Shown: piece by piece, positions 1-64,000 of the stretch
Position numbering within the stretch: position 1 is the first letter of the stretch
Layout of the letters: each line of letters opens with the position of its first letter
Origin: Bacteroidia bacterium
GTDB lineage: Bacteria > Bacteroidota > Bacteroidia > 2-12-FULL-35-15
Direction: 5' to 3'
DNA: 64,000 nucleotides
Assembly (NCBI GenBank): GCA_030654175.1
Contig: JAURXZ010000006.1
Span: 62,001 to 126,000, forward strand
Program-made: the position numbers and the translations under genes
Notes under the pieces: generated by a model
Database searches by the model: none
What the model was told of the DNA's origin: nothing
Seen by the model: the letters and a program-made list of their open reading frames with translations, nothing else

Positions 1-497
1 CCGGTGGCACTGGTTCCGCTTAATACCGCAAGATGAAAAATATAAGAATCATCTTCAACACATCTCCTGTCGGTCCATGACCCCAGATTCGACATGTCCG
101 CTTGAATTTGCTGAGCGAAACTGATATCGGGCGCTGTATTTCCGTCATTATTAACACACCAAAATGTTTCGGTACCGGTACCTCCTCCTCCATTGCAGTG
201 AATACTTAAATAATAATCGGCATTCCAGCTATTTGACATCGAGCAGCGTTGCGACAAGGTGATCCAGCCATTAGGGATGGATCTGGTCATGTGAGAGGTC
301 CAGTTAGAACATCCATTTGTTATTAAAGTATTTAACCTCAATCCAACTTCCAGGGAGGTCACAATTTCGGTGGCTGTTCTGCCATCGGGATTTCCTCCAT
401 TGGAATCATATCCATGACCGGGATCGATAACAATCACCTGAGCGTAAAACAGAGAGGATATGCAAAGAAGAAACGTCAGAATTGTAATTTTTTTCAT
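1..497 (-). CDS. N-acetylmuramoyl-L-alanine amidase (Amidase_3-like), partial, runs off the window edge
   Basis: Not in the ORF track because it is open at the left edge. Minus-strand translation from ATG at 497 gives MKKITILTFLLCISSLFYAQVIVIDPGHGYDSNGGNPDGRTATEIV...YLSIHCNGGG, with signal peptide and DPGHG, E and SIHCN motifs. Confidence 0.85.
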   Translation of the reverse strand, partial: MKKITILTFLLCISSLFYAQVIVIDPGHGYDSNGGNPDGRTATEIVTSLEVGLRLNTLITNGCSNWTSHMTRSIPNGWITLSQRCSMSNSWNADYYLSIHCNGGGGTGTETFWCVNNDGNTAPDISFAQQIQADMSNLGSWTDRRCVEDDSYIFHLAVLSGTSAT

Positions 498-499
498 AA

Positions 500-1366
500 T
501 TAGTTGATTTTTAATTGTGAAATAAGAATTGAACCATCCTTGGAATTTATATAATAAATACTTTTTCCATCATGAGAAAACGAAGGGTTCATTTCTATTA
601 CCCCCTCTGTATTCGTTAACTGATGCGTGGTTTTATTAACAACATCATATAAATACAATTCAGAATTTGAAATTGAATGTCCATCTTTACTAACGTCAAC
701 AAAGCCCGCTAAAAATTTGGAATCCATCGACCATGAAGTTACCAGCCCATTCCCGATTTTCTTTGGTTTCTCTTTTTGACTGATATCATAAACCCATATC
801 TCGTTTCCGATATGAATGGCCACCTTTTGTTTATCGGGTGATAAAACAGGTTGGTAACAAACCTTAGTACCTTCCAGCACCACGATCTCTTTGCTTTTTC
901 TGCCTGTTTTTATTAATTGTAATTTATCGTTCACATAAATTACAGGATCAGTATCCAGGTGGGAATCAAGGCTTTGTATAGCACGAAAATCCATATCAGG
1001 GCGTTTTACAATTTTATTGCTGCCCAGCACATATTCAACGGTCTCGTTCTTGAAATCTTTGGTTTTGCTTTTCATCAATATGCTCTTACTTTTGGATGTC
1101 CATGTTGGAAAATAACCACTACCGGGAGAGGAAAAAATTGATTTCGGAAGGCCTTTTGCTGTTGTTTTTTTTATGAAAACCTGGCCCATGCTTTCATCAG
1201 AAAAACAAATGTATTTCCTGTTTGGAGATTCAAACACACAGGACATGGAACCCTTGATATTAGGTACTGTTTTAGAACCCGACAAAACATATTTTTTTTC
1301 AACACTGTTCTGGGAAAAACAAAAATTTCCGGATAAAAATAGTGCAACGTAAATGATCGATTTCAT
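500..1366 (-). CDS. TolB/PD40-like beta-propeller protein, secreted
   Basis: Signal peptide; repeats such as SPDKQKVAIHIGNEIWVYDI and SFSHDGKSIYYINSKDG; its stop lies 2 nt upstream of the amidase start, so probably co-transcribed. Confidence 0.65.
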   Translation of the reverse strand: MKSIIYVALFLSGNFCFSQNSVEKKYVLSGSKTVPNIKGSMSCVFESPNRKYICFSDESMGQVFIKKTTAKGLPKSIFSSPGSGYFPTWTSKSKSILMKSKTKDFKNETVEYVLGSNKIVKRPDMDFRAIQSLDSHLDTDPVIYVNDKLQLIKTGRKSKEIVVLEGTKVCYQPVLSPDKQKVAIHIGNEIWVYDISQKEKPKKIGNGLVTSWSMDSKFLAGFVDVSKDGHSISNSELYLYDVVNKTTHQLTNTEGVIEMNPSFSHDGKSIYYINSKDGSILISQLKIN

Positions 1367-1610
1367 AGATTTTGATGGTTAAATGGGGTGGTTAAATTTT
1401 ATATAAATGAGTAACAATATCTTATTAAAGCTTTGGCTACATAGTATACTGAGTACCCAAACTTACAATATTGTTTAATTCAAAACAAATTTATTGTTTT
1501 ACCCAAAGATAATTAATAGTTAAGAAGCTGAACAAACCTGTTTTCAGCTAAGTGTAGGAGTCTGGGGAGCGCAGGAATGTGATAACGCTATCATGCTGGG
1601 GTTATAAAGT

Positions 1611-1652
1611 AAAAAAGCTCAATAAAACCTCCCGAGGAAAGTCTTATTGAGC
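1611..1652 (-). terminator. Probable intrinsic terminator of the 1683..2147 gene
   Basis: Minus strand GCTCAATA...TATTGAGC stem followed by TTTTTT, just downstream of the stop. Confidence 0.6.
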
Positions 1653-1682
1653 CTTTATTGAGCCCTTAGGTATGTAGAATTT

Positions 1683-2147
1683 CTATTTTTTCTTTTTTCC
1701 TTCTTTTTCTTGTCCTGCAAAATCATAGCGTTTCTTTTCTATTCCACCTTTCAGCATAATAAAAGTTCCTTCAATTTCGTAATCCGTTATGGTTGCATCC
1801 CATTTGTAGGTTGTTTTTTCTTCAGTAAATTCTGAAGTGAAACTTAACTTATGTACTTCAGATTCATCTTCGGTATAGGTTGTATCCAATGTAACTTTAT
1901 AAGGCATGGAAGGAGCAGTCAGTTTTTCTTCCATCAGATCACATTGAACTTGGCCGCCTTTAATTATTATCAAACTTGGAAGCGGTTTGGCAGCGCCTGT
2001 TTTTTTCACTTCAGTGAACTTCACATCATATTTTTTACCTTCTAAAAACTTATTTTTTTCAGGCTTGGATTTTTGAGCAAAGCTGCTTGAAACCAATAAT
2101 AAACAAACTCCTAAAACTCCTGATCTTAATGCAATGGTGTTAATCAT
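1683..2147 (-). CDS. Hypothetical secreted protein
   Basis: 154 aa ORF with N-terminal signal peptide and lysine-rich C-terminus. Confidence 0.7.
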   Translation of the reverse strand: MINTIALRSGVLGVCLLLVSSSFAQKSKPEKNKFLEGKKYDVKFTEVKKTGAAKPLPSLIIIKGGQVQCDLMEEKLTAPSMPYKVTLDTTYTEDESEVHKLSFTSEFTEEKTTYKWDATITDYEIEGTFIMLKGGIEKKRYDFAGQEKEGKKKK

Positions 2148-2256
2148 TTTTTTTAATTTTAATTAAATTAAGTAGTTGTAAAATAAGTACTGAACCCGAT
2201 CGATGCAATTAATGTGCCTCAAATCAAAATACTTAGATTTTGTAAAACTATACTTT

Positions 2257-2264
2257 TATCTTTG
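2257..2264 (+). promoter_or_regulatory. Bacteroidota-type -7 element TATCTTTG
   Basis: Matches TAnnTTTG, 27 nt upstream of the ATG at 2291. Confidence 0.5.
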
Positions 2265-2290
2265 TTAAAAAAAAATTTAAACGAAAATAA

Positions 2291-3169
2291 ATGATTGTTT
2301 TTAATGCACTGCTCTATTATTTAGTTATAATTCCAATCTCCCTGCTTCCTTTCCCATTATTATATGCCCTTTCGGATGGTTTATATGTCCTTTTTTATTA
2401 TATGTTGGGATACCGAAAAAAAGTGGTTTTACAAAATATCCGTAATTCATTTCCTGATAAAACGGAAAAAGAACACATTGAAATTTGCAAAAAATTTTAC
2501 AGGCATTTCTGCGATCTTGTTGTTGAAAGCCTCAAAACATTTACCATTTCGGAAAAAGAAGTTCTAAAGCGGGTTATTTTCACAAATCCCGAGGTGATCG
2601 ATAAATATTTTGACCAGAAAAGAAGCGTTATCATTGCCGGTGGGCATTATAATAATTGGGAACTATTTGCAGTGGCAGTGGATGCTCTTATCAAACACAA
2701 AACGGTGGGTATTTACAAACCGCTCAGCAATAAGTATTTTGACGGTAAAATGAGGGGTACCCGAAGCAAATACGGGCTTGAAATGATCTCTACCAAAGAG
2801 GTGAAACCTTTTTTTGATAAACATATCAATGTGCTCACTGCCACCATATTCGGTACCGATCAATCACCCTCTAATCCTAATAATGCGTATTGGATGAAAT
2901 TTTTAAATCAGGACACAGGAGTGCTTTTCGGGGCTGAAAAATTTGCCAAGGAATACAATTATCCTGTTGTTTATGGTCGCATAAACAAATTAAAACGCGG
3001 CCATTACAGCCTTGATTTCACTGTTGTTACCGATACGCCAACCGAAACAGCTTATGGCGAGATAACCGAAAAGATCACTCTTTTATTGGAAAAAGATATT
3101 CAGGCAATTCCTCAATATTGGTTGTGGACCCACCGCAGATGGAAACATAAAAGGCCGGAAGGGAAATAG
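2291..3169 (+). CDS. Lysophospholipid/lipid A acyltransferase (LpxL/HtrB-like)
   Basis: 292 aa; GGHYNNWE (HxxxxE-like), FGTDQSPSNPNNAYWMKFLNQDTGV and C-terminal YWLWTHRRWKHKRPEG motifs. Confidence 0.85.
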   Translation: MIVFNALLYYLVIIPISLLPFPLLYALSDGLYVLFYYMLGYRKKVVLQNIRNSFPDKTEKEHIEICKKFYRHFCDLVVESLKTFTISEKEVLKRVIFTNPEVIDKYFDQKRSVIIAGGHYNNWELFAVAVDALIKHKTVGIYKPLSNKYFDGKMRGTRSKYGLEMISTKEVKPFFDKHINVLTATIFGTDQSPSNPNNAYWMKFLNQDTGVLFGAEKFAKEYNYPVVYGRINKLKRGHYSLDFTVVTDTPTETAYGEITEKITLLLEKDIQAIPQYWLWTHRRWKHKRPEGK

Positions 3170-3245
3170 TTCATAGAAATGTGTGGAATGGTTGGTCAGG
3201 TATAAATATTGAGTAAAAATACCTGACAGACAAACCCATAGTTGT

Positions 3246-3629
3246 ATGAAAAAGTTAATAGTGATCTTAGCAGCCATTTCGATCTTTGCAGCGTGTAAAA
3301 CTTCGAAAAAAACAACATCAGAAGATACGTTACAAAAGCCTTTGAATTGCCCTGATAAAGAGTTAACATTCAATGATGATATTAAACAGATCTTTAAAAA
3401 AAATTGTACCAAATGCCATAATAAAAATGAAAAAGCAGGGTACAATTTTCATAAATTAGAGTTTGTAAAAAAAGCTGCTAAATCGGGTAAACTGTTAGGA
3501 ACAATTAAGCACATCAAGGATTATGAGCCCATGCCAAGGTATGCGCCATTTCTTAAGTATGCTTCCAAACTTGACCAGGAATACATTGATAAAATTGAAT
3601 GTTGGATCAATAGTGGAATGAAAGAGTAA
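3246..3629 (+). CDS. c-type cytochrome-like lipoprotein
   Basis: Lipobox-like FAAC; CTKCH heme motif; MPRYAP; paralog of 3820..4191. Confidence 0.75.
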   Translation: MKKLIVILAAISIFAACKTSKKTTSEDTLQKPLNCPDKELTFNDDIKQIFKKNCTKCHNKNEKAGYNFHKLEFVKKAAKSGKLLGTIKHIKDYEPMPRYAPFLKYASKLDQEYIDKIECWINSGMKE

Positions 3630-3686
3630 AAAATAAAAAATTGTCGAACCAGTATTTATGAATATTTTCTCTCTTTACTATATGTT

Positions 3687-3806
3687 TGCGTTAGGGATTG
3701 CAGCGTAAATCCTTTTCTGTTTAGAAAAGATTGAAGTCCTTCGACTTCGCTCAGGATAAACTCCAAGCGCGCCCCCTTCTTTGAAAAAAGAAAGGAAAAC
3801 GCCCCA
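3687..3806 (+). repeat. Structured intergenic element, copy A (with an insertion of a second repeat type)
   Basis: GCGTTAGGGATTGCAGCGTAAATCCTTTTCTgtttAGAAAAGATTGAAG...CCTTCTTTgaaaAAAGAAAGG..AACGCCCC; carries TCCTTCGACTTCGCTCAGGATAAACTC. Confidence 0.85.
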
Positions 3807-3819
3807 AAATTATTAAATA

Positions 3820-4191
3820 ATGAAAAAAACAATTTTATCAGGATTCGTATTATTATTGATCTTTGCAACCTGCAAAACTGCCAGACAATCTGAAAAGACT
3901 GCTGTTACCCAACCTGCGCTCGATTGCAGTACTATGGATGTTACCTACAGCTTTGATATAAAACCTGTTTTTGAAACCTTTTGTTTCGAATGTCATGGAG
4001 AAAAAGAAGCAGAAGGAGGGTATAATTTCATGATGATCTCTGAAATAAAAAGAGCAGCCAAATCGGGTGCATTGCTTGGTTCTATCAAATGGAAAAGAGG
4101 ATTTTCACGTATGCCTGAAAAGGCGCCACAACTGGATGCACAGACGATCAATAAAATAGAATGTTGGATCAAAAACGGGATGAAAGAATAA
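3820..4191 (+). CDS. c-type cytochrome-like lipoprotein (tandem paralog)
   Basis: FATC lipobox-like; CFECH; shared GYNF...KRAAKSG.LLG.IK...MP..AP...INKIECWI..GMKE. Confidence 0.75.
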   Translation: MKKTILSGFVLLLIFATCKTARQSEKTAVTQPALDCSTMDVTYSFDIKPVFETFCFECHGEKEAEGGYNFMMISEIKRAAKSGALLGSIKWKRGFSRMPEKAPQLDAQTINKIECWIKNGMKE

Positions 4192-5471
4192 TGGAACATA
4201 TAATCCCACTTGCCGAAAGGATGCGTCCAACCAGTTTGGATAACTATATTGGACAAAAACACCTTGTGGGTGAAGGGGCTATTTTACGCAATGCAATTGA
4301 ATCTAACCTACTTCCATCTATTATTTTATGGGGCCCTCCCGGTGTTGGAAAAACCACCCTTGCCAATATTATTGCTCATCAGTTAAAACGTCCGTTCTAT
4401 GGATTAAGTGCGATCAATGCAGGCGTTAAGGATATCCGGGAAATAATTGACAAGGCAAAAAGTAACAGCTTATTTGCTCAGAAAAATCCAATTTTATTTA
4501 TTGATGAGATCCATCGTTTTAGTAAATCGCAACAAGATTCATTACTTGGTGCGGTTGAAAAAGGGGTTATCACTTTAATTGGAGCCACCACCGAAAACCC
4601 TTCATTTGAAGTTATTTCAGCTCTTTTATCCCGCTGCCAGGTATATATTTTAAAACCACTGGATAAAGAGGATCTGCTTGCAATGCTTGATCTGGCAATG
4701 AAAACAGACAGTATTTTAAAAACAAAGAACATCCGTATCCTTGAAGGTGAAGCTTTATTAAGGCTTTCGGGAGGTGATGGACGAAAATTATTAAATGTTT
4801 TTGAGTTGGTGGTAAACACAATTGGTAGTGATGAAATTGAAATAACCAATGAAAAAGTAACCAATATTATCCAGCAAAACATAGCATTATACGATAAGGC
4901 AGGAGAAAATCATTACGATATCATTTCTGCATTTATTAAGTCCATTCGCGGTAGTGATCCAAATGCTGCTGTGTACTGGCTTGCCAGGATGATTGAAGGT
5001 GGCGAAGACCCTTTATTTATTGCAAGAAGATTGGTAATACTTGCTTCGGAAGATATTGGTAATGCTAATCCTACAGCCCTGGTGATCGCAACTAATTGTT
5101 TCCAGGCAGTGAACGTGATCGGGTTCCCTGAATCACGAATAATTTTATCGCAAGCAGTAACGTATTTAGCTGCATCCGCCAAAAGCAATGCAGCTTATAT
5201 GGCTATTAACAGTGCTATTGAAGCCGTAAAAAATGGCGGAGACCTACCTGTGCCCCTTCATTTGCGGAATGCTCCAACCAAACTGATGAAGGATATTGGT
5301 TATGGAAAAGAGTACCAATATTCACATGGTTACACCTCCAACTTTTCGAATCAGGAATATTTGCCCGAGGGCCTTAGCGGAGTGAAATTTTATGATCCGG
5401 GAAATAACGCCAGGGAAAAAGAAATAAGAGACCATCTGAAAAAATTGTGGGGAGATAAGTATAAGTACTAA
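4191..5471 (+). CDS. rarA: Replication-associated recombination protein A (AAA ATPase, RarA/MgsA)
   Basis: WGPPGVGKTTLA Walker A, FIDEIHRFSKSQQD Walker B, RMRP N-terminus. The ORF is open from 4161, but the start is probably ATG 4191 overlapping the upstream TAA (TAATG). Confidence 0.93.
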   Translation: MEHIIPLAERMRPTSLDNYIGQKHLVGEGAILRNAIESNLLPSIILWGPPGVGKTTLANIIAHQLKRPFYGLSAINAGVKDIREIIDKAKSNSLFAQKNPILFIDEIHRFSKSQQDSLLGAVEKGVITLIGATTENPSFEVISALLSRCQVYILKPLDKEDLLAMLDLAMKTDSILKTKNIRILEGEALLRLSGGDGRKLLNVFELVVNTIGSDEIEITNEKVTNIIQQNIALYDKAGENHYDIISAFIKSIRGSDPNAAVYWLARMIEGGEDPLFIARRLVILASEDIGNANPTALVIATNCFQAVNVIGFPESRIILSQAVTYLAASAKSNAAYMAINSAIEAVKNGGDLPVPLHLRNAPTKLMKDIGYGKEYQYSHGYTSNFSNQEYLPEGLSGVKFYDPGNNAREKEIRDHLKKLWGDKYKY

Positions 5472-5693
5472 GTCCAATTCTAACTCAACTGCCCTCCTAC
5501 CCTTATTTATCGGGATAAATTCCTGCAATAGATCTTTCAGTAAAAAAATAACAAAGTAAATTTCGCGCAAAATACAAGATTCATTTCGGAAGCTTTGTTA
5601 TGTGAGCCTGAAATTGTTGTTTTGTGTTCATTCCCAACTTGTTTCGGAATCTCATAAAGATGCTAAAAAAAGTTCTTTTTCATCGCAAATGCT

Positions 5694-5784
5694 GCGTTAG
5701 GGATTGCAGCGTAAATCCTTTTCTGTTTAGAAAAGATTGAAGCGGAAAGCCCGCCCTTTTCTTTTTCAAGAAAAGGGAACGCCC
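5694..5784 (+). repeat. Structured intergenic element, copy B
   Basis: GCGTTAGGGATTGCAGCGTAAATCC-hairpin-GATTGAAGCGGAAAGCCCGCCCTTTTCTTtttcAAGAAAAGGGAACGCCC. Confidence 0.9.
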
Positions 5785-5929
5785 AAATGAACATGCTTTT
5801 TAGACTAATTATTTTTATTTTATTAATTGAATACAGGTAAAAAAGGACACCAAAAAATTTTTTTATCATTAAGAAATCAAATATTTTCACTATTTTTAAA
5901 ACCCTATTGACGCTTTGATAGCTTTAAAA

Positions 5930-7519
5930 ATGAAAAAAATATCCGTTTTAATATCTCTACTATTCGTTGTACTTATTTTTTCATGCAGAAAAGAACTGGA
6001 AAAACCTTTTTGGGATACTCAGGTTTTAGCACCTTTGATAAATGCTTCTCTTGACATAAACAATCTTCTCCCCGACTCCATTTTACAGGCCAATGCGGAT
6101 AGCTCCATGAAAATTGTTTTTCAAAATGATATCTATAAACTGGCTATGGATACAATTTTTAGTATACCTGATACCACATTAAGCCAAATTTACACCATTC
6201 CATTTCCTGTAACCTTTAACCAGGGCCAGGTGGTAGTGAACAACAGTCAGTCCGAAACCACCTATAACCTGCAAGGCGTGCAGTTGCGCAGCACCACAGT
6301 AAAATCAGGTTTTGTTCATTATCAGATCAAAAGTCTGATCAAAGAAGTAACTAATTTTGTTTACAGCATTCCTAGTGCTAAACTCAATGGAGCGCCTTTT
6401 TCCATTAATGTATCAGTTCCTGCCGCGGTAGGAACCACACCCGGGGTTTACGATCAAACCTACGATCTGTCGGGCTATGTTTTTGACCTGACCGGAATTT
6501 ACCATAACAAAGTAAACACCCTGTACACCTCATTTACGGCCTCTGTTAGTCCTTTAGGGCAACCCGTATTGGTTAACAATACAGATAGTTTAATTGTTAC
6601 CAATACTTTTTACGATATAATACCCTATTACGCGAAAGGTTATTTTGGTCAAAACACCTTTAACGTTGGTCCTTCTTTTACAAATTTCACGTTATTTGAT
6701 CGTATTGTTGACGGAACACTTCAATTAGAAGATGTTAACTTTAACTTGAAAATTGAAAATCCCATTGGATTGGATGCCCGGATCTATTTTAACAATTTAA
6801 GTTCCGTTAATACCAGAACAGGTAATACCATTAACCTTAGCAATTCAATTATTGGAATACCAATAAATATAAACCGCGCAGCAGAAAGCGGAGGTACTGT
6901 ATTTCCAACTTATGCTAATTTTCCATTAACAGTGAATAATTCAAACATTAAACAAATGATTGAAAACCTCCCTGATAAATTTGGTTACTCCATGCAAATA
7001 ATTGCTAATCCGCTGGAGAATGTATCCAGTTCAAATGATTTTATTTATTCGGATAAATTAATGAAAGCCAACCTGGATATAGAGATCCCGCTTTCTTTGG
7101 TTGCAAGTAATTTAACGCTGGTGGATACTTTGGATCTAAATATTTCTAATCCTGATGATCAAAGTGTTAAGAGTGGCACTCTTACGTTGATCGCTGATAA
7201 TGGTTTTCCTTTTGATGCTTCCCTTCAGATCTATTTATTAAATGAGGTAAATTCAGTGGTTGACTCTGTTTTTGCTAACGCGAATATTATTGATGAGGCC
7301 CCCATCAATTCAGATCTTAGGGTGATCAGAAAAAAACAGACCAGGATCGCTCTTCCATTGAGTGAAAGCAAAATGAATCTGTTATATCATACAAAAAAAT
7401 TAAAATTAAAAGTAAAGTTCAATACAAGCGCACAGCCACAATACATCAAAATTTATAGTGAATACAGCATTGATGTAAAATTAGTTGGCGATTTTAATTA
7501 TACGATTCAGTTAAAATAA
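5930..7519 (+). CDS. Hypothetical lipoprotein, large beta-rich surface protein
   Basis: MKKISVLISLLFVVLIFSC lipobox; the upstream start at 5915 is less likely. Confidence 0.75.
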   Translation: MKKISVLISLLFVVLIFSCRKELEKPFWDTQVLAPLINASLDINNLLPDSILQANADSSMKIVFQNDIYKLAMDTIFSIPDTTLSQIYTIPFPVTFNQGQVVVNNSQSETTYNLQGVQLRSTTVKSGFVHYQIKSLIKEVTNFVYSIPSAKLNGAPFSINVSVPAAVGTTPGVYDQTYDLSGYVFDLTGIYHNKVNTLYTSFTASVSPLGQPVLVNNTDSLIVTNTFYDIIPYYAKGYFGQNTFNVGPSFTNFTLFDRIVDGTLQLEDVNFNLKIENPIGLDARIYFNNLSSVNTRTGNTINLSNSIIGIPININRAAESGGTVFPTYANFPLTVNNSNIKQMIENLPDKFGYSMQIIANPLENVSSSNDFIYSDKLMKANLDIEIPLSLVASNLTLVDTLDLNISNPDDQSVKSGTLTLIADNGFPFDASLQIYLLNEVNSVVDSVFANANIIDEAPINSDLRVIRKKQTRIALPLSESKMNLLYHTKKLKLKVKFNTSAQPQYIKIYSEYSIDVKLVGDFNYTIQLK

Positions 7520-7520
7520 A

Positions 7521-7612
7521 TCAATTTGAAAATGTGCCAATTTGAAAATGAACCGGGAATCAGTTTTAAAATTGTCAAATCGTCAAATTACCAAATTATC
7601 AAATTATCAATT
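7521..7612 (+). repeat. AT-rich word repeat (AATTTGAAAATG / CAAATTATCAAATT), direct and inverted
   Basis: CAATTTGAAAATGTGCCAATTTGAAAATG ... ATTGTCAAATCGTCAAATTACCAAATTATCAAATTATCAATTG. Confidence 0.7.
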
Positions 7613-8875
7613 GTGAAGAAAATATTTAGTATACTTTTTATTACTTTCATTCATCTTATTTCGCAAGCCCAGATTGCCACTATTTATTCTGAAGAATTTC
7701 TTGATTCTTCTAAAACACGTATTGGCATTAGCGCAGATTACGACTTGAATTCCAATGCATTTACCAGTGCTTTTATCTCGAAATTTTATAACGGTGGGTA
7801 TATTGATACCGATCTGAAAAATTCTGTATTAAAGCGGGCAAAGAACACAAATCGAATTGGTGGCAATTTCAATTATGGAATTAACGGTGTAATTAATTTA
7901 GACTCTCTTAATCATAAAAAAAACATCAGTGTTTTTTTCAGTGTCAGGGACAGGATACATGTGGATGCGCAATTTTCAAAAGATCTTTATAGAGTTGGCT
8001 TTTATGGGAATTCACAACATGCCGGAGAAACGGCTAATTTCAATGATTTCAATTTAAATCTGATACGATACCAGCAAATACAAATAGGTTTATTTTCATC
8101 AAAGCTGGATAGCGCAGCACGTTGGGGAATTGGTCTTTCATTTTTAAAAGGGGAACAATATCTTTCTATTGCAGCTAAAAAAGCGGAATTATTTACAAGT
8201 GAAGATGGACAATATATTGATTTTACAACTGAAATGAGTGTTGCTCAGTCCGACACTGCACGTAAGGGCTTTGGAGCTGTTAATGGATTTGGATCAAGTG
8301 TGGATATGTTTTTTGAAGCACCTTTTCAAACCCGTTTTGGTGTTTCTAAATTGCGTGTATCTGTTTCCGATATCGGTTTTATTCACTTTAATAAACAAAC
8401 CTTAAATTATACCCAAGATTCCACTTTCCATTATACCGGTTTTCACGTCAATAGTTTTAGTGATCTGCAAGATTCAACGATGGGTGCTTCATCCACAGAT
8501 ACTATTATCAACTCTATTGCAACAGCCAAAAAACAATCCTACTCGGCCACTTTGCCAACTCTGTTTGATTTGAATTATGAAACCCATTTTGCCACCTATT
8601 TTCATTTAAAAGAAGGCATCCGTTATGTTTTTAATGGAAATAACAAACTGTTGTTTTACGTAACAGGGAAGTTTTATTTTAATCCTAAATTCATGCTTTC
8701 AGCCACATTCGGTTATGGAGGATATGGCATCCTTAATTATGGATTAGGCATTAATGCTAAACTGGGAAATGGTTTTGTGATCTATGCCGGAAGTAATAAT
8801 ATTGAAGGATATCTTGCACCTAAAAAAACAAGCGGACAGGGTGTTTATATTTCTTTAATTAAAACGTTTAAGTAA
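7613..8875 (+). CDS. DUF5723-like outer membrane protein
   Basis: Signal peptide VKKIFSILFITFIHLISQAQ begins at GTG 7613; the ORF-track start at 7526 lies in a repeat. Confidence 0.65.
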   Translation: MKKIFSILFITFIHLISQAQIATIYSEEFLDSSKTRIGISADYDLNSNAFTSAFISKFYNGGYIDTDLKNSVLKRAKNTNRIGGNFNYGINGVINLDSLNHKKNISVFFSVRDRIHVDAQFSKDLYRVGFYGNSQHAGETANFNDFNLNLIRYQQIQIGLFSSKLDSAARWGIGLSFLKGEQYLSIAAKKAELFTSEDGQYIDFTTEMSVAQSDTARKGFGAVNGFGSSVDMFFEAPFQTRFGVSKLRVSVSDIGFIHFNKQTLNYTQDSTFHYTGFHVNSFSDLQDSTMGASSTDTIINSIATAKKQSYSATLPTLFDLNYETHFATYFHLKEGIRYVFNGNNKLLFYVTGKFYFNPKFMLSATFGYGGYGILNYGLGINAKLGNGFVIYAGSNNIEGYLAPKKTSGQGVYISLIKTFK

Positions 8876-8956
8876 AAATTCAGCACTAAGGCATTCAGAG
8901 TACTCAGAAATACCTGAGTAGAGACGAATGATAATTGAAATTAAAAAACAAAAATT

Positions 8957-9772
8957 ATGTCATTAAAAAACGTTCCAAATATTAAACATTTAGATACCAA
9001 TAACTTTTTTCTAATTGCCGGGCCCTGTGTAGTTGAAACGGAAGAAATATGTTTTGAGATTGCCGAAAAAGTAAAAGCAGTAACCGACAAATTAGGAATA
9101 CCTTATATTTTCAAAGCATCCTACCGTAAAGCCAATCGCTCACGTTTAGATTCCTTCACAGGTATTGGTGATATAAAAGGATTGGAAATAATTCAAAAAA
9201 TAGGGAAACAGTTAAATATACCTACACTTACTGATATTCATACAAATGAAGATGCTGCCCTTGCAGCAAAATATGTGGATGTGTTACAAATACCGGCTTT
9301 CCTTTGCCGCCAAACAGAATTATTAGTTGCTGCTGCAGAAACAGGTAAACATGTGAACATTAAAAAAGGTCAGTTCCTGTCAGCAGAATCAATGAAATTT
9401 GCGGTTGATAAAGTTCGTGAATCAGGGAATTCTAACATTATGCTTACCGAACGTGGCACCTTTTTGGGGTACCAGGATCTGGTTGTTGATTACAGAGGGA
9501 TTCCGGAGATGCAAAAAAATAATGTTCCTGTTGTCATGGATATTACTCATTCGTTGCAAACACCCAATCAAACCAGTGGTGTTACCGGTGGGAAACCCGA
9601 ATTAATTGGCACCATTGCTAAAGCAGCTATTGCTGTGGGAGTTGATGGAATATTTTTAGAAACTCATCCAAATCCTTCAAAAGCAAAATCAGATGGCGCA
9701 AATATGCTTCACCTTGATCATTTTGAAAAGTTAATGATCGACCTGATCAGGATCAGAAAAGCAATTGTATAA
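8957..9772 (+). CDS. kdsA: 3-deoxy-8-phosphooctulonate synthase
   Basis: LIAGPCVVE; FKASYRKANRSRLDSFTG; TDIH; LQIPAFLCRQTELL; VMDITHSLQTPN. Confidence 0.95.
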   Translation: MSLKNVPNIKHLDTNNFFLIAGPCVVETEEICFEIAEKVKAVTDKLGIPYIFKASYRKANRSRLDSFTGIGDIKGLEIIQKIGKQLNIPTLTDIHTNEDAALAAKYVDVLQIPAFLCRQTELLVAAAETGKHVNIKKGQFLSAESMKFAVDKVRESGNSNIMLTERGTFLGYQDLVVDYRGIPEMQKNNVPVVMDITHSLQTPNQTSGVTGGKPELIGTIAKAAIAVGVDGIFLETHPNPSKAKSDGANMLHLDHFEKLMIDLIRIRKAIV

Positions 9773-9817
9773 TTTATAATTGTAAATAGGTGCCAATGAA
9801 AAAATAATATTTTAAAA

Positions 9818-11293
9818 ATGAAAAAAATTATAAAATCCTTTGTCTTCGTTTTTATTATTCTCACATCACATTTTTCAAATGGACAAGTTATTAAGTTCAG
9901 AAAAGTGATTGGAAGCAGTGAATACGATTATGGGATGTCGGCAAAACAAACAGCCGACAAAGGATATATTCTTGGCGGATCTACGAGTAGCTTTGGAAAT
10001 GGAAATTCGGATATGTATGCAGTAAAAACGGATTCGATGGGAATACCAAAACTGCACAATACATTCGGAGGAATAAACATTGACAGAGGATCGTGTATCA
10101 GACAAACCAGCGATAATGGTTACATTATTGCAGGTTACACCAACAGTTTTGGTGCAGGAGGATATGATGTTTATTTAGTAAAAACAGATTCGGCACTCCA
10201 AACACAATGGACCAAAACCTATGGAGGAAATGATTGGGATTTTGGTAATTGTGTGGAACAAACCACTGATGGAGGATATATAATATGTGGCGGAACATAC
10301 AGTTTTGGTGAAGGCGATGAAGATTATTATTTGATCAAAACAAATTCAACCGGAGATACATTGTGGACAAGAACATTTGGAGGTGCTAAAGAAGATTTTG
10401 CTAAGTCTGTTGTTCAAACTACTGATGGTGGCTATATTTTAACAGGTACTACTAAAAGTTTAGGTGACTCTCTGGGTGATTTTTATACAATTAAAACAAA
10501 TTCATTAGGTGATACTACCTGGACCAACAAATACGGTGGTTCTCTTCTTGATTATGGAAATGATGTTTTGGAAAGCAGGTATGGCGGCTATATTGTTGGA
10601 GGGGAAACACAAAGTTTTGGTTTAACAGATTCGGATGGCTTACTTTTGCAGCTTTCTCCATCAGGAATTGCCGGAGCGACACTTTTTACCGGGGTAACAG
10701 GATATGATAATATTGAATCTATTACCGAAGATACTCTTGGCAGAATAGCCATGACCGGCAGAAATGTTGGATCAGGTGATCCAGATGGGAACGGGGATGT
10801 TAGTCTTTTTATAATTACTAAAACCTGGAGCTATTACGGTGGTACAACATTTGGTGCGAATGGCTATGATATAGGATATTCGGTAGAATCAACCATCGGA
10901 AACGGATTTATTATTTGTGGTCATACCAATAGTTTTAATAATTTATTAGATGATATTTATCTTATTAAAACAGATTCTACAGGGATTTCTACCACTTCCG
11001 AAAATACATTTGTAACCAATATTGAATCGTTTTCTTCTTCGGAGTATCCGGAATTCAAGATCTTTCCTAATCCCGCTAGTACTAATGTAACTTTTTATAC
11101 AGGAAAAATAGTTGAGCCTGCACTTGTCAGGATTATTGATTTAATTGGTAATACCATAAAAAGTGAAAAAATAAATCAAAATCAAAAAGAAACTTTTTCA
11201 ATAAATATTTCTGATCTGGCTGATGGAATATATATTCTTAATATCACAACGAGCACAAGTTCTTATTCTCAGAAATTAGTAATTCAGCATTAA
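9818..11293 (+). CDS. T9SS type A sorting-domain protein with tandem propeller-like repeats
   Basis: Repeats of QTTDGGYI(I/L)xGxTxSFG...D.YLIKTNS.GDTLWT; C-terminal FKIFPNPAS...LADGIYILNI..SSYSQKLVIQH. Confidence 0.85.
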   Translation: MKKIIKSFVFVFIILTSHFSNGQVIKFRKVIGSSEYDYGMSAKQTADKGYILGGSTSSFGNGNSDMYAVKTDSMGIPKLHNTFGGINIDRGSCIRQTSDNGYIIAGYTNSFGAGGYDVYLVKTDSALQTQWTKTYGGNDWDFGNCVEQTTDGGYIICGGTYSFGEGDEDYYLIKTNSTGDTLWTRTFGGAKEDFAKSVVQTTDGGYILTGTTKSLGDSLGDFYTIKTNSLGDTTWTNKYGGSLLDYGNDVLESRYGGYIVGGETQSFGLTDSDGLLLQLSPSGIAGATLFTGVTGYDNIESITEDTLGRIAMTGRNVGSGDPDGNGDVSLFIITKTWSYYGGTTFGANGYDIGYSVESTIGNGFIICGHTNSFNNLLDDIYLIKTDSTGISTTSENTFVTNIESFSSSEYPEFKIFPNPASTNVTFYTGKIVEPALVRIIDLIGNTIKSEKINQNQKETFSINISDLADGIYILNITTSTSSYSQKLVIQH

Positions 11294-11472
11294 TCGGACC
11301 GATCTTGCTGTGTTAATTTTTTTCATTGAGCTTGTCAAGAGCCAGTTTAAGAATTAGTTTGAACTTCGGTTCTTTCTTCAATTGTATAAATTACTTATAC
11401 TGATTGTATAGAAATTTTTAAATTTGTATTCATTATTTAGTATTTCATATTTTAGAATTTAAAATTTACATT

Positions 11473-12180
11473 ATGGGACGTGTATTCGAAAAGCGTAAGT
11501 ATAAAATGTTTGCCCGCTATGATAAAATGGCAAAAGGCTTTACCCGGATAGGTAAAGAGATAGCAATTGCAATAAAACTTGGAGGAGGAGATCCTGCAGG
11601 CAATGCTCGTTTACGAATGGCTATTCAAAATGCAAAAGGTTTGAATATGCCTAAAGATCGTATTGATGCTGCTATAAAGCGCGCAACTTCAAAGGACGAA
11701 TCCAATTTAGAAGAGATAGTATATGAAGGCAAAGGCCCGTATGGTGTTGCCATTTTATGTGAATGCGCTACAGACAATCCTACTCGTACTGTTGCCAATG
11801 TCCGGATGAATTTCAACCGCACTGGCGGTGAACTGGGTAAAACAGGATCTTTGGATTATTTATTTGAACGTAAAGGAGTTTTCAGGATCAAGAATGAAAA
11901 CATTAATATGGACGAGCTGGAAATGGAATTGATCGATTTTGGTGCAGATGAAATTGAAAGTGATGAGGAAGAAATTGTGGTATATACCGCATTTACTGAT
12001 TTTGGCACAATGCAAAAAGCATTGGAAGCGAAAAAACTACATATCATCAGTTCCGAATTAGAACGCATTCCAAACTCCACCGTTGAATTATCTGATGAAC
12101 AAATAGAAGAAGTAATGCTTTTGGTTGGAAAATTAGAAGAAGATGATGACGTGCAAACTGTTTATCATAATTTGAAGTAA
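11473..12180 (+). CDS. yebC: YebC/PmpR-family transcriptional/translation regulator
   Basis: MGRVFEKRKYKMFARYDKMAKGFTRIGKEIAIAIKLGG; NARLRMAIQNAK..NMPKDRIDAAIKRA; YEGKGPYGVAILCE. Confidence 0.9.
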   Translation: MGRVFEKRKYKMFARYDKMAKGFTRIGKEIAIAIKLGGGDPAGNARLRMAIQNAKGLNMPKDRIDAAIKRATSKDESNLEEIVYEGKGPYGVAILCECATDNPTRTVANVRMNFNRTGGELGKTGSLDYLFERKGVFRIKNENINMDELEMELIDFGADEIESDEEEIVVYTAFTDFGTMQKALEAKKLHIISSELERIPNSTVELSDEQIEEVMLLVGKLEEDDDVQTVYHNLK

Positions 12181-12183
12181 AAC

Positions 12184-12231
12184 CTCACCCCTTAATCCCC
12201 TCTCCATTTGGAGAGGGGATTGGGGGTGAAG
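12184..12231. repeat. Palindromic repeat CTCACCCCTTAATCCCCTCTCC-attt-GGAGAGGGGATTGGGGGTGAAG (copy 1)
   Basis: Perfect 9-bp inner arms CCCCTCTCC/GGAGAGGGG with imperfect outer arms. Confidence 0.9.
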
Positions 12232-12541
12232 CTTTTAACGCATTGATAATTTTTTCTATTACCGATTGAATATCATTTAAAACCTCCTCATTAGTAAAAC
12301 GTATTACTGTTATACCGTATTCATTTATAACCTGGGTCCTGGCCTCATCCAATTGTATTTGTTCTTTTTTATTGTGATATTCGCCATCAATTTCAACTAC
12401 CAGTTTTTTTTCGTGGCAATAAAATTCTGCGACAAATTTGTCGATAGGATGTTGTCTTCTGAATTTACAATTTTCAATTTTTCTGTTTCTTATAACTTCC
12501 CAAACTATTTTTTCAGCTTTTGTTGTGTTAGCTATTCGCAA
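12185..12541 (-). CDS. DUF559 (PD-(D/E)XK, Vsr-like) endonuclease-family protein; possibly N-terminally degraded
   Basis: KAEKIVWEVIRNRK...CKFRRQHPIDKFVAEFYCHEKKLVVEIDGEYHNKKEQ...GITVIRFTNEEV; homologous-looking residues continue upstream to 12622 without an ATG; C-terminus SPPIPSPNGEGIKG is encoded by the palindrome. Confidence 0.75.
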   Translation of the reverse strand: MRIANTTKAEKIVWEVIRNRKIENCKFRRQHPIDKFVAEFYCHEKKLVVEIDGEYHNKKEQIQLDEARTQVINEYGITVIRFTNEEVLNDIQSVIEKIINALKASPPIPSPNGEGIKG

Positions 12542-12622
12542 CAGATGGGCATTTTCAAAAAGTATAGGTGCAGCGCCTTTAAATAAATTTTCAATGCTAT
12601 TAGCTTCGCCAATCTCACTTTT

Positions 12623-13504
12623 TTAATACATACCCTCATTCCCCTCTCCAATTGGAGAGGGGTTAGGGGTGAGGTGATATAACGTTAACCCTGCAATTGG
12701 GGTTTCTATTACCGTTTCGATATTAACTCCTTTATTCTCAGCCACAGCTCTTAATATATTACTATAATAAAAAGCTACCGAGCCGACACAACTTAGTTTT
12801 AATTCTTTGTGTCTTTTATATTTACAAATGTGTCTATCAAAGAATTGTTCAAAACAATTTGCTACCAGGTCAATAACAAATTGCTCCTTTAAATTTTGGT
12901 AAATAAATTTACTAAAAGATGCTAAAAACCTGTTTGGCATTGTTTTTTTATAAACAGCATCTAAAATATCATTGGTACTCAATTTGAATCTTTCAAAAAA
13001 ACGGGCAGATAGATCAGCCGGCATTTCACCATTCAAATAAGATTGAATGAAGGTTTTGGAAATGTGAGCTCCACTTCCTTCATCACCCAATATAAAACCC
13101 AATGATGCCCTATTTTCAACAATAGTTGAACCATCATAATAACAGGTATTTGAACCGGTTCCTAAAATAGCCGCTATACCGGGGTTGGTACCGCATAATG
13201 CACGGGCAGCTCCAAGCAGATCGGTATTAATTTCAATAGTTGATAATGGAAAATTTTGCTTTAGTGAATTACGAACAATTTCTTTTTTAGAATCGGCTCC
13301 ACAACCTGCACCATAGAAGAAAATTTCAGATGGTGAATGAGTGTTTAATTGTGGTAAAAGCTCTGATTTTATAATTTCAGAAATTTCAACTTCAGTTTGA
13401 AAATAAGGGTTGAAACCTTGAGTGGAATATTGATGTATTTTTCTTTGATCGTCAATTAAACGCCAATCAGTTTTAGTGGAGCCGCTATCTGCAATTAAGA
13501 TCAT
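12623..13504 (-). CDS. BadF/BadG/BcrA/BcrD-type ATPase (N-acetylglucosamine kinase-like)
   Basis: LIADSGSTKTDWRLI; ILGTGSNTCYYDG; LGFILGDEGSGAHI. Confidence 0.85.
   Translation of the reverse strand: MILIADSGSTKTDWRLIDDQRKIHQYSTQGFNPYFQTEVEISEIIKSELLPQLNTHSPSEIFFYGAGCGADSKKEIVRNSLKQNFPLSTIEINTDLLGAARALCGTNPGIAAILGTGSNTCYYDGSTIVENRASLGFILGDEGSGAHISKTFIQSYLNGEMPADLSARFFERFKLSTNDILDAVYKKTMPNRFLASFSKFIYQNLKEQFVIDLVANCFEQFFDRHICKYKRHKELKLSCVGSVAFYYSNILRAVAENKGVNIETVIETPIAGLTLYHLTPNPSPIGEGNEGMY
12632..12676. repeat. Palindromic repeat, copy 2 (ACCCTCATTCCCCTCTCC-aatt-GGAGAGGGGTTAGGGGTGAGGTG)
   Basis: Same inner palindrome as 12184..12231; encodes the C-terminal NPSPIGEG of the BadF-type ORF. Confidence 0.9.
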
Positions 13505-13727
13505 ACTATTTTCAATTCAAGATTTATTCCGCAGTTTTTAAGTCAATATTTAGGATAAATATAGAATTTTTATTTCAATAATTAATTTGTCATGCTCAAA
13601 CAGCCAACAAAATTGCACATAAAACTGAAGCGTTATGCTCAACTTGTTTCAGAAGCCCCAAAAATCAAAAATAAATTAAGAACGACAATTTGATCCCAAT
13701 GCTAAGTGCATTAACATTAAAGGGGGA

Positions 13728-15599
13728 TTATGAAGATCTGTAAGCAATTGCATGATATGCTTTTTTATGTTGCCCAAGAAAAATACGTGCATATATCCTA
13801 ACAATCGATAATTCAATAAGTACAAAACTCAAAGCAGTGAAAATTATTAAAATCTCCTGGTGTTTATGGATATGACTAAAAAGTATATCAATACCAATAA
13901 AAGTGGGGGTAAAAGGTAAACCTGCAAAACCCAAACACGAAAGCAGGAATATAAAACCAATTTTCGGGTGCTCATATGTATAGCCATGAAATTGATTTAA
14001 TTCAATATTATTATCGAATGATTTTATTTTTTTTAAACAAATAAATCCGACTATTGCTGAAACAACAGAACCACTCAAATACATAAGAATATGATTGTGT
14101 CCGAAATTTTCATTTAACAATGCAATGGAAAGTGTGATAAACAACTGACCTCCTATTACAAAACTCCATGCCCATAAAGCATCCCCTCTTTCTGCGAATG
14201 CTTTTAAAATTAATAACAAACCCAGAAAAGAAAAAAGGAAAGGCAAAAGATCGAACAGGTCAACAGGAATACTTGACTGGAACAAATTACAATATAAACC
14301 AAACAGATAAATAATGCTCAATGAAGCGACCGACATTTTCCTTTTAAAAAAGTCCAGTTTTTTCCCTACCCATTTAACCGGATTCCATAAAAAATGATAG
14401 AGAATAAAATCCAAATTCCATTCTTTTAAAGAGAGGATGTAAAATGAATTTTTAACTTTATTGAGCAGAGTATTCGTATTCCTTAGCTTTTTAGGTTCAA
14501 AATTAAAAACCATATCATGTATTTTATAACCTAACACAGATGGTGAAACCAATAGCTGGTAGGCTCTTAAAAAAGCATTACCTGTAAAATGAACTAAAGC
14601 AAGATCATGAAAACCCAAAGCTATTTCAATAAAGATCAATCCGATCTGCGCGATAGCAGAATAGGCAATTTGTGTTTTAACGGATGATTGAACCTTAGCA
14701 ATACTTGTTGCAATAATGCCTGTGAAAATTCCGGTACATACTATCAATACTTTAATTATAAAAATGCTTTCCCAATAAGGAAAAGTACGGAGTAAAAGAA
14801 AAACTCCTAAATGAACGGATAGTGAGCCGTAAAAAACAGCACTGGAAGTAGTTGGGCCTTCCATTGCTCTTGGCAGCCAGGAAGAAAAAGGCAATTGTGC
14901 AGATTTGGCGGCAGCTGCAATTAAGATCATTAACGCAATAAAAAATGCATACCAGTTATGTTCCTTAATATGTTCAGCAACTAATTTCAGGTCATTAATT
15001 TCAAGGAAAGTAATATTTTCGTGCCATAAATGATGGCTCATCCACATCGCTAGTATTAAGCATATATCACCCAATCGATAAATTGAAAGTACTTTTAAAC
15101 CATTTTTTACCGGCAAATACCTGTCTCTGTAAAAAGCAATAAGTAAGAAAGAACAAATACCTAAAATTTCCCAACCAATAAATAGTGTTTCAAAATTTCC
15201 GGAAAAAATCACGAGATTATACCCTAAAAAGAAGAGAAGTATAGTAGTAAAAAAGCGCTTAAATCCCTCTTCACGATGAAGATAAAAACGACTGAATACA
15301 GCAACTAAAAAAGTTAAGATTGCCCCCACAACAGCAAATACGGCAGTGATTTTATCAAAATAAAAATCGATAAAAATTTCAATATCTTCCGTTTCAAAAA
15401 GAACGATATGCTTGATATCCAGCGTTGGAGAACTATTCAGTAGCCAAAACACCACAAGAATTAAAATACCCGCTAAATTTATTCCTATTGTGGAAATAGC
15501 AATACCTGAAAGTATAGATTCCTTTTTACGAGGAATCAACATACTAACAATAAAACCAAAAAAGGGTATCCAAATAAAAAATTGCAATAATTGCGACAT
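13728..15599 (-). CDS. dabB: DabB-like proton-conducting membrane subunit (NuoL/MrpA family) of a DAB inorganic-carbon transporter
   Basis: 623 aa NuoL-like membrane protein (LFIGWEILGICSFLLIAFYRDR; AAAAKSAQLPFSSWLPRAMEGPTTSSAVFYGSLSVHLGVFLL), isolated from other nuo genes and next to DUF2309. Confidence 0.85.
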   Translation of the reverse strand: MSQLLQFFIWIPFFGFIVSMLIPRKKESILSGIAISTIGINLAGILILVVFWLLNSSPTLDIKHIVLFETEDIEIFIDFYFDKITAVFAVVGAILTFLVAVFSRFYLHREEGFKRFFTTILLFFLGYNLVIFSGNFETLFIGWEILGICSFLLIAFYRDRYLPVKNGLKVLSIYRLGDICLILAMWMSHHLWHENITFLEINDLKLVAEHIKEHNWYAFFIALMILIAAAAKSAQLPFSSWLPRAMEGPTTSSAVFYGSLSVHLGVFLLLRTFPYWESIFIIKVLIVCTGIFTGIIATSIAKVQSSVKTQIAYSAIAQIGLIFIEIALGFHDLALVHFTGNAFLRAYQLLVSPSVLGYKIHDMVFNFEPKKLRNTNTLLNKVKNSFYILSLKEWNLDFILYHFLWNPVKWVGKKLDFFKRKMSVASLSIIYLFGLYCNLFQSSIPVDLFDLLPFLFSFLGLLLILKAFAERGDALWAWSFVIGGQLFITLSIALLNENFGHNHILMYLSGSVVSAIVGFICLKKIKSFDNNIELNQFHGYTYEHPKIGFIFLLSCLGFAGLPFTPTFIGIDILFSHIHKHQEILIIFTALSFVLIELSIVRIYARIFLGQHKKAYHAIAYRSS

Positions 15600-15705
15600 G
15601 TTGTTTTTTTGTTTTTAGTTTTTGGATGTTGAATGTTCGATGTTGGATATTAAATTGAGAAATCTTGTTTCAAATCTAGCCCTTCTAATATCCAATCTCT
15701 AACAT

Positions 15706-18321
15706 CTATAATCTGTACACGGGTAAATTTTCTTGCGTGGCATCAACAATATAATTTGTTTCCATCTCCACCGCTGATTCCATAAAAGCATTAAAATTCT
15801 CAATAACTCCTAGTTCATTTGTAATAGGCGTGTATTCAGTAAACCCGCCATCTTTAAAATAATAAAATTTATTTGTTTCAGGATCTATTGCCACCAAATG
15901 AACCCAATCATTGATAAACCATTCATACATTTCAGAAACTGCCTGTATTGTTTTTAAAACAACTTCCGGAAAATGTTCAACAATGATCAGCAAACGAACA
16001 GGATCATGCACCTCAATCATTTGCACAGGAAGTCCGGGCCTTAAGTCTCCATCACAACTATTTGCCACACCAATAAGACCCATTACATTATGAGGTAGTT
16101 TGGTCCCTGCTCCAAACTTGTGGTTATCAACTCTTGAAAAATAATATTCAAGATTGATCCCGCCACACACCGGTCCGAGAGGTTTCATAATTCCTGTCAA
16201 AAGCTGACCTTGCGGATCTGTTTTGTAATCATAAGAATTCATAAAAGCCCGTCTGTCCAAAAACAAACCCTTCGTTAAATTTCTACTACCTACAATACAC
16301 AACGTATTAGTTCCATGCCCAAGTTCAGGGCGTGGCTCAAATAATGAAACGGATCTGTCCTTGATCGCTTTACGGACTTTTTGCAATTCATTTTTTGTAT
16401 TTATTGATGCAAACCTTCTGGATCTTTCTTTGGTATTCAGATCTAAGGCGCTTTCAAATGCGCTTTTATTTTTTTTATGATTTTCTATGTTTTTGGGTAG
16501 GAGTACCTGCTCATCATAAAATTCAATTTCATCACCGGCTGTATCATGTAAACATCCAACAAATTGAGTTTCGTCAGGGATACAGATGCCTTTTGCATTA
16601 AGCAATTCTCTTACTTTAAGATGATTGGCCATGAACGAAAATACTTTTGCATTAACAGAACCTGGCCTTCCACTGCATGCACCACAATCGTGAGCTCCAT
16701 GATGAGGATTATTGGCACTGCTTGAACCATGAGCCATTACATATACAATCGGAGCAAAACCTTTTGTCAAGCCGATCCCACGTAAAAGTCCTTCCACTCT
16801 GGTGGCCATTTCTTCAATGGTAAAACCTATCTGCAAATCATTTTCACGATCCTCCAAATTTTTGTTCTCAATAATAAGTTCAGAATCTTTGGTCATGTGA
16901 GTAAACGCATTAGAGATAGCAGGACTCATTTTAGGTCGGAAAATATTCATAAACAATCTAACCCCTGCAAAAAAACCAAGCGTTAAAGAAATCAAAGTGC
17001 CAAGAAAAAAAGTATGCGTTTTATTGGTGTACAATAATTCATGTTCTCTTTTCCCTTTAACATTAAATTCTTTAATTAAATATTTAGGAGTTACCGGAGC
17101 CGGACACAGTTTATCATAAAATTTACCATTTTCAGGTTGAAAATAAAATTCAACAGCAAAAAAACCGGGTGTTCCAAACGTTTCACAATTGGGATCTGTT
17201 TTTTCAATATGCCTGCGCAATGAACATTCCCGTTCATCAATGCAGAACATTGCCTGAAAACTTTTATTGACAGGATCAACATGTTTTCTCTTTTTTTCTA
17301 AAGCAATTCCTGCAAGTACCTCATCATAATAGCTCCATTCAAATGTCTCCTGAAAAATTGTAAATACCTCATTTAATTCTGTTGAAGGAACATCAGAAAA
17401 AAGATTTAAGGGTTTACTATTTACTTTAGTAGATAATGGTTTCCAATCTTTCCCTAATTGAAAATTCAGAGCATCAATTTCCAATAATAATTCAAAAACA
17501 ATTAGATCGTGTAGCGATATTTTTTTCTGATCCAGAAGTGATTGAGGCTGATCTTCAATGGAAGATACCATCCCCGACCATCCTTGATGACTGAATTGCT
17601 GATCAAATAAGTATTGCTCATAATAGGCTTCGTCTCCAACAACAATTTTCAGAAGATCTGTAATTTTACAAGTGCCATTTAATAAAAGTTGTTTAGCTCT
17701 TTCCGTTTTAAAAAAACTGGTGAAACTATTTTTCTCTAATTCCCTGATTGAAGAAAGGAAACCTTTATTTTCTGAAGGGAAATTCCAGATAGAAATTCCC
17801 TGATCTAAATAACTGCAAAGGATTCTAAAAAGCAGAGGCTGAACAAGTGAATCAAGATCCGTTTTATACAGGCTTTTCCAATGTGCCCTCAACTGCCCTA
17901 TTCTTGCCAAATTCGAAGCATCGTAATCTTTAGATAATAAATACCCCTTCCACTTTACTAAATTTTCACGTCCTTTTTTTTCAATGATGATCCTTTCAAG
18001 AATGGTATCTTTTATACGCCCGGTTTCATAAAGCTCCCGGTATTCTTTCAATTGCATGGTAACCTGATACCCAAATATTTTGGAAGCTTTAAAGATAGCC
18101 TCATAAAATTTCAAGTGTTGAAATGCATGAAGGGAATTATGATGAATAAAATCCTTTAATGGAGTTTGGGAAGGCAAATAATGCTTCAACTCATGTAAAA
18201 CAAGAGTTTCGTCAAATGAGGGATTTGATAAAATACTTGATGAATTATCAATAATTTTTTCATTTGTCAAAACATTTTTTTGGCGCGAGTCTAACTCATT
18301 CATTTCTTCTGATTTTACCAT
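15706..18321 (-). CDS. dabA: DabA-like DUF2309 protein (putative zinc-dependent CO2-hydrating subunit)
   Basis: 871 aa; MFCIDERECSLRRHIE and MAHGSSSANNPHHGAHDCGACSGRPGSVNAK motifs (Cys/Asp and His/Cys positions expected for zinc). Confidence 0.88.
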   Translation of the reverse strand: MVKSEEMNELDSRQKNVLTNEKIIDNSSSILSNPSFDETLVLHELKHYLPSQTPLKDFIHHNSLHAFQHLKFYEAIFKASKIFGYQVTMQLKEYRELYETGRIKDTILERIIIEKKGRENLVKWKGYLLSKDYDASNLARIGQLRAHWKSLYKTDLDSLVQPLLFRILCSYLDQGISIWNFPSENKGFLSSIRELEKNSFTSFFKTERAKQLLLNGTCKITDLLKIVVGDEAYYEQYLFDQQFSHQGWSGMVSSIEDQPQSLLDQKKISLHDLIVFELLLEIDALNFQLGKDWKPLSTKVNSKPLNLFSDVPSTELNEVFTIFQETFEWSYYDEVLAGIALEKKRKHVDPVNKSFQAMFCIDERECSLRRHIEKTDPNCETFGTPGFFAVEFYFQPENGKFYDKLCPAPVTPKYLIKEFNVKGKREHELLYTNKTHTFFLGTLISLTLGFFAGVRLFMNIFRPKMSPAISNAFTHMTKDSELIIENKNLEDRENDLQIGFTIEEMATRVEGLLRGIGLTKGFAPIVYVMAHGSSSANNPHHGAHDCGACSGRPGSVNAKVFSFMANHLKVRELLNAKGICIPDETQFVGCLHDTAGDEIEFYDEQVLLPKNIENHKKNKSAFESALDLNTKERSRRFASINTKNELQKVRKAIKDRSVSLFEPRPELGHGTNTLCIVGSRNLTKGLFLDRRAFMNSYDYKTDPQGQLLTGIMKPLGPVCGGINLEYYFSRVDNHKFGAGTKLPHNVMGLIGVANSCDGDLRPGLPVQMIEVHDPVRLLIIVEHFPEVVLKTIQAVSEMYEWFINDWVHLVAIDPETNKFYYFKDGGFTEYTPITNELGVIENFNAFMESAVEMETNYIVDATQENLPVYRL

Positions 18322-18339
18322 GAATAATTTTGTTGCTAT

Positions 18340-19017
18340 TTAATAACTCATCTTGACCCTTACATCAGATTCACTGGAAATCAAAGTATCTTCATAAAAT
18401 TCGACCACTCCTGTTTTTATATGATGCGTTGCCCCAATAATAGCGATTTCGCCTTTTTCAATCATTTGTTCAAGTATATAACTTCTGTCAATAATAGTTT
18501 TTACTGATCGCTTCACATTAAGTGTTGCTACGTTCTCTAAAAACTCCCCATTGCCCGAATTTCTTTTACTCGACTCAAGTGTTTTTGTTTCCTGGTAAAT
18601 GGCTGGTTGAATTTTTGATAGCAACTCGGTAAGATTTCCCATTTCCAAATGATCGCAGGCGCCTTTTATAGCACCGCATTGCGTATGCCCCATTACCACA
18701 ATTAATTTTGACCCGGCCACTTTGCATGCAAATTCAATACTTCCGATAATGTCGGTATTAACTATATTTCCTGCTATGCGTATCGAAAAGATATCCCCCA
18801 GCCCCTGGTCGAAAATTAACTCAGCCGAAGTACGGCTATCAATACAACTTAATATCACCGCAAAGGGCCATTGACCTTCTCGTGTTTCATTCACTTGTTG
18901 AAGCAAATTACGATTGGCTTTCAAATTATTTACAAAACGCTGATTACCATCCTGTAAAATACCTAATGCAATTAAAGGGGTTATAGAAGCTTGAGTTTCT
19001 GAAGTATGTGCTTTCAT
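18340..19017 (-). CDS. Beta-carbonic anhydrase
   Basis: ILSCIDSRTSAELIFDQGLGDIFSIRIAGN and VVMGHTQCGAIKGACD zinc motifs. Confidence 0.93.
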   Translation of the reverse strand: MKAHTSETQASITPLIALGILQDGNQRFVNNLKANRNLLQQVNETREGQWPFAVILSCIDSRTSAELIFDQGLGDIFSIRIAGNIVNTDIIGSIEFACKVAGSKLIVVMGHTQCGAIKGACDHLEMGNLTELLSKIQPAIYQETKTLESSKRNSGNGEFLENVATLNVKRSVKTIIDRSYILEQMIEKGEIAIIGATHHIKTGVVEFYEDTLISSESDVRVKMSY

Positions 19018-19029
19018 AATTTTATTTTT

Positions 19030-20628
19030 TTAGTGGCCTGATACTCCGTTAAAAGCCGGAATATTCTTAAGGTCCATATTAATTTTTTTTAATTTTGCGG
19101 TATTGTTCTTGAAATCATGAATAATTTCAAGAACATCCATGTCTATATTCCGTGATTTACTTCCATCAATTATAACATTGGAACCTTCAGGAAGTTCATC
19201 AAGCGTAAAAGCTATACTTCCTTTATTGAGAAATGAAACATCTTCTGCTAATTGAATTATTATTTTATCTACACCATCTTTTTCCTCCTTATGATAAAAA
19301 GAAGCCAGTTTAAAATTGTTTCTTAAAATAATAAATGCTGCTATTACCATACCTGCAGCAATCCCTTTTAACAGGTCAGAAAACTGTATTGCTATTACAG
19401 TAACAATAAAAGGCACAAACTGCTCCCAGCCTAATTTATACATCGAAACAAAAAGCGGGATCTTAGCCAGTTTATAACCCACCAATAAAAGTAATGCAGC
19501 CAAACATGCAAGAGGAATCATATTAAGAACAGAAGCAATTCCAATCACACTTAACAGTAAAAATAAACCATGAAATATTGATGATAATTTTGTTTTACCT
19601 CCTGCATTTATGTTGGCTGAAGTACGAACAATAACTGCGGTTAAAGGCAATCCACCAATTAAACCGGACACTAAATTACCCAGCCCTTGTGCTTTTAATT
19701 CGCGGTTGGTTGGGGTGTTACGCTTATGGGGGTCAAGCTTATCGGCAGCCTCAACACTTAACAGGGACTCTAAACTAGCAATGATTGCAATGGTTACAGC
19801 AACAACATAAACATGATAATTTCCAAATGCTGTAAAATCCGGTAACGTAAATTGATTCACAAAGCCTGATACTGAAGCCGCTACAGGCAACCTCACCAGT
19901 TTATCTCCATCTAAAAATAATGAAGGGAAACTCGTTTTAAACAATTGGTTTATTAAAATTCCAACGATTACAACCAATAATGCACCGGGAACAATTTTAA
20001 AAAAACTGATTTTTTTTAAAAAAGGCTGTTCCCACATTATCAGGATAAACAGAGAAACAATAGCAATAATGATAGCTCCGGGATGAATATAATTAAGAGA
20101 ATTGAAAATTTCAGAAAACGTATTTTGTCCATCGGATTGAATAAAATTAAAATCCCCTTCATTGTCTTTATCATATCCAAGCGCATGAGGTATCTGTTTA
20201 AGAATTAATATGATACCAATAGCAGCCAACATGCCTTTAATTACACTGGAAGGGAAATAATATCCAATAATTCCTGCTTTCAGGTAACCAAGAGCAATTT
20301 GAATCAAACCTGCCAATACCACGGCAAGTAAAAACACTTCGTAACCTCCCAACTGTGTTATTGCATTTAGAACTATAACTGTTAAACCAGCCGCTGGGCC
20401 GCTAACACTCAAGGCTGAACCACTGGAAAACGCAACTACTGTACCTCCAACAATACCGGCTATAATTCCGGAAAAAAGTGGCGCACCTGATGCAAGTGCA
20501 ATTCCTAAACATAGAGGTAAAGCAACCAGGAAAACAACTAAACCTGCGGGCAGATCATTTTTAAGGTATTTAAAAGTTAAACCTTTTACAATTTTGTTTT
20601 GCATGTCCATAAGGAATATTATTATCAA
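19030..20628 (-). CDS. SulP-family anion permease with C-terminal STAS-like domain (candidate bicarbonate transporter)
   Basis: DLPAGLVVFLVALPLCLGIALASGAPLFSGIIAGIVGG; SVEAADKLDPHKRNTPTNRELKAQGLGN; operonic with carbonic anhydrase. Confidence 0.9.
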   Translation of the reverse strand: MIIIFLMDMQNKIVKGLTFKYLKNDLPAGLVVFLVALPLCLGIALASGAPLFSGIIAGIVGGTVVAFSSGSALSVSGPAAGLTVIVLNAITQLGGYEVFLLAVVLAGLIQIALGYLKAGIIGYYFPSSVIKGMLAAIGIILILKQIPHALGYDKDNEGDFNFIQSDGQNTFSEIFNSLNYIHPGAIIIAIVSLFILIMWEQPFLKKISFFKIVPGALLVVIVGILINQLFKTSFPSLFLDGDKLVRLPVAASVSGFVNQFTLPDFTAFGNYHVYVVAVTIAIIASLESLLSVEAADKLDPHKRNTPTNRELKAQGLGNLVSGLIGGLPLTAVIVRTSANINAGGKTKLSSIFHGLFLLLSVIGIASVLNMIPLACLAALLLLVGYKLAKIPLFVSMYKLGWEQFVPFIVTVIAIQFSDLLKGIAAGMVIAAFIILRNNFKLASFYHKEEKDGVDKIIIQLAEDVSFLNKGSIAFTLDELPEGSNVIIDGSKSRNIDMDVLEIIHDFKNNTAKLKKINMDLKNIPAFNGVSGH

Positions 20629-20642
20629 TTATTAAAACAAGT

Positions 20643-20724
20643 AATAGATTAATATAAATGATTAAAATCCTGCAACAGATTAAAATCAAATGAATAATCT
20701 AAAACAGATTAAAATCAAAAGAAT
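20643..20724 (+). repeat. Three ~29-31 bp-spaced imperfect iterons A(A)YAGATTAA...upstream of the SulP-CA-DabAB operon
   Basis: AATAGATTAATATAAATGA (20643), AACAGATTAAAATCAAATGAAT (20674), AACAGATTAAAATCAAAAGAAT (20703). Confidence 0.6.
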
Positions 20725-20788
20725 TAGTGTACGAAATCTTGAAAAATGAAATAACAAGGGCTGAAGCCTTGGAAGGATAAAATGGTGA

Positions 20789-21199
20789 TTACAACATTTC
20801 CGGTGGCGAAAATACTTTTTGACTGTAATCAGATGAAGAAAAATCGATGTTCTGTTTAGAAGCTAAGCTCCCCGCCTCTAGTTGTCCGGCAATGAGTGTA
20901 TTATTTAAATGCTTGTGATTAAGATAAAAATCTTCAGAAAAATTCAGTTTCTCATTTTTTTCACTACCCTTTTCTGATTCCTTTTCCTCGCAGTCAAAAT
21001 TGTCTATCCAGACCAATGATACACCATCAAATGTTTTTGAAAAGTACTTGATCGTTTCATAGCTGTAAGCAAATGAAAATACAATAAGAAGGCAATATGT
21101 AATAATTTTTTTCAAAAGAGAAAATGACTTTTTTTGCAAAGATGCGAAAAAAACAGGGGATTGATTGTTTAAAATATATAAATTAAGTTTTTTTAACAA
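20789..21199 (-). CDS. Small membrane-anchored hypothetical protein, probably accessory to the adjacent TonB receptor
   Basis: 136 aa, one hydrophobic segment, charged middle, C-terminal VFSPPEML. Confidence 0.5.
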   Translation of the reverse strand: MLKKLNLYILNNQSPVFFASLQKKSFSLLKKIITYCLLIVFSFAYSYETIKYFSKTFDGVSLVWIDNFDCEEKESEKGSEKNEKLNFSEDFYLNHKHLNNTLIAGQLEAGSLASKQNIDFSSSDYSQKVFSPPEML

Positions 21200-21371
21200 G
21201 TAACAAAAGAAGTAAAAACATGTTTAAGGGCTGTTTTGTGTGGCTTGCTGAAGGGTACGAGCAAGCCCTCCCCTTATGTTCAACAAAATCAACAAGTAAC
21301 ATCTCAATTTGGGGGCCGGAGTGGGAATAACTTTATTCCTTAACTAACGACACTGATTAAACATTTCAAAA

Positions 21372-24116
21372 TTAAAAATTGAATTTAACTCCTGCATTTA
21401 CCTGTCTGAATCCTCCAGGCATGATACCTGACGAAAGTCGGTGTAAACGTGAAGCTTTGTATACTTCATCTGTAATGTTTTTAGCAGCAACAAAAATGGT
21501 TAAACCGCTCAGGTATTTATTTTTGCTGGCTGAAAAGGAGTACGAAATATTTAGATCAATCGTTTTGAAAGCTTGTAAACTCCCAATAGCGCCTTCTGCT
21601 GTCTCATTATCAAAGTTTAAATAATCAGTATATTGTTTTGCAACATAATTTAAATTTGCTCCAATATTAAACCCTTGAAAAGTATATGAAATACCTGCAT
21701 TTAAAATATAGGGAGGTAAATAAGGCACCGTATTATTGGCAATTCCATCATTACCAAAAACAAAATCCAATCGTTTAATTTTACTAAAGTCACTAACAGT
21801 TAATTCTTTTGTCACTAAACTATCGGTGCCCGCAGCGTTTGCAAAATAAACATCAAATCCGCTTCGTTCAGCATTTATTTTTTCGATCAACTCTGCTTTT
21901 GTAGCATCTGTATGTTTGGCCTTCAGCAAATCAGAATCTTTTAATAATCCACTTAATACTTTACCTTTCATCATTGTTCCTGAAAAACTAAGCACTATCT
22001 GATGTTTTTCATTATTTAATAATTTATGTAAATTCAAATTCACAACACCTTCAATGCCATTAATATTTACTGCTCCAAGCGTTTGAAATGCTTCATTTCT
22101 ACCTGCAGAATAGTAATTAGAAATATTATTATTAAAATAAGAGGCTTTAACACAAGCAAACTCTTTTAACAAACAACCTCTGATTCCGGCCTCATAATTA
22201 AAACTTGTTTCGGGAAGTCGATTAATTGGTTTTGTATCCGAAGGGATTGAAACAATGCCATCTTCTACACTTAAAAATCCGGTTTCAGCAGTTGGCGCTG
22301 TATAACCTTTGTAAATACCTGCATAAGCCGTTATTTTATTTATGCCTGCTGATAATACTTCGTATGAAATAGAAGTTCCGGGAATAAAACTTGAATAAAC
22401 ATTTTTTTGACTGCCAAAATCGTTGCTGCCATCATTATTCGTCATTTTTGAAATTGCCAGTCTATCATAGGAACGCATTTCTACCCACTCATATCGCAAA
22501 GAAGGGGTGACAGATATTTTTTTATACGTAAACTTATCTTTAAGCATCCCTGAATATGCTGCTAATTCAAAATACTGGTCTTTAATCAAAATTCCACTTC
22601 TTGAAAAACGTGATGAATCGTTTTTAATTTCTATGTTGTTAAATGTTTCCCAATGCCCTTTTGCTATAAGCTCCAGGTTCATTTTAAAGTCTTCCTTTTC
22701 GATGTTATATTTAAAACTTTCCTGCACCCCGCCTACTCTGAATAAACGATTTCGTGCTGTAGTACTTTCTTCTCCTGTTGAAACTTTTCCTACTCGTATA
22801 TAATCATCATTACCAAATGTTCTCCCATTCAAATAGGCATATCTGTCATCATAAATATCATTTCCTAAATAAGCTGACGCAGTTGATGCTTTGATCAATG
22901 TATTTTCCTGACGCCACCAGTCACGCTGAAATTGTGAAACATATACTTTTGTAGAAAGCAACGTGTTTTTTGATATTTTAAAGTTGTAAATAAAATCTAC
23001 TGCGTATCTTTTGGTATTTAGATCGTCTGCATCAAAAGGGTTTTGACGAGGGTCTGCATTAAAGGAATAAGGCGTTAAAGCGCTATAACTCGCTTTCGAT
23101 TTTTCCTGGTGATAATTTAACTTCAGATAAACGGAGGAACGGGTATTTAATTCACTATACAATTTTGCAGATGTATTAAATATGGATGACTGGGAATTAT
23201 CCTGAAAACCATCAAATTGTTTGTTCAGCACCTGTAATTCAGCACCTATATTGTTCCAGGTTCCACCATAGGTGAGGTATTCGGAATGATAGCCATTTTC
23301 ACCTGCTGTTAAATTAATTCCTAATGTTGGTTTTAAAGGAGGTTTTTTAGTAATGTAGTTAATAGCGCCATACATTGTATTACTTCCGTAAGCCAATATA
23401 TCTGCACCTTTCAAAATTTCAATGCCATCCAATCTATCGCTTGGAGGATTATAATATGCCTCAGGCGCTAAATAGGGTGCAGGAGCAATAGGCGTTCCGT
23501 CTTCCATTATCAATATATTAGCTGATCTGCGCGGGTAAGACCCCCTTATTCCTACATTTAAACGGTTAGAGATCCCCATATCTCCCGAAACATTCACGCC
23601 TTCCACTTTTTTCAGTATTTCCTCTGTACCAATGGGTTTGGTTAATTCTATTTCTTTTGATGATATTATCGTATTAGACCCCTCATACCTTGATGAGAAA
23701 TTAAGAGTTGGAGAGGATACAACAACCTCCGAGATCATTATAGCACTTGGCTTTAATTTTAATGCCTGTAAGTCAATTACTTCATTTTCTGACAATACAT
23801 TTACTGTTACTTCATTTTTCTCATAGCCTAAAAAAGCAAAAACTATTTTGTGTTCTCCTATAGCAACATCATTAAATTGATAATTACCTTTTATATCTGA
23901 GTTTTTAGAAATTGTGCCATCCAGATTAATGGATACGTATGGCATTACTGAATTATCGGCCTCATTTTTAATGATACCTTTAATTGTTGCATGTTGAGCA
24001 AAGCTCAGAAAAGAGCTTGTTAATAATGAAATAGTATATATATATTTTCTCATGTCTTTATTTAGATTAATTTTAAATAACAGGACAAAAGTAGATTTGA
24101 CAGCAGATATAGGCAA
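21372..24116 (-). CDS. TonB-dependent receptor with carboxypeptidase-like N-terminal domain (FecA-like)
   Basis: ATIKGIIKNEADNSVMPYVSINLDGT; EEILKKVEGVNVSGDMGISNRLNVGIRGSYPRRSANILIMEDGTPIAPAPY; C-terminal GGFRQVNAGVKFNF. Start is probably MRKYIYTISLLTSSFLSFAQ. Confidence 0.9.
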   Translation of the reverse strand: MPISAVKSTFVLLFKINLNKDMRKYIYTISLLTSSFLSFAQHATIKGIIKNEADNSVMPYVSINLDGTISKNSDIKGNYQFNDVAIGEHKIVFAFLGYEKNEVTVNVLSENEVIDLQALKLKPSAIMISEVVVSSPTLNFSSRYEGSNTIISSKEIELTKPIGTEEILKKVEGVNVSGDMGISNRLNVGIRGSYPRRSANILIMEDGTPIAPAPYLAPEAYYNPPSDRLDGIEILKGADILAYGSNTMYGAINYITKKPPLKPTLGINLTAGENGYHSEYLTYGGTWNNIGAELQVLNKQFDGFQDNSQSSIFNTSAKLYSELNTRSSVYLKLNYHQEKSKASYSALTPYSFNADPRQNPFDADDLNTKRYAVDFIYNFKISKNTLLSTKVYVSQFQRDWWRQENTLIKASTASAYLGNDIYDDRYAYLNGRTFGNDDYIRVGKVSTGEESTTARNRLFRVGGVQESFKYNIEKEDFKMNLELIAKGHWETFNNIEIKNDSSRFSRSGILIKDQYFELAAYSGMLKDKFTYKKISVTPSLRYEWVEMRSYDRLAISKMTNNDGSNDFGSQKNVYSSFIPGTSISYEVLSAGINKITAYAGIYKGYTAPTAETGFLSVEDGIVSIPSDTKPINRLPETSFNYEAGIRGCLLKEFACVKASYFNNNISNYYSAGRNEAFQTLGAVNINGIEGVVNLNLHKLLNNEKHQIVLSFSGTMMKGKVLSGLLKDSDLLKAKHTDATKAELIEKINAERSGFDVYFANAAGTDSLVTKELTVSDFSKIKRLDFVFGNDGIANNTVPYLPPYILNAGISYTFQGFNIGANLNYVAKQYTDYLNFDNETAEGAIGSLQAFKTIDLNISYSFSASKNKYLSGLTIFVAAKNITDEVYKASRLHRLSSGIMPGGFRQVNAGVKFNF

Positions 24117-24273
24117 TACCTAAAAAGTGGTATATTAAAAAATATTCATTTTTATGGGATCGATAAACTTTTGGTGAAAAAGAAAAATCTGTGCAATCTG
24201 TGGCAAAACAATGCCCTAACTATTCGTAATTAGTAAGTCAGTATGTTTGTAGAAGGACGTAATTCGGGGTAAT

Positions 24274-24945
24274 TTAATTACTTGAAGAAAATAAAAAATG
24301 ATTAGGGCTTACCAAATTTTCGCGAACAGCAAATAAAACAAGTCCGGCAGTATTATTAACACCTAGCTTATTCATAATATTTTTACGGTGAGTGGTAACT
24401 GTATGGGTACTTAAAAATAATTTATCAGCAACCTCTTTATTTGAATAACCTTCAGCGATCAAAGTGATGATCTCCATTTCACGGTCACTGATATTCATTC
24501 CCTGGCAGGAATATTCCGGAATAGTTGTTGATTTTTCATTTAAAAGGGCATTTGCAATTTTACCGCAAATAAATTTCTCCCCTTTTGTAGTCTTGTAAAT
24601 TGCTTCTATTATTTCATCCTGATCGCAATCTTTTAGCAAATGACTGGTAATACCTATTTTCAAACCTTTTGAAATAATTTCATTGCTCTGCAACTGGGTG
24701 ATGGCAAGCAATTTTGCTTTAGGATAATTTTTAACGATTTGCTGTAATCCTTCTAAACTGTAGTTTACAGATGTATAATCAATAATGATCAAATCGGGTT
24801 TGTAAAATTTGGATTGATTTATCAGATCAGAAGTACTCAAAGCTTCGGCCAATAGCACAAAATCAGCATTCTCATTCAAGAGAACTACTAAACCTTTGCG
24901 GCTTAAAAAGTGACTGTCGGCTATGGTAATTTTGATCTTTTCCAC
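24274..24945 (-). CDS. NarL/FixJ-family response regulator
   Basis: Receiver domain (IIDYTSVNYSLEGL) and LuxR HTH (ISDREMEIITLIAEGYSNKEVADKLFLSTHTVTTHRKNIMNKLGVNN). Confidence 0.88.
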   Translation of the reverse strand: MEKIKITIADSHFLSRKGLVVLLNENADFVLLAEALSTSDLINQSKFYKPDLIIIDYTSVNYSLEGLQQIVKNYPKAKLLAITQLQSNEIISKGLKIGITSHLLKDCDQDEIIEAIYKTTKGEKFICGKIANALLNEKSTTIPEYSCQGMNISDREMEIITLIAEGYSNKEVADKLFLSTHTVTTHRKNIMNKLGVNNTAGLVLFAVRENLVSPNHFLFSSSN

Positions 24946-25146
24946 AAAAAATTATTTAGACTGATTTTAAATAATACTCAAAAGTACATATTGAATTCGT
25001 TTCCACAAACTATTTTTTCAATTATTTTTCCCCTAAAAAAGTAGTAAGTGCTTTATGCCTGTAAGTGAACAATTTACACAAATAATTAAAGATGAAGGAA
25101 ACAACCGGAAGCTCTCACAACAGTATCACATATTACATATTAAATA

Positions 25147-26076
25147 TTACATACTAACAGGTTCCACAACCGTACTTTTCCCTTCAATAGAAAGTATTGT
25201 ATTGCTAAAAACTGTTTGAGCTTCGTCAAGCAAGGGTTGTAGATCTCTGTAACGAGCCGAATAATGGCCGATCATCAATTGGTGTACCTCTGCTTTTTGA
25301 GCTATTGTAGCGGCTTGTAAAGCAGTGCTATGAAAGGTTTCTTTTGCACGTGGCAACATCTCATTTAAAAAAGTTGCTTCGTGGTATAATAGGTCAACTC
25401 CTTTTATAATCTCTATAATACGCTCATCATAGCAGGTATCCGAACAATAGGCATAGCTGCGGGGCTTGAGTTTATTGCTTACAAGGTTGGTATTGGGTAT
25501 TAATTCGCCATCGGTTGTTATAAAATCAGCACCGCCTTTTATTGGCAAAATCTGTTCTACCGGTATATGATATTTTTGTATGATCTCTTTTGAAATGTTT
25601 GCAAGCAAAGGCTTTTCAGTAAATAAAAAACCACAGCAAGGAATCCGGTGATTCAATAGAATGGTGCGTACCTCCACTTTATTGTCTTCAAAAATCAGAT
25701 CATTAGCAATGTATTTATGGTGATGATAAACAATTTTAAACCTTAAATAAGTTTGGGAATGTTTGAATTGAACCTCAATTATTTCTTCCAGTTCGGGCGG
25801 ACAAAATAAATGCAAATCAACTGTTCTACCTAGTAAATGCATACTCGATAAAAGGCCGATCAATCCCAGGTAATGATCACCATGCAGGTGACTGATAAAA
25901 ATATGATTTATACGCTGAAATTTCAGTTTAAACTTCCTTAACTGGATCTGTGTGGCCTCTCCACAATCGATCAAAAAAAACCGCTCAGCTATATTTAATA
26001 ACTGAGCGGTTGGATTACGAGTAGATGTAGGAGTTGCACTGCTGCAACCTAAAATAGTTAATTCAAAATTTTGCAT
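25147..26076 (-). CDS. rnz: Ribonuclease Z
   Basis: LTILGCSSATPTSTRNPTAQLL; FISHLHGDHYLGLIGLLSS; LYHEATFL; IGHYSARY; start overlaps the upstream stop (TAATG). Confidence 0.95.
   Translation of the reverse strand: MQNFELTILGCSSATPTSTRNPTAQLLNIAERFFLIDCGEATQIQLRKFKLKFQRINHIFISHLHGDHYLGLIGLLSSMHLLGRTVDLHLFCPPELEEIIEVQFKHSQTYLRFKIVYHHHKYIANDLIFEDNKVEVRTILLNHRIPCCGFLFTEKPLLANISKEIIQKYHIPVEQILPIKGGADFITTDGELIPNTNLVSNKLKPRSYAYCSDTCYDERIIEIIKGVDLLYHEATFLNEMLPRAKETFHSTALQAATIAQKAEVHQLMIGHYSARYRDLQPLLDEAQTVFSNTILSIEGKSTVVEPVSM
25973..26010 (-). terminator. Terminator-like hairpin embedded in the rnz coding sequence
   Basis: Minus strand ACCGCTCAG-ttattaaatata-GCTGAGCGGT followed by TTTTTTT, ~70-100 nt after the upstream T9SS gene stop. 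Confidence 0.55.
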
Positions 26077-26933
26077 TATTTGCTGGAAACAACCATTCTT
26101 TTTGTTGTGGTAATAGCACCATTTTTAACAGAATACATGTAAACACCCGGTGCAAACGAATTTGCATCAAGAGCAATAGTGTTCATACCTTTTACAGCTT
26201 TGAAATTACTTGAATATACCACTGCGCCAAGCATATCATAAACCTTAAACTCAACATCTGAATTATTTACAGATGTAAAACCAATTTCTGATTTAGTACT
26301 AAACGGATTCGGAATGTTCTGAGCAACATCAAATTTGGACAAATTAAGAGATTCAATTCCTGCAGCAGGATCTACTACATGCAACTTGTAATTATTATTT
26401 TCTGTTGCATTTGCCCAAGTTCCTATACCAAAAGCAACACCACGTCCTTTTGATTTTATCTTTATTGGAAAATCTCCTGCTTTTGTTGGAGTTCCACTTA
26501 CAATAACACACGATTGCCCAGGTGCATCCCAATAACAATATTTGGTCATTGTATAACCGCTTATTCCAGTAACACCTCCCGAAGGAGTATTTGTTCCATT
26601 ACCTAAATAAGTTAATCCAATAACGGATATATCAACGTATGCAGGAGTTCCTGAGGTAGAAGTATCTGCTAAAACTTCTGTTAATGCCAAATGGCTAAGT
26701 GTTACTGTTTGCCCCAAAACTACAGATGTAGCAGGTAATTTAATACTCATAGTAACAGTATAAGCTATATTTATAGTACCTGAAGGTATACCGGTCATGG
26801 AATCCGGACAAATACCAAAAGTAGAATCAGTTGGGACGCAGGTAATGTTTGGAGTACATACTGCTTGTGCAGCAGAATCCAAAACTCCTAAACCTGTCAC
26901 TAATAGAACGGTTGAAAGTAATTTTTTAATCAT
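26076..26933 (-). CDS. T9SS type A sorting-domain secreted protein (paralog 1)
   Basis: Signal peptide; SGTPTKAGDFPIKI; C-terminal VAQNIPNPFSTKSEIGF...GVYMYSVKNGAITTTKRMVVSSK. Confidence 0.85.
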   Translation of the reverse strand: MIKKLLSTVLLVTGLGVLDSAAQAVCTPNITCVPTDSTFGICPDSMTGIPSGTINIAYTVTMSIKLPATSVVLGQTVTLSHLALTEVLADTSTSGTPAYVDISVIGLTYLGNGTNTPSGGVTGISGYTMTKYCYWDAPGQSCVIVSGTPTKAGDFPIKIKSKGRGVAFGIGTWANATENNNYKLHVVDPAAGIESLNLSKFDVAQNIPNPFSTKSEIGFTSVNNSDVEFKVYDMLGAVVYSSNFKAVKGMNTIALDANSFAPGVYMYSVKNGAITTTKRMVVSSK

Positions 26934-27100
26934 AATAAAATATTAATTAGAATTTATAGCTTTAATTCATTTTCCAGCCGCGATTTTGGGCTTTAAAACG
27001 ATTTTAGGCCATAAAGGTAAAGTTTTATTTTTAAAATTCAAATGGCTGTTAACTAATTACTTCCCTCTTCTCAATTAATTCATTATCGTTTCTTCATAAT

Positions 27101-27194
27101 CAATCAAAAAAAAACCGCTCAGCTAATAGCTGAGCGATTTTTTTGATTTTAATTTGCATTACTGCAACCTGAAATTTTAATTCAAAATTTTGAA
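27101..27194 (-). pseudogene. Remnant of the rnz 5' end left by tandem duplication
   Basis: Minus strand ATTCAAAATTTTGAATTA...GGTTGCAGTAATGCA...GCTCAG..TTAGCTGAGCGGTTTTTTTTTGAT aligns to the first ~35 codons of rnz with start loss and deletions. Confidence 0.7.
27106..27136 (-). terminator. Intrinsic terminator (perfect hairpin CGCTCAGCT-att-AGCTGAGCG plus T-run) within the rnz remnant
   Basis: 9-bp perfect stem followed on the minus strand by GG and nine T. Confidence 0.8.
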
Positions 27195-28052
27195 TTATTT
27201 GTTTGAAACAACCATTCTTTTGGTGATCGTATTTGCACCATTTTTTACTGAATACATGTAAACACCAGGAGATAAAGTATTAGCATCAATGCTAATAGTG
27301 TTTACACCTTTTACTGATTTGAAATTACTGTTGTAAACAACAGAACCAAGTAAATTATAAACCTTAAATTCTACTTCAGAACTGTTTACTGATGAAAAAC
27401 GAATTTCAGATTTATCGCTAAATGGATTTGGAGTGTTTTGACTTACTTCAAACTTCAGCTGATCAATTGATCCAACCCCTGATGGTGCTGCAACAACTAA
27501 ACGGTAATCATTGTTCTCAGGTGCAGCTGCCCAGGTTCCTTGTCCAAAAAATACAGCACGTGCTTGAGAAATAATTTTTATTGGAAATGTTCCAACCTTG
27601 TTTGGAGTACCACTTACAATTACACATGATTGACCAGGAGCATTCCAATAACCAAATTTAGTCATTGTATAACCGCTAATTGAACAACTAGTACATCCTG
27701 AAGGAGCATTTGCTCCGCTACCTAAATAAGTTAATCCAATTGCAGATAGATCAACCCAAACAGCTGTTCCTGAAGTAGAAGTATCAACTTTAACTTCCGT
27801 TAACGCTAAATGGGTTAAGTTGTAAGTTACACCAGCAACAACTGTAGAAGCTGGTATTTTAATACTCATAGTAACAGTATACGCTTGACTTATAGTACCT
27901 GCTGGCAAACCTGTTGCAGAATCCGGACAGATACCAAAAGTAGAATCTGGTGGAACACAAGAGATATTGGATGTACACAATGCTTGTGCCGAAGAGTTCA
28001 TCACTCCTACACTTGAAATAAATAAAACAGTTGAAAGTAATTTTTTAATCAT
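27195..28052 (-). CDS. T9SS type A sorting-domain secreted protein (paralog 2)
   Basis: Same length and near full-length similarity to 26076..26933; upstream regions are also similar. Confidence 0.85.
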   Translation of the reverse strand: MIKKLLSTVLFISSVGVMNSSAQALCTSNISCVPPDSTFGICPDSATGLPAGTISQAYTVTMSIKIPASTVVAGVTYNLTHLALTEVKVDTSTSGTAVWVDLSAIGLTYLGSGANAPSGCTSCSISGYTMTKFGYWNAPGQSCVIVSGTPNKVGTFPIKIISQARAVFFGQGTWAAAPENNDYRLVVAAPSGVGSIDQLKFEVSQNTPNPFSDKSEIRFSSVNSSEVEFKVYNLLGSVVYNSNFKSVKGVNTISIDANTLSPGVYMYSVKNGANTITKRMVVSNK

Positions 28053-28229
28053 AATTATTTAGAGTTTAGGTTAAGGTTTATATTCATCTTGCACCATTTA
28101 TAATTGGCTTTTAAAATGAATTTAGGCGATAAAGATAAAATTTTAATTTTAATTTTCAAAAAACTGTTCATAAATTAATTCCAATACGCCTCTCCAGTTA
28201 AACTATCGGAAAGAATGAAATGTAATTTA

Positions 28230-28646
28230 TTAAGCTTGAACTGAAAATAGTTCAATAGCCTCAGGTAAGGTTTTGGTGATAGTTAAGATGGTATCCAATT
28301 GGGAAATGGCAACCAGTTTCTTTACAGATTCCTGTAAGCCCGTTAAAACAAATACTCCCTGGCTGTTTTTGCACAGACGGTTAGCCACCAAAATAGCGCT
28401 TAACCCTGAAGAGTCGCAATAACGTGATTGAGAAAGATCAATGATAATATTTTTTACACCATCCGTATTTAATACTACCAACTCTGATTTAAGAGAAGGA
28501 GCTACGGTGCTATCCAGTTTTTCAGCAGTTAGCTTTATTACTGTGTATTTATCGTTTTTTTCTATTTGAAAATTCATAATAAAGGATATTTTTACAAAAG
28601 TAAGAAAATTATCCTTTAAAATTACAAATCCAAGGCGATTATACAA
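28230..28646 (-). CDS. STAS-domain anti-sigma factor antagonist
   Basis: VKNIIIDLSQSRYCDSSGLSAILVANRLCK; the start is probably the internal MNFQIEKND. Confidence 0.85.
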   Translation of the reverse strand: MYNRLGFVILKDNFLTFVKISFIMNFQIEKNDKYTVIKLTAEKLDSTVAPSLKSELVVLNTDGVKNIIIDLSQSRYCDSSGLSAILVANRLCKNSQGVFVLTGLQESVKKLVAISQLDTILTITKTLPEAIELFSVQA

Positions 28647-28780
28647 GGAAATGCAAATTTTGGCCCCCCTTAACCTGACATCATGGGAGGTTAGTCAAAG
28701 CTTATAAAGACTGTGGAGAAGACCGATTGAGGCCTAAAAAAATGACATTGGATTGAAAAGCCTTATGGTAAAGCAATGCT

Positions 28781-28875
28781 GCGTTAGGGATTGCAACGTA
28801 AATCCTTCTCCGATTTTTCATCGGAGAAGATTGAAGTGAAAAGCCCGCCCTTTCTTGTTTAAGAAAGGAACGCCC
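28781..28875 (+). repeat. Structured intergenic element, copy C
   Basis: GCGTTAGGGATTGCAACGTAAATCCTTCTCCGATttttcATCGGAGAAGATTGAAGTGAAAAGCCCGCCCTTTCTTgtttAAGAAAGGAACGCCC. Confidence 0.9.
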
Positions 28876-28923
28876 AAATAATTTCAGCAAATCTTAAAGA
28901 AAAACAACCAAAAAATCCGTAAT

Positions 28924-29847
28924 TTAAGCCCTGCCCGCCAGCAAAAACAGCACAGCCATACGTACTGCAACACCATTCTCCACCTGTTCCAGAATAATAC
29001 TTTGATCACTATCCGCAACATCACTGGTAATTTCAACCCCGCGATTTATAGGGCCGGGATGCATGACCACAATTTTTTTAGTAAGCGAATCCAGCAATTC
29101 TTTGTTCAAACCAAAGAGCATGGTATATTCACGTAAAGAAGGGAAAAATTTAATATCCTGCCGCTCCAGCTGAATTCGAAGCATATTGGCTACATCGCAC
29201 CATTCAAGCGCTTTTTTCAGGTTATGTTCAACCTTAACGCCAAGGCTGCTGATATATTTGGGCATTAAAGTAGTTGGCCCGCAAACCATAACTTCGGCAC
29301 CTAATTTTTGTAAGCAGAAAATGTTTGAAAGCGCCACCCTGGAGTGAAGAATATCTCCAACAATAGCTATTTTTTTCCCTTTTATGTTTCCAAGTTTTTC
29401 TTTAATAGAAAAAGCGTCAAGTAATGCCTGTGTGGGATGCTCATGAGCGCCATCACCGGCATTTATAATTTTAGCATTCACATGTTTCGATAAAAACAGT
29501 GCAGCTCCAGGGTTTGGATGGCGCATCACCACCATATCCACTTTCATGGCTAAAATATTATTAACAGTGTCAATTAAAGTTTCCCCTTTTTTTACGGATG
29601 AGGAGGAAGAAGAAAAATTGATAACATCAGCACTTAGGCGCTTTTCAGCCAATTCGAACGAAAGTTTTGTGCGTGTTGAATTTTCGAAAAATAAATTGGC
29701 AATGGTAATATCTCGTAAGGAAGGAACTTTTTTTATCGGGCGATTGATTACTTCTTTAAAACTTTCAGCCGTGGTCAATATTAAATTAATATCACTGGCC
29801 GTTATATCTTTTATTCCAAGTAAGTGTTTGGTGCTCAGTTTAGTCAT
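28924..29847 (-). CDS. pyrB: Aspartate carbamoyltransferase catalytic subunit
   Basis: LFFENSTRTKLSFELAEKRL; MRHPNPGAA; GDGAHEHPTQALLDAFSI; VMHPGPINRGVEI. Confidence 0.95.
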   Translation of the reverse strand: MTKLSTKHLLGIKDITASDINLILTTAESFKEVINRPIKKVPSLRDITIANLFFENSTRTKLSFELAEKRLSADVINFSSSSSSVKKGETLIDTVNNILAMKVDMVVMRHPNPGAALFLSKHVNAKIINAGDGAHEHPTQALLDAFSIKEKLGNIKGKKIAIVGDILHSRVALSNIFCLQKLGAEVMVCGPTTLMPKYISSLGVKVEHNLKKALEWCDVANMLRIQLERQDIKFFPSLREYTMLFGLNKELLDSLTKKIVVMHPGPINRGVEITSDVADSDQSIILEQVENGVAVRMAVLFLLAGRA

Positions 29848-29906
29848 CTTAACAATTTAACAATTAAACAATTTAACAATTGGCAATTAAGCACTAACTC
29901 ACTTAT

Positions 29907-29945
29907 AGCCTCCTCTCCTTTGGAAAGGGATTAAGGGGAGAGGCT
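29907..29945. repeat. Degenerate third copy of the CCTCTCC palindromic repeat between pyrB and pyrR
   Basis: AGCCTCCTCTCCTTTGGAAAGGGATTAAGGGGAGAGGCT. Confidence 0.55.
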
Positions 29946-30480
29946 AAACACCCATTAATGTTACTTTATCAGCTCCATCAGTCTCTTTCCATTCTACCTT
30001 CACTTTTTCCGATGCGATCGAATCAATGGTTTTACCCACATATTTTGCCTGTATGGGCAAATGACGGCTCAATCTACGATCTATCAATACCAATAGCTCC
30101 ACGTCCTTTGGTCTGCCAAAGGCAAGCATAGCATCCAATCCAGCACGGATAGTACGGCCGGTGAACAGTACATCATCCACAAGGATAACATTTTTATTTT
30201 CAATGATAAATTCTATTTCGGTGGCAGTAGGTACTAACTCTTTCTGACGGAAATCATCACGAAAAAAAGTAATATCAAGACTTCCGCACTTAATATCTTT
30301 TTTCTTTAAAATTTCAGAAAGCTTTTTTTGGATGCGTTGTGCAAGAAAGGTACCACGGGGCTGAAGGCCGATTATTACAGTTTCTGAAAAATCGTTGTGT
30401 ACTTCAATTAATTGATAGCAAAGCCGGGTAACGGTAATTTCGAAGTGTTTACTATCTAAAATGATCCTGGGCTTCATCAT
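29944..30480 (-). CDS. pyrR: Bifunctional pyr operon regulator/uracil phosphoribosyltransferase
   Basis: VIIGLQPRGTFLAQRI; VILVDDVLFTGRTIRAGLDAM; LVLIDRRLSRHLPIQAKYVGKTI. Confidence 0.93.
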   Translation of the reverse strand: MMKPRIILDSKHFEITVTRLCYQLIEVHNDFSETVIIGLQPRGTFLAQRIQKKLSEILKKKDIKCGSLDITFFRDDFRQKELVPTATEIEFIIENKNVILVDDVLFTGRTIRAGLDAMLAFGRPKDVELLVLIDRRLSRHLPIQAKYVGKTIDSIASEKVKVEWKETDGADKVTLMGV

Positions 30481-30574
30481 ATTCAGGGAACAAATATATA
30501 TTAATTAACTCAAGTTGGGGTGTTTTTTTCTAGTAAATTTTGATTTATAATGAAGATTTGAATTAAAATTATTA

Positions 30575-30674
30575 GGGCGTTCCCTTTCTAAAAAGAAAGG
30601 GCCGGGCTTTGCACTTCAATCTTTTCTTCCGCTAATTAGCGGAAGAAAAGGATTTACGTTGCAATCCCTAACGC
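30575..30674 (-). repeat. Structured intergenic element, copy D
   Basis: Minus strand GCGTTAGGGATTGCAACGTAAATCCTTTTCTTCCGCTAattTAGCGGAAGAAAAGATTGAAGTGCAAAGCCCGGCCCTTTCTttttAGAAAGGGAACGCCC. Confidence 0.9.
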
Positions 30675-30915
30675 AGCATTCAAGGCCTGAATACAATAGT
30701 TCAGCAAACTTGCAGATTAATTTGCCTATAACAATTACACCGGGTAATTAGCAAACCCAAATTAGTAGATTCGTAATATTCGCTATTCGCAACTAAAAAT
30801 TCATCGGCAAAAAAATAAGTTTTATCGTGAAAATAAAGATATATTTGAAACTTTATTTGAAAGCTTACCGTACTAATCGTCAAATTGAAGTGGTTAATAA
30901 AACTTAAATCTTTTT

Positions 30916-31785
30916 ATGAGGCAGCTAAAAATTTCCAAGCAGGTTACTAACCGCGAAACAGCATCACTCGACAAATACTTACAGGAAATAGGGAAAGTCG
31001 ATTTAATTACCGCAGATGAAGAAGTAGAGCTGGCCCGAAAAATAAGAGCGGGAGATCATGCCGCGCTTGAAAAACTAACCAAAGCCAATTTACGTTTTGT
31101 TGTTTCTGTTTCCAAACAGTACCAAAATCAAGGCCTTAGCTTACCCGATCTCATTAATGAAGGCAATTTGGGTTTGATCAAAGCCGGACAGCGGTTTGAT
31201 GAAACCCGTGGTTTTAAATTTATTTCCTATGCCGTTTGGTGGATCCGTCAATCTATTTTGCAAGCTTTGGCTGAGCAATCACGTATTGTGCGATTACCCT
31301 TGAATAAGATCGGATCTATAAATAAGATCAATAAAACGTTTTCCAAATTAGAGCAGGAATTTGAACGTGAGCCAAGCCCTGAAGAAATTGCAGGGATGCT
31401 TGAAATTTCAGAAACTGAAGTAAAGGAATCCATGAAAATTACCGGGCGCCATGTTTCTATGGATGCACCTTTAACCACTGGTGATGATAATGCAGGGAGC
31501 ATGTATGATGTAATGCAGTCGGAAGACAGTCCCAGCCCCGAATTTGGATTATTACATGAATCATTGCGCAGAGAAATTGAACGCGCATTATATACACTTA
31601 CCGCCCGGGAAGCAGATGTTGTGAGATTTTATTTCGGTTTAAATGGTGAGCATGCCATGACATTGGAAGAAATTGGTGAAAAAATTGGACTTACCCGCGA
31701 GCGCGTTCGCCAGATCAAAGAAAAAGCAATTCGCAGATTAAAACAAACATCACGAAGCAAAATTTTAAAAACATACTTGGGGTAG
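30916..31785 (+). CDS. rpoD: Primary sigma factor RpoD/SigA (short Bacteroidota type)
   Basis: [95 protein letters not shown]. Confidence 0.97.
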
Positions 31786-31790
31786 TTTTT

Positions 31791-32016
31791 TTGATGTGCT
31801 GATGTGCTGATTTTTTTCGATGTGCTGATGTGCTGATTTTTCTATGTGCTGATTACTAAAGTTGACACTACCACTTTTATAAATTACCTCTCAGGAAATC
31901 TGTGGGGCAATATCTTATACCCTTACTCTTCAAATCAACTGCTCAACACGTTGGCTACTAGCACATCGACTCACCAGCAAATCAGCACATCAGCACATCG
32001 AAAATCAGCACATCAA
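31791..32016. repeat. GATGTGCTG word repeats forming a long interrupted inverted repeat (left arm 31791-31853, right arm 31960-32016)
   Basis: TTGATGTGCTGATGTGCTGATTTTTTTCGATGTGCTGATGTGCTGATTTTTC... versus ...AGCACATCAGCACATCGAAAATCAGCACATCAA. Confidence 0.85.
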
Positions 32017-32025
32017 TCTTTTTTG

Positions 32026-32033
32026 TACTTTTG
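32026..32033 (+). promoter_or_regulatory. -7 element TACTTTTG upstream of rpe
   Basis: Matches TAnnTTTG, ~42 nt before the ATG at 32075. Confidence 0.45.
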
Positions 32034-32074
32034 TGATCAATTAGCTTATTCAAACATCTTTTTAATCCTCGCCA

Positions 32075-32725
32075 ATGGACCATTTAATTGCCCCATCTAT
32101 ACTATCTGCCGATTTTGCAAACTTACAACGTGATATTGAAATGATCAACAACAGCAAGGCTGATTGGTTTCATGTGGATATTATGGATGGAATGTTTGTT
32201 CCAAATATTTCTTTTGGATTTCCGGTTATTAAAGCGATAAAAAAACATGCAACAAAGCCACTGGATGTACATTTGATGATCGTGGATCCCGATCGTTATT
32301 TACAAACGTTTAAGGATGCAGGAGCAGATATATTAACTGTGCACTATGAAGCTTGTCCGCATTTGCACCGTACCATCCAGGCAATAAAAGCCCTGGGAAT
32401 GAAGGCCGGTGTAGCTATAAATCCTCACACTGCTTCTAATTTATTATCTGAAATAATTCAGGATATTGATTTGGTTTGTATTATGAGTGTAAACCCTGGC
32501 TTTGGGGGGCAAAAATTTATTGAAAAAACATATCATAAAATTATTGCTATTTCAGAAATGGTACGCGCATCTAAATCAAAAGCATTGATTGAAATTGATG
32601 GAGGAGTGGATATGAACAATTACAAAAAATTAATAGATGTAGGTGCAAATGTTCTGGTTGCAGGAAATACCGTTTTTTCATCGGCTGATCCAAGTGCAAC
32701 GATCGCTGATTTAAAAAAAATATAA
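32075..32725 (+). CDS. rpe: Ribulose-phosphate 3-epimerase
   Basis: IAPSILSADFANL; WFHVDIMDGMFVPNISFG; LDVHLMI; MSVNPGFGGQKFI; EIDGGV. Confidence 0.95.
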   Translation: MDHLIAPSILSADFANLQRDIEMINNSKADWFHVDIMDGMFVPNISFGFPVIKAIKKHATKPLDVHLMIVDPDRYLQTFKDAGADILTVHYEACPHLHRTIQAIKALGMKAGVAINPHTASNLLSEIIQDIDLVCIMSVNPGFGGQKFIEKTYHKIIAISEMVRASKSKALIEIDGGVDMNNYKKLIDVGANVLVAGNTVFSSADPSATIADLKKI

Positions 32726-32809
32726 AACAGTTCGTTTTAACAACGGTTTTAAAGTAATAAAAAAAAACACTCACATATTACCCTGAAGCCGTTAGATTTC
32801 CTATTGTTT

Positions 32810-32903
32810 GCGTGAGTGATTGTAGCGAAAATCCTTCCCCGATTTTTATCGGGGAAGATTGAAGCGGAAAGCACGACCCGCAGCGCAGCAAAGGGACACG
32901 CCC
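32810..32903 (+). repeat. Structured intergenic element, copy E (divergent)
   Basis: GCGTGAGTGATTGTAGCGAAAATCCTTCCCCGATttttATCGGGGAAGATTGAAGCGGAAAGCACGACCCGCAGCGCAGCAAAGGGACACGCCC; outer GCGTG/CACGC stays paired. Confidence 0.85.
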
Positions 32904-32946
32904 AAATAAAACAGAAAAGTAAAAAATTAACGAAGTCTAACATAAA

Positions 32947-33456
32947 ATGAAAACACTTTATCTTGTTCGACACGCAAAGTCTGATTGGGCTGATGAAGAC
33001 CTTACTGATATTGACAGACCCTTGAATAAAAGAGGCTATCGTGATGCTCATTTTATGAGTAGTTTGATGAAAGAAAAAAAACTACTGCCTGATTTAATTA
33101 TTACCAGTCCGGCCATAAGAGCCATTACCACTGCCCTTATATTTTGCCGTAATTTTAATTTTAATTATTCAGATATAGTTATTGATCCAAATTTATATGA
33201 AACAAACCTGCAACATTATAAGGATCGTATCTCAAAAACAGATAGCCGGTATAAAAGCATTATGCTTTTTGGTCACAATCCTATAATCTCTGATCTGGCG
33301 AATAATTTAACAAAGACATTTATCGAAAACATTGCAACCTGTGGTATTGTTGGTATCCGTCAGTCAGAAAATTGTAAAGAATGGAAATGTTTTAATGATA
33401 TGGTTGGAGAACTTATCATGTATGACTTCCCAAAAAAACACATCGAGAAAAATTAG
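32947..33456 (+). CDS. SixA-like histidine phosphatase
   Basis: LYLVRHAKSDW RHxK/RHG-type motif; SPAIRAITTA; MLFGHNPIISDL. Confidence 0.88.
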   Translation: MKTLYLVRHAKSDWADEDLTDIDRPLNKRGYRDAHFMSSLMKEKKLLPDLIITSPAIRAITTALIFCRNFNFNYSDIVIDPNLYETNLQHYKDRISKTDSRYKSIMLFGHNPIISDLANNLTKTFIENIATCGIVGIRQSENCKEWKCFNDMVGELIMYDFPKKHIEKN

Positions 33457-33637
33457 TGTGATAACAATCATCCATCGATTATATTCACGCTAAACAGGTT
33501 TCAGCATCCCTTAGTGATGCCGAAACAGGTCCAGAGTGATTAAGATCACTACAAAATAAACTTTAAACACCAGTTAACTAATTGTTAAGGTTTTAATTTA
33601 TTAAAAATTGTATTCGTTTTTTTATAGGTTTTACCAT

Positions 33638-33645
33638 TAGTTTTG
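33638..33645 (+). promoter_or_regulatory. -7 element TAGTTTTG
   Basis: Matches TAnnTTTG, upstream of 33681. Confidence 0.45.
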
Positions 33646-33680
33646 CACTCATTAATTAACCCTTATTAATTATAAAAAAA

Positions 33681-33959
33681 ATGAGCAAAAAAGAATTACG
33701 TAAAGAACTTGAACTTACATTAACAAAATCTCTTGAAGAGGTTTTGAGTAAAAGAAATGTAGAAGTTGCAAAAAAAATCAGGAAAACTACCTATGAGGCT
33801 TCAAAAATGGTAGCGAAAAAGTTTCTAAAAAACATACAACCTATTAAGGAAAACAAAGCTGCTACCCCTATAAGGATTGTAAAAAAAGCTATTGTTCCAA
33901 TAAAAAAGGTTATTGCTCCTTCCGATAAAAAAAGTTTGACAAAAATTAAAAAGAAATAA
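33681..33959 (+). CDS. Lysine-rich histone H1-like small protein
   Basis: 92 aa, MSKKELRKELELTLTKSLEEVLSKRN..., basic C-terminal tail. Confidence 0.6.
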   Translation: MSKKELRKELELTLTKSLEEVLSKRNVEVAKKIRKTTYEASKMVAKKFLKNIQPIKENKAATPIRIVKKAIVPIKKVIAPSDKKSLTKIKKK

Positions 33960-34085
33960 AAAAAATTCAGTTGATTACAATATTTTTCGGGTTTCAGGTT
34001 TTGTAATATTTACAGAATCTGAAACCCGAAACTTATTTATTCGCACATAGAAATTTGAATCTTGAAACCTGGAATTTTTTTAAGA

Positions 34086-36164
34086 ATGGTAAATAAAAAA
34101 ACAGTTTTAATCAATCGTGAGTTAAGTTGGTTATCATTTAATGAACGTGTGTTACAGGAAGCTGAGGATAAAACAGTTCCACTAATTGATCGAATAAAAT
34201 TTTTGGGTATTTTTTCTAATAACCGGGATGAATTTTTTCGTGTACGTGTGGCAACTCTAAAACGAATTGTAAAATTTCCAAAAAAAACTGAAAAACTTAC
34301 TGGCGAAACGCCCGAACGCTTATTATATAAAATTCAAAAAGTCGTTATTGAACAACAAATTAAGTTTGAACAGGTTTATCAAAAAATAATAGTTGAGCTT
34401 GGACAAAATGATATTTCTATCATTAATGAAAAGCAAATAACCGCTAAACAAGGTGTTTTTGTGAAAAAGTTTTTTCATGAAAATGTTATGCCCTTACTTT
34501 TCCCGATAATGGTTGATAATTCTTCAGGATTCCCTTTTTTAAAGGATAAATCGGGCTATCTTATCATAAAACTTGGACGAGATGACAATGCAAAAAAAAA
34601 TAAATATGCTATAATAGAAGTACCTACGAATTCAATTTCTCGTTTTGTTGTTTTACCAAAAGAAAAAGAAAAAAAAATAATTATCCTCCTTGATGATGTT
34701 ATTCGTTATTGTTTGGAAGATGTTTTTAATAACTTTGTTCATGATTACATAGAAGCTTACAACATAAAAATAACAAGGGATGCTGAAATTGACATGGATA
34801 ATGACCTTTCAAAGAGTTTTGTTGAAAAAATATCAAAGGGATTAAAAGACAGAAAGAAAGGACAACCTGTCCGTTTGGTTTATGATAGCCAAATAGCCCC
34901 TGATATGCTGGCTTTTATAATGAAAAAAATAAAACTTGGTAAAGAAGATAATCCTATACCCGGAGGTCGTTACCATAACTTTAAAGATTTTATTTCGTTC
35001 CCAAATGTAGGGAACATGGATTTAAGTTATAAAAAAATACTTCCTATAAAGCATCCTGCTCTGCCAAATGGACAATCCTTAAAAGACCAACCAAGTTTTT
35101 TTAATGTTCTCAAAAAAAAGGACGTATTGTTAACCTATCCCTACCAATCCTTTGATCATATCATTGATTTGTTGCGGGAGGCTTCCATTGATCCTAAAGT
35201 TCAATCGATCAAAATTACCTTGTATAGGGTTGCAAAAAATTCAAGCGTGGTTAAAGCGCTCATTAATGCTATAAAGAATGGTAAACAGGTAACAGCTGTT
35301 GTTGAACTTCAGGCACGCTTTGATGAGGAGGCTAATATTTATTGGGCCAATAAGCTACAGGAAGAAGGGGCCAAAGTAATTTATGGTGTACCCGGATTAA
35401 AGGTGCATACCAAAATGTTTTTAATAACCCGCAAGGAAGGCAATAAAACTATAGACTATGCCCATGTTGGAACCGGAAATTTTAATCGTGATACCGCAGC
35501 CGTTTATACTGATCATAGTTTGCTTACCATTGATAAACGTATTACGGAAGAGGTAGCAAAAGTTTTTACTTTTTATTCGGATAATTTAAAAACAGGCACT
35601 TATAAACATTTGTTGGTTTCTCCATTTTTTATGCGAAAACAGATCATACTGCTTATAAATAAAGAGATTCAGAATGCTAAAAAAAATAAGCATGCATCAA
35701 TTATTTTAAAATTGAATAATCTGGTTGATCCTGAAATGATCAAAAAACTATACGAAGCAAGTGCAGCTGGTGTAAAAATTAAATTGATGGTTCGTGGAAT
35801 TTGCTCTTTGGTTGCAGGAGTTAAAGGCTTAAGTGAGAATATTGAGGCGATAAGTATTGTTGATCGTTTTTTGGAGCATAGCCGTGTGTTAATATTTTAT
35901 AATGGTGGTGATGAAAAATATTTTTTATCTTCGGCCGACTGGATGGCTCGCAACTTAGATTTCCGTTCAGAAGTTGCTGTACCAATATATGATAACGAAA
36001 TAAAGGAGCAATTACGGAAAATTATTGACCTTCTTTGGGCGGATAATACAAAAGCCCGAATATTAGGGAATAATCAAAATAACGAATACAGAAAAATAAA
36101 CACCAAACAAAAAGTACGCGCACAAGAAGCAATATATAATTTGTTAACCCTTAAAAAGAATTAA
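34086..36164 (+). CDS. ppk1: Polyphosphate kinase 1
   Basis: INRELSWLSFNERVLQEA; FFRVRVATLKR; VQARFDEEANIYWA; KVHTKMFLI; YAHVGTGNFNRDTA. Start probably at M9 (MVNKKTVLINRELSW). Confidence 0.95.
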   Translation: MVNKKTVLINRELSWLSFNERVLQEAEDKTVPLIDRIKFLGIFSNNRDEFFRVRVATLKRIVKFPKKTEKLTGETPERLLYKIQKVVIEQQIKFEQVYQKIIVELGQNDISIINEKQITAKQGVFVKKFFHENVMPLLFPIMVDNSSGFPFLKDKSGYLIIKLGRDDNAKKNKYAIIEVPTNSISRFVVLPKEKEKKIIILLDDVIRYCLEDVFNNFVHDYIEAYNIKITRDAEIDMDNDLSKSFVEKISKGLKDRKKGQPVRLVYDSQIAPDMLAFIMKKIKLGKEDNPIPGGRYHNFKDFISFPNVGNMDLSYKKILPIKHPALPNGQSLKDQPSFFNVLKKKDVLLTYPYQSFDHIIDLLREASIDPKVQSIKITLYRVAKNSSVVKALINAIKNGKQVTAVVELQARFDEEANIYWANKLQEEGAKVIYGVPGLKVHTKMFLITRKEGNKTIDYAHVGTGNFNRDTAAVYTDHSLLTIDKRITEEVAKVFTFYSDNLKTGTYKHLLVSPFFMRKQIILLINKEIQNAKKNKHASIILKLNNLVDPEMIKKLYEASAAGVKIKLMVRGICSLVAGVKGLSENIEAISIVDRFLEHSRVLIFYNGGDEKYFLSSADWMARNLDFRSEVAVPIYDNEIKEQLRKIIDLLWADNTKARILGNNQNNEYRKINTKQKVRAQEAIYNLLTLKKN

Positions 36165-36172
36165 ATACATCA

Positions 36173-37072
36173 GTGAAATTTGCAGCAATTGATATAGGTT
36201 CCAACGCAGTAAGACTATTGTTTAGCAATGTTTACGATGACAATGGCGTAACCTATTTTAAAAAAGCTGAACTTATTCGTATTCCTCTTCGTTTGGGTGA
36301 AGATTCTTTTTTACACGGTAAGATCTCTGAAAAAAAAATTGAGAAATTAGTAACTTCAATGAAAGCATTTAAACATTTAATTGATGTTTATGATGCCATT
36401 GATTATCGTGCTTGTGCCACGTCAGCGATGCGTGATGCCGATAACCGGTGGGATGTAATCGAAAGGGTGCGGAAAGAAGCAGGTATAAAAATTGAAATTA
36501 TTGACGGGAAAACGGAGGCCGATATTATTTATTCAAATCATATTGAAGAACAGCTGGATAAAAACAATGCCTATCTCTATATAGATATTGGTGGAGGAAG
36601 CACTGAGATCACACTTTTCTCAAAAAATAAAGCAGTAGTTTCACAATCATTCAATATTGGCACCATTCGTATGCTGCACAACCAAATTGATAAAGAGTAT
36701 TGGAACTATTTTAAAAACTGGGTAAAGGAGATCACAAAAGGATATAAGCCACTATTAGCAATTGGTTCGGGAGGTAATATTAATAAATTATATCGGATGT
36801 CGGGAAGGAAGTTGAACAAACCGTTTGCAACATCCAAATTAAAAAGCCTCTACGAATTACTGGAATCTTATACTTATGAAGAACGTGTGAAAATTTTGGG
36901 TTTAAATCCCGACCGGGCGGATGTCATTATCCCTGCATCCAAAATTTTACTCAGTGTTTTGAAAAATGCCGAAATAGATAAAATAATTGTTCCTCAAATT
37001 GGTCTTTCTGATGGCATTGTACATCAATTGTATGAGAAATACAGGGAGCAAAATTTGACACAGAAAATATGA
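36173..37072 (+). CDS. ppx: Ppx/GppA family exopolyphosphatase (GTG start)
   Basis: AAIDIGSNAVRLL; ACATSAMRDA; LYIDIGGGSTEIT. Confidence 0.93.
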   Translation: MKFAAIDIGSNAVRLLFSNVYDDNGVTYFKKAELIRIPLRLGEDSFLHGKISEKKIEKLVTSMKAFKHLIDVYDAIDYRACATSAMRDADNRWDVIERVRKEAGIKIEIIDGKTEADIIYSNHIEEQLDKNNAYLYIDIGGGSTEITLFSKNKAVVSQSFNIGTIRMLHNQIDKEYWNYFKNWVKEITKGYKPLLAIGSGGNINKLYRMSGRKLNKPFATSKLKSLYELLESYTYEERVKILGLNPDRADVIIPASKILLSVLKNAEIDKIIVPQIGLSDGIVHQLYEKYREQNLTQKI

Positions 37073-37273
37073 GTTTTAAACTAATACCGCATAAATTATC
37101 CTTCCTTTAAAATATACTGTTGACTATTTTTCTTTTCAAGAATTAATCTCAAATAAAAAAAATATTTTTTAAGTTTATATCGATATTTAAGCTAGTTTGC
37201 AACAAAATTGATAGTTTTTACGTAAAAAAGAAACTTAAAAGAAACATAAAAAAATTGTCTTGAATTTAATATT

Positions 37274-39331
37274 ATGAAACTTACCAGAATACTCATACTA
37301 TTATTTTTAATAACAAATCATCTATTAGATAATACAAACTGCATAGCCCAAAACATTGGGATCAACACTTCCGGTGCAGTACCCAATTCCTCATCATTAC
37401 TGGATATTGACGCAGCCCCGGGCAACAACAAAGGGCTATTGATACCCCGCATGGCTCTGGTTTCGTCAACAGATGCAGTAACTATTACCAGCCCGGCAAC
37501 CAGTTTACTTGTGTATCATACCGGAAGCGGTGGTTTGCCAATAGCGGGATACTATTATAATTCAGGAACTTCAGGCTCACCTATTTGGGTTCAACTGCTA
37601 AATGGAGGCTCCCCAGGTACAGCATGGATGCTCACGGGTAATACCGGTACCACAGGAGGCCCCAATTTTTTAGGAACAAAAGATAATATTTCATTGCGCT
37701 TCCGAACAAACAATACCCAACGTTTTATTATTGATTCAACAGGTAAGGTTGGTATTGGAATTATGAGCCCAGCCTCCAAGTTAACGATAGCAAGCACAGG
37801 TTATAATGGATTTGAAGATATTGATGGAAATGCAGAAGTACACATTGGAACTCAGTTAGCAGCTCCAAACACTTCTGGAGAGATTGCCAGACTTGCCATT
37901 CAGCCATACGGACATACCGGAGGACCTTTCAATATTATTGCACGAGATCTATCTTCTTATGCTTTCCTTGACTTTCGTTACGGCCCGCTCACTGAACCTA
38001 CTTTATTCACACTCCGGAATGACGGTAATGTTGGTATCGGGACAGCATTACCAACAGTAAAAACTCATATTTACAATGCTGTAGATAGTATATTTACCGG
38101 ATTAGCGATTGATAATCGAAAAACATATGGATCCGGGACAGGCACAAATGAGATAAGCAGACTGATACTTTCCTTATCAGAGGCATCCATTCCAGACCCA
38201 CTCAATAGGATAATGGGATATATCAGTGCGGGCACTGAAAGCGAAACAAGTTCGGCAAATGGTTTTATGGCTTTGGGGACAAGAATTGCAGGTGCTGAAA
38301 CTGAAAAGGTAAGAATCACAAGTTCTGGAAACGTAGGTATTGGCATAACAAGCCCTGGAGCAAAGCTTGATGTTGTTGCCTCAACAAATGCATTATTGAC
38401 AGATGTTACTCAAAATATTTCAAACAGTGGAATTCTGATAACTGCAGACATTACAAATACCTTCCATAATTCAGGTATATTCTGGAGATCGCTTAATAAT
38501 AATTCCACCAAACCTAAGGCAGGTATTTGGATGTATAATGAAAATGGTCCGGGATCCTGGCTTTTGTTTGGTACTTCCAGTACTTATGCAACCGGCATTA
38601 CCAACACCGCTTTAGCTATAGCACCTACAGGTAATATAGGTATTGGAACAACCGCCCCCGGAAGTAAACTGGTAATAGATAATGGTGCTTCAGCAGATGC
38701 CAGCCTTGTATTGCAAAACTCAATTTCGGATGGTTCCAACATACGTTTCAAAAATTCCGCTACCAATATGTTTAGTATTGATCAAATTGAAGCTCCTAAT
38801 GCAAGGTTGCGTTTTTTTACTGAGAATGGTCCTAGTGGAAATATAGAACGCATGACAATGCTCGAAACAGGAAATGTGGGTATCGGAACAAGCACCCCTT
38901 TATCGAAATTACATATCAATGGAGATCTCGCAACTCAAAACGGGCAGGTTAAGCGCGATTTCCTTACCTTTAATACCGGAGCAAGTACAAATGTTATAAT
39001 ACATATAAAAACAAATATTACCTGCGCAAACATCATGTATCGTTTTTTGATTGAAGGGTATAATTATGGAACGGCAAAAGCCATTAATTCTGAAGCTGTG
39101 GGATATGCTTATGCGGGTACAGGAACTATTGTCAGCAATCAAAATATTGACCATTCAGGTGGAGTTATCAGTTCTCAATACCTAAGCTCCGATGGCTTTG
39201 TTGTGATAAGGCTTGACCCCAACGGATCCAATTATTATATAGGATTTTCTGTATCAGGATGGTTTGTAAATCCTACAGGTAATGCATTTAATATTTCAGG
39301 TGTTGTATATCACCAAAATGCTAATTTATAA
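37274..39331 (+). CDS. Secreted protein with phage tail-fibre-like GNVGIGT repeats
   Basis: Signal peptide; NIGINTSGAVPNSSSLLDIDAAPGNNKGLLIPRM; repeated (G)NVGIG(T/I)..P..KL modules. Confidence 0.75.
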   Translation: MKLTRILILLFLITNHLLDNTNCIAQNIGINTSGAVPNSSSLLDIDAAPGNNKGLLIPRMALVSSTDAVTITSPATSLLVYHTGSGGLPIAGYYYNSGTSGSPIWVQLLNGGSPGTAWMLTGNTGTTGGPNFLGTKDNISLRFRTNNTQRFIIDSTGKVGIGIMSPASKLTIASTGYNGFEDIDGNAEVHIGTQLAAPNTSGEIARLAIQPYGHTGGPFNIIARDLSSYAFLDFRYGPLTEPTLFTLRNDGNVGIGTALPTVKTHIYNAVDSIFTGLAIDNRKTYGSGTGTNEISRLILSLSEASIPDPLNRIMGYISAGTESETSSANGFMALGTRIAGAETEKVRITSSGNVGIGITSPGAKLDVVASTNALLTDVTQNISNSGILITADITNTFHNSGIFWRSLNNNSTKPKAGIWMYNENGPGSWLLFGTSSTYATGITNTALAIAPTGNIGIGTTAPGSKLVIDNGASADASLVLQNSISDGSNIRFKNSATNMFSIDQIEAPNARLRFFTENGPSGNIERMTMLETGNVGIGTSTPLSKLHINGDLATQNGQVKRDFLTFNTGASTNVIIHIKTNITCANIMYRFLIEGYNYGTAKAINSEAVGYAYAGTGTIVSNQNIDHSGGVISSQYLSSDGFVVIRLDPNGSNYYIGFSVSGWFVNPTGNAFNISGVVYHQNANL

Positions 39332-39510
39332 TAAACAAGATCGCAGTCTGAGCTGTTAAAAATCAGTTTATTCTGGATTACCAGCACTTTTGATTAAATT
39401 ATCTATTAAAAAAATCAAAAAAAATAATCATCAAAATTCGAAAAAAGAAAAAGAAAAAAATTACCTTTAGCTGTTTCTTTCAAGAATAACAAAGAACATT
39501 TTCAAAAAAA

Positions 39511-40842
39511 ATGAAAAATATTTTTTTAACTTCAATTACCTTACCCGCCCGATTCCGCTTTATTTTTATAATGGCGAGTATTGTTTTTTCATCTTGCCTC
39601 TCCTTTTCGCAAACCAATTTTTATAATGCAGGAGCTGATATTACTGTTAATCCAAGCACTATTTTATATGTGGACGGACATTTATCAAATAGCTCTTTTG
39701 GATTTATTCACAATCAGGGAAATATTTATTTCACCGGGGACTGGACCAATAGTGCCCCAATGGGCTGCCTCGACCCTAATACAGGATCCGTATTTTTATA
39801 TGGAGGAACTCAAACTATTCAAGGTAGTGCACCAACCATATTCAATAATCTTGACTTACAAGGTTTAGGTACAAAAACGCTGAACGTAAATACTTTTGTA
39901 ACAGGAAATTCAGGCGTACTATCACTAAATTCGAATCCCCTGGATCTGAAAAGTAATACGGTAGTTATTACCAATCCTGCTCCAACAGCCATTACCCGTA
40001 CAAGTGGATATATTATTTCTGAAACCGAGCCAGGTGTTGGCTATGGAAAAATTCAATGGAATATTGGAAATAGCCTCAACAACTATACTTTTCCTTTTGG
40101 AACAATTTCCGGTACTTACATTCCTTTCTTTTTTGATGTTACAGAAGCAGGAACACAAGATTCAATTGGAAATGTTTCTGTTGCAACATATCCCACAGAT
40201 GTTACTTCAACACCAAACAACCGGCCATTACCATCAGGAGTAAACAATTTGAACGATGCCAGTGGAGATGAGAGTGATATTTATTGTGCTGATCGTTTCT
40301 GGATAGTTGATGAAGTAGATTATTCTACTAATCCAATAGCCGATTTCACTTTTACGTATCGTGATGAAGAATGGGATAACTCAGGAGGAAGTACAAACAT
40401 TTTACTTGAAGATAGCTTGAAGGGAAATATGTGGAACGGAACGCAATGGATCAGTACCACAGGGACCTGCAATACCAATAACAATACAGTTAATGTAAAA
40501 AAAGTATACGGTTCCGCTCCATGGACTTTATATAGCGGTAAGCCTCTCCCGTTTGCTTGTGGAAAATTTACAACCCCCAATGCATTTTCACCAAATAATG
40601 ACGGTCATAGCGATTTATTTATTTTACAAGGAGCCTGGGAATTCTGTATTGCAAGCTTCCATATAGCCATTTTCAATCGATGGGGAGAAAAAGTATTTGA
40701 AACCGAAAATATTGCGCAAGGTTGGGACGGTAACTTTAAAGGCAAAGCCCTCGACCCGGGAGTATTTGTGTATTATATCAAAGCACAAGATATTACAGGT
40801 GAAAATTTAACTAAAAAAGGAAATATTTCATTGATTCGATAA
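39511..40842 (+). CDS. T9SS type B (gliding motility-associated C-terminal domain) secreted protein
   Basis: TPNAFSPNNDGHSDLFIL...FNRWGEKVFETENIAQGWDGNFKGKALDPGVFVYYIKA...KKGNISLIR. Confidence 0.88.
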   Translation: MKNIFLTSITLPARFRFIFIMASIVFSSCLSFSQTNFYNAGADITVNPSTILYVDGHLSNSSFGFIHNQGNIYFTGDWTNSAPMGCLDPNTGSVFLYGGTQTIQGSAPTIFNNLDLQGLGTKTLNVNTFVTGNSGVLSLNSNPLDLKSNTVVITNPAPTAITRTSGYIISETEPGVGYGKIQWNIGNSLNNYTFPFGTISGTYIPFFFDVTEAGTQDSIGNVSVATYPTDVTSTPNNRPLPSGVNNLNDASGDESDIYCADRFWIVDEVDYSTNPIADFTFTYRDEEWDNSGGSTNILLEDSLKGNMWNGTQWISTTGTCNTNNNTVNVKKVYGSAPWTLYSGKPLPFACGKFTTPNAFSPNNDGHSDLFILQGAWEFCIASFHIAIFNRWGEKVFETENIAQGWDGNFKGKALDPGVFVYYIKAQDITGENLTKKGNISLIR

Positions 40843-40940
40843 AAGGCAATTATTAAATTTTACAATTAATCAGTAGGCAATTTCTAACAATTTTTCAATT
40901 TTGACTACTGAAAATTGTTAAATTGTTGTAATTAATCAAT

Positions 40941-42362
40941 ATGAAAGTAGAACAAATATATACAGGATGTTTAGCTCAGGGAGCTTATTTCATTCAATCG
41001 GAAGGTGAAGCTGTGGTTATTGATCCTTTAAGAGAAACCAAGCCTTACATTCAAAAAGCAGAAAAAGAAAATGTAAAAATTAAATATGTTTTAGAAACTC
41101 ATTTTCATGCTGATTTTGTAAGCGGACATATTGATCTTGCAAATGCAACAGGAGCAACAATTGTTTTTGGACCAAATGCAATCACTTCTTTTAAAGCACA
41201 TATTGCCAAAGATGGTGAAGAATTAAAAGTAGGAAAGATCACCATCAGGGTATTGCATACTCCCGGGCATACCATGGAATCAACAAGCTATCTTTTACTG
41301 GATGAAAATGGAAAAGAATACGCAATTTTCAGTGGGGACACTCTTTTTATTGGTGATGTTGGAAGACCTGATCTAGCAGTAAAATCGAGTTTAACCATGG
41401 AAGATCTGGCAGGCACACTTTATGATTCTTTGCGGAATAAAATTATGCCCTTACCCGGTGAAGTGATCGTATATCCTGCTCATGGAGCAGGATCTGCCTG
41501 TGGAAAAAACATGAGTAAAGAAACATTCGACACACTCGAAAATCAAAAGAAAGTCAACTATGCTTTAAGGGCAGATATGACCAAAGCTGAATTCATAAAA
41601 GAAGTAACTAATGGCATACTACCTCCTCCAGGCTACTTTCCATTAAATGTTAAAATGAATAAAGAAGGATATGCTAATATTAATGAGGTAATAAAAAAAG
41701 GCACGAAAGCTTTGGTTCCAGATGATTTTGAGCGTATAGCTGATGAAACCGGAGCATTAAAACTTGATGTACGTGGACAAAATGTTTTCGCAAAAGGCTT
41801 CATAACAAACTCTATCAACATTGGAATAGACGGGGGATTTGCTCCATGGGTAGGTACATTGATACCGGATATCAACCAACAAATTTTATTGATAACAGAC
41901 GAAGGAAGAGAAGAAGAATCCGTTATCAGATTGGCCCGCGTTGGGTATGATAATACAATTGGTTATCTCAAAGGAGGCATTAATGCATGGAAAGATGCAG
42001 GTAAAGAAGTAGATCAAATAAATTCTATATCTGTTCAAACATTTGTTGAAACCTATCGTAAAGATAAGAACATCAACATTTTGGATGTGCGCAAAAAAAG
42101 CGAATACGATGCTGAACACATTTTGGATGTGGCAAATTTGCCTTTAGATACTATTAATGAAGGCATGCCATTAATTGATAAAAACAAAACCTATTTTGTG
42201 CATTGTGCAGGAGGTTACCGTTCAATGATATATACTTCTATTTTAAAATCGAGAGGTTATAATAATTTGATCAATGTGGAAGGTGGTTTTAAAACGATAA
42301 TTGCCGCTGGTCCGGAAATAAAAGTAAGTGCTTTCGTTTGTCCATCAACAATTAGTAATTAA
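40941..42362 (+). CDS. MBL-fold metallohydrolase with two rhodanese domains (persulfide dioxygenase-like)
   Basis: THFHADFVSGH; HTPGHTMEST; FSGDTLFIGDVGRPDL; PAHGAGSACG; C-terminal FVHCAGGYRS. Confidence 0.9.
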   Translation: MKVEQIYTGCLAQGAYFIQSEGEAVVIDPLRETKPYIQKAEKENVKIKYVLETHFHADFVSGHIDLANATGATIVFGPNAITSFKAHIAKDGEELKVGKITIRVLHTPGHTMESTSYLLLDENGKEYAIFSGDTLFIGDVGRPDLAVKSSLTMEDLAGTLYDSLRNKIMPLPGEVIVYPAHGAGSACGKNMSKETFDTLENQKKVNYALRADMTKAEFIKEVTNGILPPPGYFPLNVKMNKEGYANINEVIKKGTKALVPDDFERIADETGALKLDVRGQNVFAKGFITNSINIGIDGGFAPWVGTLIPDINQQILLITDEGREEESVIRLARVGYDNTIGYLKGGINAWKDAGKEVDQINSISVQTFVETYRKDKNINILDVRKKSEYDAEHILDVANLPLDTINEGMPLIDKNKTYFVHCAGGYRSMIYTSILKSRGYNNLINVEGGFKTIIAAGPEIKVSAFVCPSTISN

Positions 42363-42376
42363 GCCATTAATTTAAA

Positions 42377-42607
42377 ATGAATTTATCTGCTCCCCATACC
42401 CCTAATATGTTCCGCGCCAATATTAAACTAGGTATGGAAGTAGATGTAGTATTAAAAAAAGACCAGCGCACCGGCAAACGAACCCGCGGGAAAGTACAAT
42501 GGATACTTACAAGTGCCCCTTTTCACTCCCGGGGAATAAAAGTAACGCTTGATACCCGACAGGTTGGCCGTGTGCAGGAAATAGTTGGTTTCAGTATAGT
42601 ATCCTGA
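42377..42607 (+). CDS. YwbE family protein
   Basis: NIKLGMEVDVVLKKDQRTGKRTRGKVQWILTSAPFHSRGIKVTL..GQVGRVQEI-type motif. Confidence 0.88.
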   Translation: MNLSAPHTPNMFRANIKLGMEVDVVLKKDQRTGKRTRGKVQWILTSAPFHSRGIKVTLDTRQVGRVQEIVGFSIVS

Positions 42608-42642
42608 GAATTTTTATAACCCAGTACCTAATCCTGCCTTAA

Positions 42643-43788
42643 ATGAGATACAACTTTCTTATTTTGATAGCTTTGATACTTGTCTTTCAAATCACACAAG
42701 CGCAGAATTATCCTGCATTTGGACCGGAAAAAGATGTAACTGTTACCGGTTTGAACTTTGATGCGATGGAGCTTTTCATTTCTCCTGATGGGAACACTCT
42801 TTTTTTTAATTCGCTTAATTCAGGCGGAAATACCAATCTATACTACGCTTCAAAAATTGATGATACCACATTTACCTATCAGGGATTGCTGGGAGGTTGT
42901 TATGACTCTTCTCCAAACCATTTAGATGCCGTTGCTTCCATGGATTCCTTAAATAACTTCTTTTGGATTTCGGTCCGCAATTACCCGGCAGTATTTGAAA
43001 ATCTGCATCGTGGGATATACTCAGCCGGTAATGTTTCAGGCATCACAAGGGTTTATGGAGACTTTAATATATTTACTCCCAGTTGGTTAATTATGGATGG
43101 TACAATAAATTATCAGGGCAATCTGCTTTATTATAACAATGCTTACTTTAACAATTGTACCTACGGAATGCCCTGTAAGGCGAGGCTTGGTGTCGCTCAA
43201 AAAGTAAATGATTCAACATTTAATAAACTTTCAAATACAGAAGCTATTTTCGCAAATGTAAACGATACCAATTACTTAGTTTATGCTCCACAAATTACAA
43301 AAGATGGTTTTGAGCTATATTTTACAAGAATTTTAAATTCAACTGTAAATTCAGAAATTTGCGTGTCGGTGAGGAACAGTCTTTCAGCCCCTTTTAGTCT
43401 GCCTTTTGTGATCCATTCCAATAATGGTTTTGTTCCGGAGGCACCAACTTTAACTACCGACAAACAGAAAATGTATTACCACCAAAAAGATGGTTCCGGA
43501 GTTTTTAAAATTAATATGCGTTATCGAACTTCTTCTACGGGAATAAACAAATTTTCCTCCACTCAAGACTTTGAACTATTTCCAAATCCGACAACTAATA
43601 GTATCAATATAACTGTTCCAAATCCAAATGATAAATATGAAATTGAAATCCATTCTCCTCTAGGACAGCTAATTTTGAAGACATCTGCAACAAGCACTGT
43701 TGATATTGAACATTTACCAAAAGGAATTTATTTTCTGACGGTGAATCAAAATAATAAAAAAGTAACAAAAAAAATAATAAAACAATAA
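42643..43788 (+). CDS. T9SS type A sorting-domain secreted protein
   Basis: Signal peptide; C-terminal FELFPNPTTNSINITV...LPKGIYFLTVNQNNKKVTKKIIKQ. Confidence 0.85.
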   Translation: MRYNFLILIALILVFQITQAQNYPAFGPEKDVTVTGLNFDAMELFISPDGNTLFFNSLNSGGNTNLYYASKIDDTTFTYQGLLGGCYDSSPNHLDAVASMDSLNNFFWISVRNYPAVFENLHRGIYSAGNVSGITRVYGDFNIFTPSWLIMDGTINYQGNLLYYNNAYFNNCTYGMPCKARLGVAQKVNDSTFNKLSNTEAIFANVNDTNYLVYAPQITKDGFELYFTRILNSTVNSEICVSVRNSLSAPFSLPFVIHSNNGFVPEAPTLTTDKQKMYYHQKDGSGVFKINMRYRTSSTGINKFSSTQDFELFPNPTTNSINITVPNPNDKYEIEIHSPLGQLILKTSATSTVDIEHLPKGIYFLTVNQNNKKVTKKIIKQ

Positions 43789-43896
43789 ACTCCTGATCTT
43801 ATAAACAGAATTTAATTGATACAAAAAGTATGGATGCGATAAAAATTTAAATGAATTTAAGTTGTACCATTCTGCTCAGGCTTTCCCATTTTTTTG

Positions 43897-43904
43897 TATA
43901 TTTG
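43897..43904 (+). promoter_or_regulatory. -7 element TATATTTG
   Basis: Matches TAnnTTTG; 10 nt upstream of a 21-codon ORF and ~215 nt upstream of 44119. Confidence 0.4.
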
Positions 43905-44118
43905 ATTCTTATTATGAGAAAAAATTTCGCAAAAATAACTTTCAAATTCCTGCCCTGGGTAGCCCTACCCGGTTTGTGATTTTTAATTGAATACTCTTAA
44001 TCAGAACGTAGAATTTTTGCAGTAAAAAATCTCCCTTTATCATAAGACATTTGCCTTATCTGCGTTCCATCAACATTAAAAAATTATTAAATAATTTCAC
44101 ATTCTTAAATAAATTTTC

Positions 44119-45279
44119 ATGAAAAAAATTATTGTATTAGGTGCCGGCATGGTAGGTAGTGCCATGGCTATTGACTTAGCAAAAAAGCACAGTGTAACAG
44201 TTGCTGATTTGAGCGACAAAGCATTGGAAAAATTAAAACAAAAAAATCAAAGCATAAGTACTCTTCAACTGAACGCCAAAGACAAAGCGTTATTAATTTC
44301 AGCAATTACGCCTTTTGATATTGTAGTTTGTGCAGTACCGGGTTTTATGGGATTCGAAACCCTTAAAACGATTATTGAAACAGGTAAAAATGTGGTTGAT
44401 ATTTCTTTCTTCCCTGAAAACTCTCTTGATCTGGATGCATTGGCAAAACAAAAAGGAGTTACTGCAATTGTTGATTGTGGTGTAGCTCCGGGAATGGACA
44501 ATATCATTTTAGGATATTATAACGAAAAAATGAAACTTACTGATTTTGAATGTTTGGTGGGTGGATTACCTAAAGTAAAAAAATGGCCGTTTAATTATAA
44601 AGCTCCTTTTTCACCTATTGATGTGATCGAAGAATATACACGTCCTGCACGTTATGTAGAAAATGGCAAGATAATTACTAAACCTGCTATGTCGGATATT
44701 GAACACATAGAAATGGATGGCGTAGGAACACTTGAAACATTTAATTCAGATGGATTACGCTCGATCATTTTCACAATGCCGCACATTCAGAATATGAAAG
44801 AGAAAACGATGCGTTACCCCGGGCACATTGAAAAAGTGCTCGCTTTGCGCGATTCAGGTTTTCTTAGTAAAGAACCAATACAGGTAAATGGTGTTGATAT
44901 TGTGCCTTTGGACTTTACCTCTAAAGTTTTATTCAACGATTGGAAATTAGGTGAAACAGAAGAAGAAATCACTGTAATGCGCGTTACTTTGATAGGTGAT
45001 GAAAATGGGGTAACTAAAAAAGTATCTTATCATTTACATGATGAATACAATAAAGAAACTCAAACATCTTCAATGGCACGTACAACGGGTTATACTGCAA
45101 CCGCTGGTGTTAACCTTGTATTGGAAAATCTTTTCACCGAAAAAGGTGTTTTCCCTCCTGAGTTGGTTAGTAAACAAGCTGTTTGTTTTAACCACTTTAT
45201 AAATTATTTAAAAGAAAGAGGAGTTCATTATCGTAAAGAAGAAACAATCATAAAAAGTACGCTAAAAGCCACTAACTAA
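44119..45279 (+). CDS. Saccharopine dehydrogenase family protein
   Basis: KKIIVLGAGMVGSAMAIDLAKKHSVTVADL; VDCGVAPGMDNIILGYY; TMRYPGH. Confidence 0.88.
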   Translation: MKKIIVLGAGMVGSAMAIDLAKKHSVTVADLSDKALEKLKQKNQSISTLQLNAKDKALLISAITPFDIVVCAVPGFMGFETLKTIIETGKNVVDISFFPENSLDLDALAKQKGVTAIVDCGVAPGMDNIILGYYNEKMKLTDFECLVGGLPKVKKWPFNYKAPFSPIDVIEEYTRPARYVENGKIITKPAMSDIEHIEMDGVGTLETFNSDGLRSIIFTMPHIQNMKEKTMRYPGHIEKVLALRDSGFLSKEPIQVNGVDIVPLDFTSKVLFNDWKLGETEEEITVMRVTLIGDENGVTKKVSYHLHDEYNKETQTSSMARTTGYTATAGVNLVLENLFTEKGVFPPELVSKQAVCFNHFINYLKERGVHYRKEETIIKSTLKATN

Positions 45280-45343
45280 GAGGATCAATAAGAATTGATT
45301 TCTTCTTTTACAAGAGTATCTTGATAAATTTTAAAATGTAAAA

Positions 45344-45374
45344 AAAACATCTCCATAAACGAGATGTTTTTTTT
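45344..45374 (+). terminator. Intrinsic terminator
   Basis: AAAACATCTC-cataaac-GAGATGTTTT followed by a T-run, ~65 nt after the stop at 45279. Confidence 0.8.
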
Positions 45375-45633
45375 ATTTATAATTCAACCGGCCTATTCTT
45401 TGCAAACTCAAAAAAATCGCTTCCAAAAAAATGTGGACACGTACGTTACACCATTTCATCTATTGGTAACAGGCTTTCCCAATACAGAAATAAATAAAAA
45501 GTAAGATCTTCAACACTTTGGGCATTAGCATTCACAAAATGTGTGAATGATGTAATCTATTTGAAAAGTTATGTAACTCTTTTGAAATCAACTACACCCA
45601 CCTTTGTTGCATAATTATTAATCACAATTAGAA

Positions 45634-45879
45634 ATGGAAAAAAATCAAAACAACCTGAATTTTCATCAAGGTGAAAACAAATTGAATCAACCATCAGCAG
45701 GAAAAGAAAGAGAAAACCCGCAAGTAAACCCGGGAAACCCACTTCCAAATAAACCTGAAAAAAATAATCCAACAAAACCTGATATTGAGAATGATCCGAC
45801 AAAATCAAGACCCGGTGGAAATGAACCTCAAAAAAACGATCCGACAAGAATTGCCGAACCAAGTCCGGCAAAAAACTGA
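45634..45879 (+). CDS. Small disordered Asn/Pro/Lys-rich protein
   Basis: 81 aa with repeated (E/K)NDPTK-type motifs. Confidence 0.45.
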   Translation: MEKNQNNLNFHQGENKLNQPSAGKERENPQVNPGNPLPNKPEKNNPTKPDIENDPTKSRPGGNEPQKNDPTRIAEPSPAKN

Positions 45880-45959
45880 GTGAATAAAAAAAATTATAAC
45901 TTCTTGTACTCCCCTTTATACCGTTGTGAAAATTAATTCACAATTTAAATTAAAATAAA

Positions 45960-46301
45960 ATGGCAACTATAGTAAAAGCAGCGAAAGCGGTAAAAAAAGT
46001 AAAAGCAGTAAAACCAGTGAAAGCTGTGAAAGCGTTAAAAACAGTGAAAGCAGCGAAAACTGTTAAAGCTGTTAAAACAGTAAAAAAAGTGGAAGCGGAG
46101 AAAAAAAATGTTTCTCCTGTTAAAAATCTAAAAAAGATCGAAGACCACATTAAATCCGCTAAACACCATGAAGAAGCGGCAAAGCATCATCGTGAAACGG
46201 TTAAACATTATGAAGCAGGAAGTCATGAGAAAGCAAAAGAAAGCACAATGAAAGCTCATGGCATTCTTTCTTTTTTAACAAAATTGTGGGGCAAAATTTA
46301 A
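45960..46301 (+). CDS. KAVK-repeat (histone H1-like) protein with C-terminal His-rich helical domain
   Basis: VKAVKPVKAVKALKTVKAAKTVKAVKTVKK then DHIKSAKHHEEAAKHHRETVKHYEAGSHEKAKESTMKAHG. Confidence 0.65.
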   Translation: MATIVKAAKAVKKVKAVKPVKAVKALKTVKAAKTVKAVKTVKKVEAEKKNVSPVKNLKKIEDHIKSAKHHEEAAKHHRETVKHYEAGSHEKAKESTMKAHGILSFLTKLWGKI

Positions 46302-46399
46302 ATTTATTTAGCTTGTAGAATTAAAGCCGATGGATAATTATTCATCGGCATAAATTCTGTTTTTTATCTTGAAAACTGACTTGTATAGGCACATTAAAT

Positions 46400-47116
46400 T
46401 TACTCAAGCAATAAATCACAAAACCAAAAACCTTTAGTGGCGGGCTTATCTAAAAGCAAATCAGAAGTTTTTATTTCCAAAGGTTTGTATATTTTTTCTC
46501 CAATTTTAAATTTTATTGGCATTTTAAAAATGGGGCCATCAAAGCAAAAGCTATGGTATTCGCCATTTTCACCACAAGGATCTATATTATTTTGAAGTGT
46601 TTTTATAAATTCTTTAGTTATCTCCTCTCCCACCCTATGTTTACCCATGTAGGTATCATTTACGCAACAGGTAATAGTTCTAAAATTTTCTGCTAAAAAT
46701 TCATGGATCAATTCTCCTGTATCTCTTTTCCACAAAGGAAATTCAGCGGTCAATCCAATTTTTGATAAATTACTTTCGCGATAAGCCCGAAGATCTTCAA
46801 GAAAAATATCACCGAAAATTACTTTACTTACTCCTTCTGATTTATATTTCAAAAGTAAGGTTTCCATATTTTGCTCATACTCGGTATTGGTACCTTCGCT
46901 TACAAACATTTTTAGCAAAGGCAGGCCTATCGAAGCAGCTTGTTTATCCAACAACTCTTCACGAACGCCATGCATCGAAACTCTTTTAAATTTAGCATTT
47001 AAAGTTGTGAGCAAAGCCACAACTTCGTATTTATTTTCTTGTAATACTTTATGTAAAGCCAGCGCAGAGTCTTTACCTCCACTCCAGCAAAAGATAACTT
47101 TTGGTTTTATTATCAT
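46400..47116 (-). CDS. Dph6-family ATP pyrophosphatase (diphthine--ammonia ligase-like)
   Basis: MIIKPKVIFCWSGGKDSALALHKVLQ PP-loop; HGVREELLDKQAASIGLPL; VSKVIFGDIFLEDLRAYRE; GENGEYHSFCFDGPIF. The ORF-track start at 47203 lies in an intergenic palindrome. Confidence 0.88.
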   Translation of the reverse strand: MIIKPKVIFCWSGGKDSALALHKVLQENKYEVVALLTTLNAKFKRVSMHGVREELLDKQAASIGLPLLKMFVSEGTNTEYEQNMETLLLKYKSEGVSKVIFGDIFLEDLRAYRESNLSKIGLTAEFPLWKRDTGELIHEFLAENFRTITCCVNDTYMGKHRVGEEITKEFIKTLQNNIDPCGENGEYHSFCFDGPIFKMPIKFKIGEKIYKPLEIKTSDLLLDKPATKGFWFCDLLLE

Positions 47117-47132
47117 ATTTCTAACAAAAAGA

Positions 47133-47205
47133 CCTTGCACATTTTTGACTGCGCTCAAGCTCACATAGCGGGATGTTACTTTGAGCCAAGCTAAAATATG
47201 CAAGG
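47133..47205. repeat. Imperfect ~70 bp palindrome between the BtuG-like and Dph6-like genes
   Basis: CCTTGCA-catTTTTGactgcGCTCAAG...TTTGAGCcaagCTAAAAtaTGCAAGG. Confidence 0.6.
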
Positions 47206-47261
47206 TTGTTTATTTTTTTAAAATCAAATTGCTTTCTTGTATTTGAGAGTATTAATGTTTG

Positions 47262-48344
47262 TTACTTGAAACAGAAATTACCCGGAATTACACCAACTGT
47301 AAAGCTATCAACAGCAACTCCAGTTGTGTTGTACCTTATCACTTTTCCGTTACTGGAAAAATTACCTGCGTCAGAGCCGTAGAAATAATCATTGGTAGGA
47401 TCAATACCTAAACCATAAAAATTTCTGTTGATAGTTGCCGTTGTATTTAATACAGTGGCAGTGGAAAGCTGAGAATACACTTTACCATCATAAGAATAAT
47501 ACAAAGTAGTTTTTGAATTATTAATAACCAGGTTTAAAGGTTGTGAATAAATTGATGCAAATGGCAATGTCAGATCAACAGTATTTGTTGATGCATCAAT
47601 ACGCACTAATTGACCTAATTTTACAAGGTTAGTAGCCGGATAAGGCGCATATTGTCCACTGCACAATACCCAGATTTTTCCGCTGGCATCAACTTTTATG
47701 TTCTTCGGATTTGCACCAACAGTTATCGTTGTAACAACAGCGTTTGTGGTAGCATCAATAACAGTAACAACACTGTCGTTATCATATCCACCACTGCAGG
47801 TTACATACACATTGTTACCAACCTTTACCATTCCTTCAGCACCTTTTCCAGTATTAATAGTTGCGGTAACAGTTTTAGTGTTTAGATCCACTACTTTTAT
47901 TGCACCATTAATACCACCTGTACCCCATTCTGAAATATATCCTTTGCTATTATCTATTCCTAAAAAATTACGTGGATTTGTTAATCCGCTAATCACACCA
48001 TTACTTGCAAAGGTGCTGCCATCCACTATTTCTACCTTACCGGCATTATTCACTACTATATACCCTTTCCCGTTAAAAATCTCCATCGACTGAACAACAT
48101 TACCTAATGGATAACTATTTTTTACCTCAAAAATGTCATTAGTTACACCTGAAGTACTTCTGTTATAAAAACTTATAGTACCAGTGCCACTCCCATAAGG
48201 GCCTTCATTACTAATGAATACACCGTTATCATACGCTCCCCCAACAGGAGCTGGTGTCGGAACTTCCGGGTCATCTTTTTTACAGCTTGTAAATGTGATC
48301 GCTAAAGCCAATGCGCTTAAATTAAATAGTGTTTTTGTTTTCAT
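47262..48344 (-). CDS. btuG: YncE/DUF5074-like beta-propeller lipoprotein, probable BtuG-type cobalamin-binding surface protein
   Basis: Lipobox FTSC; DNGVFISNEGPYGSGTGTISFYNRSTSGVTNDIF; repeated propeller blades; adjacent to BtuB-like receptor and cobalamin riboswitch. Confidence 0.75.
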   Translation of the reverse strand: MKTKTLFNLSALALAITFTSCKKDDPEVPTPAPVGGAYDNGVFISNEGPYGSGTGTISFYNRSTSGVTNDIFEVKNSYPLGNVVQSMEIFNGKGYIVVNNAGKVEIVDGSTFASNGVISGLTNPRNFLGIDNSKGYISEWGTGGINGAIKVVDLNTKTVTATINTGKGAEGMVKVGNNVYVTCSGGYDNDSVVTVIDATTNAVVTTITVGANPKNIKVDASGKIWVLCSGQYAPYPATNLVKLGQLVRIDASTNTVDLTLPFASIYSQPLNLVINNSKTTLYYSYDGKVYSQLSTATVLNTTATINRNFYGLGIDPTNDYFYGSDAGNFSSNGKVIRYNTTGVAVDSFTVGVIPGNFCFK

Positions 48345-48352
48345 TTTTATTG

Positions 48353-48441
48353 TTGTTAGATGTTAGATATTAGATTTAGTTGTTAGTTGTTAGTTGTTAG
48401 TGCATTTTCAATTGTCAATTATCAATTATCAATTATCAATT
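48353..48441. repeat. AT-rich word repeats (GTTAGTTGTTA and TATCAATTATCAATT)
   Basis: TTGTTGTTAGATGTTAGATATTAGATTTAGTTGTTAGTTGTTAGTTGTTAG...CAATTGTCAATTATCAATTATCAATTATCAATT. Confidence 0.75.
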
Positions 48442-50370
48442 CCTTTTATTCTGTTGATTAAAATAAACGGTTGCACCAAATTGACAATTAAATAAAGGCA
48501 TTGCTCTATATGCCACAACCTGGTATGTTTCCTGCCAAATATTATTTAATTGGGCAAATACTTTTATTTTTAAAGTATTCCATCCAAAGGTTTGTGCAAC
48601 ATTCAAATTCCCAACAGAATAGGGCTTTAAATAGGACGTATTATCAGATGTTGTATATCTATACCCTGTATACACCTGAGTATAGCTGATAGAAGTGGCC
48701 CTATAGAAGAGAGAAAGATTACATTGTCCGTTTTGTATTGGAACATAGATCAACTGTTGGCCTAATGCTGCATCGTTTATTGTTGTTGATCTTTCATTGG
48801 TTGATAAAACATAATTATACATTCCGGATAATTGCACTTTAAATTTTCTAATCGTATAATTCACGTTTACCTTATATTCAAGCCCACGAGACCATACCTG
48901 CAAAACATTGGCAGGCGTCCAACTATTATATTGATCAGGTAACCAAAGTATCCAATCATCAATAGTCCGGTTAAAGGCGGTTGCACCTAATTCCCACCCA
49001 ATTTGTTTATAACTAGAACTATGAATTAAACTTAATTCTTCAGCCCATCCACTTTCCGGTTTTAAATTTGGATTTCCTTGTGCACCCTGCCCTGCCCAAT
49101 ACAGATCATTAAATGTTGGTAAACGATAATGTTTTGAAACATTTCCTTTTAATATAATAAGTTTAAATAATTTCCCTTCAAAACCAACAGATGAAGTAAA
49201 AGGAATTTCTTTATTTTCAATAAATTCCTGACGTGCACTGATCACAGCATTCCAGTTATTTTTGGCAGTATGAACCTTATAACTTCCAAACAATGCGGTT
49301 CTGTTTTCGGAAGGATTTTTTAAATAATCAGGTGTACTTGCCTCGCTGTAGGTATTGTTAATACCGATATTTATCAGATCAAATTTTGTGATAGTAAACC
49401 TGGTCTCAACTTCTGAAATTGCGTTTTTTGTCCGGCTTTTTGAATCTTCATTGATCATAGAATCTTTAAATTTCAATCCTTCATCAAAATAAGCGAAGCG
49501 GGCTAAAATGGTTAATTTCTTTCCTGTTCGTTGCCATTCAGTAGTAGCTCTGTATGATTCATCTTTTTGATTGGATATATTACTATTTTGGGTCATTGAG
49601 GGTGGAATGTTCCTATCACTGAACTGATACCAAAAACGGGTATTTATTTTTTGATTTGAATTTATCTGAAAATAATTTTCCTGAAGTAAGCCTTTTTGTT
49701 TTAATTCTGCATTCGATTGTTTTTGTTCGGGTTTACCATATTGGGCAGTATTGATAAATGGAAAATCGTTTTTTGCATCGTGATTAAAAACCTTGAAGGA
49801 AGTAACGAATCGTTTTTTGCTTATTTCAAAACTTGCCTGTTGTTGTTTATCCGAAAAACTACCAAAAGCAATAGTTGCGGAAGCAGAAATTCCTTTATCA
49901 AATTGACTTGTATTGTTCAAATGAATAGTTCCTCCAACAGCCCCACTACCCCACAAGGCGCCAGATGCTCCATACTGCAACTTAACATCATTCAAAAAGT
50001 TAGTTGGTATTAGTGACAGATCTAATTGTCCAAGCATCGGACTTTGTAAATTAAATCCGTTCCATAAAACTGCGGTGTGGCTAGCTCCTGAACCTCTAAA
50101 AGAGCTTGATGCCAAGCTTCCTAAACCGTATGATTTAATAAAAACCTGGCTTCGGTTAGCGAGCAGATCTGCTAAATTACCTGCAGAATTTTGATCAAGA
50201 AGGCTGCTATCAATTGTTTCAGATTTGTTTCCGGAAGAAAAAGTTGATTGTCGGGAGGAGGATACTTCAACAACAGACAACTGTTTTACAGTATCCATGC
50301 GCAGTTGAGCAAAGCCTGTAAAGGCAAGCAAAAAGGAACAAACAAATAAATTAATTTTAAACAAATTCAT
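48436..50370 (-). CDS. btuB: TonB-dependent receptor, BtuB-like
   Basis: LADLLANRSQVFIKSYGLGSLASSSFRGSGASHTAVLWNGFNLQSPMLGQLDLSLIP plug; ~640 aa barrel; downstream of cobalamin riboswitch. Confidence 0.85.
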   Translation of the reverse strand: MNLFKINLFVCSFLLAFTGFAQLRMDTVKQLSVVEVSSSRQSTFSSGNKSETIDSSLLDQNSAGNLADLLANRSQVFIKSYGLGSLASSSFRGSGASHTAVLWNGFNLQSPMLGQLDLSLIPTNFLNDVKLQYGASGALWGSGAVGGTIHLNNTSQFDKGISASATIAFGSFSDKQQQASFEISKKRFVTSFKVFNHDAKNDFPFINTAQYGKPEQKQSNAELKQKGLLQENYFQINSNQKINTRFWYQFSDRNIPPSMTQNSNISNQKDESYRATTEWQRTGKKLTILARFAYFDEGLKFKDSMINEDSKSRTKNAISEVETRFTITKFDLINIGINNTYSEASTPDYLKNPSENRTALFGSYKVHTAKNNWNAVISARQEFIENKEIPFTSSVGFEGKLFKLIILKGNVSKHYRLPTFNDLYWAGQGAQGNPNLKPESGWAEELSLIHSSSYKQIGWELGATAFNRTIDDWILWLPDQYNSWTPANVLQVWSRGLEYKVNVNYTIRKFKVQLSGMYNYVLSTNERSTTINDAALGQQLIYVPIQNGQCNLSLFYRATSISYTQVYTGYRYTTSDNTSYLKPYSVGNLNVAQTFGWNTLKIKVFAQLNNIWQETYQVVAYRAMPLFNCQFGATVYFNQQNKRN

Positions 50371-50489
50371 TACAAACGATTAAGCGTTAGCTAAAATCAT
50401 TGGCAACAAACGGTAAAATTGAATGGATAGAAAAATGTTAACCTATTTATCTATTCTTCGCCTTTTCTCCGAAAGCTACAAATGGTAAT

Positions 50490-50728
50490 GCAAATGGCAG
50501 GTCTTCTGACTTGTTCTGTTTTTAACGCCTTCCCGTCTTTAGATGAATCAAGATAAAAGAATCAAGATTTAAGACAGTGGCAAAATGAATGTTAAAAAAA
50601 TATTTAGAAAAAGTTAACTTCAAAGTGATATATAAAGCAAACTTTACAACTTTGAACTTTAAACTTTAAACTAAATAAGAACTTACAGCATCGGGAAATG
50701 TTCAGGATTATACCTGATTCCCTTTTAA
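50490..50728 (-). ncRNA. Cobalamin riboswitch
   Basis: Minus strand AAAGGGAATCAGGTATAATCCTGAACATTTCCCGATGCTGTAAGTTC ... GCCACTG ... GACGGGAAGGCGTT ... AAGTCAGAAGACCTGCCATTTG (B12 box), directly upstream of the BtuB-like receptor. Confidence 0.88.
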
Positions 50729-50800
50729 TTCCTCAAAATGAAGAAACCAATTGCGGAACAAATGTATAAAAATAATTCAATTAGAATCATGACTAAAAAT

Positions 50801-50808
50801 TAACTTTG
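50801..50808 (+). promoter_or_regulatory. -7 element TAACTTTG
   Basis: Matches TAnnTTTG 14 nt before the ATG at 50823. Confidence 0.4.
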
Positions 50809-50822
50809 CTAAAATTCAGATC

Positions 50823-51359
50823 ATGTCACAGCAAAACAAATTCATTTACATCGCCTACAATAAGCCTGTTGGCATTGTTTGTACCACAGAAAAAATTGAA
50901 GGCAATATTATTGATGCCATCAAACATCCCGAAAGAATTATTCCTATTGGAAGATTAGATAAGGATTCGGAAGGATTGATCTTACTTACCAATGACAGTA
51001 GCATTATTAACAAGATCATCCATCCCGATTTTGAACACGAAAAAGAATATTTGGTAACACTTAATTTACCATTGAGAAATCAGTTTTTAAAAGAGTTGGC
51101 TGAAGGAGTTAATATTGGTGATGCAATTACCAAGCCTTGTAAAATAAAAGCGGAGCCAAATGCAAGACGGATATTCAGAATTGTTCTGAAACAGGGCTTG
51201 AACAGGCAAATACGCAGAATGTGTAATGTATTTAAATACCAGGTAATAAAATTAGAGCGGGTACGAATAATGAATATCAAATTGGGAAAATTAAAAACAG
51301 GGGAATGGCGGGATCTATCAGAAGATGAATTAAATGAACTGGTTGGTCAATTGAAATAA
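50823..51359 (+). CDS. Pseudouridine synthase (RluE/RluF/RsuA family)
   Basis: YIAYNKPVGIVCTT; IIPIGRLDKDSEGLILLTND; EYLVTL; GLNRQIRRMC. Confidence 0.9.
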   Translation: MSQQNKFIYIAYNKPVGIVCTTEKIEGNIIDAIKHPERIIPIGRLDKDSEGLILLTNDSSIINKIIHPDFEHEKEYLVTLNLPLRNQFLKELAEGVNIGDAITKPCKIKAEPNARRIFRIVLKQGLNRQIRRMCNVFKYQVIKLERVRIMNIKLGKLKTGEWRDLSEDELNELVGQLK

Positions 51360-51423
51360 AAAAAAATATCTCCAATTTTGAATGGTATTTACGGAAAAAT
51401 TAAAAGAGTAAATCAAATGGAAT

Positions 51424-51463
51424 AAAAAAAATCCCCTGCTTAAAATAAGCAGGGGATTTTTTT
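51424..51463. terminator. Bidirectional intrinsic terminator
   Basis: AAAAAAATCCCCTGCTTA-aaa-TAAGCAGGGGATTTTTTT between convergent genes. Confidence 0.88.
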
Positions 51464-51478
51464 ATAATCTAATTATTT

Positions 51479-52405
51479 TTAGAAATGGAAAGTTGCTCTT
51501 AAAGAAGCAGTACCAGTGTTTGAACCATTGAAACCAAAAATAGTTCCTTGGTTTAAATCAGTATCAAATCCAAATTTAGAAGAACCTGCAACTTCAGTTT
51601 CTATTTCACCTACAACTGGAGTTGTTCCACCTGTAGTTTCAGTAACATTTGTTCCTTTACCAGCAGTTTGGAAACCAATACCCCAACCGTATTCAGCACC
51701 AATTGCAATTTTCGGGAAAATGAAATACTCAGCACCAACAAAACCACGAACTCCAATTCCTAAAGTCATTCCAGACTTGTTAGAAAGAGTACGGCTACCT
51801 AATGGACCTTCAGCTAAGATAGCTCCTGTTGTTGGACTCCAAGTAGTAGAAGTAGGAGTTGGTGTAACACCTGGTGCAGCAACACCTGTCATAGTATTAC
51901 CGTAGGTATACTTTTCAGATGACATTGCGATCCAAAGCATTGCATCAGCACCATAATACCCTTGCAAACGTGTTTTACCTCTTCTCATTTCTTTACCAAC
52001 ACCAATACCTATTACAGTATTTTTGATAGATATTTTGTCTTCTTTTTGTGGAAATGGAGCAGGGAATGTTGGTGCAGTAACAATTGCATCATCATTTACA
52101 AAATTTTTGTACCCCTCAGATGTAAAGCCTAAACGAAGTAATGCTCTGTAAGCATTTTTTTCATCAATAAACTTTTTACCAATAATGGTTCCGTTACCAT
52201 TTAACCAGGCCACACCAGGTGCACCGTTAGCTACACTAGCATTAAATGCATTGCCAATAAAATTGAATATTGGATCAGCACTCATACTGATAGCCCAATC
52301 ATCTGTTTCTGGTAACATTGGTTCGCCTTTTTTAGAAGTAAGGTCCTGTGCAAAAGCACTTGTTACTCCAAATGCTAAAGTAAATAGAAATACTTTTTTT
52401 TTCAT
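51479..52405 (-). CDS. Outer membrane beta-barrel protein, hypothetical
   Basis: Signal peptide; barrel-like strands; C-terminal ASLRATFHF. Confidence 0.7.
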   Translation of the reverse strand: MKKKVFLFTLAFGVTSAFAQDLTSKKGEPMLPETDDWAISMSADPIFNFIGNAFNASVANGAPGVAWLNGNGTIIGKKFIDEKNAYRALLRLGFTSEGYKNFVNDDAIVTAPTFPAPFPQKEDKISIKNTVIGIGVGKEMRRGKTRLQGYYGADAMLWIAMSSEKYTYGNTMTGVAAPGVTPTPTSTTWSPTTGAILAEGPLGSRTLSNKSGMTLGIGVRGFVGAEYFIFPKIAIGAEYGWGIGFQTAGKGTNVTETTGGTTPVVGEIETEVAGSSKFGFDTDLNQGTIFGFNGSNTGTASLRATFHF

Positions 52406-52915
52406 AGCTTTTCTTTGTTTAAATTAATTGTTAATTTAGTTAAAATTCAAAATTTACGCAGCAAATATATATACATCCTTTGTTTGCATTTATTCACATT
52501 CCAATTGTTATCAACAGCAACTTGTCAACAATATGACAATTATAATTCCTCATGTTTTACAAATTCACAAAAGGTTGGACTAAATGAAACTGGAATTCAT
52601 ATTAACTCAATTTCGCGGTGCAAATTTATATATGATTTTTCAGAAATTATTATACGTTCATTATAAGTAATCCTTATTTTAACGATGATTTCTTTATAAA
52701 AGACTCAATATCAATCGGGATTTGTTATTTAAGGAGAGAAATCGGATGTTAATTAAACAAATCGCTTTATATAGGAAATTTTTCTAAGAAGGGATAAAAC
52801 AGCTAATTATGGGACAAATTCAAGAATTGTGCCCTAAAAGCAATCAAAATTCAATAAAAACAAAGTAAAAACGTGTTAAACTGAGTCGTTTTTTCATTTA
52901 AATGATCAATAATTA

Positions 52916-53563
52916 TCATTTCCCGGCTTTATCTTCCAAAAGAGGAACAAATTTAAATTCACCATATTCGGTTTTTTCAAACTGCTTAGCCCCTATTTTT
53001 TCAATCAAAGTCATTATTTGAACTTTATCTCCAACAGGTATAACCAATCGGCCACCAATTTTCAGTTGTCCCAATAATGCATCCGGGATAGTTGGAGCTC
53101 CTGCGGTAATAATTATTTTATCATAAGGTGCAAATACAGGTATCCCTTTATATCCATCACCATAAAAAAACTTGGTGCTGTAGCCTATGGTAGGCAAAAA
53201 AGTTTTGGTAATATCAAACAGCTCTTTTTGACGCTCAATAGTAAATACTTTTGCCCCCATTTCCAACAATATACTGGTTTGATATCCCGAACCCGTCCCA
53301 ATTTCAAGTACTTTTTCTCCACGCTTTAACTCAAGCAATTCCGTTTGAAACGCAACAGTATGAGGACGGGATATCGTTTGTCCGGCCCCAATAGGGAACG
53401 CAATATCTTCATAGGCACGTTCAATAAAAGAACTGTTTAAAAACAGGTGACGCGGCACAGTTTCTATAGCCTTTAATACTTCAGCGTTTTCAATCCCTTT
53501 TTCTTTTAAAAGTTTTGCTAACTGCTTACGTAACCCCTTGTGTCTGTATGTGTCGTTTAACAT
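52916..53563 (-). CDS. pcm: Protein-L-isoaspartate O-methyltransferase
   Basis: TVPRHLF; YEDIAFPIGAGQTISRPHTVAFQTELL; VLEIGTGSGYQTSIL. Confidence 0.94.
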   Translation of the reverse strand: MLNDTYRHKGLRKQLAKLLKEKGIENAEVLKAIETVPRHLFLNSSFIERAYEDIAFPIGAGQTISRPHTVAFQTELLELKRGEKVLEIGTGSGYQTSILLEMGAKVFTIERQKELFDITKTFLPTIGYSTKFFYGDGYKGIPVFAPYDKIIITAGAPTIPDALLGQLKIGGRLVIPVGDKVQIMTLIEKIGAKQFEKTEYGEFKFVPLLEDKAGK

Positions 53564-53565
53564 TT

Positions 53566-53640
53566 ATAGTATTATGTATTATGTATTGAGTATCAAGTAT
53601 TAAGTACTAAGTAAGGAGTATTATATAATAAGTATTTGAA
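53566..53640. repeat. AT-rich word repeats (TATTATGTATTA / AAGTATTAAGTACTAAGTA)
   Basis: TAGTATTATGTATTATGTATTGAGTATCAAGTATTAAGTACTAAGTAAGGAGTATTATATAATAAGTATT. Confidence 0.7.
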
Positions 53641-53782
53641 TCTGGCTTCACCACATCATTGTACTTTATACTTCCTAAATAATACTTTGGACAAAATTAA
53701 CATTTAAGTACTCATAAGTAAGCAAATTTTATCAAGAATGGATTGTGGAAAAAACTATTTTTGTTTTAAAATCAACGTATTT

Positions 53783-54766
53783 ATGATAAAAATAGGACTA
53801 CTTGGAGCAGGACATTTAGGTAAAATTCATATCCGGCTTTTAAAAGAAATTGAAAAATTTGATCTGATAGGTTTTTATGATGCTGATCCGGCTGCTGCCG
53901 AATTAGTAGAAAAAGAATTCGGAATTAAACGTTTCGATTCTATTGGAGCCCTTATAGATCAGGTAGATGCAATTGATATTGTTACTCCTACTATTACACA
54001 TTATGAATGTGCGTCCAAATCGATCAAAAAATCGAAACATGTTTTTATTGAAAAACCTATCACAAACACCATAGAAGAAGCTAAAACCCTTATCGGCCTT
54101 TCAAAAGAAGCCAATGTAAAGGTGCAGGTTGGGCATGTGGAGCGTTTTAATCCCGCTTTTATTGCTGCAAAAGAATATTGTTCAAACCCTATGTTTATTG
54201 AAACACATCGTTTGGCCCAGTTTAATCCTCGTGGTACTGACGTTTCGGTGGTGCTGGATCTAATGATCCACGATATTGACATTATTTTAAGTGTTGTAAA
54301 ATCAAATATCAAACGTATCAGCGCAAGCGGGGTTGCTGTGGTAAGCGATAGTCCTGATATTGCAAATGCACGTATAGAATTTGATAATGGCTGTGTTGCA
54401 AATCTGACCGCAAGCAGAATTTCAATGAAAAACATGAGAAAATCCCGTTTTTTTCAAAAAGATGCCTATGTTTCGGTCGATTTTCTGGATAAAAAAGTGG
54501 AAATTATAAAAATAATTAATGTTCAGAAGGGCGAGGAAGATCCTTTGGCAGTAACCATTGAGCTTGGGAATGATAAAGGATCGAAGCAAATTTACTTTGA
54601 AAGTCCAACAATTTTACCTTCCAACGCAATAAAGATGGAACTTGAAGCGTTTGCTGATTCAATAATCAGCAATACCACTCCTTTAGTAAGTATTGATGAT
54701 GGCTATAAAGCATTGGATGTAGCTTATAAAATAATCGAAAAAATGAAGGTAATGGCATCCAGTTAA
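53783..54766 (+). CDS. Gfo/Idh/MocA family oxidoreductase
   Basis: MIKIGLLGAGHLGKIHIRLL; DIVTPTITHYECASKSIKKSKHVFIEKPI; HDIDIILSV. ORF-track start is 53738; the family start is probably 53783. Confidence 0.9.
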   Translation: MIKIGLLGAGHLGKIHIRLLKEIEKFDLIGFYDADPAAAELVEKEFGIKRFDSIGALIDQVDAIDIVTPTITHYECASKSIKKSKHVFIEKPITNTIEEAKTLIGLSKEANVKVQVGHVERFNPAFIAAKEYCSNPMFIETHRLAQFNPRGTDVSVVLDLMIHDIDIILSVVKSNIKRISASGVAVVSDSPDIANARIEFDNGCVANLTASRISMKNMRKSRFFQKDAYVSVDFLDKKVEIIKIINVQKGEEDPLAVTIELGNDKGSKQIYFESPTILPSNAIKMELEAFADSIISNTTPLVSIDDGYKALDVAYKIIEKMKVMASS

Positions 54767-54767
54767 C

Positions 54768-54962
54768 CAAATTGATCAATTTTGCAATTTTACAGTAGGC
54801 AAGTTAAAATAATTTTACAATTTAACAATTTATCAATAGGCAATGGATAATTCGTTTAAATTGATTAATTGCATACTGATAAATTGTTTAATTTTTTTTG
54901 CCAACTGCCTACTGCATAATTGTTAAATTGTTAAATTGTCTTTTAAAATTGCTTAATTGTTT
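54768..54962. repeat. AT-rich word repeats (AATTGTTAAATTG / CAATTTAACAATTT, GTAGGCAA/TTGCCTAC-like), direct and inverted
   Basis: CAATTTTACAGTAGGCAAG...CAATTTAACAATTTATCAATAGGCAAT...GATAAATTGTTTAATT...GCCAACTGCCTACTGCATAATTGTTAAATTGTTAAATTG. Confidence 0.8.
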
Positions 54963-54967
54963 TTGGG

Positions 54968-55843
54968 ATGTCGAATAGTTATAAATTATTATTATTTTTA
55001 AGTACATCTATTATTCTAATAATTAGTTCCTGCGAACTCTATAATCCTTCCGAACCAATTCCTGCCTATATACATATTGATAAAATTGCCCTCAGTACTA
55101 TTGCTTCAACAGAAGGCAGTAATTCGCATAAAATTACAGATGCATGGGTATATGTTGATGAACAATTGATCGGTTGTTTTGAACTTCCCGCAACTTTCCC
55201 TGTTTTATATGAAGGCAGCCACCAAATTAAAATAAGAGCAGGTATCAAAGTGAACGGAATTGCTGCTACCCGTGCCCCCTACCCTTTTTACACCATTTAT
55301 GATACAATAATCAGCTTACAAAAAGGGATGAAGCTTAACTTAGCCCCCATTGTTAAATACAGAACCAATATGACCTTCAGCTTTATGGAGGATTTTGAAA
55401 ATACAGGGACCATTATTTCTAAAAGCCCTGCGTCAGGTGTTGATACAGTTATTCAACGACTTGATGCTCCCAACCCAAATGTTTTTGAAGGAAACGGATC
55501 AGGTATTGCCTATTTAGATGATACACATTACTTTTTTGAAGGTGTTTCATCCACTTCCTACGTTTTACCAAAAAGCGGATCTGATGTGTTTTTAGAATTT
55601 AATTACAAATGTAATCGTGAATTTGTGGTGGGTACATTTGCTCATAGTTCAGGAGGAACTTCAAAAGATGCAGCCTTAACTTTTAATCCCAGCGCAAACT
55701 GGAACAAAGCATATGTATATTTAACAACTGTAGTGAGTGCCAACAGTAACGCTACTGATTTTAGTGTGTTTTTTGGAATGATTAATAACAATGCTTCAGA
55801 TAGTCTTGCTTTGTTATTAGATAATATTAAACTGGTGTATTAA
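54968..55843 (+). CDS. Hypothetical lipoprotein
   Basis: Lipobox ISSC; PAYIHIDKI...DAWVYVDEQLIGCFELPATFPVLYEGSHQIKIRAGI; adjacent to exopolysaccharide glycosyltransferase. Confidence 0.75.
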   Translation: MSNSYKLLLFLSTSIILIISSCELYNPSEPIPAYIHIDKIALSTIASTEGSNSHKITDAWVYVDEQLIGCFELPATFPVLYEGSHQIKIRAGIKVNGIAATRAPYPFYTIYDTIISLQKGMKLNLAPIVKYRTNMTFSFMEDFENTGTIISKSPASGVDTVIQRLDAPNPNVFEGNGSGIAYLDDTHYFFEGVSSTSYVLPKSGSDVFLEFNYKCNREFVVGTFAHSSGGTSKDAALTFNPSANWNKAYVYLTTVVSANSNATDFSVFFGMINNNASDSLALLLDNIKLVY

Positions 55844-55847
55844 GCCG

Positions 55848-55887
55848 AAATTATAAATGTTAAATTGTAATTCAACATTTATAATTT
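55848..55887. repeat. Inverted repeat with perfect 14-bp arms
   Basis: AAATTATAAATGTT-aaattgtaattc-AACATTTATAATTT. Confidence 0.8.
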
Positions 55888-55906
55888 AAAATTCAACATT
55901 TCATAA

Positions 55907-57328
55907 GTGAACAAAAGATTACAAGTTTTAAAATATCTAATTGCCGATTTCTCTTCAGCTGTTTTAGCCTGGACGTTATTTTATATTTTCAGGAAATTGT
56001 ATATAGAACCTGAAAAATTTGGTAAAGCGGTACCTGTTACATTTGAAGATCAGTTTTATTGGGGCTTGCTGCTCATCCCTTCCTGCTGGATACTAATTTA
56101 CAGTTTTACAGGTAATTACAAAGATATTTATCGCAAGTCACGATTAAAAGAGGTGGGACAAACACTTTTATTTTCAGTGGTGGGTGTAATTATTATTTTC
56201 TTCGCCCTTTTGCTGGATGATGAAATAGTTTCGTACAAAAATTATTATCAAAGCATTTTGGTCTTATTGGGATTACATTTCGGTTTTACAGCAAGCTTTC
56301 GTTTAATTTTATCAAGTATCACCAATTATCGGGTTCATAACCGTATAATTGGTTTCAATACTTTATTGGTCGGCAGTAATGCAAATGCATTAAAACTTTA
56401 TAATGAAATGGAAAATTTGCACGAATCATCGGGCAATAAATTTATTGGTTTTGTGCATGTTGATAATAAGAACGGGTATTCGAATGAGTTAAACAAAAGC
56501 TTACCTCATATCGGGGAACTATCTGACTTAAAGTCGATTATACAAAAAAATAATATCGAAGAAGTTATAATTGCCATCGAATCTTCTGAGCATGAGAATA
56601 TTGGAAAAATAGTGAATGAGCTGGATGATTCACCTGTAATTATTAAGGTTATTCCGGATATGTATGATATTTTATCGGGCTCAGTAAAAATGACCTCCAT
56701 TTTCGGTGCACCCCTCATTGAAATTTCAAGAGAAATAATGCCGGCCTGGGAGCAATCGGTTAAACGGATCTTTGATGTGTCGGTATCGTTATTTGTTTTG
56801 ATAGCTTTTAGCTGGGTATATATAATTTTAGCTATAGCGGTAAAACTTGGATCCAAAGGTTCCATTTTTTATAGTCATGAGCGAATCGGCTGGCATGGAA
56901 AACCTTTTTTTATCCATAAATTCCGTTCCATGTATATGGATGCTGAAAAAAATGGCCCTGCATTATCCAGCAAAAAAGATCCTCGTATCACTAATCTTGG
57001 AAATTTTTTACGTAAGGTTCGTTTAGACGAAATACCACAGTTTTATAATGTATTGATTGGCGAAATGTCAATTGTTGGCCCTCGCCCTGAACGCCAGTAT
57101 TTTATTGACCAGATAATTCAAAAAGCACCTCATTATAAACATTTACACAAAGTTCGCCCGGGAATTACCTCATGGGGACAAGTTAAATACGGATATGCCG
57201 AAAACGTTGAAGAAATGACAGAACGCCTTAAATACGATATTATTTATATTGAAAATATGGCGCTGGGAGTGGATATGAAAATATTAATTTACACTGCCTT
57301 GATCGTAATTCAAGGTAGAGGGAAATAG
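55907..57328 (+). CDS. Polyprenyl glycosylphosphotransferase / sugar transferase (WcaJ-like), GTG start
   Basis: SVKRIFDVSVSLFVLIAFSWVY; FYSHERIGWHGKPFFIHKFRSMYMDAE; LGNFLRKVRLDEIPQFYNVLIGEMSIVGPRPER. Confidence 0.92.
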   Translation: MNKRLQVLKYLIADFSSAVLAWTLFYIFRKLYIEPEKFGKAVPVTFEDQFYWGLLLIPSCWILIYSFTGNYKDIYRKSRLKEVGQTLLFSVVGVIIIFFALLLDDEIVSYKNYYQSILVLLGLHFGFTASFRLILSSITNYRVHNRIIGFNTLLVGSNANALKLYNEMENLHESSGNKFIGFVHVDNKNGYSNELNKSLPHIGELSDLKSIIQKNNIEEVIIAIESSEHENIGKIVNELDDSPVIIKVIPDMYDILSGSVKMTSIFGAPLIEISREIMPAWEQSVKRIFDVSVSLFVLIAFSWVYIILAIAVKLGSKGSIFYSHERIGWHGKPFFIHKFRSMYMDAEKNGPALSSKKDPRITNLGNFLRKVRLDEIPQFYNVLIGEMSIVGPRPERQYFIDQIIQKAPHYKHLHKVRPGITSWGQVKYGYAENVEEMTERLKYDIIYIENMALGVDMKILIYTALIVIQGRGK

Positions 57329-57482
57329 TATTTAGTTAGAAAGTTTAAAGTTAGAAAGTTCATTAGTTTGTTGGCTAACTTTCTAACTTTGAACTTTGAA
57401 CCTTAAACTTTGAACTGTCTAACTTTGAACTTTCCAACTTTAAACTTTATAACTTTAAACTTTATAACTTTAAAACTAATTT
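57329..57482. repeat. AACTTT(G/A)AACTTT word array with an inverted AAAGTT(A)GAAAGTT arm
   Basis: AGTTAGAAAGTTTAAAGTTAGAAAGTTC...GGCTAACTTTCTAACTTTGAACTTTGAACCTTAAACTTTGAACTGTCTAACTTTGAACTTTCCAACTTTAAACTTTATAACTTTAAACTTTATAACTTT. Confidence 0.88.
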
Positions 57483-57484
57483 AA

Positions 57485-58399
57485 ATGAAAAACATAGCAG
57501 TAGTCGGTTCGGGAACAATGGGTAATGGAATTGCTCACACATTTGCACAACAAGGTTATAACGTTGCACTTATTGATATTTCTCAACCGGCTTTGGAAAA
57601 AGCAATGGCCACCATTTCTAAAAATCTGGACCGGATTGTAACAAAGGGTGTGATCACAGAAGCGGAAAAGGCACAAACACTTAAAAATATTACTACTTAT
57701 ACCGTTATGGCGGATGGGGTAAAAAATGTGGATTTAGTGGTAGAAGCAGCAACTGAAAATGTAGAGATCAAATTAAATATTTTCCGGGACCTGGACAAAA
57801 TTTGCTCCCCCAATACCATATTAGCAAGTAATACCTCCTCTATCTCTATTACCAAAATTGGAGCTGTTACAAAGCGCCCTGATAAAGTAATTGGAATGCA
57901 TTTTATGAATCCTGTTCCGGTAATGAAATTAGTGGAAGTGATCCGAGGCTATTCTACTTCCGATGCAGTTACCAATCTGGTAATGGAAACATCAAAAAAA
58001 TTAGGTAAAACTCCCGTTGAAGTAAATGATTACCCGGGATTTGTTGCCAACAAAATATTAATGCCAATGATCAATGAAGCTATTATTACACTTCATGAAG
58101 GTACTGCTGGTGTTGAAGAAATTGATACCGTAATGAAATTAGGAATGGCTCACCCGATGGGACCACTTCAATTGGCTGATTTTATTGGTTTAGATGTTTG
58201 TTTATCAATTTTAAGAGTATTGCAGGATGGCTATGGCAATCCGAAATACGCACCATGCCCCCTATTGGTGAATATGGTTATGGCTGGTCAAATGGGAGCT
58301 AAATCCGGACAAGGGTTTTATACGTATACCGCAGGTTCAAAAGATCTTGTGATTGCTGATAGGTTTAAGAAAAAGCAAGTTAGCAATTTAGCGATTTAG
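57485..58399 (+). CDS. hbd: 3-hydroxybutyryl-CoA dehydrogenase
   Basis: IAVVGSGTMGNGIAHTFAQQGYNVALIDI; ASNTSSISITKI; GMHFMNPVPVMKLVEVI; DYPGFVANKILMPMINEAI. Confidence 0.95.
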   Translation: MKNIAVVGSGTMGNGIAHTFAQQGYNVALIDISQPALEKAMATISKNLDRIVTKGVITEAEKAQTLKNITTYTVMADGVKNVDLVVEAATENVEIKLNIFRDLDKICSPNTILASNTSSISITKIGAVTKRPDKVIGMHFMNPVPVMKLVEVIRGYSTSDAVTNLVMETSKKLGKTPVEVNDYPGFVANKILMPMINEAIITLHEGTAGVEEIDTVMKLGMAHPMGPLQLADFIGLDVCLSILRVLQDGYGNPKYAPCPLLVNMVMAGQMGAKSGQGFYTYTAGSKDLVIADRFKKKQVSNLAI

Positions 58400-58625
58400 T
58401 GAGTGGCTATAATGATGAGCGAATTTATGAAGAAGTATTTATCTGAAATGACAAATGTTGATAAGAAAATCTGCTCACTAAATGTACTAAAATGCCAGCT
58501 CATCGAATAAGCAATGTTATGCTTTTTTTCTTTTTTATTTTTTATTATGCGGTCAAAATACCCTACGTTGGTAATTTACAGCGGTCTTAACACAAAAACC
58601 TTAAAACAAAGTTCTGAAAATACTA

Positions 58626-59063
58626 TTAATGAAATGCCTTATCAAATGGGTCAAAGTGTGTCTCATATACTTCCTCAATAATTTCTCCTGATTCATATTT
58701 ATGTCCATCTTTGTCTATTAGATATGGGAAACAATGAATACTTGAACTATGAGTTTTTCGATTTAAAAACTGCATTCTAATTTTCGCTTCCACAATAAAG
58801 TCTAAGGGGAACCCATTTCCAATTAATACCTTCTCAATTATTTGTTTTAACTCTTTAATGTTAATTATCAGAGGATAAATATTCAGTTCTGGAGGGTCTA
58901 TACTTGCATTTAAAATGTCAATTGTCGCCTCGGCTAAATTTAATTGTCTTGCAGCATTTGATAGCCAGTCTCCCATGTAGCCAATTTTGAAATAACGTTC
59001 AGTCCCGAATAAGCTTTTAGTCAAGTTATGAGCTAGTCCATTTAGGTTTCTTTTCTTTGGCAT
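58626..59063 (-). CDS. Hypothetical protein
   Basis: 145 aa ORF with a plausible start (MPKKRNLNGLAHNLTKSLFG). Confidence 0.6.
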   Translation of the reverse strand: MPKKRNLNGLAHNLTKSLFGTERYFKIGYMGDWLSNAARQLNLAEATIDILNASIDPPELNIYPLIINIKELKQIIEKVLIGNGFPLDFIVEAKIRMQFLNRKTHSSSIHCFPYLIDKDGHKYESGEIIEEVYETHFDPFDKAFH

Positions 59064-59186
59064 TTTAATTTTTTTGTTCTTCTAGTAAGATTTTGTTCGT
59101 TGCCCTAAAATTGCCGCTAACAATAAGCTAAACGCAGCTTAGTAAATTCGTGTCACCTTGAGCCGAGTCGAAGTGCTCTTATGAAT

Positions 59187-59822
59187 TTAAAAATCCCCAC
59201 CCTCAATTAATTTAATAGCCTCTTCAATGGCTTTATCTTCCCCTTTAGCGTCATAATCATCTTTCAGGTTAGAGCTGAACAATACAGCCACACCTTGCCA
59301 CATAAAGGCCGAAAATGAGCCACGCATATCTTTTACAATATCATACGTAGTTTTACCTGTTTCACGGTCAACAAGCTTAATCAGAATTCGGCCTTGGGTC
59401 ATGGTTAATTTTTTTAATTCATTTCCAAACTCATCCTTCAGCTGTTTTTCAGCAAGTTTCATGTATTTTTTCCGCTCATTCTCATTAGGGATCTTTGCCA
59501 GGAGTTTATCGTATTCTTTGAGTTTAGCGGAAGCTAAAATGGCATACGGATATACTTTTTTTACATTGTACTTCAACCGATCCCATTTTGCAGCTTCTTT
59601 TCTATTTTTAAAAACACGGGGAACATAACATACAAGAGGTGTTAAAGTGACATACGGAATTGTTTCACCATTATAAACAGTAGCATGAACAACAATAGCT
59701 TTTTCGGGCAGTTGAAGTCCCTGATATACCTTCCCTAAGGGAGCTACAGTAGAAGGAGCATCATTTTGTGCCGAACTAAAAAAAGGTAACAGAAAAATAA
59801 ATATGACTATTCTTTTTGCCAT
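59187..59822 (-). CDS. DUF4294 domain-containing secreted protein
   Basis: Signal peptide; YDRLKYNVKKVYPYA-type WDRLKYNVKKVYPYAILASAKLKEYDKLLAKI; LTMTQGRILIKLVDRETG. Confidence 0.85.
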   Translation of the reverse strand: MAKRIVIFIFLLPFFSSAQNDAPSTVAPLGKVYQGLQLPEKAIVVHATVYNGETIPYVTLTPLVCYVPRVFKNRKEAAKWDRLKYNVKKVYPYAILASAKLKEYDKLLAKIPNENERKKYMKLAEKQLKDEFGNELKKLTMTQGRILIKLVDRETGKTTYDIVKDMRGSFSAFMWQGVAVLFSSNLKDDYDAKGEDKAIEEAIKLIEGGDF

Positions 59823-59982
59823 GAGGCTTTATAAAAATTAAGTCAAAAGTTTTAAAGTCAAAATTCAAAATGAAGATAAGGAGGCAATTCTTATACCAAT
59901 TTTGCAAATTTGAATTGCAGTGCCGGTTTCACATGGATAGAAATTTGTTTTTTGACTTCTTTCTCTTTTAACTTTTGACTTT

Positions 59983-61470
59983 TTAATTCAACCTATTCGC
60001 TTTCCACTTTGATCTGCTTTCAACGGATTCCTTGTTTTCAACTTTTGAGGAAACTTGCTTTTCGGTCATCAATTTAGCCCCAAACAATGCTGCGACTATT
60101 GCTTCGTCTTCATTTTCGGTACTTAGCATTTCTGGCGAAAAATGATCTTTTATAAAATGTGTATCAAAATAGCCTGAAGTAAATGCCTTGTGCTTCAATA
60201 CAAATTTGCAAAAACTTAAGGTTGTTTCCACCCCGGTGATCTTATAGTCATCGATAGCACGGATCATACGGCTGATCGCCTCTTCCCTGTCTTTGCCAAA
60301 TGTTATCAATTTGGAAATCATTGGGTCATAATAGATCGGAATATCCATCCCTTCTTCAAAACCATCATCTACACGTACACCCAGCCCTTGCGGACGTCTA
60401 TATGTAACTAATTTACCAATATCGGGTAAAAAATTATTACATGGATCTTCGGCATACACACGTACTTCAAGGCTATGTCCATGAATTTTCAAATCAGCCT
60501 GAGTAAATGATAATCTTTCGCCTCTCGCTACTTTTATTTGCTCTTTCACAAGGTCAATCCCTGTGATCATCTCCGTTACCGGATGCTCTACCTGCAAACG
60601 GGTGTTCATCTCCAGAAAATAGAAATTTTTATTTTCATCCAGCAAAAATTCAACTGTTCCCGCTCCCTCGTAATTACATGCTTTACCAACATTAACAGCG
60701 CATTCCCCCATTGCCTTACGGATTTCAGGCGTTAGCACCGATGATGGCGCTTCTTCTATCACTTTTTGATGGCGTCTTTGAATAGAACATTCCCGTTCAA
60801 ATAAATAAACGATATTTCCATGAGAATCACCTAAGATCTGTATTTCAATATGTCGCGGACCGGCAACATAGCGTTCAATAAAAACCGCTCCATTACCAAA
60901 TGCAGATGTTGCTTCATTAACAGCCAGTTTCATCTGCTCCTCAAATTCTTCGATACGTTCTACAATACGCATACCTTTCCCACCACCACCGGCACTTGCT
61001 TTTATTAATAAAGGAAATCCTGTAAGAGAAGCTATTTTTTTACCTTCTACCACACTTGTAATTGCTCCATCAGAACCCGGTACCATTGGGATCTTATACT
61101 TTTTAGCTGCCGCCTTAGCTGACAGCTTATCACCCATTATGTTCATTGCTTCAGACGATGGCCCGATAAATACCAATCCGGCCTTTTTAACTGCTGCTGC
61201 AAAAGATGCATTTTCAGATAAAAAACCGTATCCGGGATGAATCCCATCTACACCTAATTGTTTAGATATTTCAATAATTTTATCACCCAACAAATACGAC
61301 TGATTAGAAGGCGGAGGCCCTATGCAAACTGCCTCATCAGCATATTTTACAAAAGGAGCATTTCTATCTGCTTCGGAATATACAGCAACTGTTTTTATAC
61401 CCATCTCCCGGCAGGAACGCATGATGCGTAAAGCAATCTCACCACGGTTGGCAACTAATATTTTGTTCAT
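59983..61470 (-). CDS. accC: Biotin carboxylase subunit of an acyl-CoA/acetyl-CoA carboxylase
   Basis: KILVANRGEIALRIMRSCREMGI; KASAGGGGKGMRIV; FLEMNTRLQVEHPVTEMITGIDLVKEQI. Confidence 0.94.
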   Translation of the reverse strand: MNKILVANRGEIALRIMRSCREMGIKTVAVYSEADRNAPFVKYADEAVCIGPPPSNQSYLLGDKIIEISKQLGVDGIHPGYGFLSENASFAAAVKKAGLVFIGPSSEAMNIMGDKLSAKAAAKKYKIPMVPGSDGAITSVVEGKKIASLTGFPLLIKASAGGGGKGMRIVERIEEFEEQMKLAVNEATSAFGNGAVFIERYVAGPRHIEIQILGDSHGNIVYLFERECSIQRRHQKVIEEAPSSVLTPEIRKAMGECAVNVGKACNYEGAGTVEFLLDENKNFYFLEMNTRLQVEHPVTEMITGIDLVKEQIKVARGERLSFTQADLKIHGHSLEVRVYAEDPCNNFLPDIGKLVTYRRPQGLGVRVDDGFEEGMDIPIYYDPMISKLITFGKDREEAISRMIRAIDDYKITGVETTLSFCKFVLKHKAFTSGYFDTHFIKDHFSPEMLSTENEDEAIVAALFGAKLMTEKQVSSKVENKESVESRSKWKANRLN

Positions 61471-61639
61471 AAAATGTAATTAATAAATTCTTATTCCAAT
61501 TACCAAAAAAATACATTTGTTTAACGTAAAATCAAGGTATATATTTGAGTTGATACAAACCTAATAAAAAATTACTTATAGCTGTTAATTTTCGCTGGAT
61601 ACAAGCCCTTTATTTTAGTATAAAGTATAAACAATAATT

Positions 61640-62212
61640 ATGGAGCCTATCAATCATGAAAATAAAGTTTTCGAAAAAGTAACTTACTCTCAAAAAGAGT
61701 TAAAAAAAAGACAATTTGAAAAATGTACGTTCAATAGCTGCGACTTTTCAAACAGTAATTTATCTGCCAATGTTTTCAATGAATGTATTTTCAATAACTG
61801 TAATATGGCAATGGCTAAGCTCAACAAAACCAAACTTACCGATGTATTTTTTAAAGATTGTAAATTAATTGGTATTAACTTTTTTGAATGTAATGACTTT
61901 ATGTTCAGTGTAAATTTTGAAAACTGCCTATTGGACTATGCTTCCTTTGCATCAAAAAAAATGGCGAAAACAAAATTCATCAGCTCTTCTTTAAAAGAAA
62001 CCAATTTTTCAAATGCAGATGTTTCAGGTGTTTCCTTTCAAAACTGCAATTTAGAAGGAACCATATTTAATAAAACCCAATTAAAAAACACTGATTTTAC
62101 AACTGCTTATAACTATACGATCGACCCGAATGAAAATTTTATCAAAAAGGCCAGGTTCTCAAAAGACAGATTAGAAGGCCTTTTAGCCAAATATGATATT
62201 ACAATTGAATAA
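61640..62212 (+). CDS. Pentapeptide repeat protein
   Basis: Repeats such as CDFSNSNLSANVFNECIFNNCNMAMAKLNKTKL and TNFSNADVSGVSFQNCNLEGTIF. Confidence 0.9.
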   Translation: MEPINHENKVFEKVTYSQKELKKRQFEKCTFNSCDFSNSNLSANVFNECIFNNCNMAMAKLNKTKLTDVFFKDCKLIGINFFECNDFMFSVNFENCLLDYASFASKKMAKTKFISSSLKETNFSNADVSGVSFQNCNLEGTIFNKTQLKNTDFTTAYNYTIDPNENFIKKARFSKDRLEGLLAKYDITIE

Positions 62213-62256
62213 GCGTTGGTAGGTTAAATACCAAAACAAAATAGTATGGCATGTGT

Positions 62257-62284
62257 TTTGGTTATGAAGAAATAATTACATTTG
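62257..62284 (+). promoter_or_regulatory. Bacteroidota promoter TTTG-N16-TACATTTG
   Basis: -33 TTTG at 62257 and -7 TACATTTG at 62277, ~40 nt before the ATG at 62324. Confidence 0.55.
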
Positions 62285-62323
62285 TAAACAATTAAAAATT
62301 AAACCCATCTAAAAACCTGAACA

Positions 62324-62677
62324 ATGAAAAAAATTATTGCACTATTTACGGTGTTCGCATTTATGCTAACCATCGCTGTGGCTCAAGAAGGCACTAAAAA
62401 CAAGGTAAAAGAAGAACCTAAAAAAGAGGTAAAAGCTAAAAAAGAAGACAAAGTAGAACATCCTAAAAAGGCGGATAAAGCAGAAGTTTCAGAACCTGCT
62501 AAACCTGATATGCAAGAAAGCAAAACGGGCACTCCAACTAAAAAAGATGGCACTCCAGATAAGCGTTTCAAAGAAAACAAACCTGAAGCTAAAACAGCTG
62601 GTCCGGTAAAAAAAGACGGAACACCTGATATGCGTCACAAAGAAAACAAAGAAGCTGCAGCAGAAAAAAAGAAATAA
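62324..62677 (+). CDS. Small secreted lysine-rich protein with KKDGTPD.R.KENK repeats
   Basis: Signal peptide; TKKDGTPDKRFKENK and VKKDGTPDMRHKENK. Confidence 0.75.
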   Translation: MKKIIALFTVFAFMLTIAVAQEGTKNKVKEEPKKEVKAKKEDKVEHPKKADKAEVSEPAKPDMQESKTGTPTKKDGTPDKRFKENKPEAKTAGPVKKDGTPDMRHKENKEAAAEKKK

Positions 62678-62706
62678 TTTTTGCTAATAAATAAAATGTT
62701 AAAAAA

Positions 62707-62735
62707 AAATCTGCTTCAAGAGCAGATTTTTTTTT
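62707..62735. terminator. Bidirectional intrinsic terminator
   Basis: AAATCTGCT-tcaag-AGCAGATTT with A-run and T-run, between convergent genes. Confidence 0.85.
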
Positions 62736-63927
62736 AATATAAAAAGCCAAACAACCACAACGGAATTTTATTATTTATCCCTGCTTCTATATCATCTATA
62801 GCTAAGTAGGAGTTTTTAATATTTTTGATCTGGTTAAACTTCTTGCTCTTCCCTCCTACTTCAAATGTAAATTTGCCATCAATTAAAAAGTCTCCTTTTT
62901 CGCTGGATTCAACCGAATGAGATTGCTTTAACTGGTTATAAAAAAATGTTTCGCGTAAATTACCTTTGTCGGTATTTTCAGCAGCCAGTGCAAACGAAAG
63001 GTTAGGATTATTCAAATAGATCTTATTCGGTTTTGCCAACATGCTATAAGACTTCCCTTTGTCTTTCAACAAATAGATCAATTCCGCATTTTGCAGATAA
63101 TCCAAATATGCCAACACCGATTGCCGCGATATTTCAAGGCTGCCTGCCAAATTAGAAATATTAGGCTGAAACGGAACACTGGTAGCAAGGATGTATAATA
63201 GCTGCTTTAGCTTATACACATATTTCAGATCCACATTCATTAAATATGGCAAATCAATTTCAAGGATCAAATTGATAGTGTTCGCCAGTTTATTGTGATA
63301 TGTTTTTTTGCTTTGCAAATAATAAGGGTAATAACCATACCGCAAATAATCATCGAAATACACCAAAGGCTTAATTTTAGAGGCAATACTCCTAACAATC
63401 TCTTCGTGATTTGCCAAAAGTTCTTTTAAGCTTAAAACTTCAAAATTTTGTTTGGTTTCTATTTGCAAATATTCCCGGAAGGATAAGCCCTTCATATAAT
63501 AAACCACTGCTCTGCGGCTCAGATCAGCATTACCACCGTGTATATGTAAAATAGACGAACCGGTAAATACCACTTTTAGTTCGGGATATGAATCATAAAT
63601 GTTCTTCAGCTCCTGCGACCAGTTTGGGTATTTGTGTATCTCATCCAAAAAAAGATATTTACCACCTTTATTCAAAAATTCTTCGGCAAGTTCAACTAGA
63701 TTTTTTTGAGTAAAACGTATATCATCCAAACTCACAAACAAAGCCGATTTGTCAAAACCGAATTTTGCTTTAATATGTTGAAGTAAAAAGGTGGTTTTAC
63801 CCACTCCGCGGGCTCCTTTGATCCCTATTAGTTGCTCTTCCCACTCAATTTCATCCTCTAATGGCCTTGTAAAAAAGGGAGTAAGTTTTTTTAAAAGCTC
63901 CTGGTGTTTTAAATATATAGCATCCAT
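62734..63927 (-). CDS. AAA-family ATPase with DUF4143-like C-terminus
   Basis: IGIKGARGVGKTTFLLQHI Walker A; YLFLDEIHKYPNWSQELKNIYD Walker B; VFTGSSILHI. Confidence 0.88.
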   Translation of the reverse strand: MDAIYLKHQELLKKLTPFFTRPLEDEIEWEEQLIGIKGARGVGKTTFLLQHIKAKFGFDKSALFVSLDDIRFTQKNLVELAEEFLNKGGKYLFLDEIHKYPNWSQELKNIYDSYPELKVVFTGSSILHIHGGNADLSRRAVVYYMKGLSFREYLQIETKQNFEVLSLKELLANHEEIVRSIASKIKPLVYFDDYLRYGYYPYYLQSKKTYHNKLANTINLILEIDLPYLMNVDLKYVYKLKQLLYILATSVPFQPNISNLAGSLEISRQSVLAYLDYLQNAELIYLLKDKGKSYSMLAKPNKIYLNNPNLSFALAAENTDKGNLRETFFYNQLKQSHSVESSEKGDFLIDGKFTFEVGGKSKKFNQIKNIKNSYLAIDDIEAGINNKIPLWLFGFLY

Positions 63928-64000
63928 AACAAATTAAATTTTGTTATACAAAGATAACACTTTTTCATTAATTTGTTAACTAAAACTAACATTAAAACAA

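Follow-up and report, generated by a model that had tools for sequence, protein, structure and literature searches.

A palindrome-bracketed DUF559 nuclease gene in a Bacteroidia genome as a candidate selfish unit

The window analysed here is a stretch of 64,000 nucleotides from a Bacteroidia bacterium (contig JAURXZ010000006.1, positions 62,001 to 126,000 of the forward strand). Between two convergent genes it carries a short nuclease reading frame with a palindrome at either end, laid out as follows:

11473..12180, plus strand: yebC, the conserved convergent neighbour (PF01709, E=2.9e-55)
12183..12231, no strand: left palindrome, CCTCACCCC-TTAAT-CCCCTCTCC-ATTT-GGAGAGGGG-ATT-GGGGGTGAAG (direct reading)
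12197-12218, no strand: core of the left palindrome, CCCCTCTCC-ATTT-GGAGAGGGG (direct reading)
12185..12622, minus strand: DUF559 nuclease reading frame, EDxHD / PD-(D/E)XK-like (PF04480, E=5.7e-32)
about 12236-12553, minus strand: DUF559 domain within that frame (PF04480)
12623..13504, minus strand: badF-type kinase/ATPase, the host gene (PF01869, E=4.7e-9)
12633..12674, no strand: right palindrome, CCCTCATT-CCCCTCTCC-AATT-GGAGAGGGG-TTA-GGGGTGAGG (direct reading)
12641-12662, no strand: core of the right palindrome, with an AATT loop (direct reading)

Direct reading together with the Pfam matches confirmed the arrangement described by an earlier, sequence-only reading of the window, in which a DUF559 frame is bracketed by two palindromes and the whole lies between the convergent yebC (plus strand) and a BadF-family gene (minus strand). 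As that reading had also claimed, the left palindrome encodes the C-terminus of the nuclease, SPPIPSPNGEGIKG; the right one encodes the C-terminus of BadF, HLTPNPSPIGEGNEGMY. A degenerate third copy had been placed at 29907-29945, where a hairpin (CCTCCTCTCCTTTGGAAAGGG) is indeed present, but it is weak, degenerate and not clearly of the same family. Across the window's own genome (5.1 Mb), the core CCCCTCTCC-N4-GGAGAGGGG occurs at 18 exact sites and at 29 sites with three or fewer mismatches, a count far above chance, while a reversed control pattern has no site in the same 5.1 Mb. Own-genome palindromes at six loci (L005, L007, L012, L016, L019 and L020) are embedded in a longer repeat (GGGCGTTCCC...GGCGGGCTT), possibly the result of nested insertions. 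The genome holds only two DUF559 genes, the second of which also has a palindrome-coded tail, of a different palindrome type.

The window nuclease scores 110.3 bits against PF04480, for which the gathering cut-off is 20.6. A profile search of the PDB returned 3hrl (E=1.3e-31) and 3r3p (E=1.9e-6), the latter being the catalytic domain of I-Bth0305I, the exemplar of the EDxHD homing endonucleases (PMC3943268). An AlphaFold2 model of the protein (pLDDT 80.4) was matched to I-Bth0305I by Foldseek with E=2.6e-4 and a TM score of 0.80 by target length, and no structure beyond 3hrl and 3r3p matched the model at E<1e-3. By profile and by predicted fold, the DUF559 nuclease matches this EDxHD homing endonuclease. 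DUF559 dN/dS lies mostly between 0.04 and 0.15 among pairs with unsaturated dS, and the nuclease is therefore under selection.

The window copy itself has probably decayed and may be weak or inactive, judging from the stop after badF, the missing ATG and a D to E change at a conserved acidic position. Its frame continues straight from the TAA stop of badF in the same reading frame, and the first common start codon is a TTG at 12541. The core residues E67, D69, H73, D82 and R98 are present, whereas position 56 of the aligned domain deviates, being E in the window and D in 99% of 167 rows. In two genomes of the same genus, badF and DUF559 are read through as a single frame (444 aa in G002, 437 aa in G029), with a palindrome-coded linker at the joint. 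In the window, DUF559 was probably once fused to the C-terminus of BadF and was later split off by a stop codon. At the sequence level, past constraint on it is still readable in a dN/dS of 0.12 relative to the G002 copy.

In order to place the locus in a wider context, 166 non-identical DUF559 domains were sampled from the genus, the phylum and a named genome set, 156 of them with enough flanking sequence for comparison. Searching 150 nt to either side of the domain finds a GC-rich hairpin in at least one flank of 106 of the 156 and in both flanks of 45, compared with 36 of 857 (4%) and 0 of 857, respectively, for random positions in the same loci; at the cut-off used, about one third of the sampled domains are without a clear hairpin. 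Spacing is tight: in most cases 15-75 nt separate the end of the 5' hairpin from the domain, and 0-30 nt separate the domain from the start of the 3' hairpin. When flanks were compared with one another in inverted orientation, those belonging to a single unit scored above the 99% control level in 104/156 units, and those taken from different units had the control median. Flanking hairpins are also found around plasmid DUF559 genes of Azospirillum, Sinorhizobium, Synechocystis, Picosynechococcus and Pseudanabaena; for E. coli DUF559 the case is weak.

The pairing extends to whole genomes: in 36 congeneric genomes, each of three DUF559 clades has a palindrome type that goes with it. The window clade occurs in three of the 36, and precisely these have the highest counts of the window's N4 type (21, 31 and 32 copies, against 14 or fewer in the others; p=1.4e-4). 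Genomes with the second clade are enriched in the second type, CTCTCCTT-N1-4-CAAGGAGAG (p=1.4e-4), and the third type, CCCCTCTCAAGAGGGG, is present in 8/8 carriers of its clade and 3/28 other genomes (p=5.5e-6); these p-values ignore shared ancestry, the patterns were themselves derived from sequence next to DUF559, and the counts include the bracketing copies. The third type reaches up to 91 copies in one genome (91 matches in G013). Palindromes also occur where their clade is missing: 14 N4 sites in G021, and 28, 15 and 10 strand-summed matches of the second type in G012, G019 and G020. In G332, which carries a window-clade DUF559, N4 palindromes number just two in 4.2 Mb, and they bracket the DUF559 gene; the only two second-type sites of G003 lie one at each end of its DUF559. 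The association between DUF559 and palindromes proposed by the sequence-only reading proved strong, both in the flanks of the 156 domains and genome-wide by palindrome type. Solo CCCCTCTCAAGAGGGG palindromes in G013 are often paired in inverted orientation at a spacing of about 110 nt, tails outward (for example in L318 around 1508), the reverse of the arrangement around DUF559.

DUF559 units reside in frame, within host genes or at their ends. Ten host reading frames were confirmed by Pfam, namely IleS, LeuS, RecG, Acs, MetH (at two sites), HsdR, ValS, MetG and PurL, and HsdM, a RecB-like helicase, PaaZ and IspF were added from flanking sequence alone. In one HsdR frame (L206, 175-3315), a GIY-YIG domain and a DUF559 domain are both in frame. 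Host-site labels change 24 times on the DUF559 tree, compared with a mean of 50.8 after shuffling, which indicates that DUF559 lineages tend to keep their site; several lineages nevertheless share MetH, LeuS and other sites. The tree is built from only 113 columns for 167 rows and resolves no deep forks. Introns and inteins were rejected as carriers of DUF559, with no intron family at the insertions in nine scanned loci and no intein domain among the Pfam matches of the ten host frames. A group II intron domain was matched downstream of one metH locus (L027, 3113-3187, minus strand), about 1.3 kb from the DUF559 insertion and on the opposite strand, and is unrelated to it.

The unit had been regarded as potentially mobile, and empty sites in relatives are found both at badF-yebC, in most relatives, and in metH. 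With the association described above, the proposal of the sequence-only reading has stood up to both of the refuting conditions that it had named. DUF559 is present at three of the 30 badF loci fetched (G000, G002 and G029). At loci where badF and yebC were both located, the gap between them measures 464-500 nt with the unit (500 nt in the window) and 38-330 nt without it, except for 745 nt in L222. The closest relative, G008, whose badF is 91% identical, has only a half-palindrome relic in this position. A solo palindrome lies in frame inside BadF of G002 and G029, where it reads CKY[D/N]LTPNPSP[T/L]GEGKLKLSC vs CKYKKHKELKLSC in G008, and it is absent from all other BadF sequences readable by the search pattern. 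One loop of MetH exists in several states across the genus: some alleles are empty, some carry one of two DUF559 lineages, one has a DUF559 copy with an internal deletion (L273), and others have a solo palindrome (L256 and L261). The same loop carries a different palindromic repeat (CACCCTGAGCGGAGTCGAAGGG) in L270 of G026, which suggests that it is an insertion hot spot. Since DUF559 insertions fall in variable loops or gaps with indefinable junctions, no target-site duplication of the kind made by insertion sequences or MITEs was established.

According to our analysis, positions 12183-12674 represent one copy of a selfish unit of about 450-500 bp, in which a homing-type nuclease spreads together with its cognate palindromes; we give this reading a probability of roughly 60%. 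We posit that the nuclease would cut a target that is either an unoccupied allele or a palindrome-like site, as its homology suggests, and that repair of the break may then copy in the whole unit or a palindrome alone, so that DUF559 would move the palindromes and could act on them in trans. Where a palindrome stays open over a long stretch of frame (as in LTPNPSPxGEG and similar peptides), it may serve as a tolerated peptide linker, by which the unit could live in frame in essential genes, or at their ends, without splicing. Internal deletion or loss of the nuclease would finally leave solo palindromes behind, a direction that would fit the allele states seen, and we favour the view that solo palindromes are dispersed or decayed products of the unit. 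The nuclease-palindrome unit looks like a little-noticed selfish element that recurs across bacteria rather than a local oddity. The broadest form of the proposal is that DUF559 constitutes a pan-bacterial class of mobile element, whose hydrolytic nuclease, of the homing type, recognises its palindromes and spreads them, as units and as solo copies, and which persists in frame in essential genes without splicing; we regard it as an even bet.

The strongest competing explanation is that only the gene homes: DUF559 would copy itself into empty alleles of fixed host sites, and the palindromes would be linkers or passengers that the enzyme does not recognise. The homology of DUF559 to a homing endonuclease, the clustering of its lineages by host site and the repeated use of orthologous gene positions would all be explained in this way. 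Passive palindromes would not, however, be expected to follow the DUF559 clade across whole genomes, where as many as 91 copies lie dispersed, and a match between the two flanks of a unit would be needless for passengers. We therefore consider homing alone unlikely, while keeping it as the alternative to be taken most seriously.

Much less probable is a role for RAYT (HUH) transposases as movers, which would make the palindromes ordinary REPs and DUF559 a passenger between two of them. Y1_Tnp genes are available in 29/36 congeneric genomes, but a CCCCTCTCC-type hairpin was found at only one of 24 inspected Y1_Tnp loci, and the remaining hairpin-bearing loci carry different repeats, for example ACCCCGAGGCAGAGCCTCGAGGT. 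In the window's own genome, no Y1_Tnp match lies within 10 kb of the window-type palindromes, and the two palindromes of the window have neither a GTAG nor a CGTC tag. As Y1_Tnp loci of the same genomes carry different repeats, with the one exception in 24, spread by RAYTs is unlikely, and we rejected them as movers of the window-type palindromes.

The least credible alternative is that DUF559 is a Vsr-like host repair or restriction gene and its hairpins transcription terminators or chance neighbours: a precedent exists in Caulobacter, whose DUF559 protein VsrA has a link to DNA damage and a proposed role as a nuclease in mismatch repair (PMC12907096), but hairpins that flank both sides and sit within the open frames of genes such as MetH and LeuS, in which a terminator would do harm, led us to reject the terminator reading, and patchy presence with copies inserted in genes is an insertion pattern that does not fit a plain host repair gene, which was likewise rejected.

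If DUF559 does form such a pan-bacterial class, it would be a second REP/RAYT-like system built on an unrelated enzyme. The unit offers an enzyme for palindromic repeats that RAYTs apparently leave unexplained. It also provides a testable origin for peptide inserts of the NPSPxGEG type in bacterial proteins, and it points to a selfish nuclease behind a domain of unknown function, one that survives in genes such as leuS, ileS and metH with neither intron nor intein. An active copy would represent a compact nuclease with a clade-specific palindrome preference. The literature searched, which excludes most subscription journals, contained no description of a link between DUF559 and palindromes, and an earlier account is possible.

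Several known systems share parts of this design. Caulobacter VsrA and Vsr resemble it in the DUF559 domain and the PD-(D/E)XK-like nuclease, yet VsrA is a proposed mismatch-repair enzyme tied to a methylase, whereas DUF559 here belongs to an insertion-like unit. Rickettsia palindromic elements are tolerated in frame inside protein-coding genes and are not known to be linked to a nuclease; the DUF559 units share this in-frame tolerance and differ in that their palindromes bracket a nuclease. I-Bth0305I and its relatives among the EDxHD homing endonucleases are similar in the sequence and fold of the catalytic domain and in the reuse of conserved gene sites. Unlike them, the DUF559 units are flanked by palindromes, have neither a group I intron nor an intein at the insertion, lack the extended DNA-binding region of I-Bth0305I and are accompanied by dispersed solo palindromes. 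With REP/RAYT (TnpA-REP) REPtrons they have in common a small nuclease gene between inverted palindromes, relatives of these palindromes dispersed in the genome, and a pairing of enzyme and palindrome by class. The resemblance to REP/RAYT drawn by the sequence-only reading holds for this architecture and ends at the enzyme, which is an EDxHD/PD-(D/E)XK nuclease and not an HUH (Y1) tyrosine transposase, at the GTAG/CGTC tags, absent from the window palindromes, and at the in-frame position of DUF559 units within genes. Because the unit departs from a defining feature of each class considered, namely the RAYT enzyme and tag on the one hand and carriage by an intron or intein on the other, we rate it as a new class built from known parts.
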